Translations under genes and position numbers: made by a program
The notes under the pieces: generated by a model
Seen by the model: only the letters and a program-made list of their open reading frames with translations
What the model was told of the DNA's origin: nothing
Databases searched by the model: none
Shown: positions 1 to 64,000 of the stretch, piece by piece
How the letters are laid out: the number at the start of each line of letters is the position of its first letter
Position numbering within the stretch: position 1 is the stretch's first letter
NCBI RefSeq assembly: GCF_000423865.1
Contig: NZ_AUIU01000014.1
Coordinates: forward strand, 1-64,000
Direction: 5' to 3'
DNA: 64,000 nucleotides
From: Thermodesulfovibrio thiophilus DSM 17215
GTDB taxonomy: Bacteria > Nitrospirota > Thermodesulfovibrionia > Thermodesulfovibrionales > Thermodesulfovibrionaceae

Positions 1-1
1 T

Positions 2-742
2 GTTCGCAATAAGGATGGAAAGATGACACCGTTTTCATCTCTAGCCAGTGGGAAATGGATTTATGGATCACCGAGGCTTGAACGATATAATGCTTTTCCA
101 TCCATAAATATATGGGGTGAACCAGCTGAGGGAAGAAGTTCAGGTGAGGCAATGAAGGCAATGGAAGAGATTGTATCAAAGCTACCACAGGGGATAGGGT
201 TTGACTGGACAGGGCTTTCCTATCAGGAAAGACTTGCAACAGGGCAGGCACCGTTACTTTATGGTTTTTCATTGTTTATGATATTTCTAGCACTTGCAGC
301 TTTATATGAAAGCTGGACAATTCCTATTACGAATCTGATTTTGTTACCATTTGGCATATTTGGTACTGCAGTGGCAACGTGGTTACTTGGTTTTAAGAAT
401 GATGTTTACTTTCAGATAGGATTTCTTGTAACAATGGGACTGTCATCCAAGAATGCAATACTTATCATACAGTTTGCCCGTGACAAGATGCATCAGGGAG
501 AAGATTTATACAAGGCTTCTGTTGAAGCAGCAAGTATAAGATACAGACCAGTTGTTATGACATCACTTGCTTTGATATTTGGAGTATTGCCACTTGCAAT
601 ATCAAGGAGTGCAGGAGCAGGAGCAATGAATGCTATTGGAGTAGCGATTGAAGGTGGAGTTATTGCAGGAACATTTATTACAATATTCTTCGTACCGTTA
701 TTTTTTGTTAAAGTTTTAAAATTCTTTAAAGTGAAGAAGTGA
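2..742 (+). CDS. RND multidrug efflux pump inner-membrane subunit, C-terminal part (5' end outside window)
   Basis: This is the last quarter of an AcrB/MexB-type HAE1-family RND transporter. The frame is open from the first bases of the window, so the gene begins upstream. Visible are the end of the second porter loop (GSPRLERYNAFPSINIWGEPAEG, split here as GSPRLERYNAF and PSINIWGEPAEG), the GIGFDWTGLSYQER segment, and about five transmembrane helices. The hallmark strings FLALAALYESW, KNDVYFQIG, GLSSKNAILI and RPVVMTSLALIFGVLPLAIS are all present. The protein ends normally after the last helix with FKVKK. Such pumps exchange protons for drugs or bile-like compounds with a periplasmic adaptor and an outer-membrane channel; those partner genes are not downstream here. 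Confidence 0.95.
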   Translation, partial: VRNKDGKMTPFSSLASGKWIYGSPRLERYNAFPSINIWGEPAEGRSSGEAMKAMEEIVSKLPQGIGFDWTGLSYQERLATGQAPLLYGFSLFMIFLALAALYESWTIPITNLILLPFGIFGTAVATWLLGFKNDVYFQIGFLVTMGLSSKNAILIIQFARDKMHQGEDLYKASVEAASIRYRPVVMTSLALIFGVLPLAISRSAGAGAMNAIGVAIEGGVIAGTFITIFFVPLFFVKVLKFFKVKK

Positions 743-1033
743 TATGAAAAAACTAATGATTAGTTAGCGAATGAATTTTAATGTCTTATAATTTTTCTTT
801 ATATTTTTCACGTTTTTAAATAAACACTACTTCTTTCAAGAAACGATCAATATGGAATAAGATATCAAGTTTTTGACAGAAGAATAATTAAGATCATTTG
901 TCAATCTGAATTTTTGACCATACAACATCAGTATCAATTAATTTATGTTTATAATATATAATATAATATAATAAGAAAAGAACAGTTACGTAGAAAAAAT
1001 TTTAAGGTTTTTTAATCAGTGAGGAGGTATAAG

Positions 1034-1321
1034 ATGAAAAAATTAATAATTTTTCTGTGTTTAATTCTTTTTGCATCCTCTGTAATGGCATTTGATCGCG
1101 GTTACAACCCCAAACCCAAACCTATTGGCCCTTATAGGGACCACAGGAGTACTAACTACAGACATTATAAGGAAATGTTTAAAGATTCAAATAGAGATGG
1201 CGTTATGCGTAATTTTGATTATCACAATCGAAATTTATATATTCAGGGTCCTTATCAAAAAAATTATTATGGAGATGGCTTTTATAAACACAAAAAAATT
1301 TATAGATATTATGGACGGTAA
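1034..1321 (+). CDS. small secreted Tyr/Arg-rich protein, function unknown
   Basis: A 95-residue protein with a clear signal peptide (MKKLIIFLCLILFASSVMA) and a short basic, tyrosine-rich mature part. I start it at the ATG at 1034 because AGGAGG at 1022-1027 sits six bases upstream; a GTG five codons earlier overlaps that site. The mature chain contains DSNRDGV, which resembles the first half of an EF-hand or dockerin calcium loop (DxNxDG), but there is only one copy, so calcium binding is a guess. It stands alone between the RND gene and a minus-strand gene. I do not recognise the family. Confidence 0.6.
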   Translation: MKKLIIFLCLILFASSVMAFDRGYNPKPKPIGPYRDHRSTNYRHYKEMFKDSNRDGVMRNFDYHNRNLYIQGPYQKNYYGDGFYKHKKIYRYYGR

Positions 1322-1433
1322 CATATTATAAATTTGCAATAACTGATTCTCTAATATAAAAACAGCACTTTTTATAAGAGCTTAATTCTGAATAAAACCG
1401 GTTATACAAATTAAGAACTTATTTAGAAAAGAG

Positions 1434-1937
1434 CTAGTTTTGACCTGGTAATCCATTAGTGTCAATCTGTTTTTGAACGTGTGGATTAAGTGTAACAAAA
1501 ATCTCAACAGTATTATCCTTTTTCTTGTACACTGTTTGAACAGGTTCTAACACTCCATACACCCATGGAAAATATATCGATTTCAATTCATAGCCAATAA
1601 TATTGTCTTCATCCTTGATTATTGAACATTTCATTGCACTTACAGAAAGAGAGTTCTTTAAAATTTCGTTTGCTGTCTGTAATGCTGATTTCTCATTTAC
1701 ATTTTTGATAATCATATATTTAAATTCAGGTGCGTATGGAATAATATCAATGTTATCATCAACTCTATCAAGAACTATAAATGTTTCAAGATCATGATCG
1801 TATGTATTTGAATAAATAATAAAATTGTAAATACCCTTTATATCCTGCTCATTGCATTTTTCTAGGGTGATGGCATATAAATTTAAAGGTAAAATTAATG
1901 CTATTAAAAAACATTTTATTACTCCAATGAGTCTCAT
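1434..1937 (-). CDS. exported protein of unknown function
   Basis: A 167-residue protein starting with a signal peptide (MRLIGVIKCFLIALILPLNLYA). The mature part is mixed alpha/beta with two cysteines (C28, C103 approximately) that might form a disulfide in the periplasm, and ends in a polar tail (NTNGLPGQN-like). No known domain or catalytic motif is visible. No strong Shine-Dalgarno site precedes the ATG. It is monocistronic: the next gene on this strand lies about 70 bases further on. The signal peptide, amino-acid composition and codon use look genuine; the role is unknown. Confidence 0.6.
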   Translation of the reverse strand: MRLIGVIKCFLIALILPLNLYAITLEKCNEQDIKGIYNFIIYSNTYDHDLETFIVLDRVDDNIDIIPYAPEFKYMIIKNVNEKSALQTANEILKNSLSVSAMKCSIIKDEDNIIGYELKSIYFPWVYGVLEPVQTVYKKKDNTVEIFVTLNPHVQKQIDTNGLPGQN

Positions 1938-2005
1938 AAGTTTATAATACTAAGATCTATGGCTTTAGTGCAAGCAAAGTTGTGCTCTATTTTAAGAGTT
2001 TTTTA

Positions 2006-2336
2006 TCATAAAAACCTGTTTACGTACTCATATCCACATTGAGGACATCTAACTCTGCTTGTTGTAAGCCTCCATGTAGAATATAATATTCCAGGTAAAA
2101 TAAAGCATATCCAGAGTAATAACTCAGCATCTGATGAACCCTTCATAGTTTTTTTTTGCAATACCTTTAAAATTGCAGTTTGGACAACGGATTGTATAAC
2201 TTTCTTTTGAAATTAACCTGATAATAATAAATCCTCCAATCAGAATAAATAGAAAGGTTAACAGACTTCGATAAGCAACTGCTATTAAAACGATAACTAG
2301 AAGAACAAGAATTAATATTATACGCATATTATTCAT
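2006..2336 (-). pseudogene. small membrane protein with two zinc-ribbon CxxC pairs, frameshifted at a nine-A run
   Basis: Reading from 2336 downward, the first frame gives two hydrophobic helices followed by CPNCNFKGIAKK, then stops at 2124. The run of nine T on the plus strand (2149-2157) is where the frame breaks. If one base is dropped, translation continues as MKGSSDAELLLWICFILPGILYSTW and ends with RCPQCGYEYVNRFL at 2006. The joined protein of about 109 residues has two matched CPxC(G) pairs around a third hydrophobic stretch, a layout I know from small zinc-ribbon membrane proteins. The break may be a sequencing error, a true mutation, or a site of polymerase slippage. Function unknown. 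Confidence 0.6.
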
Positions 2337-2584
2337 TTCATTTATATTAAAAATTTTTCTTGCTTTTTTGGGTTTCTTTGATTTTTATCACTTCAAATAT
2401 TTTGCTATATCTTATTATTAAGATGCCAATTTCATATCTTAACTCATTGTAAATAATGAACACAAATAAAAAGATATATTCCATATTATGGAGAGTTTCC
2501 AGTTATAAAGGCTGTAAAACAAAGAAGCAAAAAATAATGTTATAATTAAATATTGCATAATAACTGGGGAATCCTAAGTATGTG

Positions 2585-3496
2585 ATGGCAAAATATGTTC
2601 AGATTTTTTTAACAGTTTTTATTGTCTTTTTACTTAAAGAAAATGTCTTTGCTGTTGATGAACTTCAGGAGTGCTTTAATTATCTTAATACACAGAACTA
2701 TGAACAAGCTATTTCTGAAGGACAGAAAGCGGTAAAGCTTTATCCTGTAAACCATCTTGTGTATGTGTGTCTTGGAAGAGCTTATCTTTCTAGAGAAGAA
2801 TTTAATCTAGCGATTGATAATTTAAAACAAGCAGAAAAATACGCTATATCATATTCTGATTTGATGTATATCTATAACTGGCTTGGGATTGCATATGACA
2901 ATAAAGGTGCTGTTGAGCAAGCTCTTTCTTATTACAATAAATCGCTTTCCTTGGCCAGAAATCTTAAAGAAAGGGATATGGAAGCAGCAACAATTAATAA
3001 TATTGCAGAGATTTTTCACAATAAAGGTGATTTTGAAAAAGCCCTGTCTTTCTATAAAGAATATTTAATTGTTATATCCAGTGAACGATATAAAGCTTTT
3101 GCTTATAATAACATTGCCTTGATTTATGCGGCTAAAGGTGATTTTAAAACCGCAATTGAATATCTTCAAAAATCTCTGGATATTTATGAAAAAAATAATG
3201 ATTATCACGCTTATGCACATGTTGAGCTTAATATGGGTAATACTTACAGGAAATTGAAAGACTTTGATATTGCTCAAAAATATTTATTTGATGGACTGGA
3301 AAAAATTCAACAACTTGGAGATAAGGAATGGGAAGGTACCGCATATAAGTATATTGGATGGTTACACTTGGATCAAGGGAATAAAGAACTTTCTAAGGAA
3401 TATTTCAACAAAGCTCTGGAAATTTTTAAATCAATAGGTGTACAAAAAGACATAGCAGATGTATCGATGGCTCTTTCTATAATTAATGCTAAATAA
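2585..3496 (+). CDS. exported tetratricopeptide-repeat protein
   Basis: A roughly 303-residue protein with an N-terminal signal sequence or anchor (AKYVQIFLTVFIVFLLKENVFA) followed by about seven TPR units. Repeat signatures such as AISEGQKAVKLYP, LGIAYDNKGAVEQALSYYNKSL, IYAAKGDFKTAIEYLQKSLDIY and LDQGNKELSKEYFNKALEIF are visible. TPR arrays are protein-binding scaffolds; the partner cannot be told from sequence. The start is taken at ATG 2585; a GTG lies one codon upstream. The gene is isolated, in a region of small exported proteins. A weak hairpin with a T run follows it at 3547-3568. Confidence 0.85.
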   Translation: MAKYVQIFLTVFIVFLLKENVFAVDELQECFNYLNTQNYEQAISEGQKAVKLYPVNHLVYVCLGRAYLSREEFNLAIDNLKQAEKYAISYSDLMYIYNWLGIAYDNKGAVEQALSYYNKSLSLARNLKERDMEAATINNIAEIFHNKGDFEKALSFYKEYLIVISSERYKAFAYNNIALIYAAKGDFKTAIEYLQKSLDIYEKNNDYHAYAHVELNMGNTYRKLKDFDIAQKYLFDGLEKIQQLGDKEWEGTAYKYIGWLHLDQGNKELSKEYFNKALEIFKSIGVQKDIADVSMALSIINAK

Positions 3497-3546
3497 TATT
3501 GAAATTAGTCATAAGATTAAATAAATTTAGACCAATGAGTCTTGAC

Positions 3547-3568
3547 AGAGTGACAATACTCTATTTTT
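3547..3568 (+). terminator. possible rho-independent terminator after the TPR gene
   Basis: AGAGT-gacaat-ACTCT forms a five-base stem directly followed by ATTTTT. The stem is short, so the call is tentative. Read from the other strand it overlaps the last bases of the NtrC-type regulator gene, which ends at 3567. Confidence 0.35.
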
Positions 3569-4952
3569 AAAGATTAGTTGTTCCAGGAGGATTGACTTCT
3601 TCTTCAGAAGAGGAGATTAGTCCAAGATGTTTCATTTTTGTACGAAGTTGTTTACGAGAAATTCCAAGAATTTCAGCAGCTTTTGTTTGGTTCCAGCCTG
3701 TTGAATTTAATGCTTTAAGAATAATTGATTTTTCAAGTTCAATGAGATTGAAACTATTTTCTGCAGGTATTGCCCATCCAGTTTTTTCCTGTATTCTTTT
3801 CGGTAAATACTTCATGGATATAATGCCAGATGCAGAAAGTACTATAGCTCTTTCAATAACATTAGCAAGCTCTCGAATATTACCTGGCCAATCATAAGAT
3901 ATCAAAGCATCCATAACTTCAGGCTCAAGCTGAGGAATTGGTTTATTGTTTTCTTTTGCAAACTTTTTAAGAAAATGATTAACCAGAAGTGGTATATCAT
4001 CCTTTCTTTCTTTTAAGGATGGTAGATTTATTCTTACCACATTTAGTCTCCAGTATAGGTCTTCTCTGAATATATTTTCTTTCACATCTTTTTCGAGATT
4101 TCTGTTTGTGGCTGATATAATTCTTACATCAACTTTTATTCTTGAAGTTCCTCCTATCCGCTGAAATTCCTTTTCCTGAAGGAAGCGTAAAAATTTTTTT
4201 TGTAAAGAAATTGGTAACTCTCCAACTTCATCAAGAAAAACAGTTCCTCCATCCGCAAATTCCATCAAACCAATTTTTTTATCTGTGGCACCTGTAAATG
4301 CACCTTTTTCATGACCAAAAAGCTCACTTTCAATGAGATTTTCAGGAATTGTTGTACAATCAACAATTATAAAAGGTTTTGAACTCCTCGTAGATTTTCT
4401 GTGAATTGCTCTTGCTACAAGTTCCTTGCCTGTTCCGGTTTCTCCTGTTATAAGAACATTTGCATTGGTTTCTGAAACCATCTCCATAATGTAAAATATT
4501 TCTTCCATTGCTTTGCTTTTTCCTATAATTTCAGGAAAATTATGCTGCAATTGTGTGGATAAAACATCTTGCGAATAAAGAGAGTACTTATTTATAGCTT
4601 CATTTATAACATTAATTAAAAGTTCAGGATCAACAGGTTTTATTAAATAGTGATATGCTCCTAACTTCATTGCTTCAACTGCCTTTTCAATTGTTCCATA
4701 AGCAGTAAGCATTACTGTAGGGACTTTGATTCCTTCTTGCTTTAACCATTTGAGCATATCTATCCCATCCATACCCGGTAAACGATAATCAAGAATAATG
4801 CTATTTACCTCTGTTTTCTTCAGAAGAGATATGGCTTCTTCGGCAGTAGAAGCTGTTATGACATCAAATCCTGCTTTTTTAATGATAGCTGATAGAACTT
4901 TAAGCGCACTTACTTCATCATCTACATATAATATTTTTGCTATTTTATTCAT
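3567..4952 (-). CDS. NtrC-family sigma-54-dependent response regulator
   Basis: A 461-residue protein with the standard three parts. Residues 1-120 are a receiver domain with acidic pair DD near 11-12 and phospho-acceptor D55 in IILDYRLPGMDG. Residues about 140-370 are a sigma-54 AAA+ ATPase with Walker A GETGTGKE, the sigma-54 contact loop GAFTGA, Walker B GGTVFLDEV and the R-finger region. A Fis-type helix-turn-helix lies at the C-terminus (LNSTGWNQTKAAEILGISRKQL, here split as LNSTGWNQTKAAEILG and ISRKQL). Its start overlaps the stop of the upstream kinase by four bases (ATGA), so the two are a cognate pair. It should activate sigma-54 promoters; targets are unknown. Confidence 0.95.
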   Translation of the reverse strand: MNKIAKILYVDDEVSALKVLSAIIKKAGFDVITASTAEEAISLLKKTEVNSIILDYRLPGMDGIDMLKWLKQEGIKVPTVMLTAYGTIEKAVEAMKLGAYHYLIKPVDPELLINVINEAINKYSLYSQDVLSTQLQHNFPEIIGKSKAMEEIFYIMEMVSETNANVLITGETGTGKELVARAIHRKSTRSSKPFIIVDCTTIPENLIESELFGHEKGAFTGATDKKIGLMEFADGGTVFLDEVGELPISLQKKFLRFLQEKEFQRIGGTSRIKVDVRIISATNRNLEKDVKENIFREDLYWRLNVVRINLPSLKERKDDIPLLVNHFLKKFAKENNKPIPQLEPEVMDALISYDWPGNIRELANVIERAIVLSASGIISMKYLPKRIQEKTGWAIPAENSFNLIELEKSIILKALNSTGWNQTKAAEILGISRKQLRTKMKHLGLISSSEEEVNPPGTTNL

Positions 4953-6556
4953 AGTTTGATAGGTAATTCAATATTAAACTCTGTTCCCTGCCGATTTTTA
5001 TTGTTCATAACAATACTTCCACCATGATCTTTTACGATTCTTTCAACACAGGCAAGTCCCAGTCCTGATCCAGTTGTTTTTGTGGTAAAAAATGGTTCAA
5101 ATATTTTATTCACTAATTCTTCAGGGATTCCTGTGCCTGTATCTTTTATTGTTATTCTTACTAGTTTATCAATTTTTTCAGTAATTACTGAAATTGAATC
5201 TCCTTTCCCAGTAGCATCCATAGAATTTACTAATAGATTTAAGACAGCCTGTTTTAGTTGATGATGATCAAAATAAAACTGAGGAATGGATTTGTCGAAG
5301 TTTATATTGAGAAACTTACCATCTTCCTGAATTTCTGTTTGAACAAGTTTTATTACATCATATAAGGCATTATTAATATCTCCCCTTGTTAAATTCAAAG
5401 GAACAGGTCTTGCATAGGAAAGGAAACTACTGATAAGTTCATTGAGACGTTCTGCTTCTTTATCAATTATTGAGAGAAATTCTTTTAAAACCTCTCCTTT
5501 AAAATTTGTTTTAAGATAAGATGAAGCAGCTTTTATAGAATTTAAAGGGTTTTTGATTTCATGTGCAACAGTCATTGCCATTTCTGCCATAGCAGAGGAT
5601 TTTTCCAGTTTTAGTTTTTCCTTTGTAGCTTTATCGAGTTCTTCAAAAGATTTTTTCAGTTTTAAAATCATTTCATTAAATGCTTCAATTAAATATCCAA
5701 TTTCATCACCACAGGAAGTTTTATATACAAAACAGTTTTTACAATCTATATTATTAACATTTTTACAAGATTCTCTTGCTTCTTTTATGAACCAGCATCT
5801 TTCCTTACCATAAGCAAAACAGTCAGTTTTGTCACATTTCCAAATATCTTTACAAAGAACAATAGATTCGTTATGACAAAGTTCAAGTCTGTCTGTTTGA
5901 ATATTCGACATTTTATCTTTAAGCTTTTGAAGAGGTTTTATTAATGTTTTTGAAAGTTTAAAAGATATAAATACAGTAAGTCCAAGTGTTAATATACTGA
6001 GTATAAAAATGTAATTTCTTAGGTTTTTAGTGGCTTCTGTGACATATTGATTTATTTTTTCCTCTGAAATCCCCACCCTTAAAACCCCAATAAATGTATC
6101 TCCAGCAAGAATCGGAATATTTAAATGTCTTACTTCACTGTTATCAATAGACTGCCACTTTCTAAAAATATCATCTGTTATTTTTATAAAACTACCGAGT
6201 TCTTTTTTATTACTATGGCCGATTATTCTTCCATTTTTATCTGTTATCATAATATAGTCTATACCTGGATTATTCATAACAAGTGTTATTTTTTCGTCAA
6301 TTGCCAGAGGATCAAAAAATATAAGGTTATCTATAGCATCCTTTGATAAATTTTCTATCAACAGATTTATATTTTTATTAACTTGGGTTTTAAGGGATTT
6401 TTTTTGATAATTCAGTATAAGTAAATTAATAGCCACCATTAATATTAAAAAAAGAGTTAAAAAAGAAAAAAAGATTTTTTTCCCAATACTAAGTCTTTTA
6501 ATTTTTTGTGATAACTCTCTAATCACTGAGTTTTTTAAGAGTTGTAATATCTTCAT
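4949..6556 (-). CDS. membrane sensor histidine kinase with cysteine-rich insert after HAMP
   Basis: A 535-residue kinase. TM1 is at about 27-49, a periplasmic sensor segment at 50-180, TM2 at about 181-200 and a HAMP linker follows. Residues 227-282 contain nine cysteines (227, 235, 241, 246, 254, 264, 272, 275, 282) with DCFAYGKERCW, resembling the two-CW type cysteine-rich module of some bacterial sensors. Then come a DHp helix with phospho-accepting H332 (AHEIKNPLNSI) and a complete ATPase domain (NLLVNSMDA, DTGTGIPEE, GSGLGLACV). Its first 38 bases overlap the upstream PhnD-like gene and its stop overlaps the regulator. The cysteines suggest metal or redox sensing in the cytoplasm; this is inference. 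Confidence 0.93.
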   Translation of the reverse strand: MKILQLLKNSVIRELSQKIKRLSIGKKIFFSFLTLFLILMVAINLLILNYQKKSLKTQVNKNINLLIENLSKDAIDNLIFFDPLAIDEKITLVMNNPGIDYIMITDKNGRIIGHSNKKELGSFIKITDDIFRKWQSIDNSEVRHLNIPILAGDTFIGVLRVGISEEKINQYVTEATKNLRNYIFILSILTLGLTVFISFKLSKTLIKPLQKLKDKMSNIQTDRLELCHNESIVLCKDIWKCDKTDCFAYGKERCWFIKEARESCKNVNNIDCKNCFVYKTSCGDEIGYLIEAFNEMILKLKKSFEELDKATKEKLKLEKSSAMAEMAMTVAHEIKNPLNSIKAASSYLKTNFKGEVLKEFLSIIDKEAERLNELISSFLSYARPVPLNLTRGDINNALYDVIKLVQTEIQEDGKFLNINFDKSIPQFYFDHHQLKQAVLNLLVNSMDATGKGDSISVITEKIDKLVRITIKDTGTGIPEELVNKIFEPFFTTKTTGSGLGLACVERIVKDHGGSIVMNNKNRQGTEFNIELPIKL

Positions 6557-8165
6557 CTGTAGCTTCTTTAAAACTTTTAATTCTTGCTTTTTTTAATATG
6601 AACGGGTCGTCCAATTGTGTAAGTAATTTTTTAACTTTCATTGTTAAATCTGATGCATTATTATTTACAACTGCAAATGGCCAGTTTGGAAGATACTCTC
6701 CATAATCAAGAATTTTTATCTTTGATAGATCAACCTCATCTGACCATACGCTTAAGGCTGCTTCTCTTATAAAACCTGCTTCAGCTTCCTGCTTATAAAC
6801 TCCAATTATTACTTTTTCCTGTCTCTTGGCATCTATAAGCTGAAAATCCTTGTTAATATTAAATCCTCTTTTTTCAAGGTAGATTTTCTGTGAAAGAAAA
6901 CCACCAGCAGATGTAGGAGAAACTATCATAATTTTTTTGCCTTTAAGATCTTCTATTTTATGAATATTGTTATCTTTTTTTGTAATAATCACTCCTCTAT
7001 ATCTTTCCCCTCCGCAGATCCCTTCATCAGATGTACAATCCTCACCTGCAGTTATTGTAAGAACCTTAATAGGATATTGTTTTGAAACAATAGAAAAAAC
7101 ATACGGATTCTGATATGAAAAGTGAACTTTACCTTCACTGACAATTTTTATAAACTCTTCAAAGTTTTTTGGTATTACCAGCTTGAACTCATAGCCTGTT
7201 TTCTCTGAGAGGTATCTCATTAAAGGATCATATCGCTTATAGATTGTTAATGGACTGTAAAGTGGAAGTATGGCAACTTTTATTGTTTTTGGGCCATATT
7301 CAATATAATCTTTGCCTTTCAGATTTCTAATAAGTACTCTAATATAATCAAAATCTCTGTCTTCAGCCTGAACAAATTTTTCAACACCTATAGATATTAA
7401 AACTTGTTTATCTATCTGACCTAGAATAGTATTTTTGATTGTTTGAACTTCCTGTTGTTGAAAATTGTTAATATAGGCAATTAAAAATCTCGGAGTTGGT
7501 TCGGAGTATCTTATTATTTTAAGCCCATCTTTTAGGTATGTATTAGCTGTTATTTCACTCATGGCTCCTATATCATGTTCTCCGATAAGAACAGAAAGAG
7601 CTATTTTCTTCTCTTTTTGTAACATATCAACAGATTTAAAATCTTTAATAGAAATATCAACATCTCTTAACATTGAAAGAGGTATCAGATAACTGAATGA
7701 GGATTTTTCATCTCCTAATGCAAGTTTTTTGCCGAGAGAATCAAAAATTTTATCTATATTTTTACCCTGTTTGGTAACAAAAACACTTCGTATCTCTGCT
7801 ATTTCTCCTTCTGGTTTTAGGAGAGGAAAAATTTGCTTCTTCATAGACCATTTAAGCTCGCAATATGTGGCTGGATCAATAATAAGTAGATTAACTTTGT
7901 TTTCTCTGATTTTATTCTCTAAATCTTTAAAATCTTTTGCAATCTCAATTAATACTGGTCTTTTGATGCTCTGTGATATAAATTTTTTAAGTGGATAAAG
8001 TTTTTCATAAATTACTTTAGGAGACTCCTCAGCAAGTATGCCGATTATAATAGGTTTTCCACTAATTTCTTCAAGCTTGTTTTTAATGTTCTCATTTTGT
8101 GAATTTTTATCGCAAGACAAAAGCAGAATACAAATTATAAAAATAAATATTTTATACAACTTCAT
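6519..8165 (-). CDS. lipoprotein with two PhnD-like periplasmic binding domains
   Basis: I start this gene at ATG 8165, giving a lipoprotein signal (MKLYKIFIFIICILLLSC, lipobox LLLSC) and a protein of about 548 residues. Two copies of the phosphate/phosphonate-binding PhnD fold follow in tandem. The second, from about residue 300, is the clearer (IKVAILPLYSPLTIYKRY, RYRGVIITKK, DLKGKKIMIVSPTSAGGFLS). No ABC permease or ATPase is nearby. Instead it overlaps the histidine kinase downstream by 38 bases and the hydrolase upstream by 14. It is therefore more likely the ligand-binding partner of the kinase than a transporter component. The ligand is unknown. Confidence 0.88.
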   Translation of the reverse strand: MKLYKIFIFIICILLLSCDKNSQNENIKNKLEEISGKPIIIGILAEESPKVIYEKLYPLKKFISQSIKRPVLIEIAKDFKDLENKIRENKVNLLIIDPATYCELKWSMKKQIFPLLKPEGEIAEIRSVFVTKQGKNIDKIFDSLGKKLALGDEKSSFSYLIPLSMLRDVDISIKDFKSVDMLQKEKKIALSVLIGEHDIGAMSEITANTYLKDGLKIIRYSEPTPRFLIAYINNFQQQEVQTIKNTILGQIDKQVLISIGVEKFVQAEDRDFDYIRVLIRNLKGKDYIEYGPKTIKVAILPLYSPLTIYKRYDPLMRYLSEKTGYEFKLVIPKNFEEFIKIVSEGKVHFSYQNPYVFSIVSKQYPIKVLTITAGEDCTSDEGICGGERYRGVIITKKDNNIHKIEDLKGKKIMIVSPTSAGGFLSQKIYLEKRGFNINKDFQLIDAKRQEKVIIGVYKQEAEAGFIREAALSVWSDEVDLSKIKILDYGEYLPNWPFAVVNNNASDLTMKVKKLLTQLDDPFILKKARIKSFKEATDEDITTLKKLSD

Positions 8166-8781
8166 GATAAAAAGGATTTGTTTTGATTTCAATCTCCAAT
8201 TTTGTTTTAGGTCCGTGCCCTGGAAACACAACAGTTTCTCCTGGTAAAGAAGATATTTTTTTTAGTGAATCGAGCAATTCTTTCATACTTCCTCCTAATA
8301 TATCTGTTCTTCCCACTGAACCTGCAAAAAGTGTATCTCCGGTAAATAAATTTCCATTCATATAAATACAGATACTTCCCGGAGAATGCCCTGGAGTATG
8401 AATAATCTGTAATATTGCATCATTAAATTTTATATTTTCGCCATCTTGAATAAGCCTATCAGGTTCTGGCTGAGGGTCAATGGCAATGCCGAAAAATTGA
8501 ACTGCCACTTCAGGAGATTTTCTATATATTTCAAGGTCTTTTTCATGTAAAAGGATTAAAGCGCCTGTTTCTTCTTTTATTTCTTTTACAGCACCAATAT
8601 GGTCAAAATGACCATGTGTGCAGATGATATATTTAACATTTAAATCATTTTCTTTTAAAAAATCTAGCATTAAATCTGGCTCATCTCCAGGGTCTATTAT
8701 TATTGCCTGCTTTGCATTTTCATCATATATGGCATAGCAATTTTCAAATAAAGGACCCACTTCAAATTTTTTTATATTCAT
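8152..8781 (-). CDS. metallo-beta-lactamase-fold hydrolase (glyoxalase II-like)
   Basis: A 209-residue single-domain MBL-fold enzyme. The dinuclear metal site is complete: H56-x-H58-x-D60-H61 in THGHFDH, a further histidine in HTPGHSPGS, the bridging aspartate in FTGDTLFAGSVGR and a late histidine in VFPGHGP. This matches YcbL/glyoxalase II-like hydrolases that cleave thioesters, but no C-terminal substrate domain of true GloB is present, so the substrate is open. Its ATG overlaps the murJ stop by four bases, indicating translational coupling, and its 3' end overlaps the PhnD-like lipoprotein. Confidence 0.92.
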   Translation of the reverse strand: MNIKKFEVGPLFENCYAIYDENAKQAIIIDPGDEPDLMLDFLKENDLNVKYIICTHGHFDHIGAVKEIKEETGALILLHEKDLEIYRKSPEVAVQFFGIAIDPQPEPDRLIQDGENIKFNDAILQIIHTPGHSPGSICIYMNGNLFTGDTLFAGSVGRTDILGGSMKELLDSLKKISSLPGETVVFPGHGPKTKLEIEIKTNPFYHEVV

Positions 8782-10334
8782 TTTTCTCTCCTTCTCTTTT
8801 TTAAAATATAACCCAGTTCTTCATGTTTCATCAAATAGCAAAGAAGAAGATATAAGAATATCGCTATTATGATAACAGTACCAAGATAGAAAAATTTTAA
8901 TAGCATTTTCTCACCGTGAGACCAGATGTCAGGGTTCAACTGACATATTAATTTAGCGATGCCTATGCTTATAAGTGATGCAATAGTGCTTTTCATAAAA
9001 GATGGAATAATGGAGGAAAATGAAATTTCCGGGACCTGTTTCTTCAAAAAACTTCCAAGCATTAAAAGCTGGGTAGTTGCAGCAAGAGAATAGGCAAGGG
9101 CTAATCCATTATGCTTCATTGATTGCATTAATAAAATTGAAAAAATAATATTTATAACCATACCAGAAATAGCACAGATTACAGGAGTTTTTGTGTCCTG
9201 TAGAGAATAAAAAGTTGCAGTGATTATTTTTGAACCCACAGTACCAAGAATTCCTATACTGTAAAACAGTAATGCTGAAGATGTTTTAACAGTAGCAGTT
9301 AGATCAAAAGCTCCTCTTTGAAATAATGTATTTACAATGGGTTCTTTAAGCATCATCAATCCAATAGTTGAAGGAATAGTAAGAAACAATAGAAATTTCA
9401 AAGAAAATATAAAATCGTTTGTGAGCAAATCCCGTTTACCTTCTGCTATATGTTGAGAAAGAGCAGGAAGAACTGCCATGCCAATAGCAACTCCAAAAAT
9501 TCCTATTGGTAGCTGTATAAGTCTCATGGAGTAGTAAAGATATGTGACACTGCCTTCAGGAAGAAAACTTGCGATAATTGTACTGACAAAGATGTTTATT
9601 TGATTGACTGCCATGGCTATAGTGGTTGGAATAACAAGAATAACAATCTTTTTCATTGCGGGATGAAACAAAGCAAAACCAAGTTTGAAATTATTCTTAT
9701 AAAATGAAGGTAGCTGGACAATCCACTGAAAAATTCCACCACAGGTAACACCAACTGCAACTGAGACTATAGGATTAAAAAAAAATGAACTAAAACCAAC
9801 AACAAAAACAATTATGGTAATGTTTAAAAAACATGGTGCAAGGGCAGGTACAAAGAATATATTCTGTGTATTAAGTGTACCCATTGTGAGTGCTGCAAAA
9901 CTTACAAACAGTAAAAATGGAAACATTATTTTTGTAAGTAAAACTGTAAGTTCAAATTTTTGATAATTTTCAATAAACCCTGGTGCAATTACTTTCACAA
10001 TAAGAGGACTGAAAATGATTCCTAACATGGTTATTCCACCTACAACAATCATGATAAAGGTGAACAGGCTTTTTACAATTTTCTTAGATTCTTCAGCACT
10101 TTCCTTAATTTGATATTCTTTTAAAACAGGAATAACAGCTGATGACATAGAGCCTTCAGCAAAAAGTTCTCTCAATAGATTCGGTATACGAAAAGCAACA
10201 AAGAAAACATCACTGATTCCTGTGGCTCCAAAGTATTTTGCGAGAATCATATCCTTAATATAACCAAGGATTCTGCTTAGAGAAGTTGCTAAAGAGATTG
10301 CTCCAGCAGCTTTTACAATGGTGCCTTTTGCCAT
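8778..10334 (-). CDS. murJ: lipid II flippase MurJ (MviN)
   Basis: A 518-residue polytopic protein of the MOP superfamily that flips the peptidoglycan precursor lipid II to the outer face of the inner membrane. The N-terminus shows the family signature (SRILGYIKDMILAKYFGATG, ISDVFFVAFRIPNLLRELFAEG split by a short gap), with conserved arginines R20 and R52 approximately, and fourteen hydrophobic helices. Length fits the family. It starts three bases after the stop of the TPR lipoprotein gene and its stop overlaps the MBL hydrolase start, so it is central in a long minus-strand operon. Confidence 0.95.
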   Translation of the reverse strand: MAKGTIVKAAGAISLATSLSRILGYIKDMILAKYFGATGISDVFFVAFRIPNLLRELFAEGSMSSAVIPVLKEYQIKESAEESKKIVKSLFTFIMIVVGGITMLGIIFSPLIVKVIAPGFIENYQKFELTVLLTKIMFPFLLFVSFAALTMGTLNTQNIFFVPALAPCFLNITIIVFVVGFSSFFFNPIVSVAVGVTCGGIFQWIVQLPSFYKNNFKLGFALFHPAMKKIVILVIPTTIAMAVNQINIFVSTIIASFLPEGSVTYLYYSMRLIQLPIGIFGVAIGMAVLPALSQHIAEGKRDLLTNDFIFSLKFLLFLTIPSTIGLMMLKEPIVNTLFQRGAFDLTATVKTSSALLFYSIGILGTVGSKIITATFYSLQDTKTPVICAISGMVINIIFSILLMQSMKHNGLALAYSLAATTQLLMLGSFLKKQVPEISFSSIIPSFMKSTIASLISIGIAKLICQLNPDIWSHGEKMLLKFFYLGTVIIIAIFLYLLLCYLMKHEELGYILKKRRREK

Positions 10335-10337
10335 TTT

Positions 10338-11051
10338 TTAGTATTTTAGTATTTCAATAAGGTCGAGGATATCCTCTTTTGACATATTTGCATCACCTGT
10401 TTTGAGATCAGCTTCGAGATTTTTTATAAATTTTGCTGTATCTCCTTTTAATGATGGATCAACTTTAATGGCATTATGCAGTGTTTTGGCTGCTTCTGAA
10501 TATGCATTAAGTTTTTGATATGTAAGAGCCATATATAGATGAGCTGGAATTAAAAGAAAATTTCGTTTTATTGCTTTATCAAACGATTGTTTTGCATCTT
10601 CATATTGACCGAGTCTGTAAAAAGACAATCCTTTTCCAAAATATGCCTTGTCTTGAGTAACAAAAACCGGATTACTTAATGCTTTATTGAAAGCATCAAT
10701 CGCTTCCTTGTGATTATTTAGTTTTTGATAGCATATACCAAGATTAAACCATGCATCAGCATAGTTGGGATCTATTGATAAAGTTCTTAAAAATAAGTCT
10801 CTTGCCATCTCATATTCCTGAAACTCCATATGAACAAGTGCCAGTCCATGAAGAGCATCTTTGTTATTTTGATCAACCTCTATAGCTTTGTGGAATTCAG
10901 AATACGCATTTTGATATTTTTTTTCAATATAGTATGCAAATCCCATCTCTTTATGAAAATCGGATTCATTCATTTTTCTTACCGTTTCTTCAGGTGTACA
11001 GGCAATAACAGTTAAGAGCAGTAATAATAAGATAAAACTTTTAATCTTCAT
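10338..11051 (-). CDS. TPR lipoprotein
   Basis: A 237-residue lipoprotein: signal peptide MKIKSFILLLLLLTVIAC with the lipidated cysteine at residue 18. The mature chain is built of five or so TPR units, for example GFAYYIEKKYQNAYSEFHKA, MEFQEYEMARDLFLRTLSID, NLGICYQKLNNHKEAIDAFN and LGQYEDAKQSFDKAIKRN. It resembles PilW/PilF- or NlpI-type periplasmic TPR lipoproteins that help assemble envelope machines, but no partner genes for pili are adjacent. It lies between mfd (15-base gap) and murJ (3-base gap). Confidence 0.85.
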   Translation of the reverse strand: MKIKSFILLLLLLTVIACTPEETVRKMNESDFHKEMGFAYYIEKKYQNAYSEFHKAIEVDQNNKDALHGLALVHMEFQEYEMARDLFLRTLSIDPNYADAWFNLGICYQKLNNHKEAIDAFNKALSNPVFVTQDKAYFGKGLSFYRLGQYEDAKQSFDKAIKRNFLLIPAHLYMALTYQKLNAYSEAAKTLHNAIKVDPSLKGDTAKFIKNLEADLKTGDANMSKEDILDLIEILKY

Positions 11052-11066
11052 AATTTTAATAGTATA

Positions 11067-14000
11067 TCATTTTTGATCTTCTAACTTTGCAACTATTCGT
11101 TTAATCAATAAAATTAATTCATCAAAATCATGAGCAGAAATTTCAAAACCATCTTCATAAAATTTCAACTTTTTTATAATATCTTTCTTTTTAAATCCTG
11201 TCAAAATATTTATTAATTGTGGAACAAAATTATTATCAAGATTTTCTTCCATTGTAAATCTGAATGTTTCTTTTTTCTGTTTAATCTGTAAAGCCTTAAT
11301 TTTTGAAGCAAGTATCCTTACACGTGTAATTTTAAATAGATTTTCAACTTCCTCAGGAAGCCTTCCAAATCTATCAAAAAGTTCTGAATAAGTTCTGTCT
11401 ATATCAGATTCTTCAGAAATCTGACTCAGTTTTCTATATATTCTTATCCGCATAGAAGTTTCTTTTATATATTCTTCTGGTATAAATGCCTGAACTGAAA
11501 ATTTAATTTCAGGAAGTTTAATAGAAGGCAAGGCTTCGCCTTTTAGCTCTTTCACAGCTTCATTAAGCATTTCTATGTAGAGGTCAAATCCCAATCTGTT
11601 TATTCCAGATTGTTCAACACCAAGAAGCTCTCCAGCTCCTCTTATTTCTAAGTCTTTTAAAGCAATGTGAAATCCTGCTCCAAGATAACTCATTTCCTGA
11701 ATAGCTTTCATCCTTTTTTTTGTATTTTCAGTGAGCTCTTCTTCTCCGGGAATTATCAGATATGCATGAGCCTGTCTTGATGACCTCCCAACTCTTCCTC
11801 TTATTTGATAGAGATCACTCAATCCAAACATATGAGCCTGATCAATTATAATTGTGTTTACATTAGATATGTCTATACCTGCAGCTATAATAGAAGTACA
11901 TAATAAGACATCAATTTTCCCATCAATAAAATCAAGCATTACCTTATCGAGCACTTTCTCTTTCATTTTTCCATGCGCAATTGCAATACGAGCAGAAGGA
12001 ACAAGTTGTTGGAGTTTAGAATGGACCAATTCTATGTCATGTATTCGGTTGTGAAGAAAGTATACCTGGCCACCTCTCTGGAGTTCTCTTTCAATAGCCT
12101 GTTTAATTATAGCTTCATTTTTTTGAATAATAAATGTTTTAATTGCAAGTCTTTCCCTTGGTGGAGTCTGTATAGTAAAGATATCCCATAATCCGCTTAA
12201 GCCTATCTGAAGTGTTCTTGGAATAGGTGTAGCAGTTATTGTAAGGAGATCAACTTTTGGATATTTTTCTTTTATTTTTTCTTTATGAATTACACCGAAT
12301 TTCTGTTCCTCATCAATAATTAAAAGTCCAAGATCGAAAAATTCAACCTCTTTTAAAATAAGCATATGCGTTCCTATAAGAATATCAACCTTTCCCAGTT
12401 TTGTATCTTCGATAATTTTTTTTATCTCTTTTTCAGAGCGAAATCTACTCAAATATTCTATTCTTACAGGGAATGCTTCAAATCTTTTTTTAAATACTCT
12501 GTAATGCTGTTCGCACAAAAGGGTTGTTGGAACAAGTATGGCAACCTGTTTACCATCATAAACCGTTCTGAATGCTGTTCTCATTGCAACTTCTGTTTTA
12601 CCATATCCTGCATCTCCACAGAGAAGAACTTCCATAGGATAAGAGTTTCTCATTTTCTTCAGAATTTCTTCAATCGCTTTCTGCTGGTCCTCAGTTTCCT
12701 CATATGGGAAGAATTCATCGAAATTTTTATGCACATCAGTATCTTCAGTATAAACAAAATCTCGGGGAGTTTTTCTTTGAGCATAAAGCGTTATAAGTTT
12801 ATCCGCAATATCGTGTATTTTTTTTCTTTCTCTTTCCTTTGTTTTCTGCCAACGATTATTGCCTAATTTATCTATAGGAGGAATAAAACCTTCTTTTGCA
12901 GAATATCTGTAAATCTTTTCAATTCCCCATATCGGAAGATAAAGGATATCGTTGTCCTTGTATTCAAGAACAAGTACATCTTCTTCAGTACCCTCATATT
13001 TCTGCCTTCTTATTCCACGAAAAATTCCTATTCCATGGTCTTTATGAACTACATAATCACCTTCATTTATCTCAAGTCCGTCAACCGGGATTTTCTGGAC
13101 AGCTGTTTTTTTCTTTTTAAATGGTTTTTCAGCGAATAATTCAAAGTCTGTGAGTATAATCAGGTTTTCTCTGTACAATCCTTCCTGAAGATCAGATATT
13201 GTGATCACATATTTACCAGAATATATTCCGATATCAGTTTTATTAATTATTGGAGCAATAATGTCATGAGAAAAAAGAGCTTCCTTTATTGTTTCAGCTT
13301 TTCCTCGAGAACTAACAGAAAAGATTATCGGAATGTCTAATTTTTTTAAATTTCTGGGAAAATCAAAAATGGTTTTTCTTTCATTTGGTAAAATTCCCAT
13401 TCCATACAACGTTTTATCTCCTGTATCGACTGCCTGATTAGAGAACTGAAAAGGTAAATGAGATAATTTTTTAACAATAAATTTTTCGTTTTCAAAATTC
13501 TTGTCAGTTGTGAAAACTATATCGAAGTTGAGTAAATCAAGTAAATCAGTGGTCGGTTCTTTTTCTGAGGCGGGTATTATCCATATATCATTTATATCCT
13601 TAAATGAACGTTGAGTATCAGGATAAAAAAGTTTTATTCCCTCTATTTCATCTCCAAAAAACTCAACTCTGGCAGGATATTCTTCACCAAGTCCCCATAT
13701 ATCAAAGACCCATCCATGATGAGAAAATTCTCCTTCCTGAGCAACCATTTCAACTTCATTGTATCCTGAACTTAGAAGTCGGTTTTTAAGAATTTCTCTC
13801 TCTACAATGTTTCCTTTTTTCAGGTTTAAAAAGATACATTTTGTATCAGGAGATATTCTGGCTGCTTCATATGTTGTGATTATTTTTTTATTTTCACTGT
13901 GAAGAATTTTAAAGATAGCAACCATTCTTTCTGTTTCATTCGAGGGTAAAAAGACTATGTTATCAGGTAAATTAAAAAATTCTAAAAAATTTTTTAAACT

Positions 14001-14174
14001 TATATAAAGTTTGTATGCCTGGTCTTCATTTTCTTCAAATACAATAAATTTATTTTGTTGGTGCGACAAAAAAAGAGCAAACGATGTTATTGAGAGATTA
14101 TAAAATTCATTACTTGAATCGATAAGAAAAGAAAGTTCTTCAATCTCTTTTTTCAGAGCTTTCTTAATACTCAT
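11067..14174 (-). CDS. mfd: transcription-repair coupling factor Mfd
   Basis: A 1035-residue DNA translocase that removes stalled RNA polymerase at lesions and recruits UvrA. Order of parts: UvrB-like N-terminal region, RNA-polymerase-interacting domain (INEGDYVVHKDHGIGIFRGI), RecG-like helicase core with Walker A GDAGYGKTEVA, DEEQ box (LLIIDEEQKFG), TATPIPRTLQ and the motif VI region (QIRGRVGRS), then the TRCF C-terminal domain. It is slightly shorter than the E. coli protein but complete. The ATG is preceded by TAAAAT five bases upstream and no Shine-Dalgarno. An IS200/IS605 element ends only about 35 bases upstream of the start. Confidence 0.97.
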   Translation of the reverse strand: MSIKKALKKEIEELSFLIDSSNEFYNLSITSFALFLSHQQNKFIVFEENEDQAYKLYISLKNFLEFFNLPDNIVFLPSNETERMVAIFKILHSENKKIITTYEAARISPDTKCIFLNLKKGNIVEREILKNRLLSSGYNEVEMVAQEGEFSHHGWVFDIWGLGEEYPARVEFFGDEIEGIKLFYPDTQRSFKDINDIWIIPASEKEPTTDLLDLLNFDIVFTTDKNFENEKFIVKKLSHLPFQFSNQAVDTGDKTLYGMGILPNERKTIFDFPRNLKKLDIPIIFSVSSRGKAETIKEALFSHDIIAPIINKTDIGIYSGKYVITISDLQEGLYRENLIILTDFELFAEKPFKKKKTAVQKIPVDGLEINEGDYVVHKDHGIGIFRGIRRQKYEGTEEDVLVLEYKDNDILYLPIWGIEKIYRYSAKEGFIPPIDKLGNNRWQKTKERERKKIHDIADKLITLYAQRKTPRDFVYTEDTDVHKNFDEFFPYEETEDQQKAIEEILKKMRNSYPMEVLLCGDAGYGKTEVAMRTAFRTVYDGKQVAILVPTTLLCEQHYRVFKKRFEAFPVRIEYLSRFRSEKEIKKIIEDTKLGKVDILIGTHMLILKEVEFFDLGLLIIDEEQKFGVIHKEKIKEKYPKVDLLTITATPIPRTLQIGLSGLWDIFTIQTPPRERLAIKTFIIQKNEAIIKQAIERELQRGGQVYFLHNRIHDIELVHSKLQQLVPSARIAIAHGKMKEKVLDKVMLDFIDGKIDVLLCTSIIAAGIDISNVNTIIIDQAHMFGLSDLYQIRGRVGRSSRQAHAYLIIPGEEELTENTKKRMKAIQEMSYLGAGFHIALKDLEIRGAGELLGVEQSGINRLGFDLYIEMLNEAVKELKGEALPSIKLPEIKFSVQAFIPEEYIKETSMRIRIYRKLSQISEESDIDRTYSELFDRFGRLPEEVENLFKITRVRILASKIKALQIKQKKETFRFTMEENLDNNFVPQLINILTGFKKKDIIKKLKFYEDGFEISAHDFDELILLIKRIVAKLEDQK

Positions 14175-14208
14175 TTATTATTTTATCACATGTTTTTTGT
14201 CAGAAAAC

Positions 14209-14340
14209 GTGAACCTCCCACGACTAAAGTCGTAGGCTTCTAACCTCACGATTAGAATTTCCTGCTTCGTCGTCCTCGTAACCTACTAACTCCACAGGCG
14301 TCTTAATTCCGGTAGTTCCTACCGTACTTTGTACCATGTT
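14209..14340 (-). ncRNA. predicted omega/right-end RNA scaffold of TnpB
   Basis: In this family the guide RNA scaffold spans the 3' end of tnpB and the right end of the element, and the guide is the host sequence just outside. Here the terminal palindrome ACGACT-aa-AGTCGT and the GGGAGGTTCAC-type end (minus strand) lie directly after tnpB, in the right place. The 5' limit of the RNA cannot be seen from sequence and is approximate. The implied guide is the minus strand of about 14189-14208, in the mfd promoter region. Confidence 0.4.
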
Positions 14341-15438
14341 TAATTCTCTTAATCCTTGATTAAGTATATTTTTAGCAGCGTTTTCATCTCTTTGATGAAT
14401 AGTACCACAATTACTGCAAACCCATTCTCTTATTGACAATAATTTTACATCTTTGTTTATATGCCCACATTCGGAACATGTTTGAGATGAAGCAAACCAT
14501 CTGCTAATCTTATGATACGTCCTTCCATACCACATTGCTTTATATTCCAGTTGCCTGCAAAATTCACTCCATGCTACATCTGATATTCTTTTAGCAATGT
14601 GAGGATTTTTTATCATACCACTTACATTTAAATCTTCGCTGATTATTACTTGATTTTTGTTAATAATCTTTGAAGATAACTTATGCTGAAAATCCTTTCT
14701 GATATTGCTTATTTTTTCATACAACCTTGCTATTTTAATTCTTTGCTTGTTCCAGTTTTTACCTCCTTTTTTCTTTTTAGCGATTTGCCTTTGTAGTTTT
14801 GCTAATTTGTTTTCATATTTTGAAATTGCTTTAGGATCTTCTATGTGGTTACCATGAGTATCTATTAGAAATTCTTTTAACCCTAAATCAAAAGCATATA
14901 CATTATTATTTTGTGGTAATTGTTTTATTTCTGTATCAACTAATATAGATACAAAATATTTCCCGCTTGGTACTTGACTTATTGTAGCTGATTTTATTTT
15001 CCCATTAAACTTCCTGTGTATCTTACATTTTACCCATTTAAGTTTCGGAAGTTTTATTTTATTATTATCAAAGTCTACTTCTATATTTCCATTGGTAAAA
15101 TTAGTTGTATAACTATATCTATATGATTTTTTGCGTTTAAAATCAGGAAATCCAGAATGTTCTTTAAAAAACTTTTGAAAAGCATTATCCAGATCATAAA
15201 TAGCATTAGTTAAGGCAAATTTATCTACTTCTTTAAGCCATACAAATTCGTTTTTTAGTTCTTTATTACAATGATTATTACAATCTATCTTAGACATGAA
15301 TTTTTGTTTTGTTTTATATAATTCTATCCTTTTAGCAAGATAATAATTATACACAAACCTGACACAACCAAAAGTTTTAGATAATTGTATTTTTTGTTCT
15401 TCGTCAGGATATAAACGATATTTGTATGCTTTTAACAT
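14224..15438 (-). CDS. tnpB: TnpB, RNA-guided endonuclease of IS200/IS605 element
   Basis: A 404-residue TnpB, the ancestor family of Cas12 nucleases. The split RuvC site is complete: D184 ([11 protein letters not shown]), E268 ([11 protein letters not shown]) and D351 ([12 protein letters not shown]). The zinc finger between them has four cysteines (C321, C324, C341, C344). The N-terminal [11 protein letters not shown] and the [13 protein letters not shown] strings are typical. Such proteins use a right-end-derived RNA to cut DNA next to a short target motif and so help the element persist. It starts 14 bases after the tnpA stop. The 3' end of the gene overlaps the region expected to encode its guide RNA. 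Confidence 0.95.
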
Positions 15439-15452
15439 ATGGATATATTTAC

Positions 15453-15854
15453 CTACCTTTCTTTTTGAGAATTAATATAGTTTCTTATTTGTTCTTCAGT
15501 ATTGTCACTAACAGTTGCTACGAAATAAGATGGATTCCATAAATGTCCGCCCCAGAGTTGTTTCTTTAATTCCGGGTATTGTTTAAACAATAACCTTGCA
15601 CTTACACCTTTTAATGCCTTAATAATATCTGGTATATAGTGCTGTGGATTACATTCTATAAGTAAATGTATATGGTCTAAATCTCCATTGATTTCTTGTA
15701 TAACAAACCCATTTTCTGTAGAAATTTTATATAGCAATTCTACTAAAGTTTGTTCTATTTTATCACTTAATATCTTGTGCCTGTATTTTGTACACCACAC
15801 TATATGATATTGAATAGAATAGACATAACCACGTCCATAATGTACTTGTGCCAT
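15453..15854 (-). CDS. tnpA: TnpA, Y1 HUH transposase of IS200/IS605 element
   Basis: A 133-residue single-strand transposase. The HUH metal site is H61-I-H63 ([10 protein letters not shown]) and the nucleophilic tyrosine is Y126 in IRNYINSQ, with Q130 completing the usual Yxxx[11 protein letters not shown] and [11 protein letters not shown] are family hallmarks and the length is normal. It cuts and joins single-stranded element ends at the subterminal hairpins. The ATG has AGGAGG (minus strand of 15861-15866) at ideal spacing, but this site is buried in an inverted repeat, which should limit translation. Confidence 0.95.
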
Positions 15855-15856
15855 GT

Positions 15857-15881
15857 GTTACCTCCTACTTATAGGAGTAAC
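15857..15881 (-). promoter_or_regulatory. hairpin covering the tnpA ribosome-binding site
   Basis: On the plus strand GTTACCTCCTA-ctta-TAGGAGTAAC is an inverted repeat of about ten pairs with one bulged base. In the tnpA mRNA it pairs the AGGAGG Shine-Dalgarno sequence into the stem. IS200 is known to repress its transposase by such a 5' leader stem, so translational restraint is likely here too. Confidence 0.55.
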
Positions 15882-15947
15882 ATATGTATAAGTAAAAATC
15901 AAGTATTTATATAAGTATAAGGCTATACTATAATTAACATAGGCTAT

Positions 15948-15989
15948 AGCATCCTTACTCATGACTGAAGTCACGAGAATGTGGATGCT
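15948..15989. repeat. left-end subterminal palindrome of the IS200/IS605 element
   Basis: AGCATCC and GGATGCT form the outer stem; inside it CTC-aTGACT-ga-AGTCAc-GAG continues the foldback with small mismatches. Its core (GACTgaAGTC) resembles the right-end core (ACGACTaaAGTCGT), as expected for the two hairpins recognised by one TnpA. Confidence 0.55.
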
Positions 15990-16088
15990 AAATTATTCAA
16001 ATAGAAACAGCCTTAAAAATATTTGTACAGAGTATAGTAAAATACTATTTTTAAGACAGTGTTCTGACAACGAAGAGGAGAATTATTC

Positions 16089-16790
16089 ATGGATTATACA
16101 GTTGATTCAATAGGAAGTCTTAAAATTTGTCAACCAATAGAAGGCTACAGATTCAGTATTGATGCTTTGATTCTTGCTCACTTTATTAATTTGAAAAGAT
16201 TTAGTAAAGCCCTGGATATTGGTGCAGGAACAGGAATTATTGGAATCATTCTTGCAAAAAGCTATCCAGAAGCAAATATCACTTTAATTGAAATTCAGTC
16301 AGAACTTGCAGAACTTGCAAAAAATAATGTGAAACTCAATAATCTTGATAGTCGTTCAAGAGTTATATGTATGGATGCAAAAGAGTTTAATGAGACAGAT
16401 TTTGACATTGTAGTGTCAAATCCTCCTTTTCGAATCCCAGGGACAGGGAAACTAAGCCCACATGAAAAGAGAGCATTAGCAAGGCATGAAATTAGTCTTA
16501 CTGTGTTAGATATTACAAAAATTGCACAGAAAGTTTTAAGACATAGAGGACGCCTATATATGATTCATCTTCCTGAAAGATTGATAGATATCATCAGGAT
16601 AATGAGTAAACACAACCTTGAGATTAAAAGAATTCGTTTTGTTCACTCAAAAGAAGGTACAGCAGCAAAGATGGTTTTGATTGAAGCGGTAAAAGGGGGC
16701 AGGGTGACATTGAAGGTTGAACCTCCGCTTTTTATTTACGATGAAAAAGGAAATTATACAGAAGAAATACAGAAAATATATATGTTTTAA
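16089..16790 (+). CDS. tRNA1(Val) (adenine-37-N6)-methyltransferase-like protein
   Basis: A 233-residue class I SAM methyltransferase of the TrmN6/YfiC group. SAM-binding motif I is LDIGAGTGIIGIILA; the catalytic N6-adenine motif is NPPF (VVSNPPFRIPGTGKLSPHE), followed by the ARHE string typical of YfiC-type enzymes. The known E. coli enzyme methylates A37 of tRNA-Val. AGAGGAG lies nine or so bases before ATG 16089. The gene sits alone between two mobile-element regions. The specific tRNA substrate is inferred from the family only. Confidence 0.85.
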   Translation: MDYTVDSIGSLKICQPIEGYRFSIDALILAHFINLKRFSKALDIGAGTGIIGIILAKSYPEANITLIEIQSELAELAKNNVKLNNLDSRSRVICMDAKEFNETDFDIVVSNPPFRIPGTGKLSPHEKRALARHEISLTVLDITKIAQKVLRHRGRLYMIHLPERLIDIIRIMSKHNLEIKRIRFVHSKEGTAAKMVLIEAVKGGRVTLKVEPPLFIYDEKGNYTEEIQKIYMF

Positions 16791-16951
16791 CGTAGTAGTA
16801 AAGACATTACATATACGGGTGAGTTCAGAGAAAGTAGTTTTCTGTTTTAGTTTTGCGCAAAGACAATCTGGCAAAATTAGAAATCAAGAGAGGATTAATA
16901 ATAACGGTATTAATACCTTTAATAACATATTCAGGGTTGGTTGGCTAATTG

Positions 16952-17429
16952 TGGAATTGCAACAATTTTTTCCACACAAAGTTAAGCACATTTGAAATAA
17001 CCTCTATAATATCTTTCTAAATATTCTTTTGGGCTATTATATCCAGGAGCAGAATGAAGCCTCTTAGAGATAATAAAAACATTCTATATATTCAAAGATC
17101 TCCATTCTGGCATCTACTCTTGATTTATAACCACTTTTAGTATCTGGCACATTTTTTCAAAAGAATATTTATTTTTATAATATTTCATGAAATTATATTT
17201 CTCCGTGGATTTTGTGAAAAAATGGCCAAAGCTTTTTTTAATATGTCTCGCTCCTCCATTTGCATAATAAATGGTATGAAACTCCTAAATCTGTAGAATC
17301 TAAAGTATGTTCTACTGCTTCAATTTTAAATTGTTTTGTGTAAACTCTTCTTTTAATCATTTTTATTCACATCTCTACTTATTTTTATAGTTGCCTTATC
17401 TTTTTGTCTACTAAATTGTAGCAAGTTCA
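16952..17429 (-). mobile_element. IS3-family element remnant, copy A (internally deleted)
   Basis: The ends match copy B at 19751-20196 nearly base for base: left TGGAATTGCAACAATTT and right (as complement) TGAACTTGCTACAATTT, an imperfect 17-base terminal inverted repeat. On the minus strand it keeps the orfA start (ATG at 17360, MIKRRVYTK), the orfA end and orfB start (MEERDILKKALAIF... then ATG 17188 MKYYKNKYSFEKMCQIL, separated by an ATGA overlap), and the orfB 3' end with small indels. Most of orfB is missing. At about 480 bases it cannot transpose alone. Twelve bases (GTAGCAAGTTCA) at its right end are repeated once at 17430-17441. Confidence 0.8.
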
Positions 17430-17441
17430 GTAGCAAGTTCA

Positions 17442-17453
17442 CTCTTCGGAGAG
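17442..17453 (+). repeat. CTCT-tcgg-AGAG hairpin just before the iscB fragment
   Basis: A short tetraloop hairpin ends 15 bases before the ATG of the iscB fragment, directly upstream of its AAAGGAGG ribosome site. HEARO/omega RNAs of IscB end close to the iscB start in this way, so this may be the last stem of a truncated omega RNA; the rest is cut off by the IS3 remnant. Tentative. Confidence 0.3.
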
Positions 17454-17468
17454 AGAAAGGAGGGCTAT

Positions 17469-17599
17469 ATGTTAGCCTATGTAATTAACAGACATGGCAA
17501 ACCTCTTATGCCGTGTCACCCTGCAAAAGCAAGGTTATTACTTAAGCAGGGCAAAGCAAAAGTTATCAAGAGAACCCCTTTTACCATTCAACTTATCTA
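17469..17599 (+). pseudogene. iscB: iscB 5' fragment (RRXRR domain only)
   Basis: The first 43 or so codons read MLAYVINRHGKPLMPCHPAK followed by ARLLLKQGKAKVIKRTPFTI, the well-known N-terminus of IscB/RRXRR proteins (PLMPC, ARLLL, G-A-V, RTPFTIQL). A good Shine-Dalgarno (AAAGGAGG, 17457-17464) precedes ATG 17469. After PFTIQLI the sequence switches to an unrelated gene (satP), so the bridge helix, RuvC and HNH domains are all missing. IscB is the RNA-guided nuclease related to Cas9 ancestors; this relic cannot work as one. Confidence 0.7.
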
Positions 17600-17935
17600 T
17601 GGGCTGTTCTGGTGTAGCTTGGTATTTATTTTGGCTTACCGGGTACTCCAGCGGCATATATGGGCTGGTATTTCTTTATGTGGGGACTTTTTACCTTTTT
17701 TATGTGGTTCGGAACTTTTGGAAAGAACCGGGCGATCCAATTTGTATTCTTGAGCCTGACGATCTTGTTCTGGCTTCTGGCCATCCGGGATTGGACGGGG
17801 GGTTCCGGTATCGGGGTACTCGCCGGTTGGGAAGGCATTATCTGCGGACTTTCGGCGTGCTATCTGGCCATGGCGGAAGTGTTGAATGAGTCCCACGGTA
17901 GGATTGTGTTACCCATCGGCGAGATAAAAAAATAA
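17600..17935 (+). pseudogene. 3' fragment of a SatP/GPR1/FUN34-family acetate transporter, frameshifted
   Basis: From about 17600 the frame continuing out of iscB gives YGLFWCSLVFI, which aligns with the YGSFWLTLVAIL stretch of E. coli SatP. One missing base in the T run near 17629-17632 then shifts the frame, after which GLPGTPAAYMGWYFFMWGLF, FTFFMWFGTF, QFVFLSLTILFWLLAI, GWEGIICGLSA and AEVLNESHGRIVLPIG follow to the stop at 17935. This is the C-terminal half (about 110 residues) of the six-helix transporter; the first half is absent. Base composition is richer in G+C than the genes outside the island. Confidence 0.75.
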
Positions 17936-17958
17936 TCCACGTTTCCATGTCTTGTAAA

Positions 17959-17986
17959 CAGTGAAAGGGGGGTCCCCCTTTCACTG
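17959..17986. terminator. strong palindrome between satP remnant and the repeat protein gene
   Basis: CAGTGAAAGGGGG-gt-CCCCCTTTCACTG is a perfect 13-base inverted repeat with a two-base centre. It lies between convergent gene ends (17935 and 18003), the usual place for a bidirectional terminator, although neither side has a long T run. Confidence 0.5.
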
Positions 17987-18002
17987 GGTCCCATAACTAA
18001 CG

Positions 18003-18437
18003 TTAGTCGTCTCCGACTATCTTCCAGCCCGTTCCGTAAGGGTTGTTAGGGCTATCGGGAGAGAAGGGATTCCCGGCACCGCACGGATTGTTGACACTAT
18101 CGGGTGAAAAGGGGCTACCGTACCGTCCAAAGGGGTTAGAAATGGAATCCGGATCATAAGGATTCCGGCTCAACTTGCCTCGGTAATTACCTTTACTGTC
18201 ATATAACTTCGGCGCACTTGTGGTGTATGCATTGTTGGCGGACCAGGGACTGAATGGGCTACCGTATCGACCGTATGGATTGGTGACGCTTTGGAGATTA
18301 AACGGATTTCCTGCTCCGAAGGGGTTACTTATAGACAGCGGATGATAAGGATTTTTGCTCAAGTATCCGAGCTCTTCCGCCGGTGAAATCCCGGCTACGG
18401 CAAATACCATCACTATTCCCATAATTAATTTGTTCAT
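18003..18437 (-). CDS. secreted protein with NPFGRYGSPFSPDSVN-type repeats
   Basis: A 144-residue protein with signal peptide MNKLIMGIVMVFAVAGISPA and GGAGGTG directly upstream of ATG 18437. The mature part is a run of about five degenerate units of 18-20 residues built on NP(F/Y)G-x-GxPFSP-x-S-x-N, interrupted by YDSKGNYRGKLSRNPYDPDS. Asparagine, proline, glycine, serine and aromatic residues dominate, so it is probably an extended or beta-type extracellular protein. I know similar repeats only from uncharacterised bacterial proteins. It belongs to the GC-richer part of the island and is still open, unlike its neighbours. Confidence 0.65.
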   Translation of the reverse strand: MNKLIMGIVMVFAVAGISPAEELGYLSKNPYHPLSISNPFGAGNPFNLQSVTNPYGRYGSPFSPWSANNAYTTSAPKLYDSKGNYRGKLSRNPYDPDSISNPFGRYGSPFSPDSVNNPCGAGNPFSPDSPNNPYGTGWKIVGDD

Positions 18438-18519
18438 GCTTCACCTCCTCCCTTACTTCCATCACGTTATCTGTATTATAGCCAACATCGATTATTTGGG
18501 TACGTCCTCGATCCGGTCT

Positions 18520-19120
18520 CTATTCTCGCTTTCCATGTGCTTTGCCCAAAGCCCCGTGCCGCAATCCCGTTCCGGAAAAGAGGGGAGCCACATCGCGCCA
18601 AATCTTATCCGTATCTTGCCGTATCCGCTCTACGATATTTTCAGGCAACGTCCCCTGTTCAAATGCCGCTTCTAAATCGTAGGCCTGCTTTTCCAAAGGG
18701 GATTCACGATAATGGTATTGGATCAAGCCCGCGGCCGTAAGCCCGTAGAAAGTTCTCGACCCCCAGGCGTTCCCATTGGACAACATGAACCAACTCGTGA
18801 AAACAGAGCCATTCCGGTAGACGTAGAAAACGTACGAAGAACGTATCCTTATACGTAATTCCCGCTAAGTCTTGTTGTTCCATTTCGGCGAATGCCGTCA
18901 GACCCATTTGACTGAGAGGAGGGAGCGGGACCGTACCCAATACGGCAACTACTTTTGCGCGCTGGAGCAAGTCTTCGGGGAAGACATGGCCCAGTCTCGG
19001 TAAACGAAGGCTCGCCACCGGTACGGCGCAGTTTTGGTATTTGTGTAGCGTATCATCAATCCACGCGACCACGGACGGCAAAATGCGCTCGTATTCCTTG
19101 ATTAGGGTGGTGACTCTCAT
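18520..19120 (-). pseudogene. HExxH-containing putative zinc peptidase, frameshifted
   Basis: The first frame (from ATG 19120) gives MRVTTLIKEYERILPSVVAW and onward to FHELVHVVQWERLGVENFLRAY, with HELVH as a zincin-type metal motif, then runs off to a stop at 18704. The overlapping second frame continues as AGLIQYHYRESPLEKQAYDLEAAF and ends GKAHGKRE at 18520; the acidic YRESPLEKQAYD helix is what usually follows in such HExxH domains. One missing or extra base in GGCCGCGGGC (near 18730-18740) joins the two into about 195 residues. No signal peptide is visible. The gene is degraded or mis-sequenced; the family is not certain. Confidence 0.6.
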
Positions 19121-19347
19121 TTGTTACCCATATCGCCAAATCATGTTGAGATCCTTACCCACCAGCTTCCTTTTTAAGTATAATTTTTCCATCTATGCCT
19201 TGTCAATTTCAACCGTCATGGGTTTTTATATTTAGTCTCGAGTAATTCGTCATTCCGGCGCGTCACCTCGGTGAAAAAGCGGGACGGTATATAGGCTGCC
19301 CAATCTTATTTTGTTCCACCGTATCGCAGCCTGCCCCGGAGCATCAA

Positions 19348-19396
19348 CAGCTTGCGGTTAGGTGCAAGCCCCTGAATTTATTCGGGGGTAGTTGAC
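19348..19396 (+). repeat. double hairpin resembling an IS200/IS605 right end
   Basis: CTTGC-ggttaggt-GCAAG is followed at once by CCCCTGAAT-tt-ATTCGGGGG and then TAGTTGAC. A small hairpin, a terminal palindrome and a TTGAC-like end is the usual order at the right end of TnpB or IscB elements, where the guide-RNA scaffold ends. No matching nuclease gene is left next to it. Confidence 0.4.
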
Positions 19397-19570
19397 TGTT
19401 TACCTTTCCGTTCCTGCATATATTTCTTTATTACTCCTTCATCCCATCAATAAATTAATGGGCTTTCTGTGTGGTTTCTTCGTAAACTTATAACACTTCC
19501 CTTTTTTGCTCATTTCCTCTCCTTGAAAAACTTAACTTAATCCCTGTAAAAGTATTACTCACATTGCAAG

Positions 19571-19615
19571 GTCCTATTCGGGTCTTAAATCGGACCAAAT
19601 CGGACTGAATAGGAC
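19571..19615. repeat. nine-base inverted repeat GTCCTATTC/GAATAGGAC
   Basis: The arms at 19571-19579 and 19607-19615 enclose a second nested pairing (GGTC with GACC) and a short direct repeat (AATCGGAC, twice). It may be part of a folded RNA or an element end; nothing links it to a gene. Confidence 0.35.
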
Positions 19616-19625
19616 TTTGTTAGCC

Positions 19626-19647
19626 ACTCCCGAATAAATTCGGGAGT
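19626..19647. repeat. perfect palindrome ACTCCCGAAT-aa-ATTCGGGAGT
   Basis: A ten-base perfect stem with a two-base centre. Its core matches the palindrome at about 19367-19386 (CCCCTGAATttATTCGGGGG), which suggests that the two are the left and right hairpins of one lost IS605-like element or MITE. Confidence 0.45.
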
Positions 19648-19750
19648 ATCATTAGCCAATTCCATGATTTCCCTGCCTGATGGGGTAGTTGACAAATGCA
19701 TGGAGTAATTCTATATATAGATAAATGTAAGGAGGGTTAAGGTCAATCAC

Positions 19751-20196
19751 TGGAATTGCAACAATTTTTTCCACACAAAGTTAAGCACATTTGAAATAAC
19801 CTCTATAATATTTTTCTAAATATTCTTTTGGGCTATTATATCCAGGAGCAGAATGAAGCCTCTTAGAGTTATAAAAACATTCTATATATTCAAAGATCTC
19901 TCTTTTGGCCTCTACTCTTGATTTATAACCACCTTTCTTTAGATAAATAAGTTCTGTTTTTAATGTTTTGAAAAAACTTTCAGCCACAGCATTATCATAA
20001 CAATTTCCTTTGCTGCTTATGCTCTGTTTCATACCATATGAAATCTCTTTTCAGTCTTTGTAGAATCTAAAGTATGTTCTACTGCTTCAATTTTAAATTC
20101 TTTTATGTAAACTCTTCTTTTAATCATTTTTATTCACCTCTCTACTTATTTTTATAGTTGCCTTATCTTTTTGTCTACTAAATTGTAGCAAGTTCA
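19751..20196 (-). mobile_element. IS3-family element remnant, copy B (internally deleted)
   Basis: The same element as copy A in the same orientation, 446 bases between the terminal repeats TGGAATTGCAACAATTT and TGAACTTGCTACAATTT (complement). On the minus strand it retains the orfA start (ATG 20127, MIKRRVYIKEFKIEAVEHTL, preceded by GAGGTG) and, after a deletion near 20038-20045, the C-terminal 83 residues of the orfB DDE integrase. No target duplication is visible (TCAC on one side, AAGA on the other). Confidence 0.85.
19781..20032 (-). pseudogene. IS3-family transposase OrfB, C-terminal fragment
   Basis: The 83 residues [20 protein letters not shown] followed by [16 protein letters not shown] and ending [20 protein letters not shown] are the end of an IS3-group DDE integrase. 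They include the final catalytic glutamate ([12 protein letters not shown]) and the [11 protein letters not shown] signature. The first two catalytic aspartates have been deleted, so it is inactive. Confidence 0.85.
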
Positions 20197-20263
20197 AAGA
20201 GTAAATAGGCTATCTGGATATGAACCTCTAGATGACAAAAATTGTATAAAATTGATAGTATGG

Positions 20264-20269
20264 TACAAT
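20264..20269 (+). promoter_or_regulatory. -10 box next to the BioC-like gene start
   Basis: TACAAT ends five bases before the GTG at 20275, and no Shine-Dalgarno is present. Transcription would begin at or beside the start codon, giving a leaderless mRNA. The -35 side is poor (TTGTAT at 20242-20247). Confidence 0.4.
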
Positions 20270-20274
20270 AAAAA

Positions 20275-21039
20275 GTGAAAATTCTTAAACTTTATTTTGA
20301 TAAAGCTGTTGATAATTATGAGAAAGCAGGCAAACTCCAGAAAACAGTAGCAGAAGAACTTCTTAAGAAAATTAATAAAGACTTTTATTCAACTGTTGTC
20401 GAAATTGGAAGTGGTAATGGATTTTTAAGTATTCCTCTAAGTAAACAAATCTCATTTAAGAGGTTTATTAACATTGATATATCTTTAGAATTTCTTAAGA
20501 GGTTGAAATTGGAATTAAACGACAAAGCCCTTTTTATAAATGCTATGGCAGAAGCAATGCCTTTAAAGGAAAATCTGGCAAACTTATTAGTAAGTTCATC
20601 AAGTCTTCACTGGATTCATAATCCCACAAAAAATTTTAAAGAACTATTTAATATCATTAAAAATGATGGAAGATTTTACTTCTCTATTTTCACCTCAAAT
20701 ACCCTGAAAGAACTTAGATATGTTTCGGAAGTAACAGGTTTTGGTTCTGTTTATCCATTGAAAAAAGCAGAGTTTTATATTGAAACTATTGAAAAAATGG
20801 CAATTTCTTTCAATTATGAAACAAAAATTTACAGAGAAATATTTGCTTCTCCAAAACATCTACTTATTTCTCATAAGCTTACAGGAACAAACTATACTGA
20901 AAATAAAAATTTTTCTGGTAAACTTTTATTTAAAAAATTTTGCGATTTATATGAAAAGCTTTTCACAACCCATTATGGCGTTTACGCAACATATGAGGTT
21001 TTATTTATAGAAGGTCAAAAACTATCTCCCTTTCATTAA
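20275..21039 (+). CDS. bioC: SAM-dependent methyltransferase, BioC-like
   Basis: A 254-residue class I methyltransferase starting at GTG. Motif I is VVEIGSGNGFLSIPL, the acidic ribose-binding residue is in INIDIS, and SSSLHWIHNP matches the LQW region of BioC. The FDKAVDNYEKAGKLQKTVAEEL start, the TLKELR motif and SPKHLLISHKLTGTNY also match malonyl-ACP O-methyltransferase, which opens the biotin pathway by masking malonyl-ACP. No other biotin genes are adjacent, so the symbol is probable rather than certain. It begins just outside IS3 copy B. Confidence 0.65.
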   Translation: MKILKLYFDKAVDNYEKAGKLQKTVAEELLKKINKDFYSTVVEIGSGNGFLSIPLSKQISFKRFINIDISLEFLKRLKLELNDKALFINAMAEAMPLKENLANLLVSSSSLHWIHNPTKNFKELFNIIKNDGRFYFSIFTSNTLKELRYVSEVTGFGSVYPLKKAEFYIETIEKMAISFNYETKIYREIFASPKHLLISHKLTGTNYTENKNFSGKLLFKKFCDLYEKLFTTHYGVYATYEVLFIEGQKLSPFH

Positions 21040-21079
21040 GACTTATTATTGAAATTTTTATTGGACCTCTTTTTTGTTG

Positions 21080-21085
21080 TAAAAT
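21080..21085 (+). promoter_or_regulatory. -10 box upstream of the ABC permease pair
   Basis: TAAAAT ends seven bases before ATG 21093 with no Shine-Dalgarno between them, the same leaderless arrangement as at several other genes here. No good -35 element is seen at 17 bases. Confidence 0.35.
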
Positions 21086-21092
21086 TTAGACT

Positions 21093-22073
21093 ATGCTTTT
21101 TTATCTTTTAAAAAGGGTGGCTCTTATGATACCCATTCTATTCGGTATCACTCTTATATGTTTTGTTGTTATAAATCTTGCGCCTGGTTCACCTGCAACA
21201 TTTCAGGAAGAACTTTCTCCTAAAGCTTCTCCTGAGGCGATGGAATCTCTTAAAAAACTTTATGGACTTGATAAACCAATTCATGAGAGATATCTTAACT
21301 GGTTGAGAATGGTTGTTACATTAGACCTTGGTAAAAGCTTTGTTGATGGAAGAGCAGTAAAAGAAAAGATTAAAGAAAGACTTCCAATTACTATAATTCT
21401 AAATCTGCTTTCGCTTTTATTAATTCTGGTTGTTGCAATTCCAATTGGAATCTATTCTGCTTTTAAATCAGGAAAACTTTTTGATCGATTATTGACAGTT
21501 TTTGTTTTTACAGGATTTTCTGTTCCTACTTTTTGGCTTGCTCTTCTTGCAATGATTGTTTTTGGTATAAAATTTGGATTACTTCCTATATCAGGAATTC
21601 AAAGCATCGGCGCTGAAACAATGCCTTTTTATGAGAGAATATTTGACTGGATCAAACATCTGATTTTACCTGTAACAATTATGTCCTTTGCAGGACTTGC
21701 TGGAATGTCGAGATATACTCGCTCAAGTATGCTTGAAGTGTTAAGACAGGATTATATTCGTACAGCAAGAGCTAAAGGTTTACCCGAAAGAGTTGTAATT
21801 ATAAGACATGCTTTGAGAAATGCATTGCTTCCAGTTGTTACGCTTCTTGGTCTTGCAGTTCCTGGACTTATTGGAGGAAGTGTTATTTTTGAAAGCATTT
21901 TTTCAATTCCTGGAATGGGTCAGTTATTTTACTCATCTGCAATGGCAAGAGATTATCCAACCATAATGGGGATTTTAGTGATTGGAGCATTGTTAACTTT
22001 AATCGGTAATCTTCTTGCAGATATTGCATATTTTATTGTTGATCCTAGAATAAGAGTAAAACGAAATGGTTAA
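21093..22073 (+). CDS. peptide/nickel-type ABC transporter permease, DppB family
   Basis: A 326-residue inner-membrane permease with six helices. It opens with [20 protein letters not shown] and NLAPGSP, carries the EAA loop [40 protein letters not shown] (broken here at the comma) and ends with the typical VDPRIR. The family imports di- and oligopeptides, nickel or antimicrobial peptides with a DppC partner, a binding protein and ATPases. The partner overlaps its end by eight bases; no binding protein or ATPase gene is in the window, so the substrate is unknown. Confidence 0.93.
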
Positions 22074-22905
22074 ATATATTATAAAAAGAGTTTTAAAAAA
22101 TAAACTTGCTTTAGCGAGTTTAATATTGATTTCTGCAATTTTTATTATTGCAGTTTTCGCTTCTTTCATATCACCTTATGATCCATATAAAATTGATGTT
22201 TATCATGTTCTTGAACCTCCTTCAAAGGCTCATTTGTTTGGAACAGATGAGCTTGGGAGGGATGTTTGTTCAAGAATTATTTATGGAGCAAGAGTATCAC
22301 TTAAGGTTGGATTTCTTGCAATGGGTATTGCTATATTTATTGGCACGTTACTCGGTGCTATAGCAGGATACTATGGAAAATGGGTGGATACAATCATAAT
22401 GAGGATTGTTGATGTTATGCTTGCGTTTCCTTCATTATTTTTAATTTTGGCTGTTGTGGCTGTTTTAGAACCAAGTATTTATATAATCATGGTGGTGATA
22501 GGTCTTACAGGATGGATGGATGTTGCAAGGCTTGTAAGAGCTGAGGTTCTCTCACTCAAGGAAAGAGAGTTTGTTCTTGCTGCAAAAGCAATTGGCGCAA
22601 GTTCTAGTAGAGTTATTTTTAAACATATTCTACCAAATGCCATATATCCCGTTATCGTAGCTGCCACTTTCGCAGTTGGTGGAGCAATATTGATTGAAAG
22701 CGGATTGAGCTTTCTTGGACTTGGAATTCAACCACCTGAGCCAAGCTGGGGTGGAATTTTAAGTATTGGCAAGGACTATATCACTGTTGCATGGTGGATG
22801 AGTTTGTTTCCTGGAATTGCGATATTTTTAACTGTCCTGTCGTTTAATCTTATTGGTGAAGCCTTGAGAGACGCCCTTGACCCAAAACACTGGATAGAGG
22901 ATTAA
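22066..22905 (+). CDS. peptide/nickel-type ABC transporter permease, DppC family
   Basis: A 279-residue permease partner of the preceding DppB-like protein. The N-terminal helix is followed by the periplasmic [20 protein letters not shown] signature; the EAA loop is [35 protein letters not shown], and the end reads [12 protein letters not shown]. Start overlaps the previous gene by eight bases. Its stop lies one base from the stop of convergent lpxC, leaving no room for a terminator. Confidence 0.93.
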
Positions 22906-22906
22906 A

Positions 22907-23785
22907 TTATACAACCTGTGCTGAGAGTTCGAAATTAAAATACTGCTTTTCTTTTAACTCATAACAGCCTGACTCAATCAGCATTTTTAAAAAGTTTACG
23001 TGAGATGTATGACCACCTTTTTCAAAGATAAAGTGTCCCTGTAATGGAAAACCGAATAAATATAAATCTCCAATGGCATCAAGAATCTTATGTCTTACAA
23101 ATTCATCTTTAAATCTGAGATTTTCTCCAATAACTCCTTTTTCATCCAAAACAAGAGCATTATGCAAAGAACATCCATATGCAAACCCATTTTTAAGCAG
23201 ATACTGAATATCTTTTAAAAAACCGAATGTTCTTGCTGGGGCTATTTCCTTGAGAAAGTTCTGTTCATTAATATCCAATGTTAACAATTGTTCTTTAATT
23301 AGAGGATGTTCGTAGAAGATTTTATATGTGATTTTGAATCCTTTATAAGGTTTTGCAATTATTTTTGAATGAGATTCTTCATAAAATACAGGTTTTGTAA
23401 TTTTAAGTAGAGGTATTGTTTTGCCCTGTTTTGCAATGCCAGCTTTCAAAATCGCTCTTGCAAAATCAGTAGCACTTCCATCCATTACAGGAACTTCTGA
23501 ACCATCAATCTCTATAATAAGATTTGTTATTCCAAAGGCATGAAGAGTTGCAAGGAGATGCTCCACAGTTCTTATCTTAATTCCATCAATTCCGATAGTG
23601 GTAGCAAATGATGTATCAACTACGAATGGAAGCTTTGCTTTGATTGGAAACTCTTTATCTTTTCTGTAAAAAACTATTCCTGTATCTCGCTGTGAAGGAA
23701 TCAGCCTGAGATTAATTTTTTTGCCTGTATGTATTCCTACACCAGATAGTATAATTTTTGATTTTATAGTTTTCTGAAAAAACAT
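22907..23785 (-). CDS. lpxC: UDP-3-O-acyl-N-acetylglucosamine deacetylase LpxC
   Basis: A 292-residue zinc deacetylase, the committed step of lipid A synthesis, showing that the cell has an LPS outer membrane. Zinc ligands are in TVEHLLATL (histidine) and RHKILDAIGD (histidine and aspartate), with the second HxSH-like region GGHTSHVNFLK. N-terminal SGVGIHTGKK is typical. I place the start at ATG 23785; a TTG precedes it by one codon. It is the last of four minus-strand genes (dapA, recN, tldD, lpxC). Confidence 0.96.
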   Translation of the reverse strand: MFFQKTIKSKIILSGVGIHTGKKINLRLIPSQRDTGIVFYRKDKEFPIKAKLPFVVDTSFATTIGIDGIKIRTVEHLLATLHAFGITNLIIEIDGSEVPVMDGSATDFARAILKAGIAKQGKTIPLLKITKPVFYEESHSKIIAKPYKGFKITYKIFYEHPLIKEQLLTLDINEQNFLKEIAPARTFGFLKDIQYLLKNGFAYGCSLHNALVLDEKGVIGENLRFKDEFVRHKILDAIGDLYLFGFPLQGHFIFEKGGHTSHVNFLKMLIESGCYELKEKQYFNFELSAQVV

Positions 23786-23893
23786 CAATATAATGCAAAC
23801 AAGAAAGATGCCAAAATTGATTCGTTGATATTACAGGCTATAACATCTGATTATTGTGGAAATAAGACTACAGGAATGGAAAAAATAAAACAA

Positions 23894-25252
23894 TTACTGT
23901 ATTTCACCTCCAATAACAATTTCCGGAATTCTTACTGTTGGTATTCCATCTGTGACAGGTACTCCCTGTGAGTTTTTACCGCATGTTCCAATTGAAAACC
24001 CAAGATCATTTCCAACCATATCAATATTTTTTAAAATTTCCTGACCTGTTCCAATTAAAAGTACCCCTCTTACTGGTTCACTAATTTGTCCATTTTCAAT
24101 TAAGTAACCTTCCTGAACTTCAAAAACAAACTCTCCTGTTACAGTATTTACCTGCCCGCCACCCATTTTATTAACAAAAAATCCTTTATCAACTGATCGA
24201 ATTATTTCCTCTGGAGAATGATTCCCGGGTGCTATTAATGTATTACTCATTCTTGGAATAGGATAGTGTTCGTAAGACTGTCTTCTTCCATTCCCTGTTG
24301 ATGCTTTACCATCGTTCATTGCTGTATATTTATCATACAGATAATTAGTGAGTATACCTTCGTGAATCAGAACAGTTTTCTGAGAAGGTGTGCCTTCGTC
24401 GTCAAATAGGTATGAACCACGCATGTTTGGCAGTGTTGAATCATCAATCACTGTTATAATCTCTGAAGCAATTTTTTCACCAAGTTTTCCGCTATAAACT
24501 GAAAGTCCTTCTTGAACAAGATCTGCCTCCAGTCCATGTCCAACTGCCTCATGAATGATCGTTCCGCCTGCCTTTGAAGAGATAACCACAGGCATTCTTC
24601 CACCTTTAATTTTTCGTGCGTTAAGCATCATTAGTGCTCGTTGTGTGGCTGCATTTGCGAGGGTTTCAGGTGAGATTTCATCAAAAAGTTCAAGTCCTTT
24701 AAGACCTCCATATGCTTCATATCCTGTTTGAATAACTCCATCTTCTGAGGCAACAGCATGAATCAGAAAAAGTGTATGAACTCTTTCTTCTTCAGTAAAG
24801 TATTGTTCTGAATTAGCAATCTTTATTTTCTGAAATGTTTCTCCATAAAGAACTTTCACCTGTTTTATTTTCTTGCTTTGCGTCCATGAAATATCATTCG
24901 CTCTTTTGACAAACTTAATTTTCTCTGCAATTTCAACATCCTGAGGGTTCTTTTTAATAACAAATTGAGTGGAAGGAAAAACTTTCTTTAAATTTATAAT
25001 ACATTCCGAATGTCTATAGTTCTTAAGAGATGACAATAATTCATCAATTCCTCTTTTTGTTAAATCATTTGTGTATGCATAGAATGTTTTGCCATCAATG
25101 ATTAACCTGACACCCAGTCCATTATCAAATACTGTCGAGCATTTTTGAACTTTGTTTTCTTCCATTTGAATCTGATTAGCAGTTTTTTCTTCCCAGAATA
25201 TATCAACATAATCACCTTTCAACGTTTTGAGTATATGATTAAAAAGCTCCAT
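23894..25252 (-). CDS. tldD: metalloprotease TldD
   Basis: A 452-residue TldD-family peptidase. The metal-binding HEAVGHGLEAD motif (HExxxH) is present, followed by the SVYSGKLGEKIASEIITVID and GSYLFDDEGTPSQKT regions of this family. TldD works with TldE (PmbA) on unfolded peptides, for example in microcin maturation; no tldE is adjacent. The ATG at 25252 has GGAGGG four bases upstream, which decides it over an in-frame GTG at 25264. Confidence 0.93.
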   Translation of the reverse strand: MELFNHILKTLKGDYVDIFWEEKTANQIQMEENKVQKCSTVFDNGLGVRLIIDGKTFYAYTNDLTKRGIDELLSSLKNYRHSECIINLKKVFPSTQFVIKKNPQDVEIAEKIKFVKRANDISWTQSKKIKQVKVLYGETFQKIKIANSEQYFTEEERVHTLFLIHAVASEDGVIQTGYEAYGGLKGLELFDEISPETLANAATQRALMMLNARKIKGGRMPVVISSKAGGTIIHEAVGHGLEADLVQEGLSVYSGKLGEKIASEIITVIDDSTLPNMRGSYLFDDEGTPSQKTVLIHEGILTNYLYDKYTAMNDGKASTGNGRRQSYEHYPIPRMSNTLIAPGNHSPEEIIRSVDKGFFVNKMGGGQVNTVTGEFVFEVQEGYLIENGQISEPVRGVLLIGTGQEILKNIDMVGNDLGFSIGTCGKNSQGVPVTDGIPTVRIPEIVIGGEIQ

Positions 25253-25335
25253 ATATCCCTCCACAACGATATTTGTCTTTTATAATATCAGATTATAAAT
25301 TTATAGACATAAATTTTAATTATAAAAAACTATTT

Positions 25336-26979
25336 TTATTTGTTTTCAAGAAGTTCCTTTGCATGAAAAAGTGAACTCTGCGTGATACGGCCACTTAACA
25401 TTCTGGCAATTTCCTCTTTCCTATTCGCTCCTTTAAGAGTTTCAACATTAACAATGGTTTTATTGTCTTTTATGACTTTTTCTACTTTCAAATGATGGTC
25501 ACCCAGTGCAGCTATCTGGGGCAGATGTGTAACGCATAATACCTGATGGTGTTTTGCAAGCTCCTTGAGTCTTTTACCAACATTTTCTGCAGTAGCTCCA
25601 CTTATCCCAGCATCAATCTCATCAAATATAAGTGTTATTGATTTGATCATTTTTTTTGCAAATTTAAGCTCAACACATTTAAGGGCAAGCATAAGCCTTG
25701 AAAGTTCACCACCAGATGCCACTTTAATTAATGGTTTTGGAGGTTCTCCGGGATTCGCGGAAAAATAAAACTCTATATCATCTTTTCCATTTAGAGTTAT
25801 GTCTTTTTCCGTTATTCTTATTTCAAAAACCGGATGCGAAAAGCCAAGAAAGTTAAGCTCATCAATTATTTCTCTTTCAATTTCAGTTTTTATTTTTTTA
25901 CGATGATCTGAAATTTCATCTGCTTGAGATTTTAAATTCTCTGATAGCTCTATTAATTCTTTTTCCTTTTCTTTTAGCTCTTCTTCAGATATTGAAATTC
26001 TATTTAGCTCTTTTTTAATATCTTCTGCATAGTTTAAAATCTCTCTTGTTGTTGGACCATATTTTGTTTTCAGTTTATTTATAAGAGTCAATCTTTCTTC
26101 AATTTTTTCCAGTGTTACAGGGTCCGATTCATAGCTGTCTTTAAGTTTTCTTAAAATATAAACCGCTTCCTCGCTCTGTGTCAGAGCAGATTCAATTAAA
26201 TTTTTGGCTTCTTCTGCTTTTGAATCAAACTGGGATAATTCTTTAATAAGATTGAGAACTTTTGATAAAACTGTATAGACTGAGTTTTTGTCTTCATAAA
26301 GAAAGCTGAAACATGACTCTGCAAGTTCCTTAAGTTTTAAAACATTTTTAAGAATCTGCCTTTGCTCTGTTAGTTCTTCTTCCTCTTTTTCGTTTAAATT
26401 AGCATTATTTATTTCTTCAATCTGAAACTTAAGAAGTTCAATCCTCTGTTTTTTTGAGATGACTTCGTTCTTTATTTTTTCTAATTCCTGTTTGAGAGCT
26501 TGAACATTGATGTAAAGTTGATTAAATTTCTCAACTTTTTCCTGCAGTCCAACGATTGTATCAAAGAAAAAGACGTGGTTTTCTTTTTTTAGAAGATAGG
26601 TATGTTCATGCTGTCCATGTATGTTAATTATTCTTGAAGCTACTTTTACAAAGCCCTGAGCAGTAAATGCAGAGTCATTTATATATGTTTTTGTTTTACC
26701 ATGAAGACTGAGAATTTTTTTAAGAATAATGGTGTTATCTTCAATTTCCAAATTTTTTAAATCCACATCAGAGGCAATAACTTCAATTTTTGATTCATTT
26801 TCACCATGTTTGACAAAGTCAACTGCAGAGATTTTTTCTCTTAACAAAACACCAATGGCATCTACAATTATGGATTTTCCTGCTCCGGTCTCTCCAGTGA
26901 GAACATTAAACCCCTTTCTCAGGGAAACTGTAAGATTATCAATGATCGCAAAATTTTTAATTCTCAGTTCTTCAATCAT
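25336..26979 (-). CDS. recN: DNA repair protein RecN
   Basis: A 547-residue SMC-like ATPase for double-strand break repair. Walker A is TGETGAGKSIIVDA, the ABC signature region is KVASGGELSRLMLALK, and Walker B is LIFDEIDAGISG. Between the two heads lies a long coiled coil (about 150-370). The C-terminal VTHLPQIAALGDHHLKV is typical. It lies 47 bases downstream of dapA. Confidence 0.96.
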   Translation of the reverse strand: MIEELRIKNFAIIDNLTVSLRKGFNVLTGETGAGKSIIVDAIGVLLREKISAVDFVKHGENESKIEVIASDVDLKNLEIEDNTIILKKILSLHGKTKTYINDSAFTAQGFVKVASRIINIHGQHEHTYLLKKENHVFFFDTIVGLQEKVEKFNQLYINVQALKQELEKIKNEVISKKQRIELLKFQIEEINNANLNEKEEEELTEQRQILKNVLKLKELAESCFSFLYEDKNSVYTVLSKVLNLIKELSQFDSKAEEAKNLIESALTQSEEAVYILRKLKDSYESDPVTLEKIEERLTLINKLKTKYGPTTREILNYAEDIKKELNRISISEEELKEKEKELIELSENLKSQADEISDHRKKIKTEIEREIIDELNFLGFSHPVFEIRITEKDITLNGKDDIEFYFSANPGEPPKPLIKVASGGELSRLMLALKCVELKFAKKMIKSITLIFDEIDAGISGATAENVGKRLKELAKHHQVLCVTHLPQIAALGDHHLKVEKVIKDNKTIVNVETLKGANRKEEIARMLSGRITQSSLFHAKELLENK

Positions 26980-27026
26980 TAAATTCTAGTATGATTGTCA
27001 TTAATGAACACACTATCACTTAACTA

Positions 27027-27902
27027 TTATTTAATCAAACCAGCGTTTCGCAAAACCTCCGCAAGTTTTTCCTTATTTGACTGAGACATTTCACATAGAG
27101 GAAGTCTGAATTCTTCCGCTATCTTACCTATCATTGAAAGAGCTGTTTTTACAGGAATTGGATTGGTCTCAATAAACATGACTTTATTAATTGGTTCAAG
27201 CTTATAATGAAGTTGTCGTGCTTTTGCAATATCGCCTCTTTCCCAGGCATTAAAAAGTTCTGCCATATCCCCTGGACAGATATTTGCTGTAACAGAAATA
27301 GCACCTTTACCACCAAGCGCAAGAAGTGTGAGATTGGTAAAATCATCTCCTGAAAGAACAGTGATTTTATCTCCACAGAGGCGTATAATTTCACTTACCT
27401 GTTTCATGTCTCCTGTAGCTTCTTTAATGCCCATAATCTGTGGTATTTCAGCTAAACGGGCAACTGTTGATGGAAGAAGATTTACTGATGTTCTTCCAGG
27501 AACATTATAAAGAATAATAGGTAAACCGGTTGAACTGGCGATTGTTTTAAAGTGTCTATACAGTCCTTCCTGGGTTGGTTTGTTGTAATACGGAGTTACA
27601 ATAAGAGCAGCATCTGCACCGAGTTGTTCAGCTTTTTTTGTAATCATAATTGCTTCTTCTGTAGAGTTTGAACCAGTTCCTACAATAACTGGAATTCGCT
27701 TATTGACAACTTTTACTGCGATCTCTATTACTTTATAGTGCTCTTCATAATCAAGAGTGGAAGCTTCACCTGTGGTACCGCAGGGGACAATTCCATGAGT
27801 TCCTTCTTTGATATGCCATTCTATGAGGTGTTCAAAAGCTTTCTCATCAATTTTGCCATTTTTAAATGGCGTTACAATTGCAACCATTGAACCTTTAAAC
27901 AT
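27027..27902 (-). CDS. dapA: 4-hydroxy-tetrahydrodipicolinate synthase DapA
   Basis: A 291-residue TIM-barrel aldolase that condenses pyruvate with aspartate semialdehyde in lysine and diaminopimelate synthesis. The Schiff-base lysine is in IMGIKEATGD, the catalytic tyrosine in ILYNVPGRTS, and the GTTGE pyruvate loop is present (PCGTTGEASTL). AGGAGG lies eight bases before the ATG. First of the dapA-recN-tldD-lpxC run. Confidence 0.97.
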   Translation of the reverse strand: MFKGSMVAIVTPFKNGKIDEKAFEHLIEWHIKEGTHGIVPCGTTGEASTLDYEEHYKVIEIAVKVVNKRIPVIVGTGSNSTEEAIMITKKAEQLGADAALIVTPYYNKPTQEGLYRHFKTIASSTGLPIILYNVPGRTSVNLLPSTVARLAEIPQIMGIKEATGDMKQVSEIIRLCGDKITVLSGDDFTNLTLLALGGKGAISVTANICPGDMAELFNAWERGDIAKARQLHYKLEPINKVMFIETNPIPVKTALSMIGKIAEEFRLPLCEMSQSNKEKLAEVLRNAGLIK

Positions 27903-28043
27903 TTTTATAACCTCCTGCTGAATTTTTAAAAAATTATAACATTTTAATTATCTGTTTATTATATTTTAATTGCAGATATAAATGATACACTTTTTTATCG
28001 CACAGGTGTACTCTGTTTTTTTTAATTAATCGGTAAAAAATGT

Positions 28044-28049
28044 TATAAT
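28044..28049 (+). promoter_or_regulatory. -10 box adjoining a nitroreductase start codon
   Basis: A consensus TATAAT ends five bases before ATG 28055, with only T between them and no Shine-Dalgarno. The transcript would start at or next to the ATG (leaderless). The expected -35 position reads TTTAAT, which is weak. Confidence 0.5.
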
Positions 28050-28054
28050 TTTTT

Positions 28055-28564
28055 ATGCAGGACATTTTAGAAATAATTAAAACACGTAGAAGTATAAGAA
28101 AATTTAAACAAGAGTCTCCTCCGGAAGATTTAATCAAAAAATGTATTGAGGCAGCACTTTATGCACCTTCATCAATGAATTCTCAGCCCTGGTATTTTGT
28201 AATTGTCAAAGATAGAACAAAAATTAAAGAAATTGCAAAAGTTCAAAAATTTACAAAGTTTCTTGAAAATGCGCCATATATTATAGTTGCACTTGCTGAT
28301 GAAAAAAGAAGTAAACACTGGCTTGAAGATATGGGCTGTTCATTGATGGCACTTTTGCTTGAAGCTCACAGTCTTGGGTTGGGTGCATGCTGGGGAGCAG
28401 TTTATAATCCTGATAATAAAGACAGAGAAAATTATATCCGACAGATAATTGATATTCCAGAAAATTTAAGGATTATTTCATGTATTGGCATTGGATATCC
28501 TGACGAGATTCCTCACCCAAAAAAAGTTAAAACTCTTGAGGAAGCAATAATAAAAATTATTTGA
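28055..28564 (+). CDS. nitroreductase-family flavoprotein
   Basis: A 169-residue FMN-dependent oxidoreductase. The N-terminal IIKTRRSIRKFKQ gives the FMN phosphate-binding arginines, AALYAPSSMNSQPWYFV is the conserved second motif, and LGLGACWGAVYNP the third. Family members reduce nitro compounds, quinones or enones with NAD(P)H; the real substrate cannot be told. Divergent from dapA. A second, different nitroreductase lies at 52062. Confidence 0.9.
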   Translation: MQDILEIIKTRRSIRKFKQESPPEDLIKKCIEAALYAPSSMNSQPWYFVIVKDRTKIKEIAKVQKFTKFLENAPYIIVALADEKRSKHWLEDMGCSLMALLLEAHSLGLGACWGAVYNPDNKDRENYIRQIIDIPENLRIISCIGIGYPDEIPHPKKVKTLEEAIIKII

Positions 28565-28582
28565 ATTATCTTTTTAACACAG

Positions 28583-28602
28583 ATAGCAAAAAACCTTGCT
28601 AT
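28583..28602. terminator. possible weak terminator after the nitroreductase
   Basis: ATAGCAA-aaaacc-TTGCTAT forms a seven-base stem 20 bases after the stop codon. The downstream bases are not a T run, so its terminator role is uncertain. Confidence 0.35.
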
Positions 28603-28708
28603 TCACTATATCAAAATCCTATCAACCAGGTAATCTGCCTTATTTTGATAACCTTGCAAATAATTATAAAGATTTTTAGTGTTTTAAATTATAATGATAG
28701 GGATGTGT

Positions 28709-29107
28709 ATGGAACAATATATCTTTAAACCAATAGGCTATATTAAAACAAATACAAAAAATATTCCACGACACTGGACAATTTCAGATCTTGAAGGAGA
28801 GATTATTATTAATCCTGAGTATAAAGATGGGTTAAAAGGTATAAAAAAAGGAGATAAAATTGTTGTTATTTTTTATTTCCATAAATCACCCCCATTTACA
28901 TATGATAAGCTTATTCAGAAACCAGCTCATATTAATGAACAAAGAGGAGTCTTCAGCATCTGTTCACCGCATAGGCCAAATCCAATAGGGCTTTCAGTGC
29001 TTGAAGTAGTTGATATTTTCGATAATGTAATCAAAGTACGAAGAATTGATATGTTTGATGGAACTCCTGTGCTCGATATAAAGCCTTATATTGAGATTCA
29101 ATCTTAA
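28709..29107 (+). CDS. TsaA/TrmO-type tRNA (N6-threonylcarbamoyladenosine) methyltransferase-like protein
   Basis: A 132-residue protein of the UPF0066/TrmO family, which uses SAM in a beta-barrel to N6-methylate t6A37 of some tRNAs. Family strings are KPIGYIKTN near the start, FYFHKS, RGVFSICSPHRPNPIGLSVL (split at RGVFS) and DGTPVLDIKPYI. I favour ATG 28709; in-frame ATGs also lie at 28694 and 28703. It is single-domain, without the C-terminal extension of E. coli TrmO. Confidence 0.85.
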   Translation: MEQYIFKPIGYIKTNTKNIPRHWTISDLEGEIIINPEYKDGLKGIKKGDKIVVIFYFHKSPPFTYDKLIQKPAHINEQRGVFSICSPHRPNPIGLSVLEVVDIFDNVIKVRRIDMFDGTPVLDIKPYIEIQS

Positions 29108-29179
29108 AAAACTTTAATTTTCGTTTTATACTATATTTTCCTTCTATGGTCAAATTAAATTCAAATTAGATTATAATGG

Positions 29180-29208
29180 TTGACAAATTTTTTAAAAGTA
29201 GATAAAAT
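29180..29208 (+). promoter_or_regulatory. sigma-70 promoter of the cydAB operon
   Basis: TTGACA (29180-29185), a 17-base spacer and TAAAAT (29203-29208) make a near-consensus promoter 31 bases before cydA. An inverted repeat GTAGA-n9-TCTAC (29198-29216) spans the -10 box and could be an operator, perhaps for the Rrf2 regulator encoded at the end of the operon. Confidence 0.65.
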
Positions 29209-29238
29209 TAGTCTACAATAAGAATTGAGGAGGGAGGT

Positions 29239-30540
29239 ATGGATACAGTTTTATTAAGCAGGTTGCAGTTTGCCATAACTGCAGGTTTTCATTTTATTTT
29301 TGTTCCATTGACACTTGGGCTGTCTGTGCTTGTGGCTTACATGGAGAGCAAATATCTTGCAACAGGAGATAAGGATTATTTAAGAATGACTAAATTTTGG
29401 GGAAGACTTTTTCTTATTAATTTTGCATTGGGAGTTGTTACCGGTATTACTCTTGAATTTCAGTTCGGAATGAACTGGGCAGAGTATTCTCGGTATGTTG
29501 GTGACATATTTGGTTCTCCTCTTGCAATTGAGGCGACTGTGGCATTCTTTCTTGAATCAACATTTCTTGGAGTCTGGATATTTGGATGGAATCGAATTTC
29601 ACCAAAACTTCATGCCATCTCAATATGGCTTGTTGCACTTGCGACAAATCTTTCAGCATTATGGATTCTGATCGCAAACGGATGGATGCAACATCCTGTA
29701 GGTTATGTAATTAATAATGCAAGAGCTGAAATGGTTGATTTTTGGGCAGTTGTTACGAATCCATATGGTTTGCTAAAGTTTGCGCATACTGTGCTATCTG
29801 GATGGGTAGTTGCAGGATTTTTTATACTCGGTATATCTGCCTATCACTTGTTACGAAAAAGTGAAATTAATTTTTTTAAAAAATCTCTGAAAATCGGTGC
29901 AGTTTTTGCTCTTCTAAGTTCAATATTAGTGGCTGGAGTGGGGCATTTTCATGGACATGAAGTTGCGCATACACAACCAACAAAAATGGCAGCTATGGAG
30001 TCTCTTTGGGAAACAACAAAGGATGCACCAATGTATTTATTGCTTATTCCTGATCCTGCAAATGAGAAAAACTCTGTCGAAGCAATAGGCATTCCTTCAA
30101 TGCTCAGCATTCTTGCAGGACAGAAAGAGGTGAAAGGTTTAAAGGATTTTTCTCCGTCAGAAAGACCTCCTGTAACATTAACATTTATAAGTTTCAGATT
30201 GATGGTGGGACTGGGGTTTCTTTTCATTATTATTTCTTTATGGGCTTTTTTTAAATTTAAAACAGTGGAACACAGTAGAACACTTCTGAGGATTTTACTG
30301 TGGTCAATTCCATTGCCTTATATTGCGGCACAATTTGGATGGATTGTTGCTGAAGTTGGAAGACAGCCATGGATAGTATATGGAATACTGAAAACATCAG
30401 ATGCTGTTTCCAAAGCTGTTACACCAGCACAGGTTGTGGCTTCTCTAATAGGATTCACAATATTTTATGGCGCTCTGGGAATAATTGATATTTATTTACT
30501 GTCAAAGTATGCAAGAAAAGGACCTGAAAAGGAGGTATAA
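29239..30540 (+). CDS. cydA: cytochrome bd ubiquinol oxidase subunit I
   Basis: A 433-residue membrane protein with nine helices that carries haems b558, b595 and d and reduces oxygen with quinol electrons. Haem histidines are in AGFHFIFVPLTLG and in the GHFHGHE/KFAHT region, and the quinol loop is of the short type. The GWIVAEVGRQPW signature is present. GAGGAGGGAGG precedes the ATG. In an otherwise anaerobic-looking gene set it probably serves oxygen protection. It is followed by cydB with an AAAGGAGG site inside its own last codons. Confidence 0.96.
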   Translation: MDTVLLSRLQFAITAGFHFIFVPLTLGLSVLVAYMESKYLATGDKDYLRMTKFWGRLFLINFALGVVTGITLEFQFGMNWAEYSRYVGDIFGSPLAIEATVAFFLESTFLGVWIFGWNRISPKLHAISIWLVALATNLSALWILIANGWMQHPVGYVINNARAEMVDFWAVVTNPYGLLKFAHTVLSGWVVAGFFILGISAYHLLRKSEINFFKKSLKIGAVFALLSSILVAGVGHFHGHEVAHTQPTKMAAMESLWETTKDAPMYLLLIPDPANEKNSVEAIGIPSMLSILAGQKEVKGLKDFSPSERPPVTLTFISFRLMVGLGFLFIIISLWAFFKFKTVEHSRTLLRILLWSIPLPYIAAQFGWIVAEVGRQPWIVYGILKTSDAVSKAVTPAQVVASLIGFTIFYGALGIIDIYLLSKYARKGPEKEV

Positions 30541-30541
30541 G

Positions 30542-31564
30542 ATGGAGTTTCAAATTATATGGTTTATTTTATGGGGATTACTCTGGGCAGTTTATTTTGC
30601 CCTTGATGGATTTGACTTCGGAGCAGGAATTTTATATCCTTTCATATCGAAAAATGAAATGGACAAAAAAGCTGTAATTCATGCAATAGGGCCTATCTGG
30701 AATGGTAATGAGGTCTGGCTTATAACAGCTGGAGGAGCAACTTTTGCTGCGTTTCCCACGACCTATGCTTACATGTTCAGTTATCTTTATACTCCGCTTT
30801 TAATAATTCTTTTTGCATTGATTTTTCGTGGAGTTGCTCTTGAGTTAAGAGGTAAGGCAACCACAGATATGCAGAAAAAATTTTGGGATTTCTGGATATT
30901 TACAGGAAGTTTCATCCCGGCATTGTTATTTGGTGTTGCATTTGGAAATATTTTCATGGGATTGAAATTTGATGATTCAGGATATTACGGAACACTGCTC
31001 AGTCTGCTTAATCCATATGGATTACTTGTTGGTTTGCTTTTTTTATTCACATTTATTGTTCATGGTAGCTTATGGATTTCATTAAGAGTTCCGGATGCTC
31101 TTGCTGAGAAAGGAATGAGAAAGGCTAAAAAATTCTGGTATCTTCAAACAGTATGCGCTGTGTTGTTTTTAATTTTGACTGCACCATTTACAAATTTATA
31201 TGACAATTTTATTAAAATGCCGATCTGGTTTGTTGTTCCTGCTATAGCTGTAGCTTGCCTGCTTTTTACTGGTTTATGCATCAAGAAAAACAAAAATGGT
31301 AAGGCCTTTGTTTTTTCTGCTTTATTTGTTATAAGTCTTGTTTTCAGTGGTATTATAGGGCTTTATCCAAATCTTATTCCATCAGCGATTGATCCGAAAT
31401 ACAGTCTGACAATTTTCAATTCATCATCAAGTCCATATACTCTTAAAATTATGACAATTGTGGTTGCCATATTTGTTCCAATTGTTCTGTTGTATCAGGC
31501 CTGGACATATAAGACATTTATGTACAAAATAACTGAAAAAGAGTTAAAGGAGGAAAGTTATTAA
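30542..31564 (+). CDS. cydB: cytochrome bd ubiquinol oxidase subunit II
   Basis: A 340-residue partner of CydA. The start at ATG 30542 follows AAAGGAGG at ideal spacing and directly abuts the cydA stop. Signature strings are LWAVYFALDGFDFGAGIL, GPIWNGNEVWLITAGGATFA and the repeated helices to the end. Its stop codon overlaps the putative ATT start of the following regulator. Confidence 0.96.
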   Translation: MEFQIIWFILWGLLWAVYFALDGFDFGAGILYPFISKNEMDKKAVIHAIGPIWNGNEVWLITAGGATFAAFPTTYAYMFSYLYTPLLIILFALIFRGVALELRGKATTDMQKKFWDFWIFTGSFIPALLFGVAFGNIFMGLKFDDSGYYGTLLSLLNPYGLLVGLLFLFTFIVHGSLWISLRVPDALAEKGMRKAKKFWYLQTVCAVLFLILTAPFTNLYDNFIKMPIWFVVPAIAVACLLFTGLCIKKNKNGKAFVFSALFVISLVFSGIIGLYPNLIPSAIDPKYSLTIFNSSSSPYTLKIMTIVVAIFVPIVLLYQAWTYKTFMYKITEKELKEESY

Positions 31565-31979
31565 AGGATTACAGATTACAAGAGAAACAGATTATGCCAT
31601 CCGAACTGTCCTTTATCTTTCAGGAAGGGAAAATTATTTTGCAAAAGCAGAAGATATTTCAAAGACTATGGATATTCCCAAAAGCTTTTTAAGAAAGATT
31701 CTAAAACAGCTGGAAAAACAAGGTCTTCTAAGGATCAAAAGGGGAGTAAGTGGTGGTATAACATTAATAAAGAAACCGGAAGAAATAACGCTTTATGATA
31801 CTATTATTGCAGTGGAAAAAAATGTTGCTCTTAACAGATGTGTGGTTAATAAAACAGTTTGTAGATTTTCGTCTCAATGTCCTGTGCATCCTGTATGGTT
31901 TAAGTTAAGGGACGGGTTAATTAAGGCATTAAAGGAGATTAATTTTTCAGGACTAATATCTCAAGGGACTGTCTTATAG
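31560..31979 (+). CDS. Rrf2-family iron-sulfur transcription regulator with probable ATT start
   Basis: The 139-residue product has the complete Rrf2 winged helix: ITRETDYAIRTVLYL, AEDISKTMDIPKSFLRKILK, GLLRIKRGVSGGITL, and the three cluster cysteines in CVVNKTVCRFSSQCPVHPVW. The reading frame has a stop at 31545 and no ATG, GTG or TTG before 31668, which would remove the first helices. ATT at 31560 lies six bases after AGGAGG (31548-31553) and overlaps the cydB stop (ATTAA). I therefore infer an ATT start. Cydab-linked Rrf2 proteins sense redox or iron-sulfur state and may control this operon. Confidence 0.8.
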   Translation: MKGLQITRETDYAIRTVLYLSGRENYFAKAEDISKTMDIPKSFLRKILKQLEKQGLLRIKRGVSGGITLIKKPEEITLYDTIIAVEKNVALNRCVVNKTVCRFSSQCPVHPVWFKLRDGLIKALKEINFSGLISQGTVL

Positions 31980-32518
31980 GCAGTCCCTTCAAAAATTAAA
32001 AGCCAGTTTTTGAAAATATTTACCTTTTCTTCTCCATATTTTGAAAGATCCTGTATGATTTCTTCCACTGTTCTTATTCTTACTGAACCATCTGGCTCCT
32101 TAGAGAAGAATTTATCCGCAAAAGCTATTATTTTTTGTTCCGTAGTAATAGGCATCATATCGAGTGGAGGCAGAGGAAGTTTATTTTTTATAATCTCTTC
32201 CTTTGTTATTCCAACTCCAGTATGCCTTTCACATACAAGAGCATGTTCTGGATAGCCTTCTTTTTCAACTATTTCTCTACCAAGGTAACCATGGGCAATA
32301 TAGGGGAAACTGCCATGACAGTCCAGTTTTGGAGTATCTGTCATAAAAATTCCGATGTCATGTAGCATTGATGCTTCATAAATAAAATTTTTATCAACTT
32401 TAAATTTCTCAGCAACCTGCAATGCTTTTTCAGCAACTTTTTCTGAGTGATTTAATAGTATTTTAAATGCCAGAGTATCTGGATTGTAATATTTTTTTAT
32501 GATGTCCACGGGATTCAT
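31961..32518 (-). CDS. HD-domain phosphohydrolase, function unknown
   Basis: A 185-residue protein with the HDIG form of the HD domain: H24 in NHSEKVAEKAL, HD in ASMLHDIGIFM, further histidines in AHGYLGREIV and CERHTGVGI, and a late D in IIAFADKFFS. These ligate one or two metals for phosphate-ester hydrolysis, often on nucleotides. The substrate is unknown. It converges on the Rrf2 gene with a 19-base overlap. Confidence 0.85.
   Translation of the reverse strand: MNPVDIIKKYYNPDTLAFKILLNHSEKVAEKALQVAEKFKVDKNFIYEASMLHDIGIFMTDTPKLDCHGSFPYIAHGYLGREIVEKEGYPEHALVCERHTGVGITKEEIIKNKLPLPPLDMMPITTEQKIIAFADKFFSKEPDGSVRIRTVEEIIQDLSKYGEEKVNIFKNWLLIFEGTAYKTVP
31963..31989. terminator. stem shared by two convergent gene ends
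   Basis: AAGGGACTG (31963-31971) and CAGTCCCTT (31981-31989) form a nine-base stem around the stop codons of the Rrf2 and HD-domain genes. Neither strand has a strong T run after it. A bidirectional terminator or 3' stabilising stem is likely. Confidence 0.45.
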
Positions 32519-32587
32519 TTTTTTTCATTATATCATGCTTTTTGGGATATTTTAAATGCTAACATTCTAAAGATTAGACCTTTTTTG

Positions 32588-33103
32588 TCATTTTATTTTA
32601 AGTGGCTGGCCAGCAATTATTAGATACGCTGTATCTGCAATCTCCATTACTCTCTGATTCATCTGACCTGACAGATCAATAAATGTTCGTCCAAGTTCAG
32701 TAGCTGGAATTATTCCAGTTCCAGTTTCATTGGATATAATGAATAAATGAGCATCTTTTTTCAATTTATATGATTTCAATGAACAGAGAAATGATTCTAG
32801 GAACTCATCGATAGGATTGCATTCAATAAGCAAATTGGTCAGCCACGCTGTCAGACAGTCAATTATTATGATGGATGACTCAGGAATTTTTTTTAAAGCA
32901 GTAGATAAATCAATAGGTTCTTCAATTGTAATCCATCTATTATCACGATTTTTCTTGTGATTCTCAATTCGCTCCTCCATTTCACTGTCTGTGGCTCTTG
33001 CTGTTGCGATGAAATAAAAATTTTTATGTGGAAGTTTTTCAGCCTCTCGTAATGCAAAACTACTTTTGCCGCTTTTCATGCCACCAATAATAAATGCGAT
33101 CAT
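32588..33103 (-). CDS. cobU: adenosylcobinamide kinase / adenosylcobinamide-phosphate guanylyltransferase
   Basis: A 171-residue bifunctional enzyme of nucleotide-loop assembly in cobalamin synthesis. The P-loop is IIGGMKSGKSSFA, followed by the family string NFYFIATARATDSEMEERIE with H/R residues for GMP transfer, IIIDCLTAWLTNLL and LGRTFIDLSGQMNQRVME. It is the last gene of the cobalamin run, 62 bases after the amidotransferase-like gene. Confidence 0.93.
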   Translation of the reverse strand: MIAFIIGGMKSGKSSFALREAEKLPHKNFYFIATARATDSEMEERIENHKKNRDNRWITIEEPIDLSTALKKIPESSIIIIDCLTAWLTNLLIECNPIDEFLESFLCSLKSYKLKKDAHLFIISNETGTGIIPATELGRTFIDLSGQMNQRVMEIADTAYLIIAGQPLKIK

Positions 33104-33165
33104 TTAATTCACCAAAAAGAATTTATTGTAAAATAAAAACATATTCTTGGTCAGAATGAATTTTA

Positions 33166-34395
33166 TCATTCAAGCTTTGATTTTAAAAGTAAGAACAGGA
33201 TTTCATCAATTTTTTCTATAAGTTCTTTGTAACGTCCTCCATAGCTTTTAGTTTTTCCGAAAAGTTTATCCCTGAGCAAATTTATTTCATAGTCATTGCA
33301 AAGATTATAAGTTATTTTCTCTTTCTGAAGAGCGATTCTCTCTCTTATTAGAAGTTCTCTGGATTCTGAGAGAAAACTTTTAAGCTCTGAAGATATTTGT
33401 GTTAATGCACTATTAATAAATTCAAGATAGTTTAAAGGAGGTTCCTTTATTTCAGTAAAAATCCTGTCAATCATGTAGTGGAGATTTATATATTCAAACC
33501 CTCTTATCCCTCTTCTCCACTGATACATAAATGGATATCGTTTAAACCACAAAAAATTTCTTTCACCGAACAAAATAAATGTTTTTATCTGTTCCGAGAT
33601 CTGTTGTATTAAATGGAAAAGCGATTCTGTATTACCAGGTTTATTATTTATAGAGTCAACAAATGTATTTGAATGAGAAAAATCAGATAATTCAAACAGG
33701 CTTTTAATATTTTTAAAAACCTTCAGTCCATCTGAATTTAAAGGAGTATCAAAATGAATCAATGATAAAAAGACTTTGCCTCTTCCATACTCTGTCTCAA
33801 TCATTATTGGTGCATCTTTCATTTTTTTAGGATTAAGATTAATTCCATAAATAGATTCTAATTCATTCCAGTGTCCCTCAAAATCAGATGCAGGAATATC
33901 AGAACTGAATGCACCATCACAGTAATCATTAAAACTTGCAAGAACTTTTATATTTTTATCATTAACAAGAAACTCAGATGGCCACCACAGGTAAAACTCA
34001 GGGTTTTTAATATTAATCCATAGTGAATGATCATAAAAAGCTACTTTTACAGGGCCACTAAATCCTGGAACTCTATCTTTTTTTCTTTTGATATTTACAA
34101 TTCCAATTCCTTCAATGGTTGCAAGACCTGCTCCTCCGCATATTCCAAAATATATGCCTCCATCTTTTATGAACTTTTTTATTAAATCTGCTCCGTTAGT
34201 TCCAATTCTCTGAAACTTATTTTTTGCCCAGCCACCTGGAACAAAAAGGACTTTATATTTATGAATGTTTTTTAAATCTTTTGATTGTATAAGCTTAAAA
34301 GAAATATCAGTTTTTAGTAATGCATCGTAAAGCCATATCCCCCATAGGTAGGATTCATCCCATAGAAGAGCTGCCAAGTTTGTATTCTCTCTCAT
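33166..34395 (-). CDS. amidotransferase-like protein (BPL-N/GATase1 fold) in the cobalamin operon
   Basis: A roughly 409-residue protein of unknown role. Residues 1-220 look like the glutamine-amidotransferase-like domain seen at the N-terminus of some biotin protein ligases: VLFVPGGWAKNKF, then a nucleophile elbow YFGICGGAGLATIEGIGI with its cysteine, and RGKVFLSLIHFDTP near the end of the domain. The last 190 residues are mostly helical with no motif I recognise. The start overlaps the cbiG-cbiH gene by about 40 bases (alternatively ATG 34407), so it is co-translated with cobalamin enzymes and may act in corrin amidation or cobalt handling. That is inference. Confidence 0.7.
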   Translation of the reverse strand: MRENTNLAALLWDESYLWGIWLYDALLKTDISFKLIQSKDLKNIHKYKVLFVPGGWAKNKFQRIGTNGADLIKKFIKDGGIYFGICGGAGLATIEGIGIVNIKRKKDRVPGFSGPVKVAFYDHSLWINIKNPEFYLWWPSEFLVNDKNIKVLASFNDYCDGAFSSDIPASDFEGHWNELESIYGINLNPKKMKDAPIMIETEYGRGKVFLSLIHFDTPLNSDGLKVFKNIKSLFELSDFSHSNTFVDSINNKPGNTESLFHLIQQISEQIKTFILFGERNFLWFKRYPFMYQWRRGIRGFEYINLHYMIDRIFTEIKEPPLNYLEFINSALTQISSELKSFLSESRELLIRERIALQKEKITYNLCNDYEINLLRDKLFGKTKSYGGRYKELIEKIDEILFLLLKSKLE

Positions 34396-36106
34396 ATTTT
34401 GCCTCATAGCCTCGTGGAGTTATTAACCAGTTTTTATATATAAAACTTTTTGAGTTTCCAATTATAACTGTTGTCTGCATATCAACAGAATGCTCATCCA
34501 TTTTTTCAAGAGTTGTGAGAACTATAGATTGCTCATCACGAGTTGCTCCTCTTACTATGGCTACAGGAGTCGTATTTGTTCGATACTTCAGTATAATCTC
34601 TTTGGCTCTTGTAAGATGATCCTGCCTTGCAGTACTTTTTGGATTGTATAATACAATCACAAAATCGGCTTCTGCTGATTTATCAATTCTTTTCTCAATA
34701 ACATTCCATGGAGTGAGTCTGTCAGAAAGACTCAACACAGCAAAGTCATTCATAATTGGAGCACCGGAAATAGCAGAACAGGCATTTAAAGCTGAGATGC
34801 CAGGTATTATTTCGATTTCAAGCTCAACATTATTTTTGGCAACAATTTCAAGAATTATTCCAGCCATTCCGTAAACTCCAGGGTCTCCTCCACTTATCAG
34901 GGATACAATTTTCCCATTTAATGCCTCATTAATTGCTTTTTTAGCTCTCTTTACTTCATCTGTCATCGAATATGCTAATACCTGTTTATCCTCAATCAGA
35001 GATTTGATATGTCCGATATAAGTTTTGTAACCCATTATTAATTCTGAATTTCTCAATGCTTTTACAGCTTGCGGTGTTATTGAGTTAAGATTACCAGGTC
35101 CTGTACCAACAATGTATAACTTTCCTCTTACACTAAAAATACCCTCTGCTACTGCCACTGTCATATCTTTAAGAATTTGTTTGGCAATAATGAGTTTTCC
35201 CTGACTTGCCAGCAGACACGCTTGTTCTGAAACAGATGATACTCCAACAGATTTATATACAATATCTGAATGACTAACAGTTGTAATGCTGTTAAGCTCT
35301 TCAGAAGTGTAACTATAAAGTTTTAATCCATATTTTTTACAAAAAGAAAGAAGGGCAGGGTAAGTTGATTTTTTATCTATTGTAGCAATTGCCTGAACTG
35401 CTTTAAATTCGAATCCATTTCTATTTAACGCTTCTTTTATTCCTCGTTCAATTTTTTCTTCGGTAATCCATTCATGAAGTCCAATTCCTATAAATAGATT
35501 TGTGGGTACAAGAATTAATTTATCTCCTTTAGAGATTTTATTTGTTATGACAATATCCGCTTCTGAGATATTTTCTGTTAATTGAAAACAATTAAGCAGC
35601 GGGATTTGAACACTATTTTCCATAAATAACATTAGGTTTTTGTTGTCAATCAATTTTGACATTATCTTTGAAAGTATCTCAGGATTCTTTACTTTAAGAG
35701 AGCATCTTTTAATCCATAAATCCAGTGCTGGCAGGTTATTCAAATCTGAGGCAGTTGTTATAAAAGGGGTTGAGTTTAAAAATTTTGCAAGAGTTTTTGC
35801 AAGTTCATTAGCTCCTTTAAGATGTCCTCCAATAATTGGAATTATATATTTTCCTTCTTCATCAATTGATAAAACAGCAGTGTCATTTTTTTTGTCTTTT
35901 ATAAATGGAGCAATGCTTCTTACAGCAATACCTGTTGCCATTATGAATATTATGAATCTATGGCTGTTCCATATTTGAGAGATATCTGTACGATTAAATT
36001 TATAAAGTTTGCTATCAGGAAAATACTGTATAATTTTTTCAGCCACAGTTTTTCCTCTTTGAGTCAAATAAACTATAGCTTTATTTCCAGTTGAATTCTC
36101 TGTCAT
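34355..36106 (-). CDS. cbiGH: CbiG-CbiH fusion: cobalt-precorrin-5A hydrolase and precorrin-3B C17-methyltransferase
   Basis: A 583-residue fusion. Residues 1-325 are CbiG (MATGIAVRSIAPFIKDKK, PIIGGHLKGANELA, IGLHEWITEEKIERGI), which opens the lactone ring and releases acetaldehyde in the anaerobic pathway. From about residue 328 (KLYIVGTGPGNLNSITPQAV) it is CbiH/CobJ, the ring-contracting C17-methyltransferase, with GDPGVYGMAG, PGISALNACSA and VRGATRDEQS. Both halves look complete. It follows cobM with a 26-base overlap. Confidence 0.93.
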   Translation of the reverse strand: MTENSTGNKAIVYLTQRGKTVAEKIIQYFPDSKLYKFNRTDISQIWNSHRFIIFIMATGIAVRSIAPFIKDKKNDTAVLSIDEEGKYIIPIIGGHLKGANELAKTLAKFLNSTPFITTASDLNNLPALDLWIKRCSLKVKNPEILSKIMSKLIDNKNLMLFMENSVQIPLLNCFQLTENISEADIVITNKISKGDKLILVPTNLFIGIGLHEWITEEKIERGIKEALNRNGFEFKAVQAIATIDKKSTYPALLSFCKKYGLKLYSYTSEELNSITTVSHSDIVYKSVGVSSVSEQACLLASQGKLIIAKQILKDMTVAVAEGIFSVRGKLYIVGTGPGNLNSITPQAVKALRNSELIMGYKTYIGHIKSLIEDKQVLAYSMTDEVKRAKKAINEALNGKIVSLISGGDPGVYGMAGIILEIVAKNNVELEIEIIPGISALNACSAISGAPIMNDFAVLSLSDRLTPWNVIEKRIDKSAEADFVIVLYNPKSTARQDHLTRAKEIILKYRTNTTPVAIVRGATRDEQSIVLTTLEKMDEHSVDMQTTVIIGNSKSFIYKNWLITPRGYEAKYEREYKLGSSSMG

Positions 36107-36824
36107 AGAGCTTTGACCTTTTTTTAAGTTGCTGATTTATAGCTTTTAGACTTTCTCCAACAAAAATGAGTGATGTTTTCTTTATGTTGTTTTTTTTCAT
36201 CAGTTCTGAAAGGTCAATGAGTGTGCCATGAATGATTTTTTCTTCATCCCATGTAACCTTGTTAACAATTGCAATAGGAGTTTGAGGAGACATTACTTCA
36301 AGAAGCAGTTTCTCAACTTCTTCCACAAGACCTGAGCTAAGAAAAAAAACCATCGTAGCCCTGACAGAGGCAAGTTTTTTAATATCTTGAGAAGATGTTC
36401 CTCCAGTTTTTCCTTCGATTCTCGTAAATATGACTGTCTGAGACACTTCAGGAATTGTGAGTTCTATTCCCATTTTTGCCGATGCAGCAAATGCAGATGA
36501 TATACCTGGTATTATTTCATATGGAATTGATTTTTCTTTTAGTATTTCAATCTGTTCCTGAATTGCACTGTATAAAGAAGCGTCTCCACTTACAAGTCTT
36601 ACCACTGTTTGCTTATTTTTTATATATTTTTCAATAACTTCAATGATTTGTTCTAATTTCATTTTAGATGAATCATATAGGTCTTTCCTTATACCTTCAA
36701 TGATCTTTTTATTTAAAAGACTGCCTGGATAAATCACACATTCAGCGGAATTTAATATTTTATATCCTTTAATTGTAAGAAGTTCAGGATCTCCTGGACC
36801 TGCTCCAATAAAATAAACCTTCAT
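36081..36824 (-). CDS. cbiF: precorrin-4 C11-methyltransferase (CbiF/CobM)
   Basis: A 247-residue uroporphyrin-III-C-methyltransferase-fold enzyme. VYFIGAGPGDPELLTIKGYK, VIYPGSLLN, RLVSGDASLYSAIQEQ and PGISSAFAASAKMGIELTIP are characteristic of CbiF/CobM, which methylates C11 of (cobalt-)precorrin-4. Its ATG overlaps the upstream stop by four bases. Confidence 0.93.
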   Translation of the reverse strand: MKVYFIGAGPGDPELLTIKGYKILNSAECVIYPGSLLNKKIIEGIRKDLYDSSKMKLEQIIEVIEKYIKNKQTVVRLVSGDASLYSAIQEQIEILKEKSIPYEIIPGISSAFAASAKMGIELTIPEVSQTVIFTRIEGKTGGTSSQDIKKLASVRATMVFFLSSGLVEEVEKLLLEVMSPQTPIAIVNKVTWDEEKIIHGTLIDLSELMKKNNIKKTSLIFVGESLKAINQQLKKRSKLYDREFNWK

Positions 36825-37492
36825 TTTTTGATTACCACCATCGAAAAATAATCAAGATCAGATTCTTTTATTTCATCAAGACCTGAAAATATAGCTTCTT
36901 CGGGCATGGTTGCTTTCTTTATATAAAATACTCTGCAATTTTTAGTTTTAAGAGCTTTTTTTATTCTATCAAGAGTTTTATGCGGTTTCATAAGGACAAT
37001 AGTATCAAAATTTTCTATATAAAAATCAATTTCTCTATGATAGTTAGCAGGAACAATTGCTATTCTTTCATCTCCAAGAGCTAAACTTGCAGGCAGTCTA
37101 CATGAACTCGCATTTATGGAACTTACACCCGGAATTAATTCAATCTGAATTTTATCTTTAAGGTATTCATAAAGATAAAAGAATGTGCAGTAAAATGAAG
37201 GATCTCCAAGTGTTATAAATGCAGAATCCTCAGTCGCCTGTTCGATTATATTTTCTGCAAGTTCATTCCATACTTTGACCAGATTCTGTTGTTTTGTTTT
37301 TAACATTGGAAATTGGAGAGTTATGATTTTTTTTTCTGATAAATCAATCGTTTTTTCAACAATTGAAAGTGCGATGCTATCTTTGCCACCTTTGGGACAG
37401 AATATTGTATTTACAGATTCAAGAATTTTTTTTGCCTTAAGAGTGATTAGTTCAGGATCTCCTGGACCTATACCTACAACATATAGCTTCAT
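36821..37492 (-). CDS. cbiL: precorrin-2 C20-methyltransferase (CbiL/CobI)
   Basis: A 223-residue SAM methyltransferase with LYVVGIGPGDPELITLKAKK, an FCPKGGKDSIALSI segment, FITLGDPSFYCTFFYLYEYL and PGVSSINASSCRLPASLALG, all matching CbiL/CobI. It acts on (cobalt-)sirohydrochlorin at C20. It overlaps both neighbours by four bases (ATGA), indicating strict translational coupling. Confidence 0.9.
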   Translation of the reverse strand: MKLYVVGIGPGDPELITLKAKKILESVNTIFCPKGGKDSIALSIVEKTIDLSEKKIITLQFPMLKTKQQNLVKVWNELAENIIEQATEDSAFITLGDPSFYCTFFYLYEYLKDKIQIELIPGVSSINASSCRLPASLALGDERIAIVPANYHREIDFYIENFDTIVLMKPHKTLDRIKKALKTKNCRVFYIKKATMPEEAIFSGLDEIKESDLDYFSMVVIKK

Positions 37493-38721
37493 CTTTGTCC
37501 TCTGATAATAAAAACAGGATTTAAAGCCTTAAAAAGCTTTCTTCCATACTTTGTTTCTATTCTTGCCACGTTTATCTGTGATATATCAACCATAAATTCT
37601 TTACTTTCAAGTAGATTAATAGCATTATTCAGTGTTTCCATTGATATGCCAGCTATAACAACTATTTTAAGTCTGTGTAGTTGTGAAATAAAATCAAGTA
37701 TTTCATTTAGTTTTCCTCCGCTACCGCCTATGAAAACTCTGTCAGGTTCAGGAAGTCCGTAGAGAGATGAAGGTGCTTCGCCTTCGATGATTTTGAGATT
37801 TCCTAGTTCCAGATTTTCTTTATTTCTTTTTATCAGATCTGTTGATTCTTTTTCAATCGCATAAATTTTTAAACTATCTGAAAGCATGGCAAGTTCAATA
37901 CTTACAGCACCAGAGCCAGCACCAATATCCCATATTACACCTTTTTTTGGAGGTTTTAGCCTATGAATTATTGATGCTCTTATCTCATCCTTTGTTATCA
38001 TTCCATTTTCATGAATGATTTCTTTTTCTTCAACTCCGAAAAGATATTTAGAATGAATATTTTGAACGGAATTTTTATTCTCACAGGAAAGAATTACAAA
38101 ATTAGGTTCATTAAAAGTCTCTGCTGTAACCTGCTTTAAAGAAGCAACTGTAATTTTTTCATCTTCATATCCAAGCCTTTCAAAAACATAAAAATTTAAA
38201 TCTGTGTATGCTTCTTTTTTATTCATAATTTCTCTTGCTAAAGTATCCGGACTGTTTATGGTATCTGTTAAAATAGCCACTCTATCATGTTTTAATAATG
38301 TATCAATAATAAGCTCTATATCAAGCTGCCTTCCATGAAAACTCAATGTTGAAATTCCGTACCAGTTCTTTTTTATAATGCTCAATGCTTTCTGCAGGCA
38401 TGATAGATCAGGATAAATCTCGATATTTTCATCACCAAAAGTTTCAATTGCCTTAATTCCGATTCCAAAATAAAGCGGATCCCCACTTGCTATTAAAGCA
38501 ATATTATGGTTTTCAATCCCTTTTTTTATGAAATTAAATGTATCTTTAATTGTTTTTATGTTGGCTATTCTACTTCTAACTGCATCGTATATATCATATT
38601 TTTTAAAAACTTCATTAAGTCTTGGAGATACAACAATGAAAGGGCATTGAAGAAGAATATGTTTAACCCTTTCTTCCAGTGGTTTGAACCCTATGCCCAC
38701 TATGTAAAGTTTATTCATCAT
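37489..38721 (-). CDS. cbiET: precorrin-6B C5,15-methyltransferase/decarboxylase (CbiET/CobL)
   Basis: A 410-residue fusion of CbiE (residues 1 to about 200, with LYIVGIGFKPL, ALIASGDPLYFGIG and STLSFHGRQ) and CbiT (from about 215, with MITKDEIRASIIHRLKPPKK, the SAM motif VIWDIGAGSGAVSIELA and DRVFIGGSGG). It methylates C5 and C15 and decarboxylates the acetate side chain at C12. It overlaps cobF by 11 bases. Confidence 0.93.
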   Translation of the reverse strand: MMNKLYIVGIGFKPLEERVKHILLQCPFIVVSPRLNEVFKKYDIYDAVRSRIANIKTIKDTFNFIKKGIENHNIALIASGDPLYFGIGIKAIETFGDENIEIYPDLSCLQKALSIIKKNWYGISTLSFHGRQLDIELIIDTLLKHDRVAILTDTINSPDTLAREIMNKKEAYTDLNFYVFERLGYEDEKITVASLKQVTAETFNEPNFVILSCENKNSVQNIHSKYLFGVEEKEIIHENGMITKDEIRASIIHRLKPPKKGVIWDIGAGSGAVSIELAMLSDSLKIYAIEKESTDLIKRNKENLELGNLKIIEGEAPSSLYGLPEPDRVFIGGSGGKLNEILDFISQLHRLKIVVIAGISMETLNNAINLLESKEFMVDISQINVARIETKYGRKLFKALNPVFIIRGQR

Positions 38722-39445
38722 TGGTTAATAGATATGTTTCCATAATCCAGCCATTTTCTTTTTTTAATCTGCGTCTTAAGTCAATAAGTTGTTCAATGCA
38801 TTGATGTAACTGTCCTGAATAAATAGATTCCTTTTCCGTGCCGAGATATGCTCCCCAGTAAATTTTTGGATTTTTTTCTTTAAAAAGTTTGAAAGTTTCA
38901 TAGTTATCAAGAAGCACAACTATGTTGTCGTTTAAATCTTTTATTTTTTTTAATCCTCTCGGTGTTGTTAGAATCACTGAGCCTGCTATTTTGCTAAGAG
39001 AGATTTTATGTCTGGCTGAAAGAAGTTGAATTGATGAAATTCCAGGGATAACCTCAAACTCTAATGAAATATGCTTTTTAAGTTCAAGCATTATATCAAT
39101 ATGTCCATCATATAAAGATGGATCTCCAAGTACAAGGAGACCTGCTTCCTCAATATTCTCTAATGCTTTTAAAATTATCTCAGTTTTTTGGTCTCTCCAT
39201 TGCTTTACAGATTTTTCATATGGACTGGATTTTTTTCGCTCAGGAAAATCAAGCTTGATTAATTTATAATCTCTATCAGGATGACAATAATCAATAATTC
39301 TTTCTCTTATATCTGTGAGTTCTTGTTTCCCACCTTTTTTTAAAGGTACAAGAAAGACATTCAATTTCCTGATTGTTTCAATGGCTTCAACTGTTAAATA
39401 TTTAGGATCTCCAGGTCCTATTCCAATTAGATAGATTTTTTTCAT
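38711..39445 (-). CDS. cobF: precorrin-6A synthase (deacetylating)-like methyltransferase CobF
   Basis: A 244-residue enzyme of the corrin methyltransferase fold: KIYLIGIGPGDPKYLTVEAI at the start, LVLGDPSLYDGHIDI, EVIPGISSIQLLSARHKISL and the CobF-type C-terminus IYWGAYLGTEKESIYSGQ and NGWIMETYLL. CobF methylates C1 and removes the acyl fragment in the oxygen-dependent pathway. Here its neighbours are anaerobic-type (CbiG, CbiET) and no cbiD is in the window, so it may do the C1 methylation in CbiD's place. It overlaps cbiO by four bases. Confidence 0.85.
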   Translation of the reverse strand: MKKIYLIGIGPGDPKYLTVEAIETIRKLNVFLVPLKKGGKQELTDIRERIIDYCHPDRDYKLIKLDFPERKKSSPYEKSVKQWRDQKTEIILKALENIEEAGLLVLGDPSLYDGHIDIMLELKKHISLEFEVIPGISSIQLLSARHKISLSKIAGSVILTTPRGLKKIKDLNDNIVVLLDNYETFKLFKEKNPKIYWGAYLGTEKESIYSGQLHQCIEQLIDLRRRLKKENGWIMETYLLTNDE

Positions 39446-40269
39446 TGCCTGTTCAACATTTGTAATATCAACATTTTTGCATCCCTCACAGTTAATGGAA
39501 GCTTTTTTATATTATCAGATTTATCCTTCAAAGAATAAATGAGTTCAGCAATGAAGGGAAGCCTGAGTCCGAATTCTTCAACATCCTTTGATGAAAAGAC
39601 ATCCTCAGGAGCACCATATTTTACAACGGTTCCGTCATGAAGCAAATAAATTTTTTTTACAAAAAGTGGAATAAGATCAATATCATGTGTTGCAATTACA
39701 AATGTTATACCATCAGCATTTAATTTTCTAATTAACTGAACTAATTCTTTCTGTCCTTCAGGGTCAATTCCAGCAATTGGTTCATCAAGAAGAAGAATTC
39801 TATGTCCCATACTTAATAAACATGCTATACACAACCTTTTTTTCTGCCCGAAACTCAGTGAATGTATTTCCTTCTGCTCGAATCCTTCAAGGCCAACCAT
39901 GGAAAGTGCTTTTTTTACTCTTTGCTTTACTTCCTCATCATTGTAGCCCATGTTATATGGACCGAATGCTACATCATCAAATACAGTACTGGCAAAAAGT
40001 TGCTCATCAGGATTCTGAAAAAGAAGTCCCATTTTTGAATAAATCTGGCGTGGTGTTAAACTCTTTACATTTTCTCCATCAACTAAAACTTCGCCACTGA
40101 AATCCTTTAGAAGTCCGTCCATTATCTTTAAAAGAGTTGTTTTCCCCGACCCATTTTTCCCAACTATTGCCACAATATCGTGTTCTTTAATATTTATTTC
40201 TATATTTTTTAAAACTGGATTATTTTTGAAGTATCCAAACTGATTAATTTTAACCTTCAATTTTAACAT
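39442..40269 (-). CDS. cbiO: energy-coupling-factor cobalt transporter ATPase CbiO
   Basis: An ABC ATPase of about 275 residues. Walker A is GKNGSGKTTLL, the Q-loop LFQNPDEQLFA and the SFGQKKRL signature are those of CbiO/EcfA, Walker B is RILLLDEPIAGID, and the switch histidine is in IATHDIDLI. I choose ATG 40269 so that the protein starts at the first beta strand; another ATG at 40326 would add 19 residues. Cobalt uptake fits the following corrin genes, but the CbiM/CbiQ membrane parts are not in the window. Confidence 0.9.
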   Translation of the reverse strand: MLKLKVKINQFGYFKNNPVLKNIEINIKEHDIVAIVGKNGSGKTTLLKIMDGLLKDFSGEVLVDGENVKSLTPRQIYSKMGLLFQNPDEQLFASTVFDDVAFGPYNMGYNDEEVKQRVKKALSMVGLEGFEQKEIHSLSFGQKKRLCIACLLSMGHRILLLDEPIAGIDPEGQKELVQLIRKLNADGITFVIATHDIDLIPLFVKKIYLLHDGTVVKYGAPEDVFSSKDVEEFGLRLPFIAELIYSLKDKSDNIKKLPLTVRDAKMLILQMLNRQ

Positions 40270-40416
40270 ACGTTTTTTATCATTCGCGAAATTATATAAA
40301 ACATAGTGTATTTTATCATTTTTCATTTTTATTAACTATTTTATGTCAGCAATATCTGAATGATACATAATTTTGTATTTATTTATTAATTTTAAAAAAG
40401 TTAAAATAGATAATAA

Positions 40417-42336
40417 ATGATTCAGCAACCTGTAATATACAATTTCTCTCTATTTACAGATTTTGATATATACCTGTTTAAAGAAGGAAATTACTTTAAT
40501 GCATATGAAAAGTTAGGTTCTCATATTATTGATTTAAATGGAACAATAGGAACTTATTTTGCTGTATGGGCTCCGAATGCAAAGCAGGTTTCTGTAATGG
40601 GAGACTTCAACAACTGGAACAAAGAATCTCATCCATTAACTGCCCGATGGGATAATTCTGGAATCTGGGAGGGTTTTATTCCCGGGATTGAAAAAGGGAC
40701 AAAATATAAATATTATATAGTATCAAGATATGGCTATCTTCTTGAAAAGGGAGACCCGTATGCATTTTTCTGGGAGACTCCACCAGCCACAGCTTCATTT
40801 GTATGGGATTTAGAATATAAATGGAATGATGAAGCCTGGATGAAAAACAGGGCTAAAAATAATAACCTGAATTCACCAATCTCAATTTACGAGATGCACC
40901 TTGGTTCCTGGAAAAGGGTTCCTGAAGAAGGGAACAGATTTCTTACATACAGAGAAATGGCTTTATGGCTTGTTGAGTATCTGAAAGAAATGGGATTCAG
41001 TCATGTTGAATTTTTACCGATAATGGAACATCCATTTTATGGTTCCTGGGGATATCAAACAGTTGGATATTTCGCACCAACAAGCAGATATGGTACTCCG
41101 CAGGACTTTATGTATCTTATTGATCAGTTGCATCAAAATGGGATAGGAGTGATTCTTGACTGGGTTCCATCTCATTTTCCTGATGATGGACATGGACTGA
41201 GTTTTTTTGATGGCACATATCTTTATGAACATCAAGACCGCAAAAAGGGATATCATCCTCACTGGCATAGCTATATATTTAACTATGGAAGAAATGAGGT
41301 CAGGAACTTTCTAATAAGTTCTGCTATTTTCTGGCTTGAAAAATATCATGTTGATGCTTTGCGAGTTGACGCTGTTGCATCTATGCTTTATCTTGACTAT
41401 GGAAGAAACGAGGGGGAATGGATTCCTAACAAATATGGTGGGAAAGAAAATTTAGAGGCAATTGGTTTTATAAAACAAATGAATGAAACAATTTATGAAA
41501 GATATCCTGACACACAAACAATTGCTGAGGAATCAACTTCATGGCCAATGGTGTCAAAGCCTGTATATTTAGGAGGATTAGGATTTGGGATGAAATGGAA
41601 TATGGGTTGGATGCACGATACACTTGAATACTTTTCAAAAGATCCGATATACAGAAAGTATCATCACAATAAACTGACTTTTAGCATCTGGTATGCATTT
41701 TCGGAAAATTTCATACTATCCCTTTCGCATGATGAAGTTGTTTATGGCAAAGGTTCTCTTTTGACAAAGATGTCAGGAGATGACTGGCAGAAGTTTGCCA
41801 ACCTAAGGCTTCTTTATGGATACATGTATGCTCATCCTGGAAAGAAACTTCTTTTTATGGGTGGAGAAATTGCTCAGAGGGATGAATGGTATCATGAAAA
41901 AAGTCTTGACTGGCATCTTCTTGAATATGAATCCCACAGAGCTATTCAGAGATGGGTGAAAGATTTGAATAATATATATAGAAATGAATTAGCCCTTCAT
42001 GAACTTGATTGTGAACCATCGGGATTTGAATGGATAGATTTTAATGACTCGATACATAGTGTAATAAGCTTTTTAAGAAAAGGGAAAAATTCAAAAAATA
42101 TAATTCTTGTTGTCTGTAATTTTACACCTATTCCAAGATTTAACTACATCTTGGGTGTTCCCGAGAATGGTTATTGGAAAGAAATTCTGAACAGTGATTC
42201 TGAAGTTTATGGAGGAAGTAACCATGGAAACATAGGAGGAGTAGAAGCATCTATGACTCCCTCTCACGGCAGGCCGTACTCTATTTCTGTCACAGTTCCT
42301 CCGCTGGGATTGATATTTTTTAAGTGGATGGCATAA
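40417..42336 (+). CDS. glgB: 1,4-alpha-glucan branching enzyme GlgB
   Basis: A 639-residue GH13 enzyme that makes alpha-1,6 branches in glycogen. It has a CBM48 domain at about 45-130 ([20 protein letters not shown]), then the GH13 barrel with [22 protein letters not shown], nucleophile aspartate in [11 protein letters not shown], acid glutamate in [10 protein letters not shown] and the third acid in [12 protein letters not shown]. It lacks the long N1 extension of E. coli GlgB. TAAAAT at 40402-40407 precedes an ATG without a Shine-Dalgarno site. It is followed 25 bases later by the GH57 gene. Confidence 0.96.
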
Positions 42337-42361
42337 ATAATTTTCTAATAAGAGAAAGATT

Positions 42362-44788
42362 ATGGAACGATATATCTGTATTCATGGACATTTTTATCAA
42401 CCGCCAAGAGAAAATCCCTGGCTTGAATATGTGGAGCTTCAGGATTCAGCATATCCTTATCATGACTGGAATGAAAGAATTACTGCAGAGTGTTATGAGC
42501 CAAATACTGCTTCAAGAATCTTAGATCCTGAATGGATGGTTGTTGATATTGTAAATAACTACTCAAAGATAAGTTTTAACTTTGGCCCAACTCTTCTTTC
42601 CTGGATGGAAAAAAAACAACCTGAAGCATATGAAGCTATAATAGAAGCTGATAAATTCAGTAGAGAGAGATTTTCTGGACATGGATCAGCAATTGCTCAA
42701 GCATACAACCATATGATTATGCCCCTTGCAAACAGGCAGGATAAATATACGCAGGTTTTATGGGGAATTGAAGACTTTAAAAAGAGATTCGGAAGATATC
42801 CTGAGGGAATCTGGCTTCCTGAAACTGCTTGTGATACAGAGACTCTTGAAGTTTTGGCAGAATTCGGGATTAAATTTACAATACTTGCCCCAAGACAGGC
42901 AAAAAGAGCTAGAAAAATAAAAAGCGGTGCTAGATGGTTTGATGTAAGTGACGGGAAAATTGATCCCTCGACTGCATATTTATGCAGGCTACCTTCAGGA
43001 AAAACAATATCAATTTTTTTCTATGATGGCCCTATATCTCAAGATCTAGCTTTTGGAGGTTTACTTGTAAATGGGGAGACTTTTGCTCAGAGGCTTGTTT
43101 CCGCATTTAACGAAAGTAGGCAATGGAATCAAATTGTACATATTGCCACGGATGGTGAAACCTATGGACATCATCAAAAATTTGGTGATATGGCCCTTGC
43201 CTATTGTCTACACTTAATTGAGTCACAATCCCTTGCAAATATTACAAACTATGCAGAATATCTTGCAAAAAATCCACCTACCCATCAGGTTGAAATTTTT
43301 GATAATTCTTCATGGAGCTGTATTCATGGGATAGAAAGATGGAGAGAAAATTGTGGATGTAATACTGGTAGATTTTCTGGGGCATTACAGGCATGGAGAA
43401 AGCCATTAAGAGAAGGAATGGACTGGCTCAGAGACTTTCTTATTCCTCTTTATGAAGAGAGGGCTAGAAATTACTTGAAAGATCCATGGAATGCAAGAAA
43501 TGAGTACATTCATGTGATACTGGATCGCAATAAGGATAATGTGGAGCAATTTTTTAGAGAAAATGCTTTAAGAGAGCTTAGTTTTGAAGAAAAAAAAGAC
43601 GTGTTAAAGCTTCTTGAAATTCAGAGAAATGCTATGCTTATGTATACAAGCTGTGGATGGTTTTTTGATGAAATTTCTGGTTTAGAAACCACTCAAGTTA
43701 TGCGTTACGCAGCAAGGGTTATTCAGTTAGCAGAGGAGATATTCGATGTTTCTGTGGAAAAAGAATATCTTCAGTTTCTTGAAAAAGCACCAAGTAACAT
43801 CCCTGAATTTGAAAATGGCGCAAAAGTTTATGAAATGTTTGTAAAACCGAGTATGCTTGACCTGTTAAGAGTTGGAGCTCATTATTCTATTTCTTCACTT
43901 TTCAAAGAATATCCTCAAAGCACGCAGATATTATGTTATCAGGCAGAAAACGAATTTTATGAAAAAACAGAAGCGGGTAAACTGAAGCTTGTAGTGGGAA
44001 AAACAAAAATTAAATCTGAAATAACATGGGATGAAGACCTTTTCAGCTTTGCAGTTCTTCATCTTGGTGATCATAATGTAAATGGAGGGATAAGAAAATT
44101 TATAGGTGACGAATCATTTTCTTCTATGCACAGAGAAATCAGAGAATCCTTTGATAAAGGAGATATTCCTGAAGTAATACGACTTATGGATAGACATTTT
44201 GAAACAAATAACTATTCTTTATGGCATCTCTTTAAGGATGAACAAAGAAAAATCTTACATCAGGTAGTTTCACCTGTTTTTGAAAGCGTTGAAATGTCAT
44301 TTAGAAAAATATACGAAGACAATTACTCTCTTATGAATTTCTTCCATAGTCTTCAGATCCCTCTTCCAAAACCGCTGGCAGTAACAGCAGAATATGTGAT
44401 AAACAAGGATCTCAAGAGAATTTTTGAAAACGAGTTAGATATTGAAAAACTGGAAAGTCTGATAAAGGAATTAAAAAAGTGGTCGATAGAAATTGATAAA
44501 GCAATAATTACCTTTGTCAGCACATCATGGCTTAACAGTTTTCTTGAGAAAATAAAACAACAGCCTGAAGAAATTTCATATATTGAAAAGGTCGAAAAAA
44601 TTTTGAGTCTGTTAAAATCATTGAATATTGAACCCGATATATGGAAGCTTCAAAAAGAAATTTTATTTATTGGCAAAAATATCAGTAGTTTAATGAAAGA
44701 AAGAGCATTAAAGGGAGATGACTTTGCAAATAGATGGATTGAAGTATTTCAAGCATTATGCAATTATTTAAAAGTAAAAATACAGTAA
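42362..44788 (+). CDS. glycoside hydrolase family 57 protein with DUF3536
   Basis: An 808-residue protein. Residues 1-300 are a GH57 barrel: ICIHGHFYQPPRENPWLEYV start, FSGHGSAIAQAYNHMIMPLA, GIWLPETACDTETL with the probable nucleophile glutamate, and IATDGETYGHHQKFGD with the acid. The rest matches the DUF3536 region typical of these proteins (SWSCIHGIERWRENCGCNTG). GH57 members cut or rearrange alpha-glucans. Position after glgB supports glycogen turnover; exact activity is unknown. Confidence 0.92.
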   Translation: MERYICIHGHFYQPPRENPWLEYVELQDSAYPYHDWNERITAECYEPNTASRILDPEWMVVDIVNNYSKISFNFGPTLLSWMEKKQPEAYEAIIEADKFSRERFSGHGSAIAQAYNHMIMPLANRQDKYTQVLWGIEDFKKRFGRYPEGIWLPETACDTETLEVLAEFGIKFTILAPRQAKRARKIKSGARWFDVSDGKIDPSTAYLCRLPSGKTISIFFYDGPISQDLAFGGLLVNGETFAQRLVSAFNESRQWNQIVHIATDGETYGHHQKFGDMALAYCLHLIESQSLANITNYAEYLAKNPPTHQVEIFDNSSWSCIHGIERWRENCGCNTGRFSGALQAWRKPLREGMDWLRDFLIPLYEERARNYLKDPWNARNEYIHVILDRNKDNVEQFFRENALRELSFEEKKDVLKLLEIQRNAMLMYTSCGWFFDEISGLETTQVMRYAARVIQLAEEIFDVSVEKEYLQFLEKAPSNIPEFENGAKVYEMFVKPSMLDLLRVGAHYSISSLFKEYPQSTQILCYQAENEFYEKTEAGKLKLVVGKTKIKSEITWDEDLFSFAVLHLGDHNVNGGIRKFIGDESFSSMHREIRESFDKGDIPEVIRLMDRHFETNNYSLWHLFKDEQRKILHQVVSPVFESVEMSFRKIYEDNYSLMNFFHSLQIPLPKPLAVTAEYVINKDLKRIFENELDIEKLESLIKELKKWSIEIDKAIITFVSTSWLNSFLEKIKQQPEEISYIEKVEKILSLLKSLNIEPDIWKLQKEILFIGKNISSLMKERALKGDDFANRWIEVFQALCNYLKVKIQ

Positions 44789-44807
44789 TATTCAAAAGGT
44801 AGGTAAG

Positions 44808-45462
44808 TTGAGAATTCCATGTTCTACATATAGGTTACAATTTAATCATAGATTTACTTTTTCAGAGGCAAAAAAAGTTATTAAATATCTTTATGAACTT
44901 GGCATTACTGAAATATATGCATCTCCTTATTTAAAAGCGAGCAAAGGAAGTCTGCACGGTTATGACATTGTTGACTACAATAGTCTGAATCATGAAAGCA
45001 GAGTTAAAAAATTTTTATTAACAAAATGGTGCTTTAAAACTTGTAAAAGAATTGATAGAAAACAGAGAAGATGGGAAAATAAAAATGTATGTGATTTATA
45101 AAACTCTTAATTTTAGAAAACGCCATAGATATCTTTTTGAAAAGGGAGAATACATACCCCTTGAAGTATTTGGAGAAAGATCAAATAATATTTGCACTTT
45201 CGCGCGCCGAATAGGTCAAAAGGTAGTAATAGTTGCTATAGCAAGATTTTTTACAGAACTTATTTCAGACAAAGAAGTTTTTCCTTTTGATGTTGAATGG
45301 AAAAACTCATTTATAGCAGTTCCATTTGCTGAAAAGGGAGAAAAATACAGGAATATTTTCACTGATGAAGTAATTGAAGCAAATGATAATGAGAGAACGA
45401 ATATTTTAATGCTTTCTAAAATATTTGTTACTTCTCCTGTGGTTTTACTTGAGAAGATATAA
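44808..45462 (+). pseudogene. treY: maltooligosyltrehalose synthase TreY, internally deleted relic
   Basis: The 5' part (TTG 44808 after AGGTAGGT) reads RIPCSTYRLQFNHRFTFSEA and on to YASPYLKASKGSLHGYDIVDYNSLNHE, the start of TreY. About 65 codons later the frame is lost. The other frame from about 45030 gives ALKLVKELIENREDGKIKMY, then YLFEKGEYIPLEVFGERS and the closing domain to 45462, which are the C-terminal region of TreY. About 650 residues including the whole catalytic centre are missing. It ends the glgB-GH57 operon and implies that the trehalose route was lost here. Confidence 0.8.
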
Positions 45463-45665
45463 AACATGTTCAAAGTAAGTCTTGAATAAAATAAAAATAG
45501 AAAATTAGTAACTACAACTGTAGCAACCTTTTTGTCTTTTCTGATTCTGAGGAATTAATTACTTTGCAGAGAGATTATATTTGAGGAACATCTAGATTGA
45601 CTAAAATAAATTTTTACTGGTAAAGTATTTATTAAATTCTTAAAAGAGAGGAGGGGATGAACTGG

Positions 45666-45863
45666 ATGCCCTCTATAAATGTTAGGGATATGGATTCATT
45701 TGAATCGGCGTTAAAAATGTTCAAAAAACAGTGTGAAAGGGAAGGAATCCTTTCTGAAATTAAAAAAAGAGAACATTATGAAAAACCGAGTGTTAAAAGA
45801 AAAAAGAAAGTTCTTGCCGCAAAAAAGAAATTAGCAAAAAAAATGAAAATGTTATCTAAGTAA
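45666..45863 (+). CDS. rpsU: 30S ribosomal protein S21
   Basis: A 65-residue basic protein starting [20 protein letters not shown] and containing [20 protein letters not shown], both diagnostic of S21. AGGAGG (45649-45654) is 11 bases from ATG 45666; an in-frame ATG at 45657 is only two bases from it and would add three residues, so 45666 is preferred on homology. A good terminator follows at 45884. Its location just ahead of dnaG and rpoD recalls the rpsU-dnaG-rpoD operon of enterobacteria. Confidence 0.95.
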
Positions 45864-45883
45864 ATTCTATGTGGTGAATGTAA

Positions 45884-45924
45884 CAGGAGATTCTCATAAA
45901 AGAGAATCTCCTGATTTTATTTAA
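45884..45924 (+). terminator. rho-independent terminator after rpsU
   Basis: CAGGAGATTCTC-ataaaa-GAGAATCTCCTG is a perfect 12-base stem followed by ATTTTATTTAATTTTA. It separates rpsU from the NIF3-like gene, although some readthrough into dnaG and rpoD would be needed if they share the promoter. Confidence 0.85.
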
Positions 45925-45942
45925 TTTTAATCAGGAGGACTA

Positions 45943-46899
45943 ATGAAACTTATAAAGTTATACCAAAAAGCCATTCAAGTAGGGATTGAAAATGATCCAA
46001 GAGGTAAAAACGAAGTTTTAAAAACTCTTGAAAAAAGAAAAAAGGATTATCAATCGCTTTCTGACAAGAAAAAGGAGTTTTTTGATATAGAGTCTCTTAA
46101 AAATCCATACAGTGATTCGAGAATTCTTTATGGTACAGGTGAGGAAGACATCAAGAACATACTTGTTGGCATAGATATGGAAGTTGGAGAAATTGTTCTA
46201 GCAGATTCATTGAGAAAAAATGGTAACAAAGTGGATCTTATTCTTGCACATCATCCTGAAGGTGGCGCATATGCTCGACTTTTTGCTGTAATGGATATGC
46301 AAGCAGGTATTCTTGGAAGATTCGGAGTTCCTATAAATATAGCTGAAAGCCTTATAGAAGGGCGGATGAAAGAAGTCGAGAGAAGGCTCATGCCCGTAAA
46401 TCATACCAGGGCTGTAGATGCAGCAAGATTGTTTAATATTCCATTTATGTGTTTGCATACACCAGCAGATAATATGGTGGCAACATATTTACAGAAACTT
46501 TTTGATGAAAAAAAGCCCTATACACTTGATGATGTAATAGAACTTCTTCTTGAGATTCCAGAATACAGAGAAGCTGAAAAGAATAGCGCTGGACCAAAAA
46601 TTTTAATTGGTAATAAAGACAGAAAAGCAGGAAAAATATTTGTTGATATGACAGGTGGAACAGAAGGCTCAAAAGATATATTTCAGAGCGTTGCTTTAAG
46701 TGGTATAAATACAATAGTAGCAATGCATTTAAGCGAAGAACATCGAAAAGAAGCAGAAAAGAATCATATAAATGTTATCATTGCAGGACATATAGCCAGT
46801 GATACTGTTGGATTAAATTTACTTCTTGACAGAGTTACTGAAGGAGAAAATATAACATTTTTAGAATGCTCAGGATTTAAACGTATTAAAAGGCATTAA
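45943..46899 (+). CDS. NIF3-like metal-binding protein
   Basis: A 318-residue protein of the NIF3/GTP-cyclohydrolase-type-2-like superfamily, which binds two metals. Visible ligands are in LILAHHPEGG, CLHTPADN and the late HLSEEH/IIAGHIASDT segments. A leading 60 residues (LEKRKKDYQSLSDKKKEFFD) are extra relative to short NIF3 proteins. CAGGAGG lies seven bases before ATG 45943. No function is established for the family in bacteria. It lies ten bases before dnaG. Confidence 0.82.
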   Translation: MKLIKLYQKAIQVGIENDPRGKNEVLKTLEKRKKDYQSLSDKKKEFFDIESLKNPYSDSRILYGTGEEDIKNILVGIDMEVGEIVLADSLRKNGNKVDLILAHHPEGGAYARLFAVMDMQAGILGRFGVPINIAESLIEGRMKEVERRLMPVNHTRAVDAARLFNIPFMCLHTPADNMVATYLQKLFDEKKPYTLDDVIELLLEIPEYREAEKNSAGPKILIGNKDRKAGKIFVDMTGGTEGSKDIFQSVALSGINTIVAMHLSEEHRKEAEKNHINVIIAGHIASDTVGLNLLLDRVTEGENITFLECSGFKRIKRH

Positions 46900-46909
46900 G
46901 CCTTTTGGA

Positions 46910-48619
46910 ATGCATTATCAACAACTTTTAGAAGAAATAAAAAATAGGATAGACATTGTTGATTTAATCACTGAATATATTGATTTGCAGAAAACAGGTC
47001 AAAATTATAAATCTCTATGTCCATTTCATGCAGAGAAAACTCCTTCATTTGTTGTAAGCCCTTCTAAACAAATTTTTCACTGCTTTGGCTGTGGAAAAGG
47101 CGGTGATATTTTTACTTTTCTTATGGAATATGAAAAAATCAGTTTCATTGAAGCTGTTTCAATGCTTGCTAAAAGAGTTGGGCTGGAATTTAAACCTGTA
47201 AACAAAAGCATGTCTCAAATTTCTAAAGAAAAACTTTATGAACTTTATGAAACGGCAAGTAATTATTATATTGAACAGTTAAAGTCGTCTGAAAAAGCAA
47301 AAAACTATCTGAAAAGTAGAGGAATTAATGAAAAGAGCATAGAAATATTTAAAATCGGATATGCTTCTGGAGAAAAAAATCTTCTATATACCTTTTTAAA
47401 GGGAAAAGGCTTTGATGATAATTTAATTAATTCATCTGGTCTGATCAATAACAATAATGACTTTTTCAGAAATAGAATTATTATTCCAATTCTGGATTTA
47501 ACAGGTAGAGTTGTAGGATTTGGTGGAAGGCTATTAGATTCAACATCCCAACTTCCAAAATATATTAATTCTCAAGATACTCCGATATTTAAAAAAGGAG
47601 AAAATCTTTTTGGATTGTGGCACTCAAAACAGTATATTCGTGAAAAAGGATATGTAATGATAATGGAAGGTTATATGGATGTTATTCTCTGTCATCAGTA
47701 TGGTTTTAAAAATGCAGTTGCACCTTTAGGAACCGCTCTCACTCAGGAACAATTAGAAAAAGCAAAAAGAATTTTTAATAATTTGAAAAAATTTACTAAC
47801 AGGATATTATTAATATTTGACGGAGATGAAGCAGGAGTTTTAGCTGCGCAAAAGTCGTTATTGCCACTATTTTATGGAGGATTTATTGCAAAAATAGTGT
47901 TATTGCCTGATAAAGAAGACCCTGCAAGTTTTTTACAAAAATACGGAGAAAAAGCATTTAAAAATCTTATTTCAAAAGCCTTGTCTCCTGTGGATTTAAT
48001 TATGAAAATTTATCTAGAAAAAAATTTAAATGAGGGAATTCATAAGTTTCTTATCATTTTAAGCTATATCGAAGATCCAATATACTGTGATGAACTTATA
48101 AGAGAACTTTCTGAAAAAACCGGTGTAAATGAGAGTGCACTTAGAGATCAACTTAAAAGGATTGTTTACAGTAAAAGCTCAAAAAGCCACAAGAATTATA
48201 ATAATGATATCAAAATTCCGTCAGTTCCTAAAGAAGAGGAGATTCTTCTTCGTATAGCTATATCATATCCAGAAAAAATCAATTACATATTTCAGAAGAT
48301 TAATATTGAAGATTTTGAGAATGAATTGATAAAGAACATTTTTCTTAAAATAGAGACACTACACAATCATGGTCAATTTTCAACAAATAAATTGTTAAAT
48401 ATTCTTAATGAAGCTGAAAAAGCCTTTATATCAAAATTGATCATTAATTCTCAGATTGATGAAGATTTGATAATACAAAATATGAATGATTGCATTAAAA
48501 ATCTTGCACTAAAATCAATTGATAAAAAAATAAAAAAAACTGCCAAAATAGGTGATGAAAAAATTCTCAGCGAACTTATTAAAATGAAAAAGACTATTAT
48601 GAGAAACTACAATGGATGA
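46910..48619 (+). CDS. dnaG: DNA primase DnaG
   Basis: A 569-residue primase. The N-terminal zinc domain shows [11 protein letters not shown] and [10 protein letters not shown]; the Toprim core has [12 protein letters not shown] and [10 protein letters not shown] with its acidic metal ligands; the C-terminal helicase-binding region is divergent, as usual. It makes RNA primers at the replication fork. It overlaps rpoD by eight bases. Confidence 0.96.
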
Positions 48620-49889
48620 AGATTGTGTAGAGAAGTTTTCAGAAGATGACATACTTATTGATAAATCATCACAAAATTATGATTCCTTAAAGCTTTACTT
48701 TAAATGCATAAGTTCATTTCCTGTATTATCAAAACAGGAAGAAACAACTCTTGCCAAGACTATTAGTAATAAAAAAACTGAATTAATAAAAGAACTTCTT
48801 TATATTCCTTTTATTCAGAGAAAAATTTATGAGCTAAGTAATATTTTTTCAAGTAATCCTGAAAAAGCTAAAGAAATATTATCTGATGATGAAGAATTAG
48901 ACATTGAACAAATTAAAGAAATATTTATTAAAGTTTCAGAAAATGTAAAAAAAATTATGCGAAGAAAAAAAACTCGCAAGGATATTTTAAAAACAATTTT
49001 TGATATTCCATTGAGAGATGAATTGACAAATATGTTTATAGAAGAGCTTGATCATTTTAAAAGGGAAATCAAAAAGGGCTCTGATTTGCAGATAACTACT
49101 GGAATGTCAAATGAAGAATTTCTTAAACATTTCAAAACCATTAAACAGATATTTAATGAATTCACAGAAGCTAAAAATAAAATGATAGAATCAAATCTTA
49201 AGCTTGTTATAAGTATTGCTAAAAAATACACTGGAAGAGGATTAACTCTGGAAGATTTAGTTCAGGAAGGAAACATAGGACTTATGAAAGCAGTTGATAA
49301 GTTTGAATATAAAAAAGACTTTAAATTCAGTACTTATGCTACCTGGTGGATAAAACAGTCAATTAATAGAGCTATTTCAGAGCAGTCTAAAACAATTAGA
49401 ATACCTGTTCATGTTATAGATAATATAACTAAAATCAATAAAATATATCGCGAGTTATATGAAAATTCAGAAAAAGAACCTGATCTTGAACAAATTTCAT
49501 CGACTTTAAATATATCCCGTGATAAAATTGCAGATTTTCTTGCAATCAGTAAAGAACCTGTATCCATCGACATATCAGTGAGAGACGATGACTCTCTATT
49601 GAGAGAGTTTATAGAAGACATAAACTCTCCTAATCCATATAAAGAAGCACTACACAATGATTTGAAGTTTTTAATTAAAAACCTTTTTAAAATTCTTAGT
49701 CATAAGGAAAAAGAAATATTAATGAAACGATATGGACTAAATGAAGAAAGCCCGAGAAGTCTTGAAGAAGTAGGTAAAACCTATTCTGTATCACGAGAAC
49801 GAGTCAGACAGATTGAACTAAGGGCAATGAGAAAATTAAAACAGCTATCCAGATTTAAATGGCTTAGAGAATTTATCAGAGAATCTTGA
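48612..49889 (+). CDS. rpoD: RNA polymerase primary sigma factor (sigma-70)
   Basis: A 425-residue sigma factor with regions 1.2 ([20 protein letters not shown]), the non-conserved spacer, 2.1-2.4 ([40 protein letters not shown]), 3 ([12 protein letters not shown]) and 4.2 ([20 protein letters not shown]). There is no long acidic region 1.1, so it is compact, but the rpsU-dnaG-rpoD context supports the housekeeping role. It starts within the end of dnaG. Confidence 0.93.
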
Positions 49890-49937
49890 CTAATCTACCT
49901 TCCTAAGGTTATAGTAATTTGTAATATTTTTATACAA

Positions 49938-50011
49938 GGGCCCATAGCTCAGCTGGCCAGAGCTACCGGCTCATAACCGGTTGGTCCCAGGTTCGAATCC
50001 TGGTGGGCCCA
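49938..50011 (+). tRNA. tRNA with CAT anticodon (tRNA-Ile2 or elongator tRNA-Met)
   Basis: A 74-base cloverleaf: acceptor GGGCCCA/TGGGCCC, D arm TAGCTCAG..AGAGC, anticodon stem CCGG with loop CTCATAA, T arm CCAGG-TTCGAAT-CCTGG, discriminator A, no encoded CCA. The variable loop (TTGGTC) looks like E. coli tRNA-Ile2, whose C34 becomes lysidine, but elongator Met cannot be ruled out. Its last base is the A of an ATG in the following open frame. Confidence 0.93.
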
Positions 50012-50037
50012 TGTTTTCAAAGGGAGATAGTTTAAAG

Positions 50038-50778
50038 GTGATAGAAGAGCTCAGCAATCTTATTAAGATTCAGGACATAGATTCTCAAATAATCTCATTA
50101 AAAAACAAACTTGAACTAATTCCTGCAGAAATTCATAAACTTAATCAAACTATAGTAGAAATAGATAAACAATTTAATAATGAACAGAAAAAACTTACTG
50201 ATTTAGAAAAACAAAAAAGAGATAAAGAAAGACAAATTGAAGATCTAAATGAAAAAATTAAAAAACTCAAAGAAAGAACCTCCCAAATTAAAACAAACAA
50301 AGAGTATCAGGCATTGTTAAAAGAAATTGAAGAGATTGAAAGAGAACTTAAAAAACAGGAAGATAACCTCTTGATTATTTTATATAACATTGACGAAACT
50401 AAAAATACTCTTAATGAAGTTAAATTAGGTATAGAGTCAAGAAAAAGGGAAATTAACATCAAAAAAAAGGAGTTAGAAGAACAGATAAATATTCTTAATC
50501 AACAAATTGAAGTCTTTAAAGACAGTAGAAAACAGCTTATCTCAAAAATTCCGATAGAGCTATATGACGAATATAGAGAGCTTATGAAAAAGCATAAAGG
50601 TCTGGCTGTTAGTGAAGTAAAAAATTCTGTGTGCCAGGGGTGTTTTCTTCATATCCCTCCTCAACTTTATGTAGAAATTAAGATAAACCAATCTATTTAT
50701 CACTGTCCTCAGTGCGGGCGATTTCTTTATTACAGAAATGAAGATAAATTAGAGGAAACAAAGGTTCAAGCTGAATGA
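50038..50778 (+). CDS. coiled-coil protein with C4 zinc ribbon (DUF164-like)
   Basis: About 246 residues: a long coiled coil (residues about 15-180, LEKQKRDKERQIEDLNEKIK and neighbours) and a C-terminal zinc ribbon CQGCFLHIPPQLYVEI...YHCPQCGRFLYY with four cysteines. This is the widespread zinc-ribbon C4-type family often found near rnhA or NIF3-like genes; its role is unsettled, probably nucleic-acid related. GTG 50038 follows AGGGAG; an ATG at 50011 is in frame but lies in the tRNA end. It overlaps rnhA by four bases. Confidence 0.85.
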   Translation: MIEELSNLIKIQDIDSQIISLKNKLELIPAEIHKLNQTIVEIDKQFNNEQKKLTDLEKQKRDKERQIEDLNEKIKKLKERTSQIKTNKEYQALLKEIEEIERELKKQEDNLLIILYNIDETKNTLNEVKLGIESRKREINIKKKELEEQINILNQQIEVFKDSRKQLISKIPIELYDEYRELMKKHKGLAVSEVKNSVCQGCFLHIPPQLYVEIKINQSIYHCPQCGRFLYYRNEDKLEETKVQAE

Positions 50779-51173
50779 AGGCGAAGATTTACTGCGATGG
50801 TGCATCACGCGGTAATCCTGGAGATGCAGGAATTGGCTGTTTAATTATTTTAGATAATAAAAAAATAGAGATTTCAGAGTATATCGGTAAAACAACAAAT
50901 AATGTAGCAGAATATACAGCATTAATTAGAGGATTAGAAGAAGCATTAAAAGAGAGAGCTGAGGAAATAGAAATAATCTCTGATAGCGAGCTTCTTGTCC
51001 GTCAGATTAATGGAATTTACAAAGTAAAAAACACAAAATTGATACCCTTATACGAAAGAGTTAAAGAACTTCTAAATAAATTTAAAAAATATCAAATATT
51101 TCATGTCTATAGAGAAAATAACTTCATAGCTGATAGTCTTGCTAAAGAAGCTTCATGCAAACAACAAAAATAA
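50775..51173 (+). CDS. rnhA: ribonuclease HI-type protein
   Basis: A 132-residue RNase H. The metal-binding acids are seen in IYCDGASRGNPGDAGIG (D), AEYTALIRGLEEAL (E), IISDSELLVRQING (D) and FIADSLAKEA (D), in the order of the reverse-transcriptase-like RNase H group. It removes RNA from RNA-DNA hybrids. It overlaps the upstream gene by four bases and the next by 19. Confidence 0.9.
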   Translation: MKAKIYCDGASRGNPGDAGIGCLIILDNKKIEISEYIGKTTNNVAEYTALIRGLEEALKERAEEIEIISDSELLVRQINGIYKVKNTKLIPLYERVKELLNKFKKYQIFHVYRENNFIADSLAKEASCKQQK

Positions 51174-52069
51174 GGTGTAAAATCTGCGGTGCTCTAAACG
51201 AAGGAGTAATTCTTAAACACTACAATTTGAAAGTTTGCTTGGACTGTTTTCAAAATTTTTTCAAAAAAAGAGTTCAGGAAATCATAGAAAAATTTAAAAT
51301 GTTTGACAAAAATAATGATATCCTAATTGCTATTTCAGGCGGAAAGGATAGCATGAGTATAACAAAAGCCTTAAAAGATATGGGGTATACTATTACAGCA
51401 TTGCACATTAATACTGGTATAAAAGATATTTCAAAAAAATCACAGGAAATTGTTCAAGTATTCTGCAAAAAAGAAAATATCCCTTTAAAAATAATAGAAC
51501 TATATGCAGAACTTAATGCTTCACTTGAAGAATTATCAAAAGTGTCAAGAAGACCAGTTTGCAGTGTATGTGGCATGTTGAGAAGATATTTATTGAATAG
51601 AGAATCAAACAATAGAATCATTGTAACAGGACATACATTGAATGATGAAGTTTCATTCATTTTGAAAAATATGCTGTTCTGGAATGATGAACTCCTTTCA
51701 AAAACCTATCCTGTTTTATATGAACGGGAAGGGTTAAGTAGAAAAGTCAAACCGCTTTGTTTAATTACAGAGGAAGAAACCAGATATTTCTGTAAAATAT
51801 CAAATATACATTATATTGATGAATCATGTCTTCACAAATCTGAAGTTTATGAAGTATTTAAAAATGCAGTAAAACAATTTAATGAAAATTTTCCTGGCTC
51901 AATCATTGGATTTTATAAAGGTTTTTTAAATAGAGTAGGAACATTTTATTCCGAAACTGATAAAGATGTGCCTCCTCAAAAATGCCAAATTTGTGGTTAT
52001 CCAACTACTGGATTAGTTTGTAGTTTTTGCAGACTTAAGGAAAAGTTGTTACAATATAAACATGGATGA
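51155..52069 (+). CDS. TtuA-like PP-loop tRNA thiolation enzyme
   Basis: A 304-residue N-type ATP pyrophosphatase. An N-terminal CKICG...CLDCF zinc site, the PP-loop ISGGKDSMS, CSVCGMLRRYLL (cluster cysteines) and a C-terminal CQICGYPTTGLVCSFC zinc ribbon reproduce the TtuA/Ncs6 layout. Such enzymes use an iron-sulfur cluster to put sulfur on tRNA (for example s2T54 in thermophiles). The sulfur donor is not encoded next to it. Confidence 0.85.
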   Translation: MQTTKIRCKICGALNEGVILKHYNLKVCLDCFQNFFKKRVQEIIEKFKMFDKNNDILIAISGGKDSMSITKALKDMGYTITALHINTGIKDISKKSQEIVQVFCKKENIPLKIIELYAELNASLEELSKVSRRPVCSVCGMLRRYLLNRESNNRIIVTGHTLNDEVSFILKNMLFWNDELLSKTYPVLYEREGLSRKVKPLCLITEEETRYFCKISNIHYIDESCLHKSEVYEVFKNAVKQFNENFPGSIIGFYKGFLNRVGTFYSETDKDVPPQKCQICGYPTTGLVCSFCRLKEKLLQYKHG

Positions 52070-52583
52070 GGTCTTAAAAGCAGCAAAAGAAAGAAGAAGC
52101 GTGAGGTCTTTTCTCAATAAAGATATTCCAGAAGAAATAATTAAAAAAATTATAGAAGCCATCATTTGGGCACCATCTGCTGGAAATCTTCAGGCAAGAA
52201 AATTTTATTTTGTAACAAATAAAGAGATAAAAGTAAAAATTGCTCAAGCAGCATTAAATCAGATGTTTATTGCAGATGCTCCTTTAGTTGTAGTCGGATG
52301 TATTGATAAACAAAAAATATATCCAAGATATAAAGAAAGAGGAGTAAATCTCTATGCAATTCAAGATATTGCATGCAGTATTACAAATGCTATGCTTGTA
52401 GCCCATGAAAATGGACTTGGTACAGTCTGGATTGGTGCTTTCAGAGAAGAAGAGGTGGTAAAAATGTTAAAATTATCAGAAAATTTCAGGCCTGTTGTGC
52501 TTTTACCTATTGGTTATCCTTCCTATATACCTTCTCCTCCTCCAAGAGTTTCATCTAAAGAAGCCATTGAGTTTATTAAATGA
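52062..52583 (+). CDS. nitroreductase-family flavoprotein
   Basis: A 173-residue FMN oxidoreductase: AAKERRSVRSFLNKDI, AIIWAPSAGNLQARKFYFV and ENGLGTVWIGAFREEEV are the three FMN motifs. It differs clearly from the protein at 28055. It overlaps the TtuA-like gene by eight bases and suhB by four, inside an apparent five-gene operon. Substrate unknown. Confidence 0.9.
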   Translation: MDEVLKAAKERRSVRSFLNKDIPEEIIKKIIEAIIWAPSAGNLQARKFYFVTNKEIKVKIAQAALNQMFIADAPLVVVGCIDKQKIYPRYKERGVNLYAIQDIACSITNAMLVAHENGLGTVWIGAFREEEVVKMLKLSENFRPVVLLPIGYPSYIPSPPPRVSSKEAIEFIK

Positions 52584-53365
52584 AAGATTATCTTTCTATT
52601 GGAATACAGGCAGCCAAGCTGGCTGGAACAATTATTCAAGACAGAATTGGTACAATTTCAACAGATGAAATTACTCAAAAAAGTGTATCAGACTATGTAA
52701 CAGATGTAGACGTTACTTCTGAAAAAACAATTATTGAGCATATAAAAAAGTTTTTTCCCTCACACCAAATAATGGCAGAAGAATCGTCAAATAGTTATCA
52801 AAAAACAGAATATCTCTGGATAATAGACCCTCTTGATGGAACAACAAATTTTATTCATGGATTTCCTGTTGTAGCAGTTTCAATTGCATTAATGCACAAA
52901 GGAAACATTGTTATTGGAGTAGTTTATGATCCTACAAGAGATGAACTTTTTTATGCTGAACAAGGTTCAGGTGCATTTTTAAATGAAAATAGGATAAAAG
53001 TTTCTTCTATAAAAAATGCTTCTTTAAGCCTTATTTCTACTGGCTTCCCTTTCAGAAATAAACAATACATTGACCAATATATGAAGATATTTCGTGAACT
53101 TCTTTACTCAGTTAGTGATCTTCGCAGGCCTGGTGCTGCAGCAATAGACCTTGCCTATGTTGCAAGTGGCAGGGTAGATGGATTTTTTGAGTTTGCATTA
53201 AGCCCCTGGGATATTGCAGCAGGAAGTATTTTAATAAAAGAAGCAGGAGGAACCGTTTCAGACTTTGAAGGTGCTGAAACTTATCTTAAAACAGGACATA
53301 TAATTGCTGGAAATCCTGAAATACATCTATTCTTAGTAAATAAAATAAGAAATTATTTTTTATAA
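52580..53365 (+). CDS. suhB: inositol-1-monophosphatase family protein
   Basis: A 261-residue magnesium phosphatase: AEESS with metal-binding glutamate, WIIDPLDGTTNFIHGFP with three acidic ligands, and the late SPWDIAAGSILIKEAGG motif. Family members dephosphorylate inositol phosphate, fructose bisphosphate or PAP; SuhB in E. coli also aids rRNA transcription. Last gene of the operon that starts after the CAT tRNA. Confidence 0.88.
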   Translation: MKDYLSIGIQAAKLAGTIIQDRIGTISTDEITQKSVSDYVTDVDVTSEKTIIEHIKKFFPSHQIMAEESSNSYQKTEYLWIIDPLDGTTNFIHGFPVVAVSIALMHKGNIVIGVVYDPTRDELFYAEQGSGAFLNENRIKVSSIKNASLSLISTGFPFRNKQYIDQYMKIFRELLYSVSDLRRPGAAAIDLAYVASGRVDGFFEFALSPWDIAAGSILIKEAGGTVSDFEGAETYLKTGHIIAGNPEIHLFLVNKIRNYFL

Positions 53366-53489
53366 ATACATTCTAAATTTAATAGTGTTATAGTTAAATA
53401 AATTCAGCTGGTGTGCACTTAAACTGCAGGGAATAATTTAGTAGATTTTTTTGAAAATGTAAGATTCTAAATGCTACAATAAAAAATCT

Positions 53490-53580
53490 GGAGAGGTGCC
53501 GGAGCGGCCGAACGGGCGCGACTGGAAATCGCGTGTGGGGTCTAAAAGCTCCACCCAGGGTTCGAATCCCTGCCTCTCCG
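53490..53580 (+). tRNA. tRNA-Ser (GGA)
   Basis: A 91-base class II tRNA: acceptor GGAGAGG/CCTCTCC with discriminator G, anticodon stem CGCGA/TCGCG around CTGGAAA (anticodon GGA), a long variable arm (GTGGGGTCTAAAAGCTCCAC) and T arm CAGGG-TTCGAAT-CCCTG. No CCA is encoded. Confidence 0.96.
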
Positions 53581-53606
53581 TTTTTTAATTGTAGGGAGGA
53601 AAAATT

Positions 53607-54239
53607 ATGAAGGTAATTGCTTTTAACGGAAGTCCAAGAAAACATGGTAATACTTATCATGCTATTAAAATAGTAGCAGAACAATTGAGCCAAGAAGGTA
53701 TAAATGTCGAAATTATTCATGTTGGAAATAAACCAATAAGAGGATGTCTTGCATGTTATAAATGCGATCAAAATAAAGATGAAAAATGTGTTATTGACGA
53801 TTATGTAAACGTATGGATACAGAAAATAAAAAAATCAGATGGGATTATACTGGGCTCTCCTGTTCATTTTTCAGGTATTTCTGGAACTTTAAAATGTTTT
53901 CTTGACAGAGCCTTTTTGGTATCATCTGTCAATGGAAATCTATTCAGACATAAAGTAGGCTCTGCCTTAGTAGCTGTAAGGCGTTCAGGAGGAGTAACTG
54001 CTTTTAATCAACTTCTTCAATATTTAACTTATGCTGAAATGCTTATCCCTTCTTCAAATTACTGGAATGCTATTCATGGCATGAATCCAGGAGAAGTTTT
54101 AAAAGATGAAGAAGGAGTTCAAATTATGAGAGTGCTCGGACAAAATATAGCATGGTTATTAAAACTTGTTAAAAATGGAAAAGATAAAACAAAGAAACCT
54201 GTAAAAGAACAAAAAATATTTACTAATTTTATAAGATAA
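53607..54239 (+). CDS. flavodoxin-fold NAD(P)H oxidoreductase with cysteine motif
   Basis: A 210-residue protein of the NADPH-dependent FMN reductase family: FNGSPRKHGNTYHAI is the FMN phosphate loop and GSPVHFSGISGTLKCFLDRA the second FMN loop. Near residue 50 it has GCLACYKCDQNKDEKC, a compact CxxCxxCx7C pattern like that of iron-sulfur flavoproteins (Isf), so it may carry a 4Fe-4S cluster; the same spacing occurs in family members without one. GGGAGGA precedes the ATG. It stands just after tRNA-Ser. Confidence 0.85.
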   Translation: MKVIAFNGSPRKHGNTYHAIKIVAEQLSQEGINVEIIHVGNKPIRGCLACYKCDQNKDEKCVIDDYVNVWIQKIKKSDGIILGSPVHFSGISGTLKCFLDRAFLVSSVNGNLFRHKVGSALVAVRRSGGVTAFNQLLQYLTYAEMLIPSSNYWNAIHGMNPGEVLKDEEGVQIMRVLGQNIAWLLKLVKNGKDKTKKPVKEQKIFTNFIR

Positions 54240-54244
54240 ACTTT

Positions 54245-56227
54245 CTAATTGCCTTGAAAGAAATTTAATGCATTAATTAATTGCTTCTTATTGCCTACAT
54301 ATACAATTATATCTCCTTCCTTTAAACTGAAATCTGAAGGAGGGTTCAAAAATGTTTTTTCACCTCTTTGAACGGCAATTACAGTAACTCCTGCTTTTGA
54401 TCTTATATCAATTGATTTTATAGATTTACCTATTAGCCAGGAATTTTTTTCTATCTCAAAGCTATCCATCTCTAACCCTTCGAAAATAACACATTCAAGA
54501 CCTGTTCGTGTTTCAGATATTTCAGGTATCCTTAAAATTTCATATCCTTCTACTCTTATCTGTTCAAGCATTTGAACAATTTTATTTCTGGGTATTCCAA
54601 AGTGGTGAAGAACTCTTGAAAAAATCTCCAGAGATGTTTCAAACTCTTCAGGAATCACTTCATTAGCTCCAAGTTTTCTAAGTTCATCAATTTCTGTTAC
54701 AAAACGTGTTCTAACTATTATATGGATTTTTGGATTTTCTGTTTTTGCAATCTGTACAATTTTTCTTGTTGCTAATGGATCTGATATGGCAATTACTAAC
54801 ATTTTTGCTCTGTGTATTCCCAATTTATGAAGTATTTCAGGGCTTGTTCCATCTCCATAATATATTGGTTCACCCTTTTTTTTCATTTTTCTGACCGTAT
54901 CTGGATTAAGCTCTAAAATAACATATGGAATGTTTATTTCTTTAAGAATTCTTGCAAGATTTCTTCCATTTAAACCAAATCCAATAATTATCACATGATT
55001 TGATTTTTTAACAATAATATCAGTTTCCTTTATTCTTTTTATTTTTTCAAGATTCTTAAAAAAATTTTTTTGCATTAGATAATCAACAACATAAGGAGAG
55101 TATCTAATTATCAAAGGAGTAACAAACATTGTTATTACAGATGCAGAGATAAAGCTTTGATAGGCTGTTTCATCTAAAAGTCCTATAGATTTTCCAGTAA
55201 AGGCAAGTATAAAAGAAAACTCTCCAATCTGAGAAAGTGCTAAAGCTGATTTAAGTGATAATTTAATAGAATGTATAAAAACATAAACAATCAAAACAAT
55301 AATTAAAGATTTCAGAATAAAAATATTTCCAACAATTATAGTTTCTTCAACAATATGTTGTTTTATATAATTAATATTTAGTAACATTCCAACAGAAATA
55401 AAAAATATTCCAGAAAAAGTTTCTTTAAATGGCAAGATATCTGATACAGCCTGTGCTGAATACTCAGATTCAGAGATAACAATTCCAGCTAAAAATGCAC
55501 CAAGTGCAAGAGAAAGTCCTAATTTGTATGTAAAAAATGCTGTTCCAAGACATATAAAAATTATAATTATTATAAAAAGCTCTCTACTTCTGGTCTTTAC
55601 AATTTCATGAAGAATATATGGCACAGCTGCTCTTGAAAATATAAAAACAACCGAGAGTATCAGAAGAGCTTTAAAGATTACTATAAAAAAATTATAATAA
55701 TTTCCATTTTGACCTGAAAGCATCTGAGTGAAAAGCATCAAAGGAACAACACAGAGATCCTGAAAAAGTAAGATTCCGAGACATACTTTTCCATGTGGAG
55801 AATTTAGTTCTCCTCTGTCAAATAAAAGTTTCATAACAATGGCAGTGCTACTTAAAGCGACTATAAATCCATAAAATATGGATATGTTTAAAGATATATT
55901 AAAAGCAAGTAGACTTATTAGAGTTATAACAATTATTGTAGTTATGACTTGAAGACTGCCAAATAAAAAAACTTCCTTTTTTAGTGACATTAATCGTGGT
56001 ATAGAAAACTCAATACCAATTGTAAACATTAGTAACATCACTCCAATTTCAGCAATTACTTCCACATCCTGAGGTTCTTTAATAAAAGCCATCCCATAAG
56101 GACCTATAATTGCTCCCGCAATTAAAAATCCAACAACAGAAGGTATCTTAATCTTTCCAAGAAGATATATGATTAGTCCTGAAACACCGAAAATAATCAA
56201 TATTGGTTGTAAAAAATTATAATCCAT
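54245..56227 (-). CDS. CPA2-family monovalent cation:proton antiporter with TrkA domains (KefB-like)
   Basis: A 660-residue protein. Residues 1-385 form about twelve helices with CPA2 strings (IPSVVGFLIAGAIIGPYGMA, MFTIGIEFS, FLAGIVISESEYS). Residues about 410-530 are a TrkA-N nucleotide-binding domain (HVIIIGFGLNGRNLARIL, YYGDGTSPEIL). A TrkA-C domain ends the chain (AGVTVIAVQRGEKTFLNPPS). It probably exchanges K+ or Na+ for protons under nucleotide control. It is convergent with the flavodoxin-fold gene and divergent from miaB. Confidence 0.93.
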   Translation of the reverse strand: MDYNFLQPILIIFGVSGLIIYLLGKIKIPSVVGFLIAGAIIGPYGMAFIKEPQDVEVIAEIGVMLLMFTIGIEFSIPRLMSLKKEVFLFGSLQVITTIIVITLISLLAFNISLNISIFYGFIVALSSTAIVMKLLFDRGELNSPHGKVCLGILLFQDLCVVPLMLFTQMLSGQNGNYYNFFIVIFKALLILSVVFIFSRAAVPYILHEIVKTRSRELFIIIIIFICLGTAFFTYKLGLSLALGAFLAGIVISESEYSAQAVSDILPFKETFSGIFFISVGMLLNINYIKQHIVEETIIVGNIFILKSLIIVLIVYVFIHSIKLSLKSALALSQIGEFSFILAFTGKSIGLLDETAYQSFISASVITMFVTPLIIRYSPYVVDYLMQKNFFKNLEKIKRIKETDIIVKKSNHVIIIGFGLNGRNLARILKEINIPYVILELNPDTVRKMKKKGEPIYYGDGTSPEILHKLGIHRAKMLVIAISDPLATRKIVQIAKTENPKIHIIVRTRFVTEIDELRKLGANEVIPEEFETSLEIFSRVLHHFGIPRNKIVQMLEQIRVEGYEILRIPEISETRTGLECVIFEGLEMDSFEIEKNSWLIGKSIKSIDIRSKAGVTVIAVQRGEKTFLNPPSDFSLKEGDIIVYVGNKKQLINALNFFQGN

Positions 56228-56307
56228 TGATCCTCTTTTATATTATGCTTGAAATTTTAAACCATGTTCAAATTATTTAATTTTGAAAAGAGTATATTAT
56301 TGCCTGT

Positions 56308-56313
56308 TATAAT
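56308..56313 (+). promoter_or_regulatory. -10 box adjoining the miaB start codon
   Basis: TATAAT ends six bases before ATG 56320 with only A between them, so the transcript should start at or beside the ATG. TTGAAA at 56283-56288 is a fair -35 element at 19 bases. There is no Shine-Dalgarno site. Confidence 0.5.
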
Positions 56314-56319
56314 AAAAAA

Positions 56320-57609
56320 ATGCAGGGTAGGGCAGTATATATTAAAACATTTGGATGTCAGATGAATGAGCATGATAGTGAAAGAATGCTCGGAATTCTG
56401 GAGTCAAAAGGATTTATTGAAGTTGATGAACCAAAACATGCTGATATTATTATTTTTAACACCTGTGCGATACGAGAAAAAGCAGAACAAAAATTTATGA
56501 GCAGTCTTGGACGAGTAAAATATTTAAAAAAGAAAAATCCAGAGTTAAAAATTATTATTTCTGGATGCATAGCTCAGCTTCAAAGTGAACATCTCTTAAA
56601 TAAAGCACCATACATTAATTATATTATAGGTCCTGATAATCTGCATATACTTGCAAATATTGCTGAAAATGAACTTCCACAAAAAGTTTTTACTCATGAA
56701 AATACTGATATGGCTAATATTGAATTGCCAGCTGTAAGAAAAACTCTGGTAAAAGCATGGGTGAATATTATTTATGGATGCAATAACTACTGCGCTTATT
56801 GTATTGTCCCATATACACGGGGTAGGGAAAGAAGTAGGCCAATGGAACGCATCATTGAAGAAGTGAAAGCTCTTGTGGAACAGGGTTATAAAGAAATTAC
56901 ACTGCTTGGTCAAAATGTCAATTCTTATAAAGATAAAGAAGTTGATTTCCCAGCATTGCTTGAAGAAGTAAATAAGATTGAAGGAATCGAAAGAATTCGT
57001 TTTGTTACTTCTCATCCGAAAGATTTATCACAACGACTTATTAAGACAATGAAAGATTGTAACAAAGTGTGTGAGCATATTCATCTGCCACTTCAGGCAG
57101 GTTCAAATAAAATTTTAAAGCTCATGAATAGAAAATATACCTACGAAGAATATTTTGAAAAGGTTAATCTTCTTCGTGAAAGTATTCCTGATATTTCAAT
57201 TACTTCAGATATTATTGTTGGGTTTCCTCAAGAAACAGATAAAGATTTTGAAAAGACTCTCAACGCATTAATAGAAATTCAATTTGATGGTATATTCGCT
57301 TTTAAGTTTTCAATGAGACCCGGAACAACTGCAGCAAACCTTGATGGACATATTTCAAACGATATTAAAACCAAAAGACTCTCAACTATTCTAAATATTC
57401 AAGACGAGATAACGGAAAGAAAAAATAAGTCATTAGAAGGGACAATTCAGGAAGTTCTTATTGAAGGTAAAGATGAAGATGGGTTGATTATCGGAAGAAC
57501 AAAAACAAATAAAATTGTAAAAATATCATCAGAGCTTCAACGTGGAAAAGTTTTCAAAGTAAAAATTACAAAAGCCAACAGACATACTTTAGAAGGGAAT
57601 GTTCTTTAA
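56320..57609 (+). CDS. miaB: tRNA-2-methylthio-N6-dimethylallyladenosine synthase MiaB
   Basis: A 429-residue radical-SAM methylthiotransferase for A37 of tRNA. The N-terminal cluster domain has KTFGCQMNEHDSE plus FNTCAIREKA and SGCIAQ cysteines; the radical-SAM motif is GCNNYCAYCIVPYTRGRERS; a TRAM domain ends the protein. QMNxHDSE and SRPMERI are MiaB-specific. It appears leaderless and overlaps mtaB by one base. Confidence 0.95.
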   Translation: MQGRAVYIKTFGCQMNEHDSERMLGILESKGFIEVDEPKHADIIIFNTCAIREKAEQKFMSSLGRVKYLKKKNPELKIIISGCIAQLQSEHLLNKAPYINYIIGPDNLHILANIAENELPQKVFTHENTDMANIELPAVRKTLVKAWVNIIYGCNNYCAYCIVPYTRGRERSRPMERIIEEVKALVEQGYKEITLLGQNVNSYKDKEVDFPALLEEVNKIEGIERIRFVTSHPKDLSQRLIKTMKDCNKVCEHIHLPLQAGSNKILKLMNRKYTYEEYFEKVNLLRESIPDISITSDIIVGFPQETDKDFEKTLNALIEIQFDGIFAFKFSMRPGTTAANLDGHISNDIKTKRLSTILNIQDEITERKNKSLEGTIQEVLIEGKDEDGLIIGRTKTNKIVKISSELQRGKVFKVKITKANRHTLEGNVL

Positions 57610-58817
57610 TGAAAGTCTGTTTTATAACTTATGGATGCAAGGTTAATCAAGCAGAAGCTCTAAGATGGGAAAGTCTTTTAAGATTTCAAGGCTACATAAT
57701 TACAGATAACTCGGCAGAAGCAGACTTCTGGGTTATAAATACATGTGCTGTGACCCAAAAAGCAGAGATTCAATCAAAACAAATCATAAATAAAGCCAGA
57801 AAACTCAATAAAAAAACTCTTGTTACAGGATGCTACGTAGAACTGTACAAGCCACAACAGACTGAAAATTTAAAAATCATATCAAATTATAAAAAAGATT
57901 GTTTAATCAACTACTTTCAGCCAATAAATAAAACTGATACTTCAAATATATCAAGACACAGGGCTATTGTCAAAATTCAAGAAGGTTGTAATCAATTCTG
58001 TAGCTATTGTATTGTTCCATATTTAAGAGGTAAGCCAAAAAGTTATCCTGTGAAAGAAATCCTACATCAAATTAAAGATTATGAAAAAATGGGCATTAAG
58101 GAAATAGTTTTAAGCGGAGTTAACCTGGGGCTTTATGGAATAGGGCTTGAAGAAAGAGTTAGCCTGAACAGCCTTATTAAAACAATACTTAAAGAAACAT
58201 CAGGTTTTAGAATGAGATTGAGTTCTATAGAAGTTAATCATATTAATGATGAATTTCTTGAAATCATTTCTGATAAACGCATTTGTGGACATCTTCATAT
58301 TCCACTTCAACATGGAAGTGATAGAATATTGAATTTAATGAATCGGCCTTATACAATAAGGGAATTCATTGAAAGAATAGAAAAAATTCTAACACATTAT
58401 CCGGAAATATCAATTGGCGTAGATATCATAGCAGGTTTTCCATCTGAAACTGAAAAAGATTTTAGAAAAACTTTACAATTGATTGAAAATATAGGATTTT
58501 CATATTTACATGCCTTTACATATTCAGGAAGACCTTTTACGAAAGCTTCAGAATTGCCAGAACAAATTCCAGAAAATATTAAAAAGGAAAGGACGAATAT
58601 ATTAATTGAGATTGGCAAAAATAAAAAAATAGATTATATAAAAAAATTTATAAATTCAGAGTTAGAGGTTATTGTGGAAAACAGAAAAAAAAATGTATTC
58701 TCAGGTACTTCTGATAATTATATCAAATGCCTGATTGATAACAAAGAATTAGTTGAAGGCTCACTTATTAAAGCTTTTGTAATTGGAATGGACGGACAGC
58801 ATTGCCTTTGCAAATGA
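57609..58817 (+). CDS. mtaB: tRNA (t6A37) methylthiotransferase MtaB
   Basis: A 402-residue paralogue of MiaB that adds methylthio to t6A37. ITYGCKVNQAEALRWE, NTCAVTQKAE, and the radical-SAM CNQFCSYCIVPYLRGKPKS are the matching strings; GCKVNQ-x-E separates it from MiaB. Its ATG shares a base with the miaB stop (TAATG), so the two methylthiotransferases are translationally coupled. Confidence 0.93.
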   Translation: MKVCFITYGCKVNQAEALRWESLLRFQGYIITDNSAEADFWVINTCAVTQKAEIQSKQIINKARKLNKKTLVTGCYVELYKPQQTENLKIISNYKKDCLINYFQPINKTDTSNISRHRAIVKIQEGCNQFCSYCIVPYLRGKPKSYPVKEILHQIKDYEKMGIKEIVLSGVNLGLYGIGLEERVSLNSLIKTILKETSGFRMRLSSIEVNHINDEFLEIISDKRICGHLHIPLQHGSDRILNLMNRPYTIREFIERIEKILTHYPEISIGVDIIAGFPSETEKDFRKTLQLIENIGFSYLHAFTYSGRPFTKASELPEQIPENIKKERTNILIEIGKNKKIDYIKKFINSELEVIVENRKKNVFSGTSDNYIKCLIDNKELVEGSLIKAFVIGMDGQHCLCK

Positions 58818-59019
58818 AGTTTTAAAATTACAACTTTCGATAAATATTTATAATTCAATCTGCTCAATAGATATTCAAATTATGAACTCCCTATAAAAAC
58901 AACTAACTTTTGTATTGTTTCAACAACACTATTAACAGATTATTAACATTTTTTGTTTATAAAATTTAGTCCGATAATGTATATTATGTTAAATTTTTAA
59001 TAAATCAGAAGGAGATAAG

Positions 59020-59091
59020 ATGCAAGATAAAGGGTATTTTTTAAAAGGCTTTGCCGCCTATTCTTTGGTGTCTGGATTACTCCGTATTTAG
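59020..59091 (+). CDS. 23-residue open frame with a strong ribosome site, upstream of proS
   Basis: AAGGAGATAAG precedes an ATG that encodes MQDKGYFLKGFAAYSLVSGL and three more residues, then TAG. The chain has one hydrophobic stretch after a basic patch. It could be a small membrane peptide, a leader peptide or the broken start of a lost gene. The 330 bases between mtaB and proS hold nothing else coding that I can see. Confidence 0.35.
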   Translation: MQDKGYFLKGFAAYSLVSGLLRI

Positions 59092-59148
59092 TGAAATTTA
59101 TGATATACTTATTTAATATTAAGTTAGTAAAAATATTGGAGGATTTTT

Positions 59149-60864
59149 ATGAGATACTCTAGGCTCTTTATCCCTACAATGCGAGAAACTCCTTCTGGGA
59201 TTAACGCTATATCGCATATTTTAATGTTTAAAGCAGGATATGTAAGACAACTTGCCGCAGGTCTATTCATATTTCTTCCTCTTGGATGGCGCGTATTAAA
59301 TAAAATTAATACAATTTTAAAAGAAGAGATGGAAAAAATTGGGGCACAGGAGATATCAATGCCAATTCTTCATCCGGCTGAAATATGGCAGCAAACTGGA
59401 AGATGGTACACAATAAAGGAAGAGATGTTCAGACTGAAAGACAGAATGGGGAGAGATATGTGTCTTGGAATGACTCATGAAGAAATCATGACATGGATTG
59501 CCTCTAAAGAAATTAAATCATACAGGCAATTACCCCAGATATGGTATCAGATTCAAACAAAATTGAGAGATGAAGCAAGGCCTCGTGGAGGAGTATTAAG
59601 AACCAGAGAATTTATAATGAAAGATAGTTACAGTTTTGATGCTGAGTGGGATGGTTTAACAGACAATTATAAACTTCATGCAGAAGCTTATAATAGAATC
59701 TTTAATAGATGCGGATTAAAATATCATCAAGTTGAATCAGACCCTGGTGTTATGGGCGACTTAGAGTCTCATGAGTTTATGGCACCTACTCCTGCAGGAG
59801 AGGATGAAATTGTTTTATGTGACAAGTGTGGTTATACTGCAAATATTGAGGTAGCAAAAGCTAATCCCCCTACTCTTTTACCTACGAATTTAGAATACAA
59901 AAATATTTTTACTCCAGACCAAAAAACTGTTAAAGATGTTTCAAAGTTTATAGGCATTGATGAGTCCTATTTTATAAAAACTCTCCTCGTAATTTCGGAA
60001 AAATACGGACCTGTATTAATAATGTTGCGAGGAGATCAAGAACTTAATGAAAAAAAACTTGCAAGAATTATTGGTGATTTTTATTTTGCCACTGCAGAGG
60101 AAGTAGAACAATTTTTAAATGTTGAAACAGGATTTATAGGACCTGTAGATCATAAAATAAAAAAACTTGCTGATTTATCTATCCAAAAAGACGTTGCTTA
60201 TATTTCTGGAGGCAATAAAAAAGACTATCACACTCAAGGAATTATTCCTGGAGTTCACTTTGATGCTCAATGGGTAGACATGAGAAAAGTGAAAGAAAAG
60301 GATAGTTGTCCCAAATGTGGAAGTTCTTTACGAATTGAAAAAGCTATAGAAATTGGAAATATATTTAAATTAGGAACCAAGTATTCAGAACCTCTAAAAG
60401 CCTATTTCTTGGATAAAGACGGTAAAGAAAAACCAATTATAATGGGAAGTTACGGCATTGGACCTGCAAGAGTTGCAGCTGCTGCAATTGAACAAAATAA
60501 TGATAAAGATGGCATAATATGGCCTAAAAGCATATCTCCATTTGATATTGAGATTATCCCTCTTAATATGGCTGACAAAAAAACAGTTAATATTGCAGAA
60601 GAATTATATGAAAAAATTAACGAAATTTATAACAGTTTTGCAGACAGACATATGGAAGTTTTAATTGATGATAGAGATGAACGTCCCGGAGTAAAGTTTA
60701 AAGATGCAGACCTTATTGGAATACCAATTCAGGTAATTATTGGTGAAAAGAATCTTAAAGAAGATAAAGTAGAAATTAAAAAAAGGAGAACAAAAGAAAG
60801 TAAAACTGTTACTGTTAATAAGGCAATCATTGAGATAGTTAATAGTTATTATGAAACCTACTGA
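59149..60864 (+). CDS. proS: prolyl-tRNA synthetase (bacterial type)
   Basis: A 571-residue class II synthetase. Motif 2 region FRDEARPRGGVLRTREFIMK-like (here LRDEARPRGGVLRTREFIM), the bacterial insertion (editing) domain at about 225-380 with KTLLV and VDHK strings, motif 3 MGSYGIGPARVAAA and a C-terminal anticodon domain. GGAGG lies seven bases before the ATG. It heads an overlapping run with ppx, two oxidoreductase subunits and a GNAT gene. Confidence 0.96.
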   Translation: MRYSRLFIPTMRETPSGINAISHILMFKAGYVRQLAAGLFIFLPLGWRVLNKINTILKEEMEKIGAQEISMPILHPAEIWQQTGRWYTIKEEMFRLKDRMGRDMCLGMTHEEIMTWIASKEIKSYRQLPQIWYQIQTKLRDEARPRGGVLRTREFIMKDSYSFDAEWDGLTDNYKLHAEAYNRIFNRCGLKYHQVESDPGVMGDLESHEFMAPTPAGEDEIVLCDKCGYTANIEVAKANPPTLLPTNLEYKNIFTPDQKTVKDVSKFIGIDESYFIKTLLVISEKYGPVLIMLRGDQELNEKKLARIIGDFYFATAEEVEQFLNVETGFIGPVDHKIKKLADLSIQKDVAYISGGNKKDYHTQGIIPGVHFDAQWVDMRKVKEKDSCPKCGSSLRIEKAIEIGNIFKLGTKYSEPLKAYFLDKDGKEKPIIMGSYGIGPARVAAAAIEQNNDKDGIIWPKSISPFDIEIIPLNMADKKTVNIAEELYEKINEIYNSFADRHMEVLIDDRDERPGVKFKDADLIGIPIQVIIGEKNLKEDKVEIKKRRTKESKTVTVNKAIIEIVNSYYETY

Positions 60865-61783
60865 AAATATTGCTGTTATAGATATTGGAAGTAATACCTT
60901 AAGACTTCTTATAGGTAATATACTAAACAATAAAATTAATAAACTTTATTCTGATAGAGTTATTACCAGACTCGGCGAAAATCTGACTAAAAATAGCTTT
61001 ATTAATATTGAATCAATAAAAACATCGATCGACTCTTTGAAAAAATTTAAAAAACTATCTGAAAAATTTAATGTTTCTTATATCATAGCTGTTGGGACAA
61101 GTGCTTTAAGAGAAGCTAAAAACAGCAAATATTTCTGTGAACTTGTAAAAACATCTACAGGAATTAAAATTAATATAATCTCCGGTGAAGAAGAAGCATA
61201 CTATACAATATCTGGACTGATGGATGAAGAATTCAGGAAAGAAACATGTTTCATAGTAGATATTGGAGGAGGAAGCACAGAGTATGTATACTGGAAGCAT
61301 CAAGAACTAAAAACAGGCTCTCTTGTTATTGGAGCATTGAAAATTAAAGAAAAGTTTTTCGTTGAAGACCCTCCACCTAGAAATGCTATATTTCAAGCTA
61401 AAAACTACATTGAAAAAATAATTAGAACAATATCTTTTCAGTCAAGAATTGATAAATTTATAGCAACAGGTGGAACTGCTTCTACCCTAGCAATGATCAA
61501 CCTTGGATTATCCAGATACTGCCCTGAACAAACTCATATGAGTGTAATTTATACCAGCAAACTTCAACAATTACTTGAAAAATTATTGTCTCTCTCTTTA
61601 GAAGAACGAACCAAGATTGGAGGAGTTCCTGATGAAAGAGTTGATATTATATGTGCAGGATTGCTCATTTTAAATGTAATTGTTTGCTACTTAAACATAG
61701 ATAAATTATTTATTAGTGAAAATGGCATGCTTGAAGGAATAATGAAAAATTACAAGAATTTTTGCTATAATATCCAATTATGA
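60851..61783 (+). CDS. exopolyphosphatase / guanosine pentaphosphatase family (Ppx/GppA)
   Basis: A 310-residue ASKHA-fold phosphatase: VIDIGSNTLRLLIG (phosphate loop 1), GTSALREAKN, IISGEEEAYY and VDIGGGSTEY (loop 2), TGGTASTLAM. It is the short form without the C-terminal HD domain. It degrades polyphosphate or pppGpp; which of the two is not decidable. It overlaps proS by 14 bases and the next gene by four. Confidence 0.9.
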   Translation: MKPTENIAVIDIGSNTLRLLIGNILNNKINKLYSDRVITRLGENLTKNSFINIESIKTSIDSLKKFKKLSEKFNVSYIIAVGTSALREAKNSKYFCELVKTSTGIKINIISGEEEAYYTISGLMDEEFRKETCFIVDIGGGSTEYVYWKHQELKTGSLVIGALKIKEKFFVEDPPPRNAIFQAKNYIEKIIRTISFQSRIDKFIATGGTASTLAMINLGLSRYCPEQTHMSVIYTSKLQQLLEKLLSLSLEERTKIGGVPDERVDIICAGLLILNVIVCYLNIDKLFISENGMLEGIMKNYKNFCYNIQL

Positions 61784-62526
61784 AAAAGATATTTTCAAAG
61801 CCACAATCATTAAAGAATGTCGCATTCAAATACTGTCCTGGCTGTGGGCACAGCATTGCTCACAGGCTTATTGGAGAAGTTATTGATGAACTTCAAATAA
61901 GAGAAATAACAATTGGAATCGCGCCTGTAGGATGCGCTGTTTTTGCTTATAATTATTTCGATATTGATATGCTTGAAATACCACATGGCAGACCACCTGC
62001 TGCAGCAACAGGAATGAAAAGAGTCTATCCTGATAAAGTAATTTTTGCATATCAGGGTGATGGAGACCTTGCTGCCATAGGAACTGCAGAAATCATTCAT
62101 GCTGCCAATAGAGGAGAAAACATCACGATATTTTTTATAAATAATGCAAATTATGGAATGACAGGTGGTCAAATGGCTCCAACAACTCTAAAGGGGCAAA
62201 GGACAACAACAACTCCACTTGGAAGAAACCCTAAAGTAGCTGGCTATCCAATTCATGTATCTGAACTATTATCACACTTTGAAGGAACTGCATTTATCGC
62301 ACGAGGATCACTGGATAGTTATAAAAACATCGTGATAACAAAAAAATATATTAAAAAAGCACTCCAGTATCAAATTGATAATAAAGGATTCAGTTTTGTA
62401 GAGATGCTATGCCCCTGTCCTACTGATTGGGGAATGAGTCCAGAGGAAGCTCTAAAATGGCTTAGAGAAAATATGATGAACGAATTTAAATTGGGAGAGA
62501 TAAAAGACAAATGGAGCAACGTATAA
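61780..62526 (+). CDS. 2-oxoacid:ferredoxin oxidoreductase beta subunit (TPP-binding)
   Basis: A 248-residue subunit with YCPGCGHSIAHRLI, GIAPVGCAVF, thiamine-pyrophosphate magnesium site GDGDLAAIGTAEIIHAANR-N and NNANYGMTGGQMAPT. These match beta subunits of 2-oxoglutarate, isovalerate or related ferredoxin oxidoreductases (KorB/VorA type). The gamma subunit follows with a 16-base overlap; an alpha subunit gene is not next to it in this window. The substrate cannot be assigned. Confidence 0.9.
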   Translation: MKKIFSKPQSLKNVAFKYCPGCGHSIAHRLIGEVIDELQIREITIGIAPVGCAVFAYNYFDIDMLEIPHGRPPAAATGMKRVYPDKVIFAYQGDGDLAAIGTAEIIHAANRGENITIFFINNANYGMTGGQMAPTTLKGQRTTTTPLGRNPKVAGYPIHVSELLSHFEGTAFIARGSLDSYKNIVITKKYIKKALQYQIDNKGFSFVEMLCPCPTDWGMSPEEALKWLRENMMNEFKLGEIKDKWSNV

Positions 62527-63050
62527 TAATAGCCGGTTCTGGCGGTCAGGGAATTCTTTTTCTCGGTAAAGTCATCGCTCTTGCTGCTATGAAAGAAAAC
62601 ATGGAAGTAACTTGGTTTCCTTCTTATGGAGCTGAAATGAGAGGAGGAACAGCGAACTGTATGGTTGTTATATCTGATGATATCATAGGATCTCCAATAG
62701 TAAAATACGCGAATTATTTAATAGTCTTGAATGAAGCATCATACAACAAATTTATGGACAGATTATCACCAAATGGTTGTATTATTTATGATTCTTCCAT
62801 AATCAAAAATTCAAAGGCCCCTGATGACATTAACATTTATCCAGTTGACGCATCTAAAGAAGCATCTTTGATTGCGAATCCGCGTCTTGCAAATATGATT
62901 CTCCTTGGATCTTTTATAAAAATTTCTAAAATATTAAATATTGAAAGAGTTCTAAAAACCATTGAAGAAATAATCCCGCCTAAAAGAAAAGAAATGATTG
63001 AAATCAATAAAAATCTTATCTTAAGAGGTTTTTCCATTATTGGAAATTAG
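62511..63050 (+). CDS. 2-oxoacid:ferredoxin oxidoreductase gamma subunit
   Basis: A 179-residue KorC/VorC-type subunit: IIIAGSGGQGILFLGKVIAL, VTWFPSYGAEMRGGTANCMV and the PxLANMILLGSF string are characteristic. It partners with the beta subunit just upstream. Its stop overlaps the TTG start of the GNAT gene by 11 bases. Confidence 0.92.
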   Translation: MEQRIIIAGSGGQGILFLGKVIALAAMKENMEVTWFPSYGAEMRGGTANCMVVISDDIIGSPIVKYANYLIVLNEASYNKFMDRLSPNGCIIYDSSIIKNSKAPDDINIYPVDASKEASLIANPRLANMILLGSFIKISKILNIERVLKTIEEIIPPKRKEMIEINKNLILRGFSIIGN

Positions 63051-63498
63051 AAAAGCAAAGATAGCTGATATTAAAATAATTCATAAATTAATCAATGAAT
63101 TTGCCAGAAAAGGTGAAATGCTTCCTCGTTCATTAAATGAACTCTATGAAAATATCAGAGATTTTTTTATTGCGGAAGATAATAATGAAATAAAAGGAGT
63201 ATGTGCGCTGCATATATTATGGGAAGATCTTGCTGAAATAAGATCTCTTGTTGTAAGAAAAGAATCGCAAAAAAAAGGTCTTGGAAGCATTCTTGTTAAA
63301 AACTGCCTAAATGAAGCCAAACAATTCGGTATCAAAAAAATCTTTGTTCTTACATATATTCCAGAATTTTTTAAAAAAACAGGGTTTAAAGAGCATGATA
63401 AATCCAAACTGCCTCAAAAAATCTGGAGTGACTGCATAAAATGTCCAAAATTTCCAGAATGTGAAGAAGTAGCTCTCATTTATGAGTTCAAGGAATAA
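63040..63498 (+). CDS. GNAT N-acetyltransferase, ArgA-like
   Basis: A 152-residue acetyltransferase starting at TTG. The acetyl-CoA loop is VRKESQKKGLGSILVKNCLN (Q/R-x-x-G-x-G/A). KAKIADIKIIHKLINEFARK, LPRSLNELYENIRDFF and PEFFKKTGFKEHDKSKLPQK with IWSDCIKCPKFPEC resemble the single-domain N-acetylglutamate synthases of arginine biosynthesis. The cysteine-rich CIKCPKFPEC tail is usual in that group. ArgA role is probable but not proved. Confidence 0.8.
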   Translation: MEIRKAKIADIKIIHKLINEFARKGEMLPRSLNELYENIRDFFIAEDNNEIKGVCALHILWEDLAEIRSLVVRKESQKKGLGSILVKNCLNEAKQFGIKKIFVLTYIPEFFKKTGFKEHDKSKLPQKIWSDCIKCPKFPECEEVALIYEFKE

Positions 63499-63985
63499 AA
63501 ATTATTTTAATTTCAACAGTTTCTTTTAACTCTTCAATATGTGCTTTAAGTTTTTCATTTAACTCTTTTTCAAACAAATATCGTTCTATCTCAGTTCTTA
63601 CAGTTGTATATGGAGCATCTTTAAAATGCTCTTTATTTTTCTCATAGTATTCTATTATTTTATTTTCTGGAATTATAATATATGATTTTATTTGTAAATC
63701 AATATAATTATTAATTAATTCTTCTTCTTTTCCTTCAACAAAAAACTCTTTAGCTTTTTTGAGAAGAATAGCTCTATTAATCATAATATTAACAATATCT
63801 TCATTCTTAATCTGATTTATATTGTTTTTCATTTTAGTAACCATATTTTCAAAATCCCTGAGCGTGATTGCATAATTATCCACATAAGCAACTATTCTGT
63901 CCACAACCTCTGCCTGTGCAATTGTAAAAAAAAACAGACTAAAAAGCGTGACCAATACTGAAATGAATTTCACCATGTGATTCAT
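63488..63985 (-). CDS. SurA-N-like periplasmic chaperone without PPIase domain
   Basis: A 165-residue exported protein: signal peptide VKFISVLVTLFSLFFFTIAQA, then VVDRIVAYVDNYAITLRDFE, which is the start of the SurA/PrsA N-terminal domain, followed by helices to the end (DAPYTTVRTEIERYLFEKEL). No parvulin domain follows, so it would act as a chaperone only. The ATG may be 63985 or 63976. It converges with the GNAT gene by 11 bases. Confidence 0.75.
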   Translation of the reverse strand: MNHMVKFISVLVTLFSLFFFTIAQAEVVDRIVAYVDNYAITLRDFENMVTKMKNNINQIKNEDIVNIMINRAILLKKAKEFFVEGKEEELINNYIDLQIKSYIIIPENKIIEYYEKNKEHFKDAPYTTVRTEIERYLFEKELNEKLKAHIEELKETVEIKIIFIP

Positions 63986-64000
63986 CTGCCTTTCTGTTTA

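Follow-up and report, generated by a model that had tools for sequence, protein, structure and literature searches.

In other bacteria, IF3 discriminates against AUA and AUU start codons. Such codons have been mapped as the starts of cvfC1, infC and the repressor gene ccpN in Staphylococcus aureus, where they are accompanied by extended Shine-Dalgarno (SD) sequences, and AUU and AUA reporters reach about 10% of the expression of their AUG versions in poor medium (PMC13009471). In Streptomyces, sigR starts at GTC and is repressed by IF3, and a canonical start upsets the regulatory balance (PMC5472188). Re-initiation in E. coli is lowered by IF3 overproduction, less so when an SD is present (PMC2268962). 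Outside infC, few AUU starts are well supported, and fewer still are conserved and belong to transcription regulators. Here we describe an AUU codon that very probably starts rrf2, an Rrf2-family gene of the genus Thermodesulfovibrio. The case is genus-wide, represents a clear change of state and is accompanied by a conserved ATA start of infC in the same genomes. Gene finders limited to ATG, GTG and TTG would miss or truncate rrf2, and among the papers available for searching, none named both Thermodesulfovibrio and Rrf2.

The window is a 64,000-nucleotide stretch of Thermodesulfovibrio thiophilus DSM 17215 (contig NZ_AUIU01000014.1), and its rrf2 is the sole Rrf2 gene of that genome (Table 1). 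What is its start codon? The frame is closed by a TAA at 31545-31547 and has its first ATG at 31668. The original prediction had claimed that no ATG, GTG or TTG lies between these points, that a perfect AGGAGG stands six bases before an ATT at 31560, and that this ATT overlaps the cydB stop. All of this is borne out: the frame reads AGG AGG AAA GTT ATT(31560) AAA GGA TTA CAG ATT ACA AGA GAA ACA GAT TAT after the TAA, the number of canonical starts before 31668 is zero, AGGAGG (31548-31553) is separated from the ATT by 6 nt, and the overlap with the cydB stop TAA (31562-31564) amounts to one base, the last T of ATT. This ATT is the only near-cognate codon at a normal distance from the SD; the other starts behind AGGAGG in the window have spacings of 4-9 nt, and cydB itself (ATG 30542) has 6 nt.

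If initiated at ATT, the Rrf2 N-terminus is MKGLQITRETDYAIR..., and the protein matches the Pfam Rrf2 profile (PF02082) at 8.3e-31 over residues 6-134 and profile positions 1-131. Read from ATG 31668, the match opens at profile position 34 and 26 bits are lost. Consistent with the prediction that the conserved N-terminal helix of the Rrf2 fold is encoded ahead of this ATG, the profile is matched from its first position, and by this test the product has a complete N-terminal winged helix-turn-helix (wHTH) only if it starts at or near ATT 31560.

Table 1. Features of the cydA-cydB-rrf2 region, with an infC gene of the genus (positions in the window unless otherwise given).
Feature	Position	Strand	Basis or remark
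Promoter-like element TTGACA (29180-29185), 17-nt spacer, TAAAAT (29203-29208)	29180..29208	+	sequence; putative function
Operator-like imperfect palindrome GTAGATAAAATTAGTCTAC over -10	29198..29216	.	pattern scan; putative site
cydA, cytochrome bd oxidase subunit I, first operon gene	29239..30540	+	ORF, homologous position in relatives
cydB, cytochrome bd oxidase subunit II	30542..31564	+	Pfam PF02322 6.9e-102
rrf2 SD AAGGAGG, within cydB 3' end	31547..31553	+	near-invariant in 12 orthologues
rrf2, 139-aa Rrf2-family regulator	31560..31979	+	PF02082 8.3e-31, TIGR00738 1.5e-29
rrf2 initiation codon ATT (very probable)	31560..31562	+	in 12/12 genus orthologues
Codon TTA, place of the relatives' ATG/GTG/TTG start	31569..31571	+	TTA/CTT/CTA/TTG/GTG in genus, not conserved as start
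Codons of C94-x6-C101-x5-C107-x2-H110, probable [Fe-S] ligands	31839..31889	+	invariant in 12/12
Inverted repeat AGGGACTG..CAGTCCCTT, likely terminator, operon end between convergent genes	31964..31989	.	sequence
infC of genome G000, outside the window	G000:C12:212133-212387	minus	locus L040; infC loci L031-L046

We compared 12 orthologous loci of the genus, each from a separate assembly (the window is L001); the other eleven proteins are 60-75% identical to that of the window. All 12 genes are located behind cydB, have a GAGG-containing SD and carry ATT, flanked by T and A, at the same site, and none has ATG. The original prediction had called for a look at the start codon of relatives and had named two findings that would speak against it, an indel restoring a normal start and relatives with ATG; within the genus the check came out in its favour and both objections are removed. 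Because ATT is kept in all 12 genus orthologues found, an assembly indel, or any sequencing error, can be excluded as its origin. The spacing between SD and ATT is 6 nt in 11 of the 12 and 3 nt in L012. At the place homologous to the start of distant relatives, ten of the 12 clearly lack a canonical start, and L006 (TTG) and L012 (GTG) have a badly spaced canonical codon there.

In L001, L009, L011 and L012, the frame is closed by an in-frame TAA five codons upstream of ATT. From that stop to codon 22 or 36, the first three of these loci contain zero canonical starts, so that a canonical start upstream, inside cydB, is impossible in them; TTGs further upstream in other species were rejected as rrf2 starts because they are not conserved. 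Codons 5-20 of the genus orthologues differ from those of the window by 69 synonymous and 8 non-synonymous changes and therefore must be read as translated; third positions are the most variable ones between ATT and ATG36 (33 vs 18 and 15). This substitution pattern indicates that the N-terminal codons of rrf2 are under purifying selection, which excludes a pseudogene. A pattern scan of the genus for such ATT sites returned rrf2 in 9 genomes and a few other sites. Another AAGGAGG-6-ATTAAGG site lies away from rrf2 at G013:C17:92592-92611 (L055). Genome G003, 99% complete, lacks cydB as well as rrf2, and the two genes co-occur in the genus.

The overlap itself constrains the start. cydB ends in TAT TAA in 11 of the 12 orthologues and in TAT TAG in L011, and its end overlaps ATT in every case; start and stop share one base, which as the first letter of a stop must be T and so makes ATG impossible. 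ATT is partly dictated by the final Tyr-stop of cydB, and the T of the last TAT appears weakly informative by itself; six of 17 invariant Tyr columns are codon-invariant, the final TAT included. The codons that encode the SD are unusually fixed, and by this measure SD conservation is more than chance: the Lys codon is AAG in 11/11, though AAG makes up 22% of cydB Lys codons, and Glu is encoded by GAG in 12/12, the other four of five Glu columns varying in codon. The SD of the genus forms a duplex of about -10.9 kcal/mol with the anti-SD core; the 16S 3' end was sought in five genus genomes and not found, probably because it is masked there. No conserved hairpin hiding the rrf2 SD was found, the SD being mostly unpaired in single-sequence folds, and local RNA structure was set aside as a control of the start. 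With its stop/start overlap and an SD located inside the upstream gene (12/12), cydB-rrf2 has the layout of a coupled gene pair.

Outside the genus, we examined some 90 rrf2 loci from other genera. All but L156 have an ATG, GTG or TTG start that coincides with the homologous residue or lies no more than a few codons from it; most use ATG, three codons further down than the genus ATT and behind a weak SD. At 17 loci rrf2 also follows cydB, and 4-136 nt separate the cydB stop from its ATG. Median SD energies of the ATG-started relatives are -4.9 kcal/mol (operonic) and -4.3 kcal/mol (stand-alone), vs -10.9 kcal/mol in the genus. Because the relatives have ATG with a weak SD and the genus has ATT with a strong one, the genus appears to have shifted its start three codons upstream, pairing a strong SD with a weak codon. 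In the tree, L012 branches off first within the genus, the other eleven loci forming a group (support 86/84); around position 1501 (genome G011) it has GTG at the ancestral position plus an ATT only 3 nt after AGGAGG, and may be an evolutionary intermediate. The exceptional L156 is an Rrf2 relative in a Clostridiales Family XIII MAG, without ATG, GTG or TTG near its start; it has a CTG 8 nt after AGGAGG and shortly after an in-frame TAG, and perhaps starts at this CTG.

Does the ATT need a regulatory explanation at all? The main rival is a neutral origin through register lock, in which ATT is the start and has no regulatory meaning, being a by-product of a start that moved back into the register of the cydB stop, which admits NNT codons alone. 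This account, which we find possible and rather doubtful, draws on the register that bars ATG, on the Tyr-stop of cydB that dictates ATT and on the weakness of the conserved T of TAT as a sign of selection. However, a single, easily made substitution at the ancestral codon would turn TTA into TTG, and L006 is alone in having TTG there, where it lacks an SD at proper spacing; every species retains the strong SD; and the weak SD and ATG of the relatives suggest that elsewhere low output is kept by other means.

The remaining rivals dispute the start itself. An improbable one places it at TTA 31569 in the ancestral position, at ATT 31575 behind AAGGA, or at the ancestral GTG or TTG in single species: 31569 is the homologous start of the relatives, occupied by GTG in L012 and TTG in L006, and both 31569 and 31575 have a weak SD (-5 to -6 kcal/mol) ahead of them. 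Against it, codon 31569 is TTA, CTT or CTA in most genus orthologues, 31575 varies between ATT, ATC and ATA as expected for a conserved Ile, and the conserved strong SD lies 15 and 21 nt from the two codons. In L012 alone, rrf2 may start at GTG. Fusion of CydB to Rrf2 by a +1 ribosomal frameshift at the cydB end is more improbable still. rrf2 does lie in the +1 frame, an SD-like sequence precedes it much as one does in prfB, and in 8 of 12 genomes no stop interrupts this frame for about 30 codons back, but the frame is closed five codons upstream in the four loci with the in-frame TAA, leaving a very short stretch for the shift; TAT TAA offers tRNA-Tyr no re-pairing after a +1 shift, the SD spacing differs from that of prfB, a membrane-tethered DNA-binding protein is unlikely, and relatives start rrf2 independently. 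Least probable of all is a decaying gene, or one that makes only a short protein from ATG 31668 (codon 36) or, in some species, from a GTG at codon 16. Such is the call that gene finders limited to canonical starts would be expected to make; it would cost the first helix and the first 33 Rrf2 profile positions, neither codon is conserved in the genus or has an SD (-1.4 kcal/mol at 31668), and purifying selection acts on the codons ahead of 31668. We retain AUU 31560 as the very probable start.

The genus uses another start of this kind. Its infC gene, encoding IF3, begins with ATA in 15 of 15 readable genomes; GGAGGT precedes this codon, and a canonical start is absent. The cells thus keep a second start of the type that IF3 discriminates against.

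What does rrf2 encode? The protein exceeds the Rrf2 superfamily cut-offs (PF02082, 107 bits vs 30; TIGR00738, 102.5 vs 73.3) and scores 63.8 bits against the IscR equivalog, whose cut-off is 207.55. Because it scores below every equivalog cut-off, we file it by sequence as Rrf2 superfamily, IscR-like, and not as IscR. It has the three conserved Cys plus a ligand residue expected of an [Fe-S] Rrf2 protein (C94, C101, C107 and H110), ordered as in IscR and resembling its cluster site, and probably carries an [Fe-S] cluster.

In the interpretation that we favour, rrf2 closes a cydA-cydB-rrf2 operon, in which cydA is named from its protein sequence and its adjacency to cydB, and cydB has AGGAGG upstream of its ATG. 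A TTGAC/GATAAAAT block is kept in 11/11 genus sequences whose upstream region was read. Allowing up to 2 mismatches, a single GTAGATAAAATTAGTCTAC palindrome is present in each of 13 genomes out of 16 in the genus, with one weaker extra site in G000, and in every case in which flanking sequence was read it is located at cydA; shuffle fractions for this pattern are optimistic, as it was chosen by eye from some of the loci later scanned. Several other Nitrospirota carry a similar AGGATAAAATTAnTCC ahead of their stand-alone rrf2 genes, and L110 carries one ahead of cydA. Rrf2 probably represses the cydA promoter via this one operator-like palindrome.

How might the AUU start serve such a regulator? 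We propose that rrf2 is translated from AUU 31560 as the third gene of the operon, by ribosomes that would reach the codon through direct binding to AAGGAGG and/or by being held at, or re-initiating after, the overlapping UAA. The strong SD would offset the weak AUU, at which the initiator tRNA pairs at two of three positions and IF3 would discriminate, and by analogy the output of Rrf2 would stand in a small and roughly constant ratio to that of CydB. The regulator, probably [Fe-S]-bearing, would then repress the cydA promoter via the palindrome over its -10 until O2, NO or iron status alters the cluster and Rrf2 releases the promoter. The whole would form a closed low-dose feedback loop of an operon, its scarce repressor and one operator. 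In this scheme we infer the use of AUU by ribosomes, the coupling, the IF3 sensitivity, the operator binding and the signal. A low-level regulator coupled to cydB, as first suggested, would agree with the 1-nt overlap, with the pairing of a weak start codon and a strong SD, and with the published precedents, and we lean towards low-dose coupled regulation as the purpose of the AUU. More tentatively, a start that shares its last base with the stop and so bars AUG might confine Rrf2 synthesis almost entirely to ribosomes just finishing CydB, with a yield responsive to IF3; if true, an oxidase feedback loop would be tied to the state of the translation machinery.

Among described systems, infC (AUU, AUA or AUC start) resembles rrf2 in a start one base off AUG that is kept across species behind a good SD, but infC regulates itself through IF3, whereas rrf2 encodes a transcription regulator and overlaps an upstream stop. 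Staphylococcal ccpN (AUA) and cvfC1 (AUU) share with rrf2 a regulatory product (putative for cvfC1), a conserved non-AUG start and an extended SD (PMC13009471); they belong to other protein families, and cvfC1 heads its operon, in contrast to rrf2, which ends its own and overlaps a stop. Like rrf2, sigR is an operon regulator with a non-canonical start, by which it is kept scarce, but it is a sigma factor that starts at GTC and for which IF3 repression has been shown experimentally (PMC5472188). As a protein, the rrf2 product resembles IscR, NsrR and RirA in its wHTH and its three Cys with a nearby His, and its PDB matches include IscR; unlike these, it stays below the equivalog cut-offs and is linked to cydAB.
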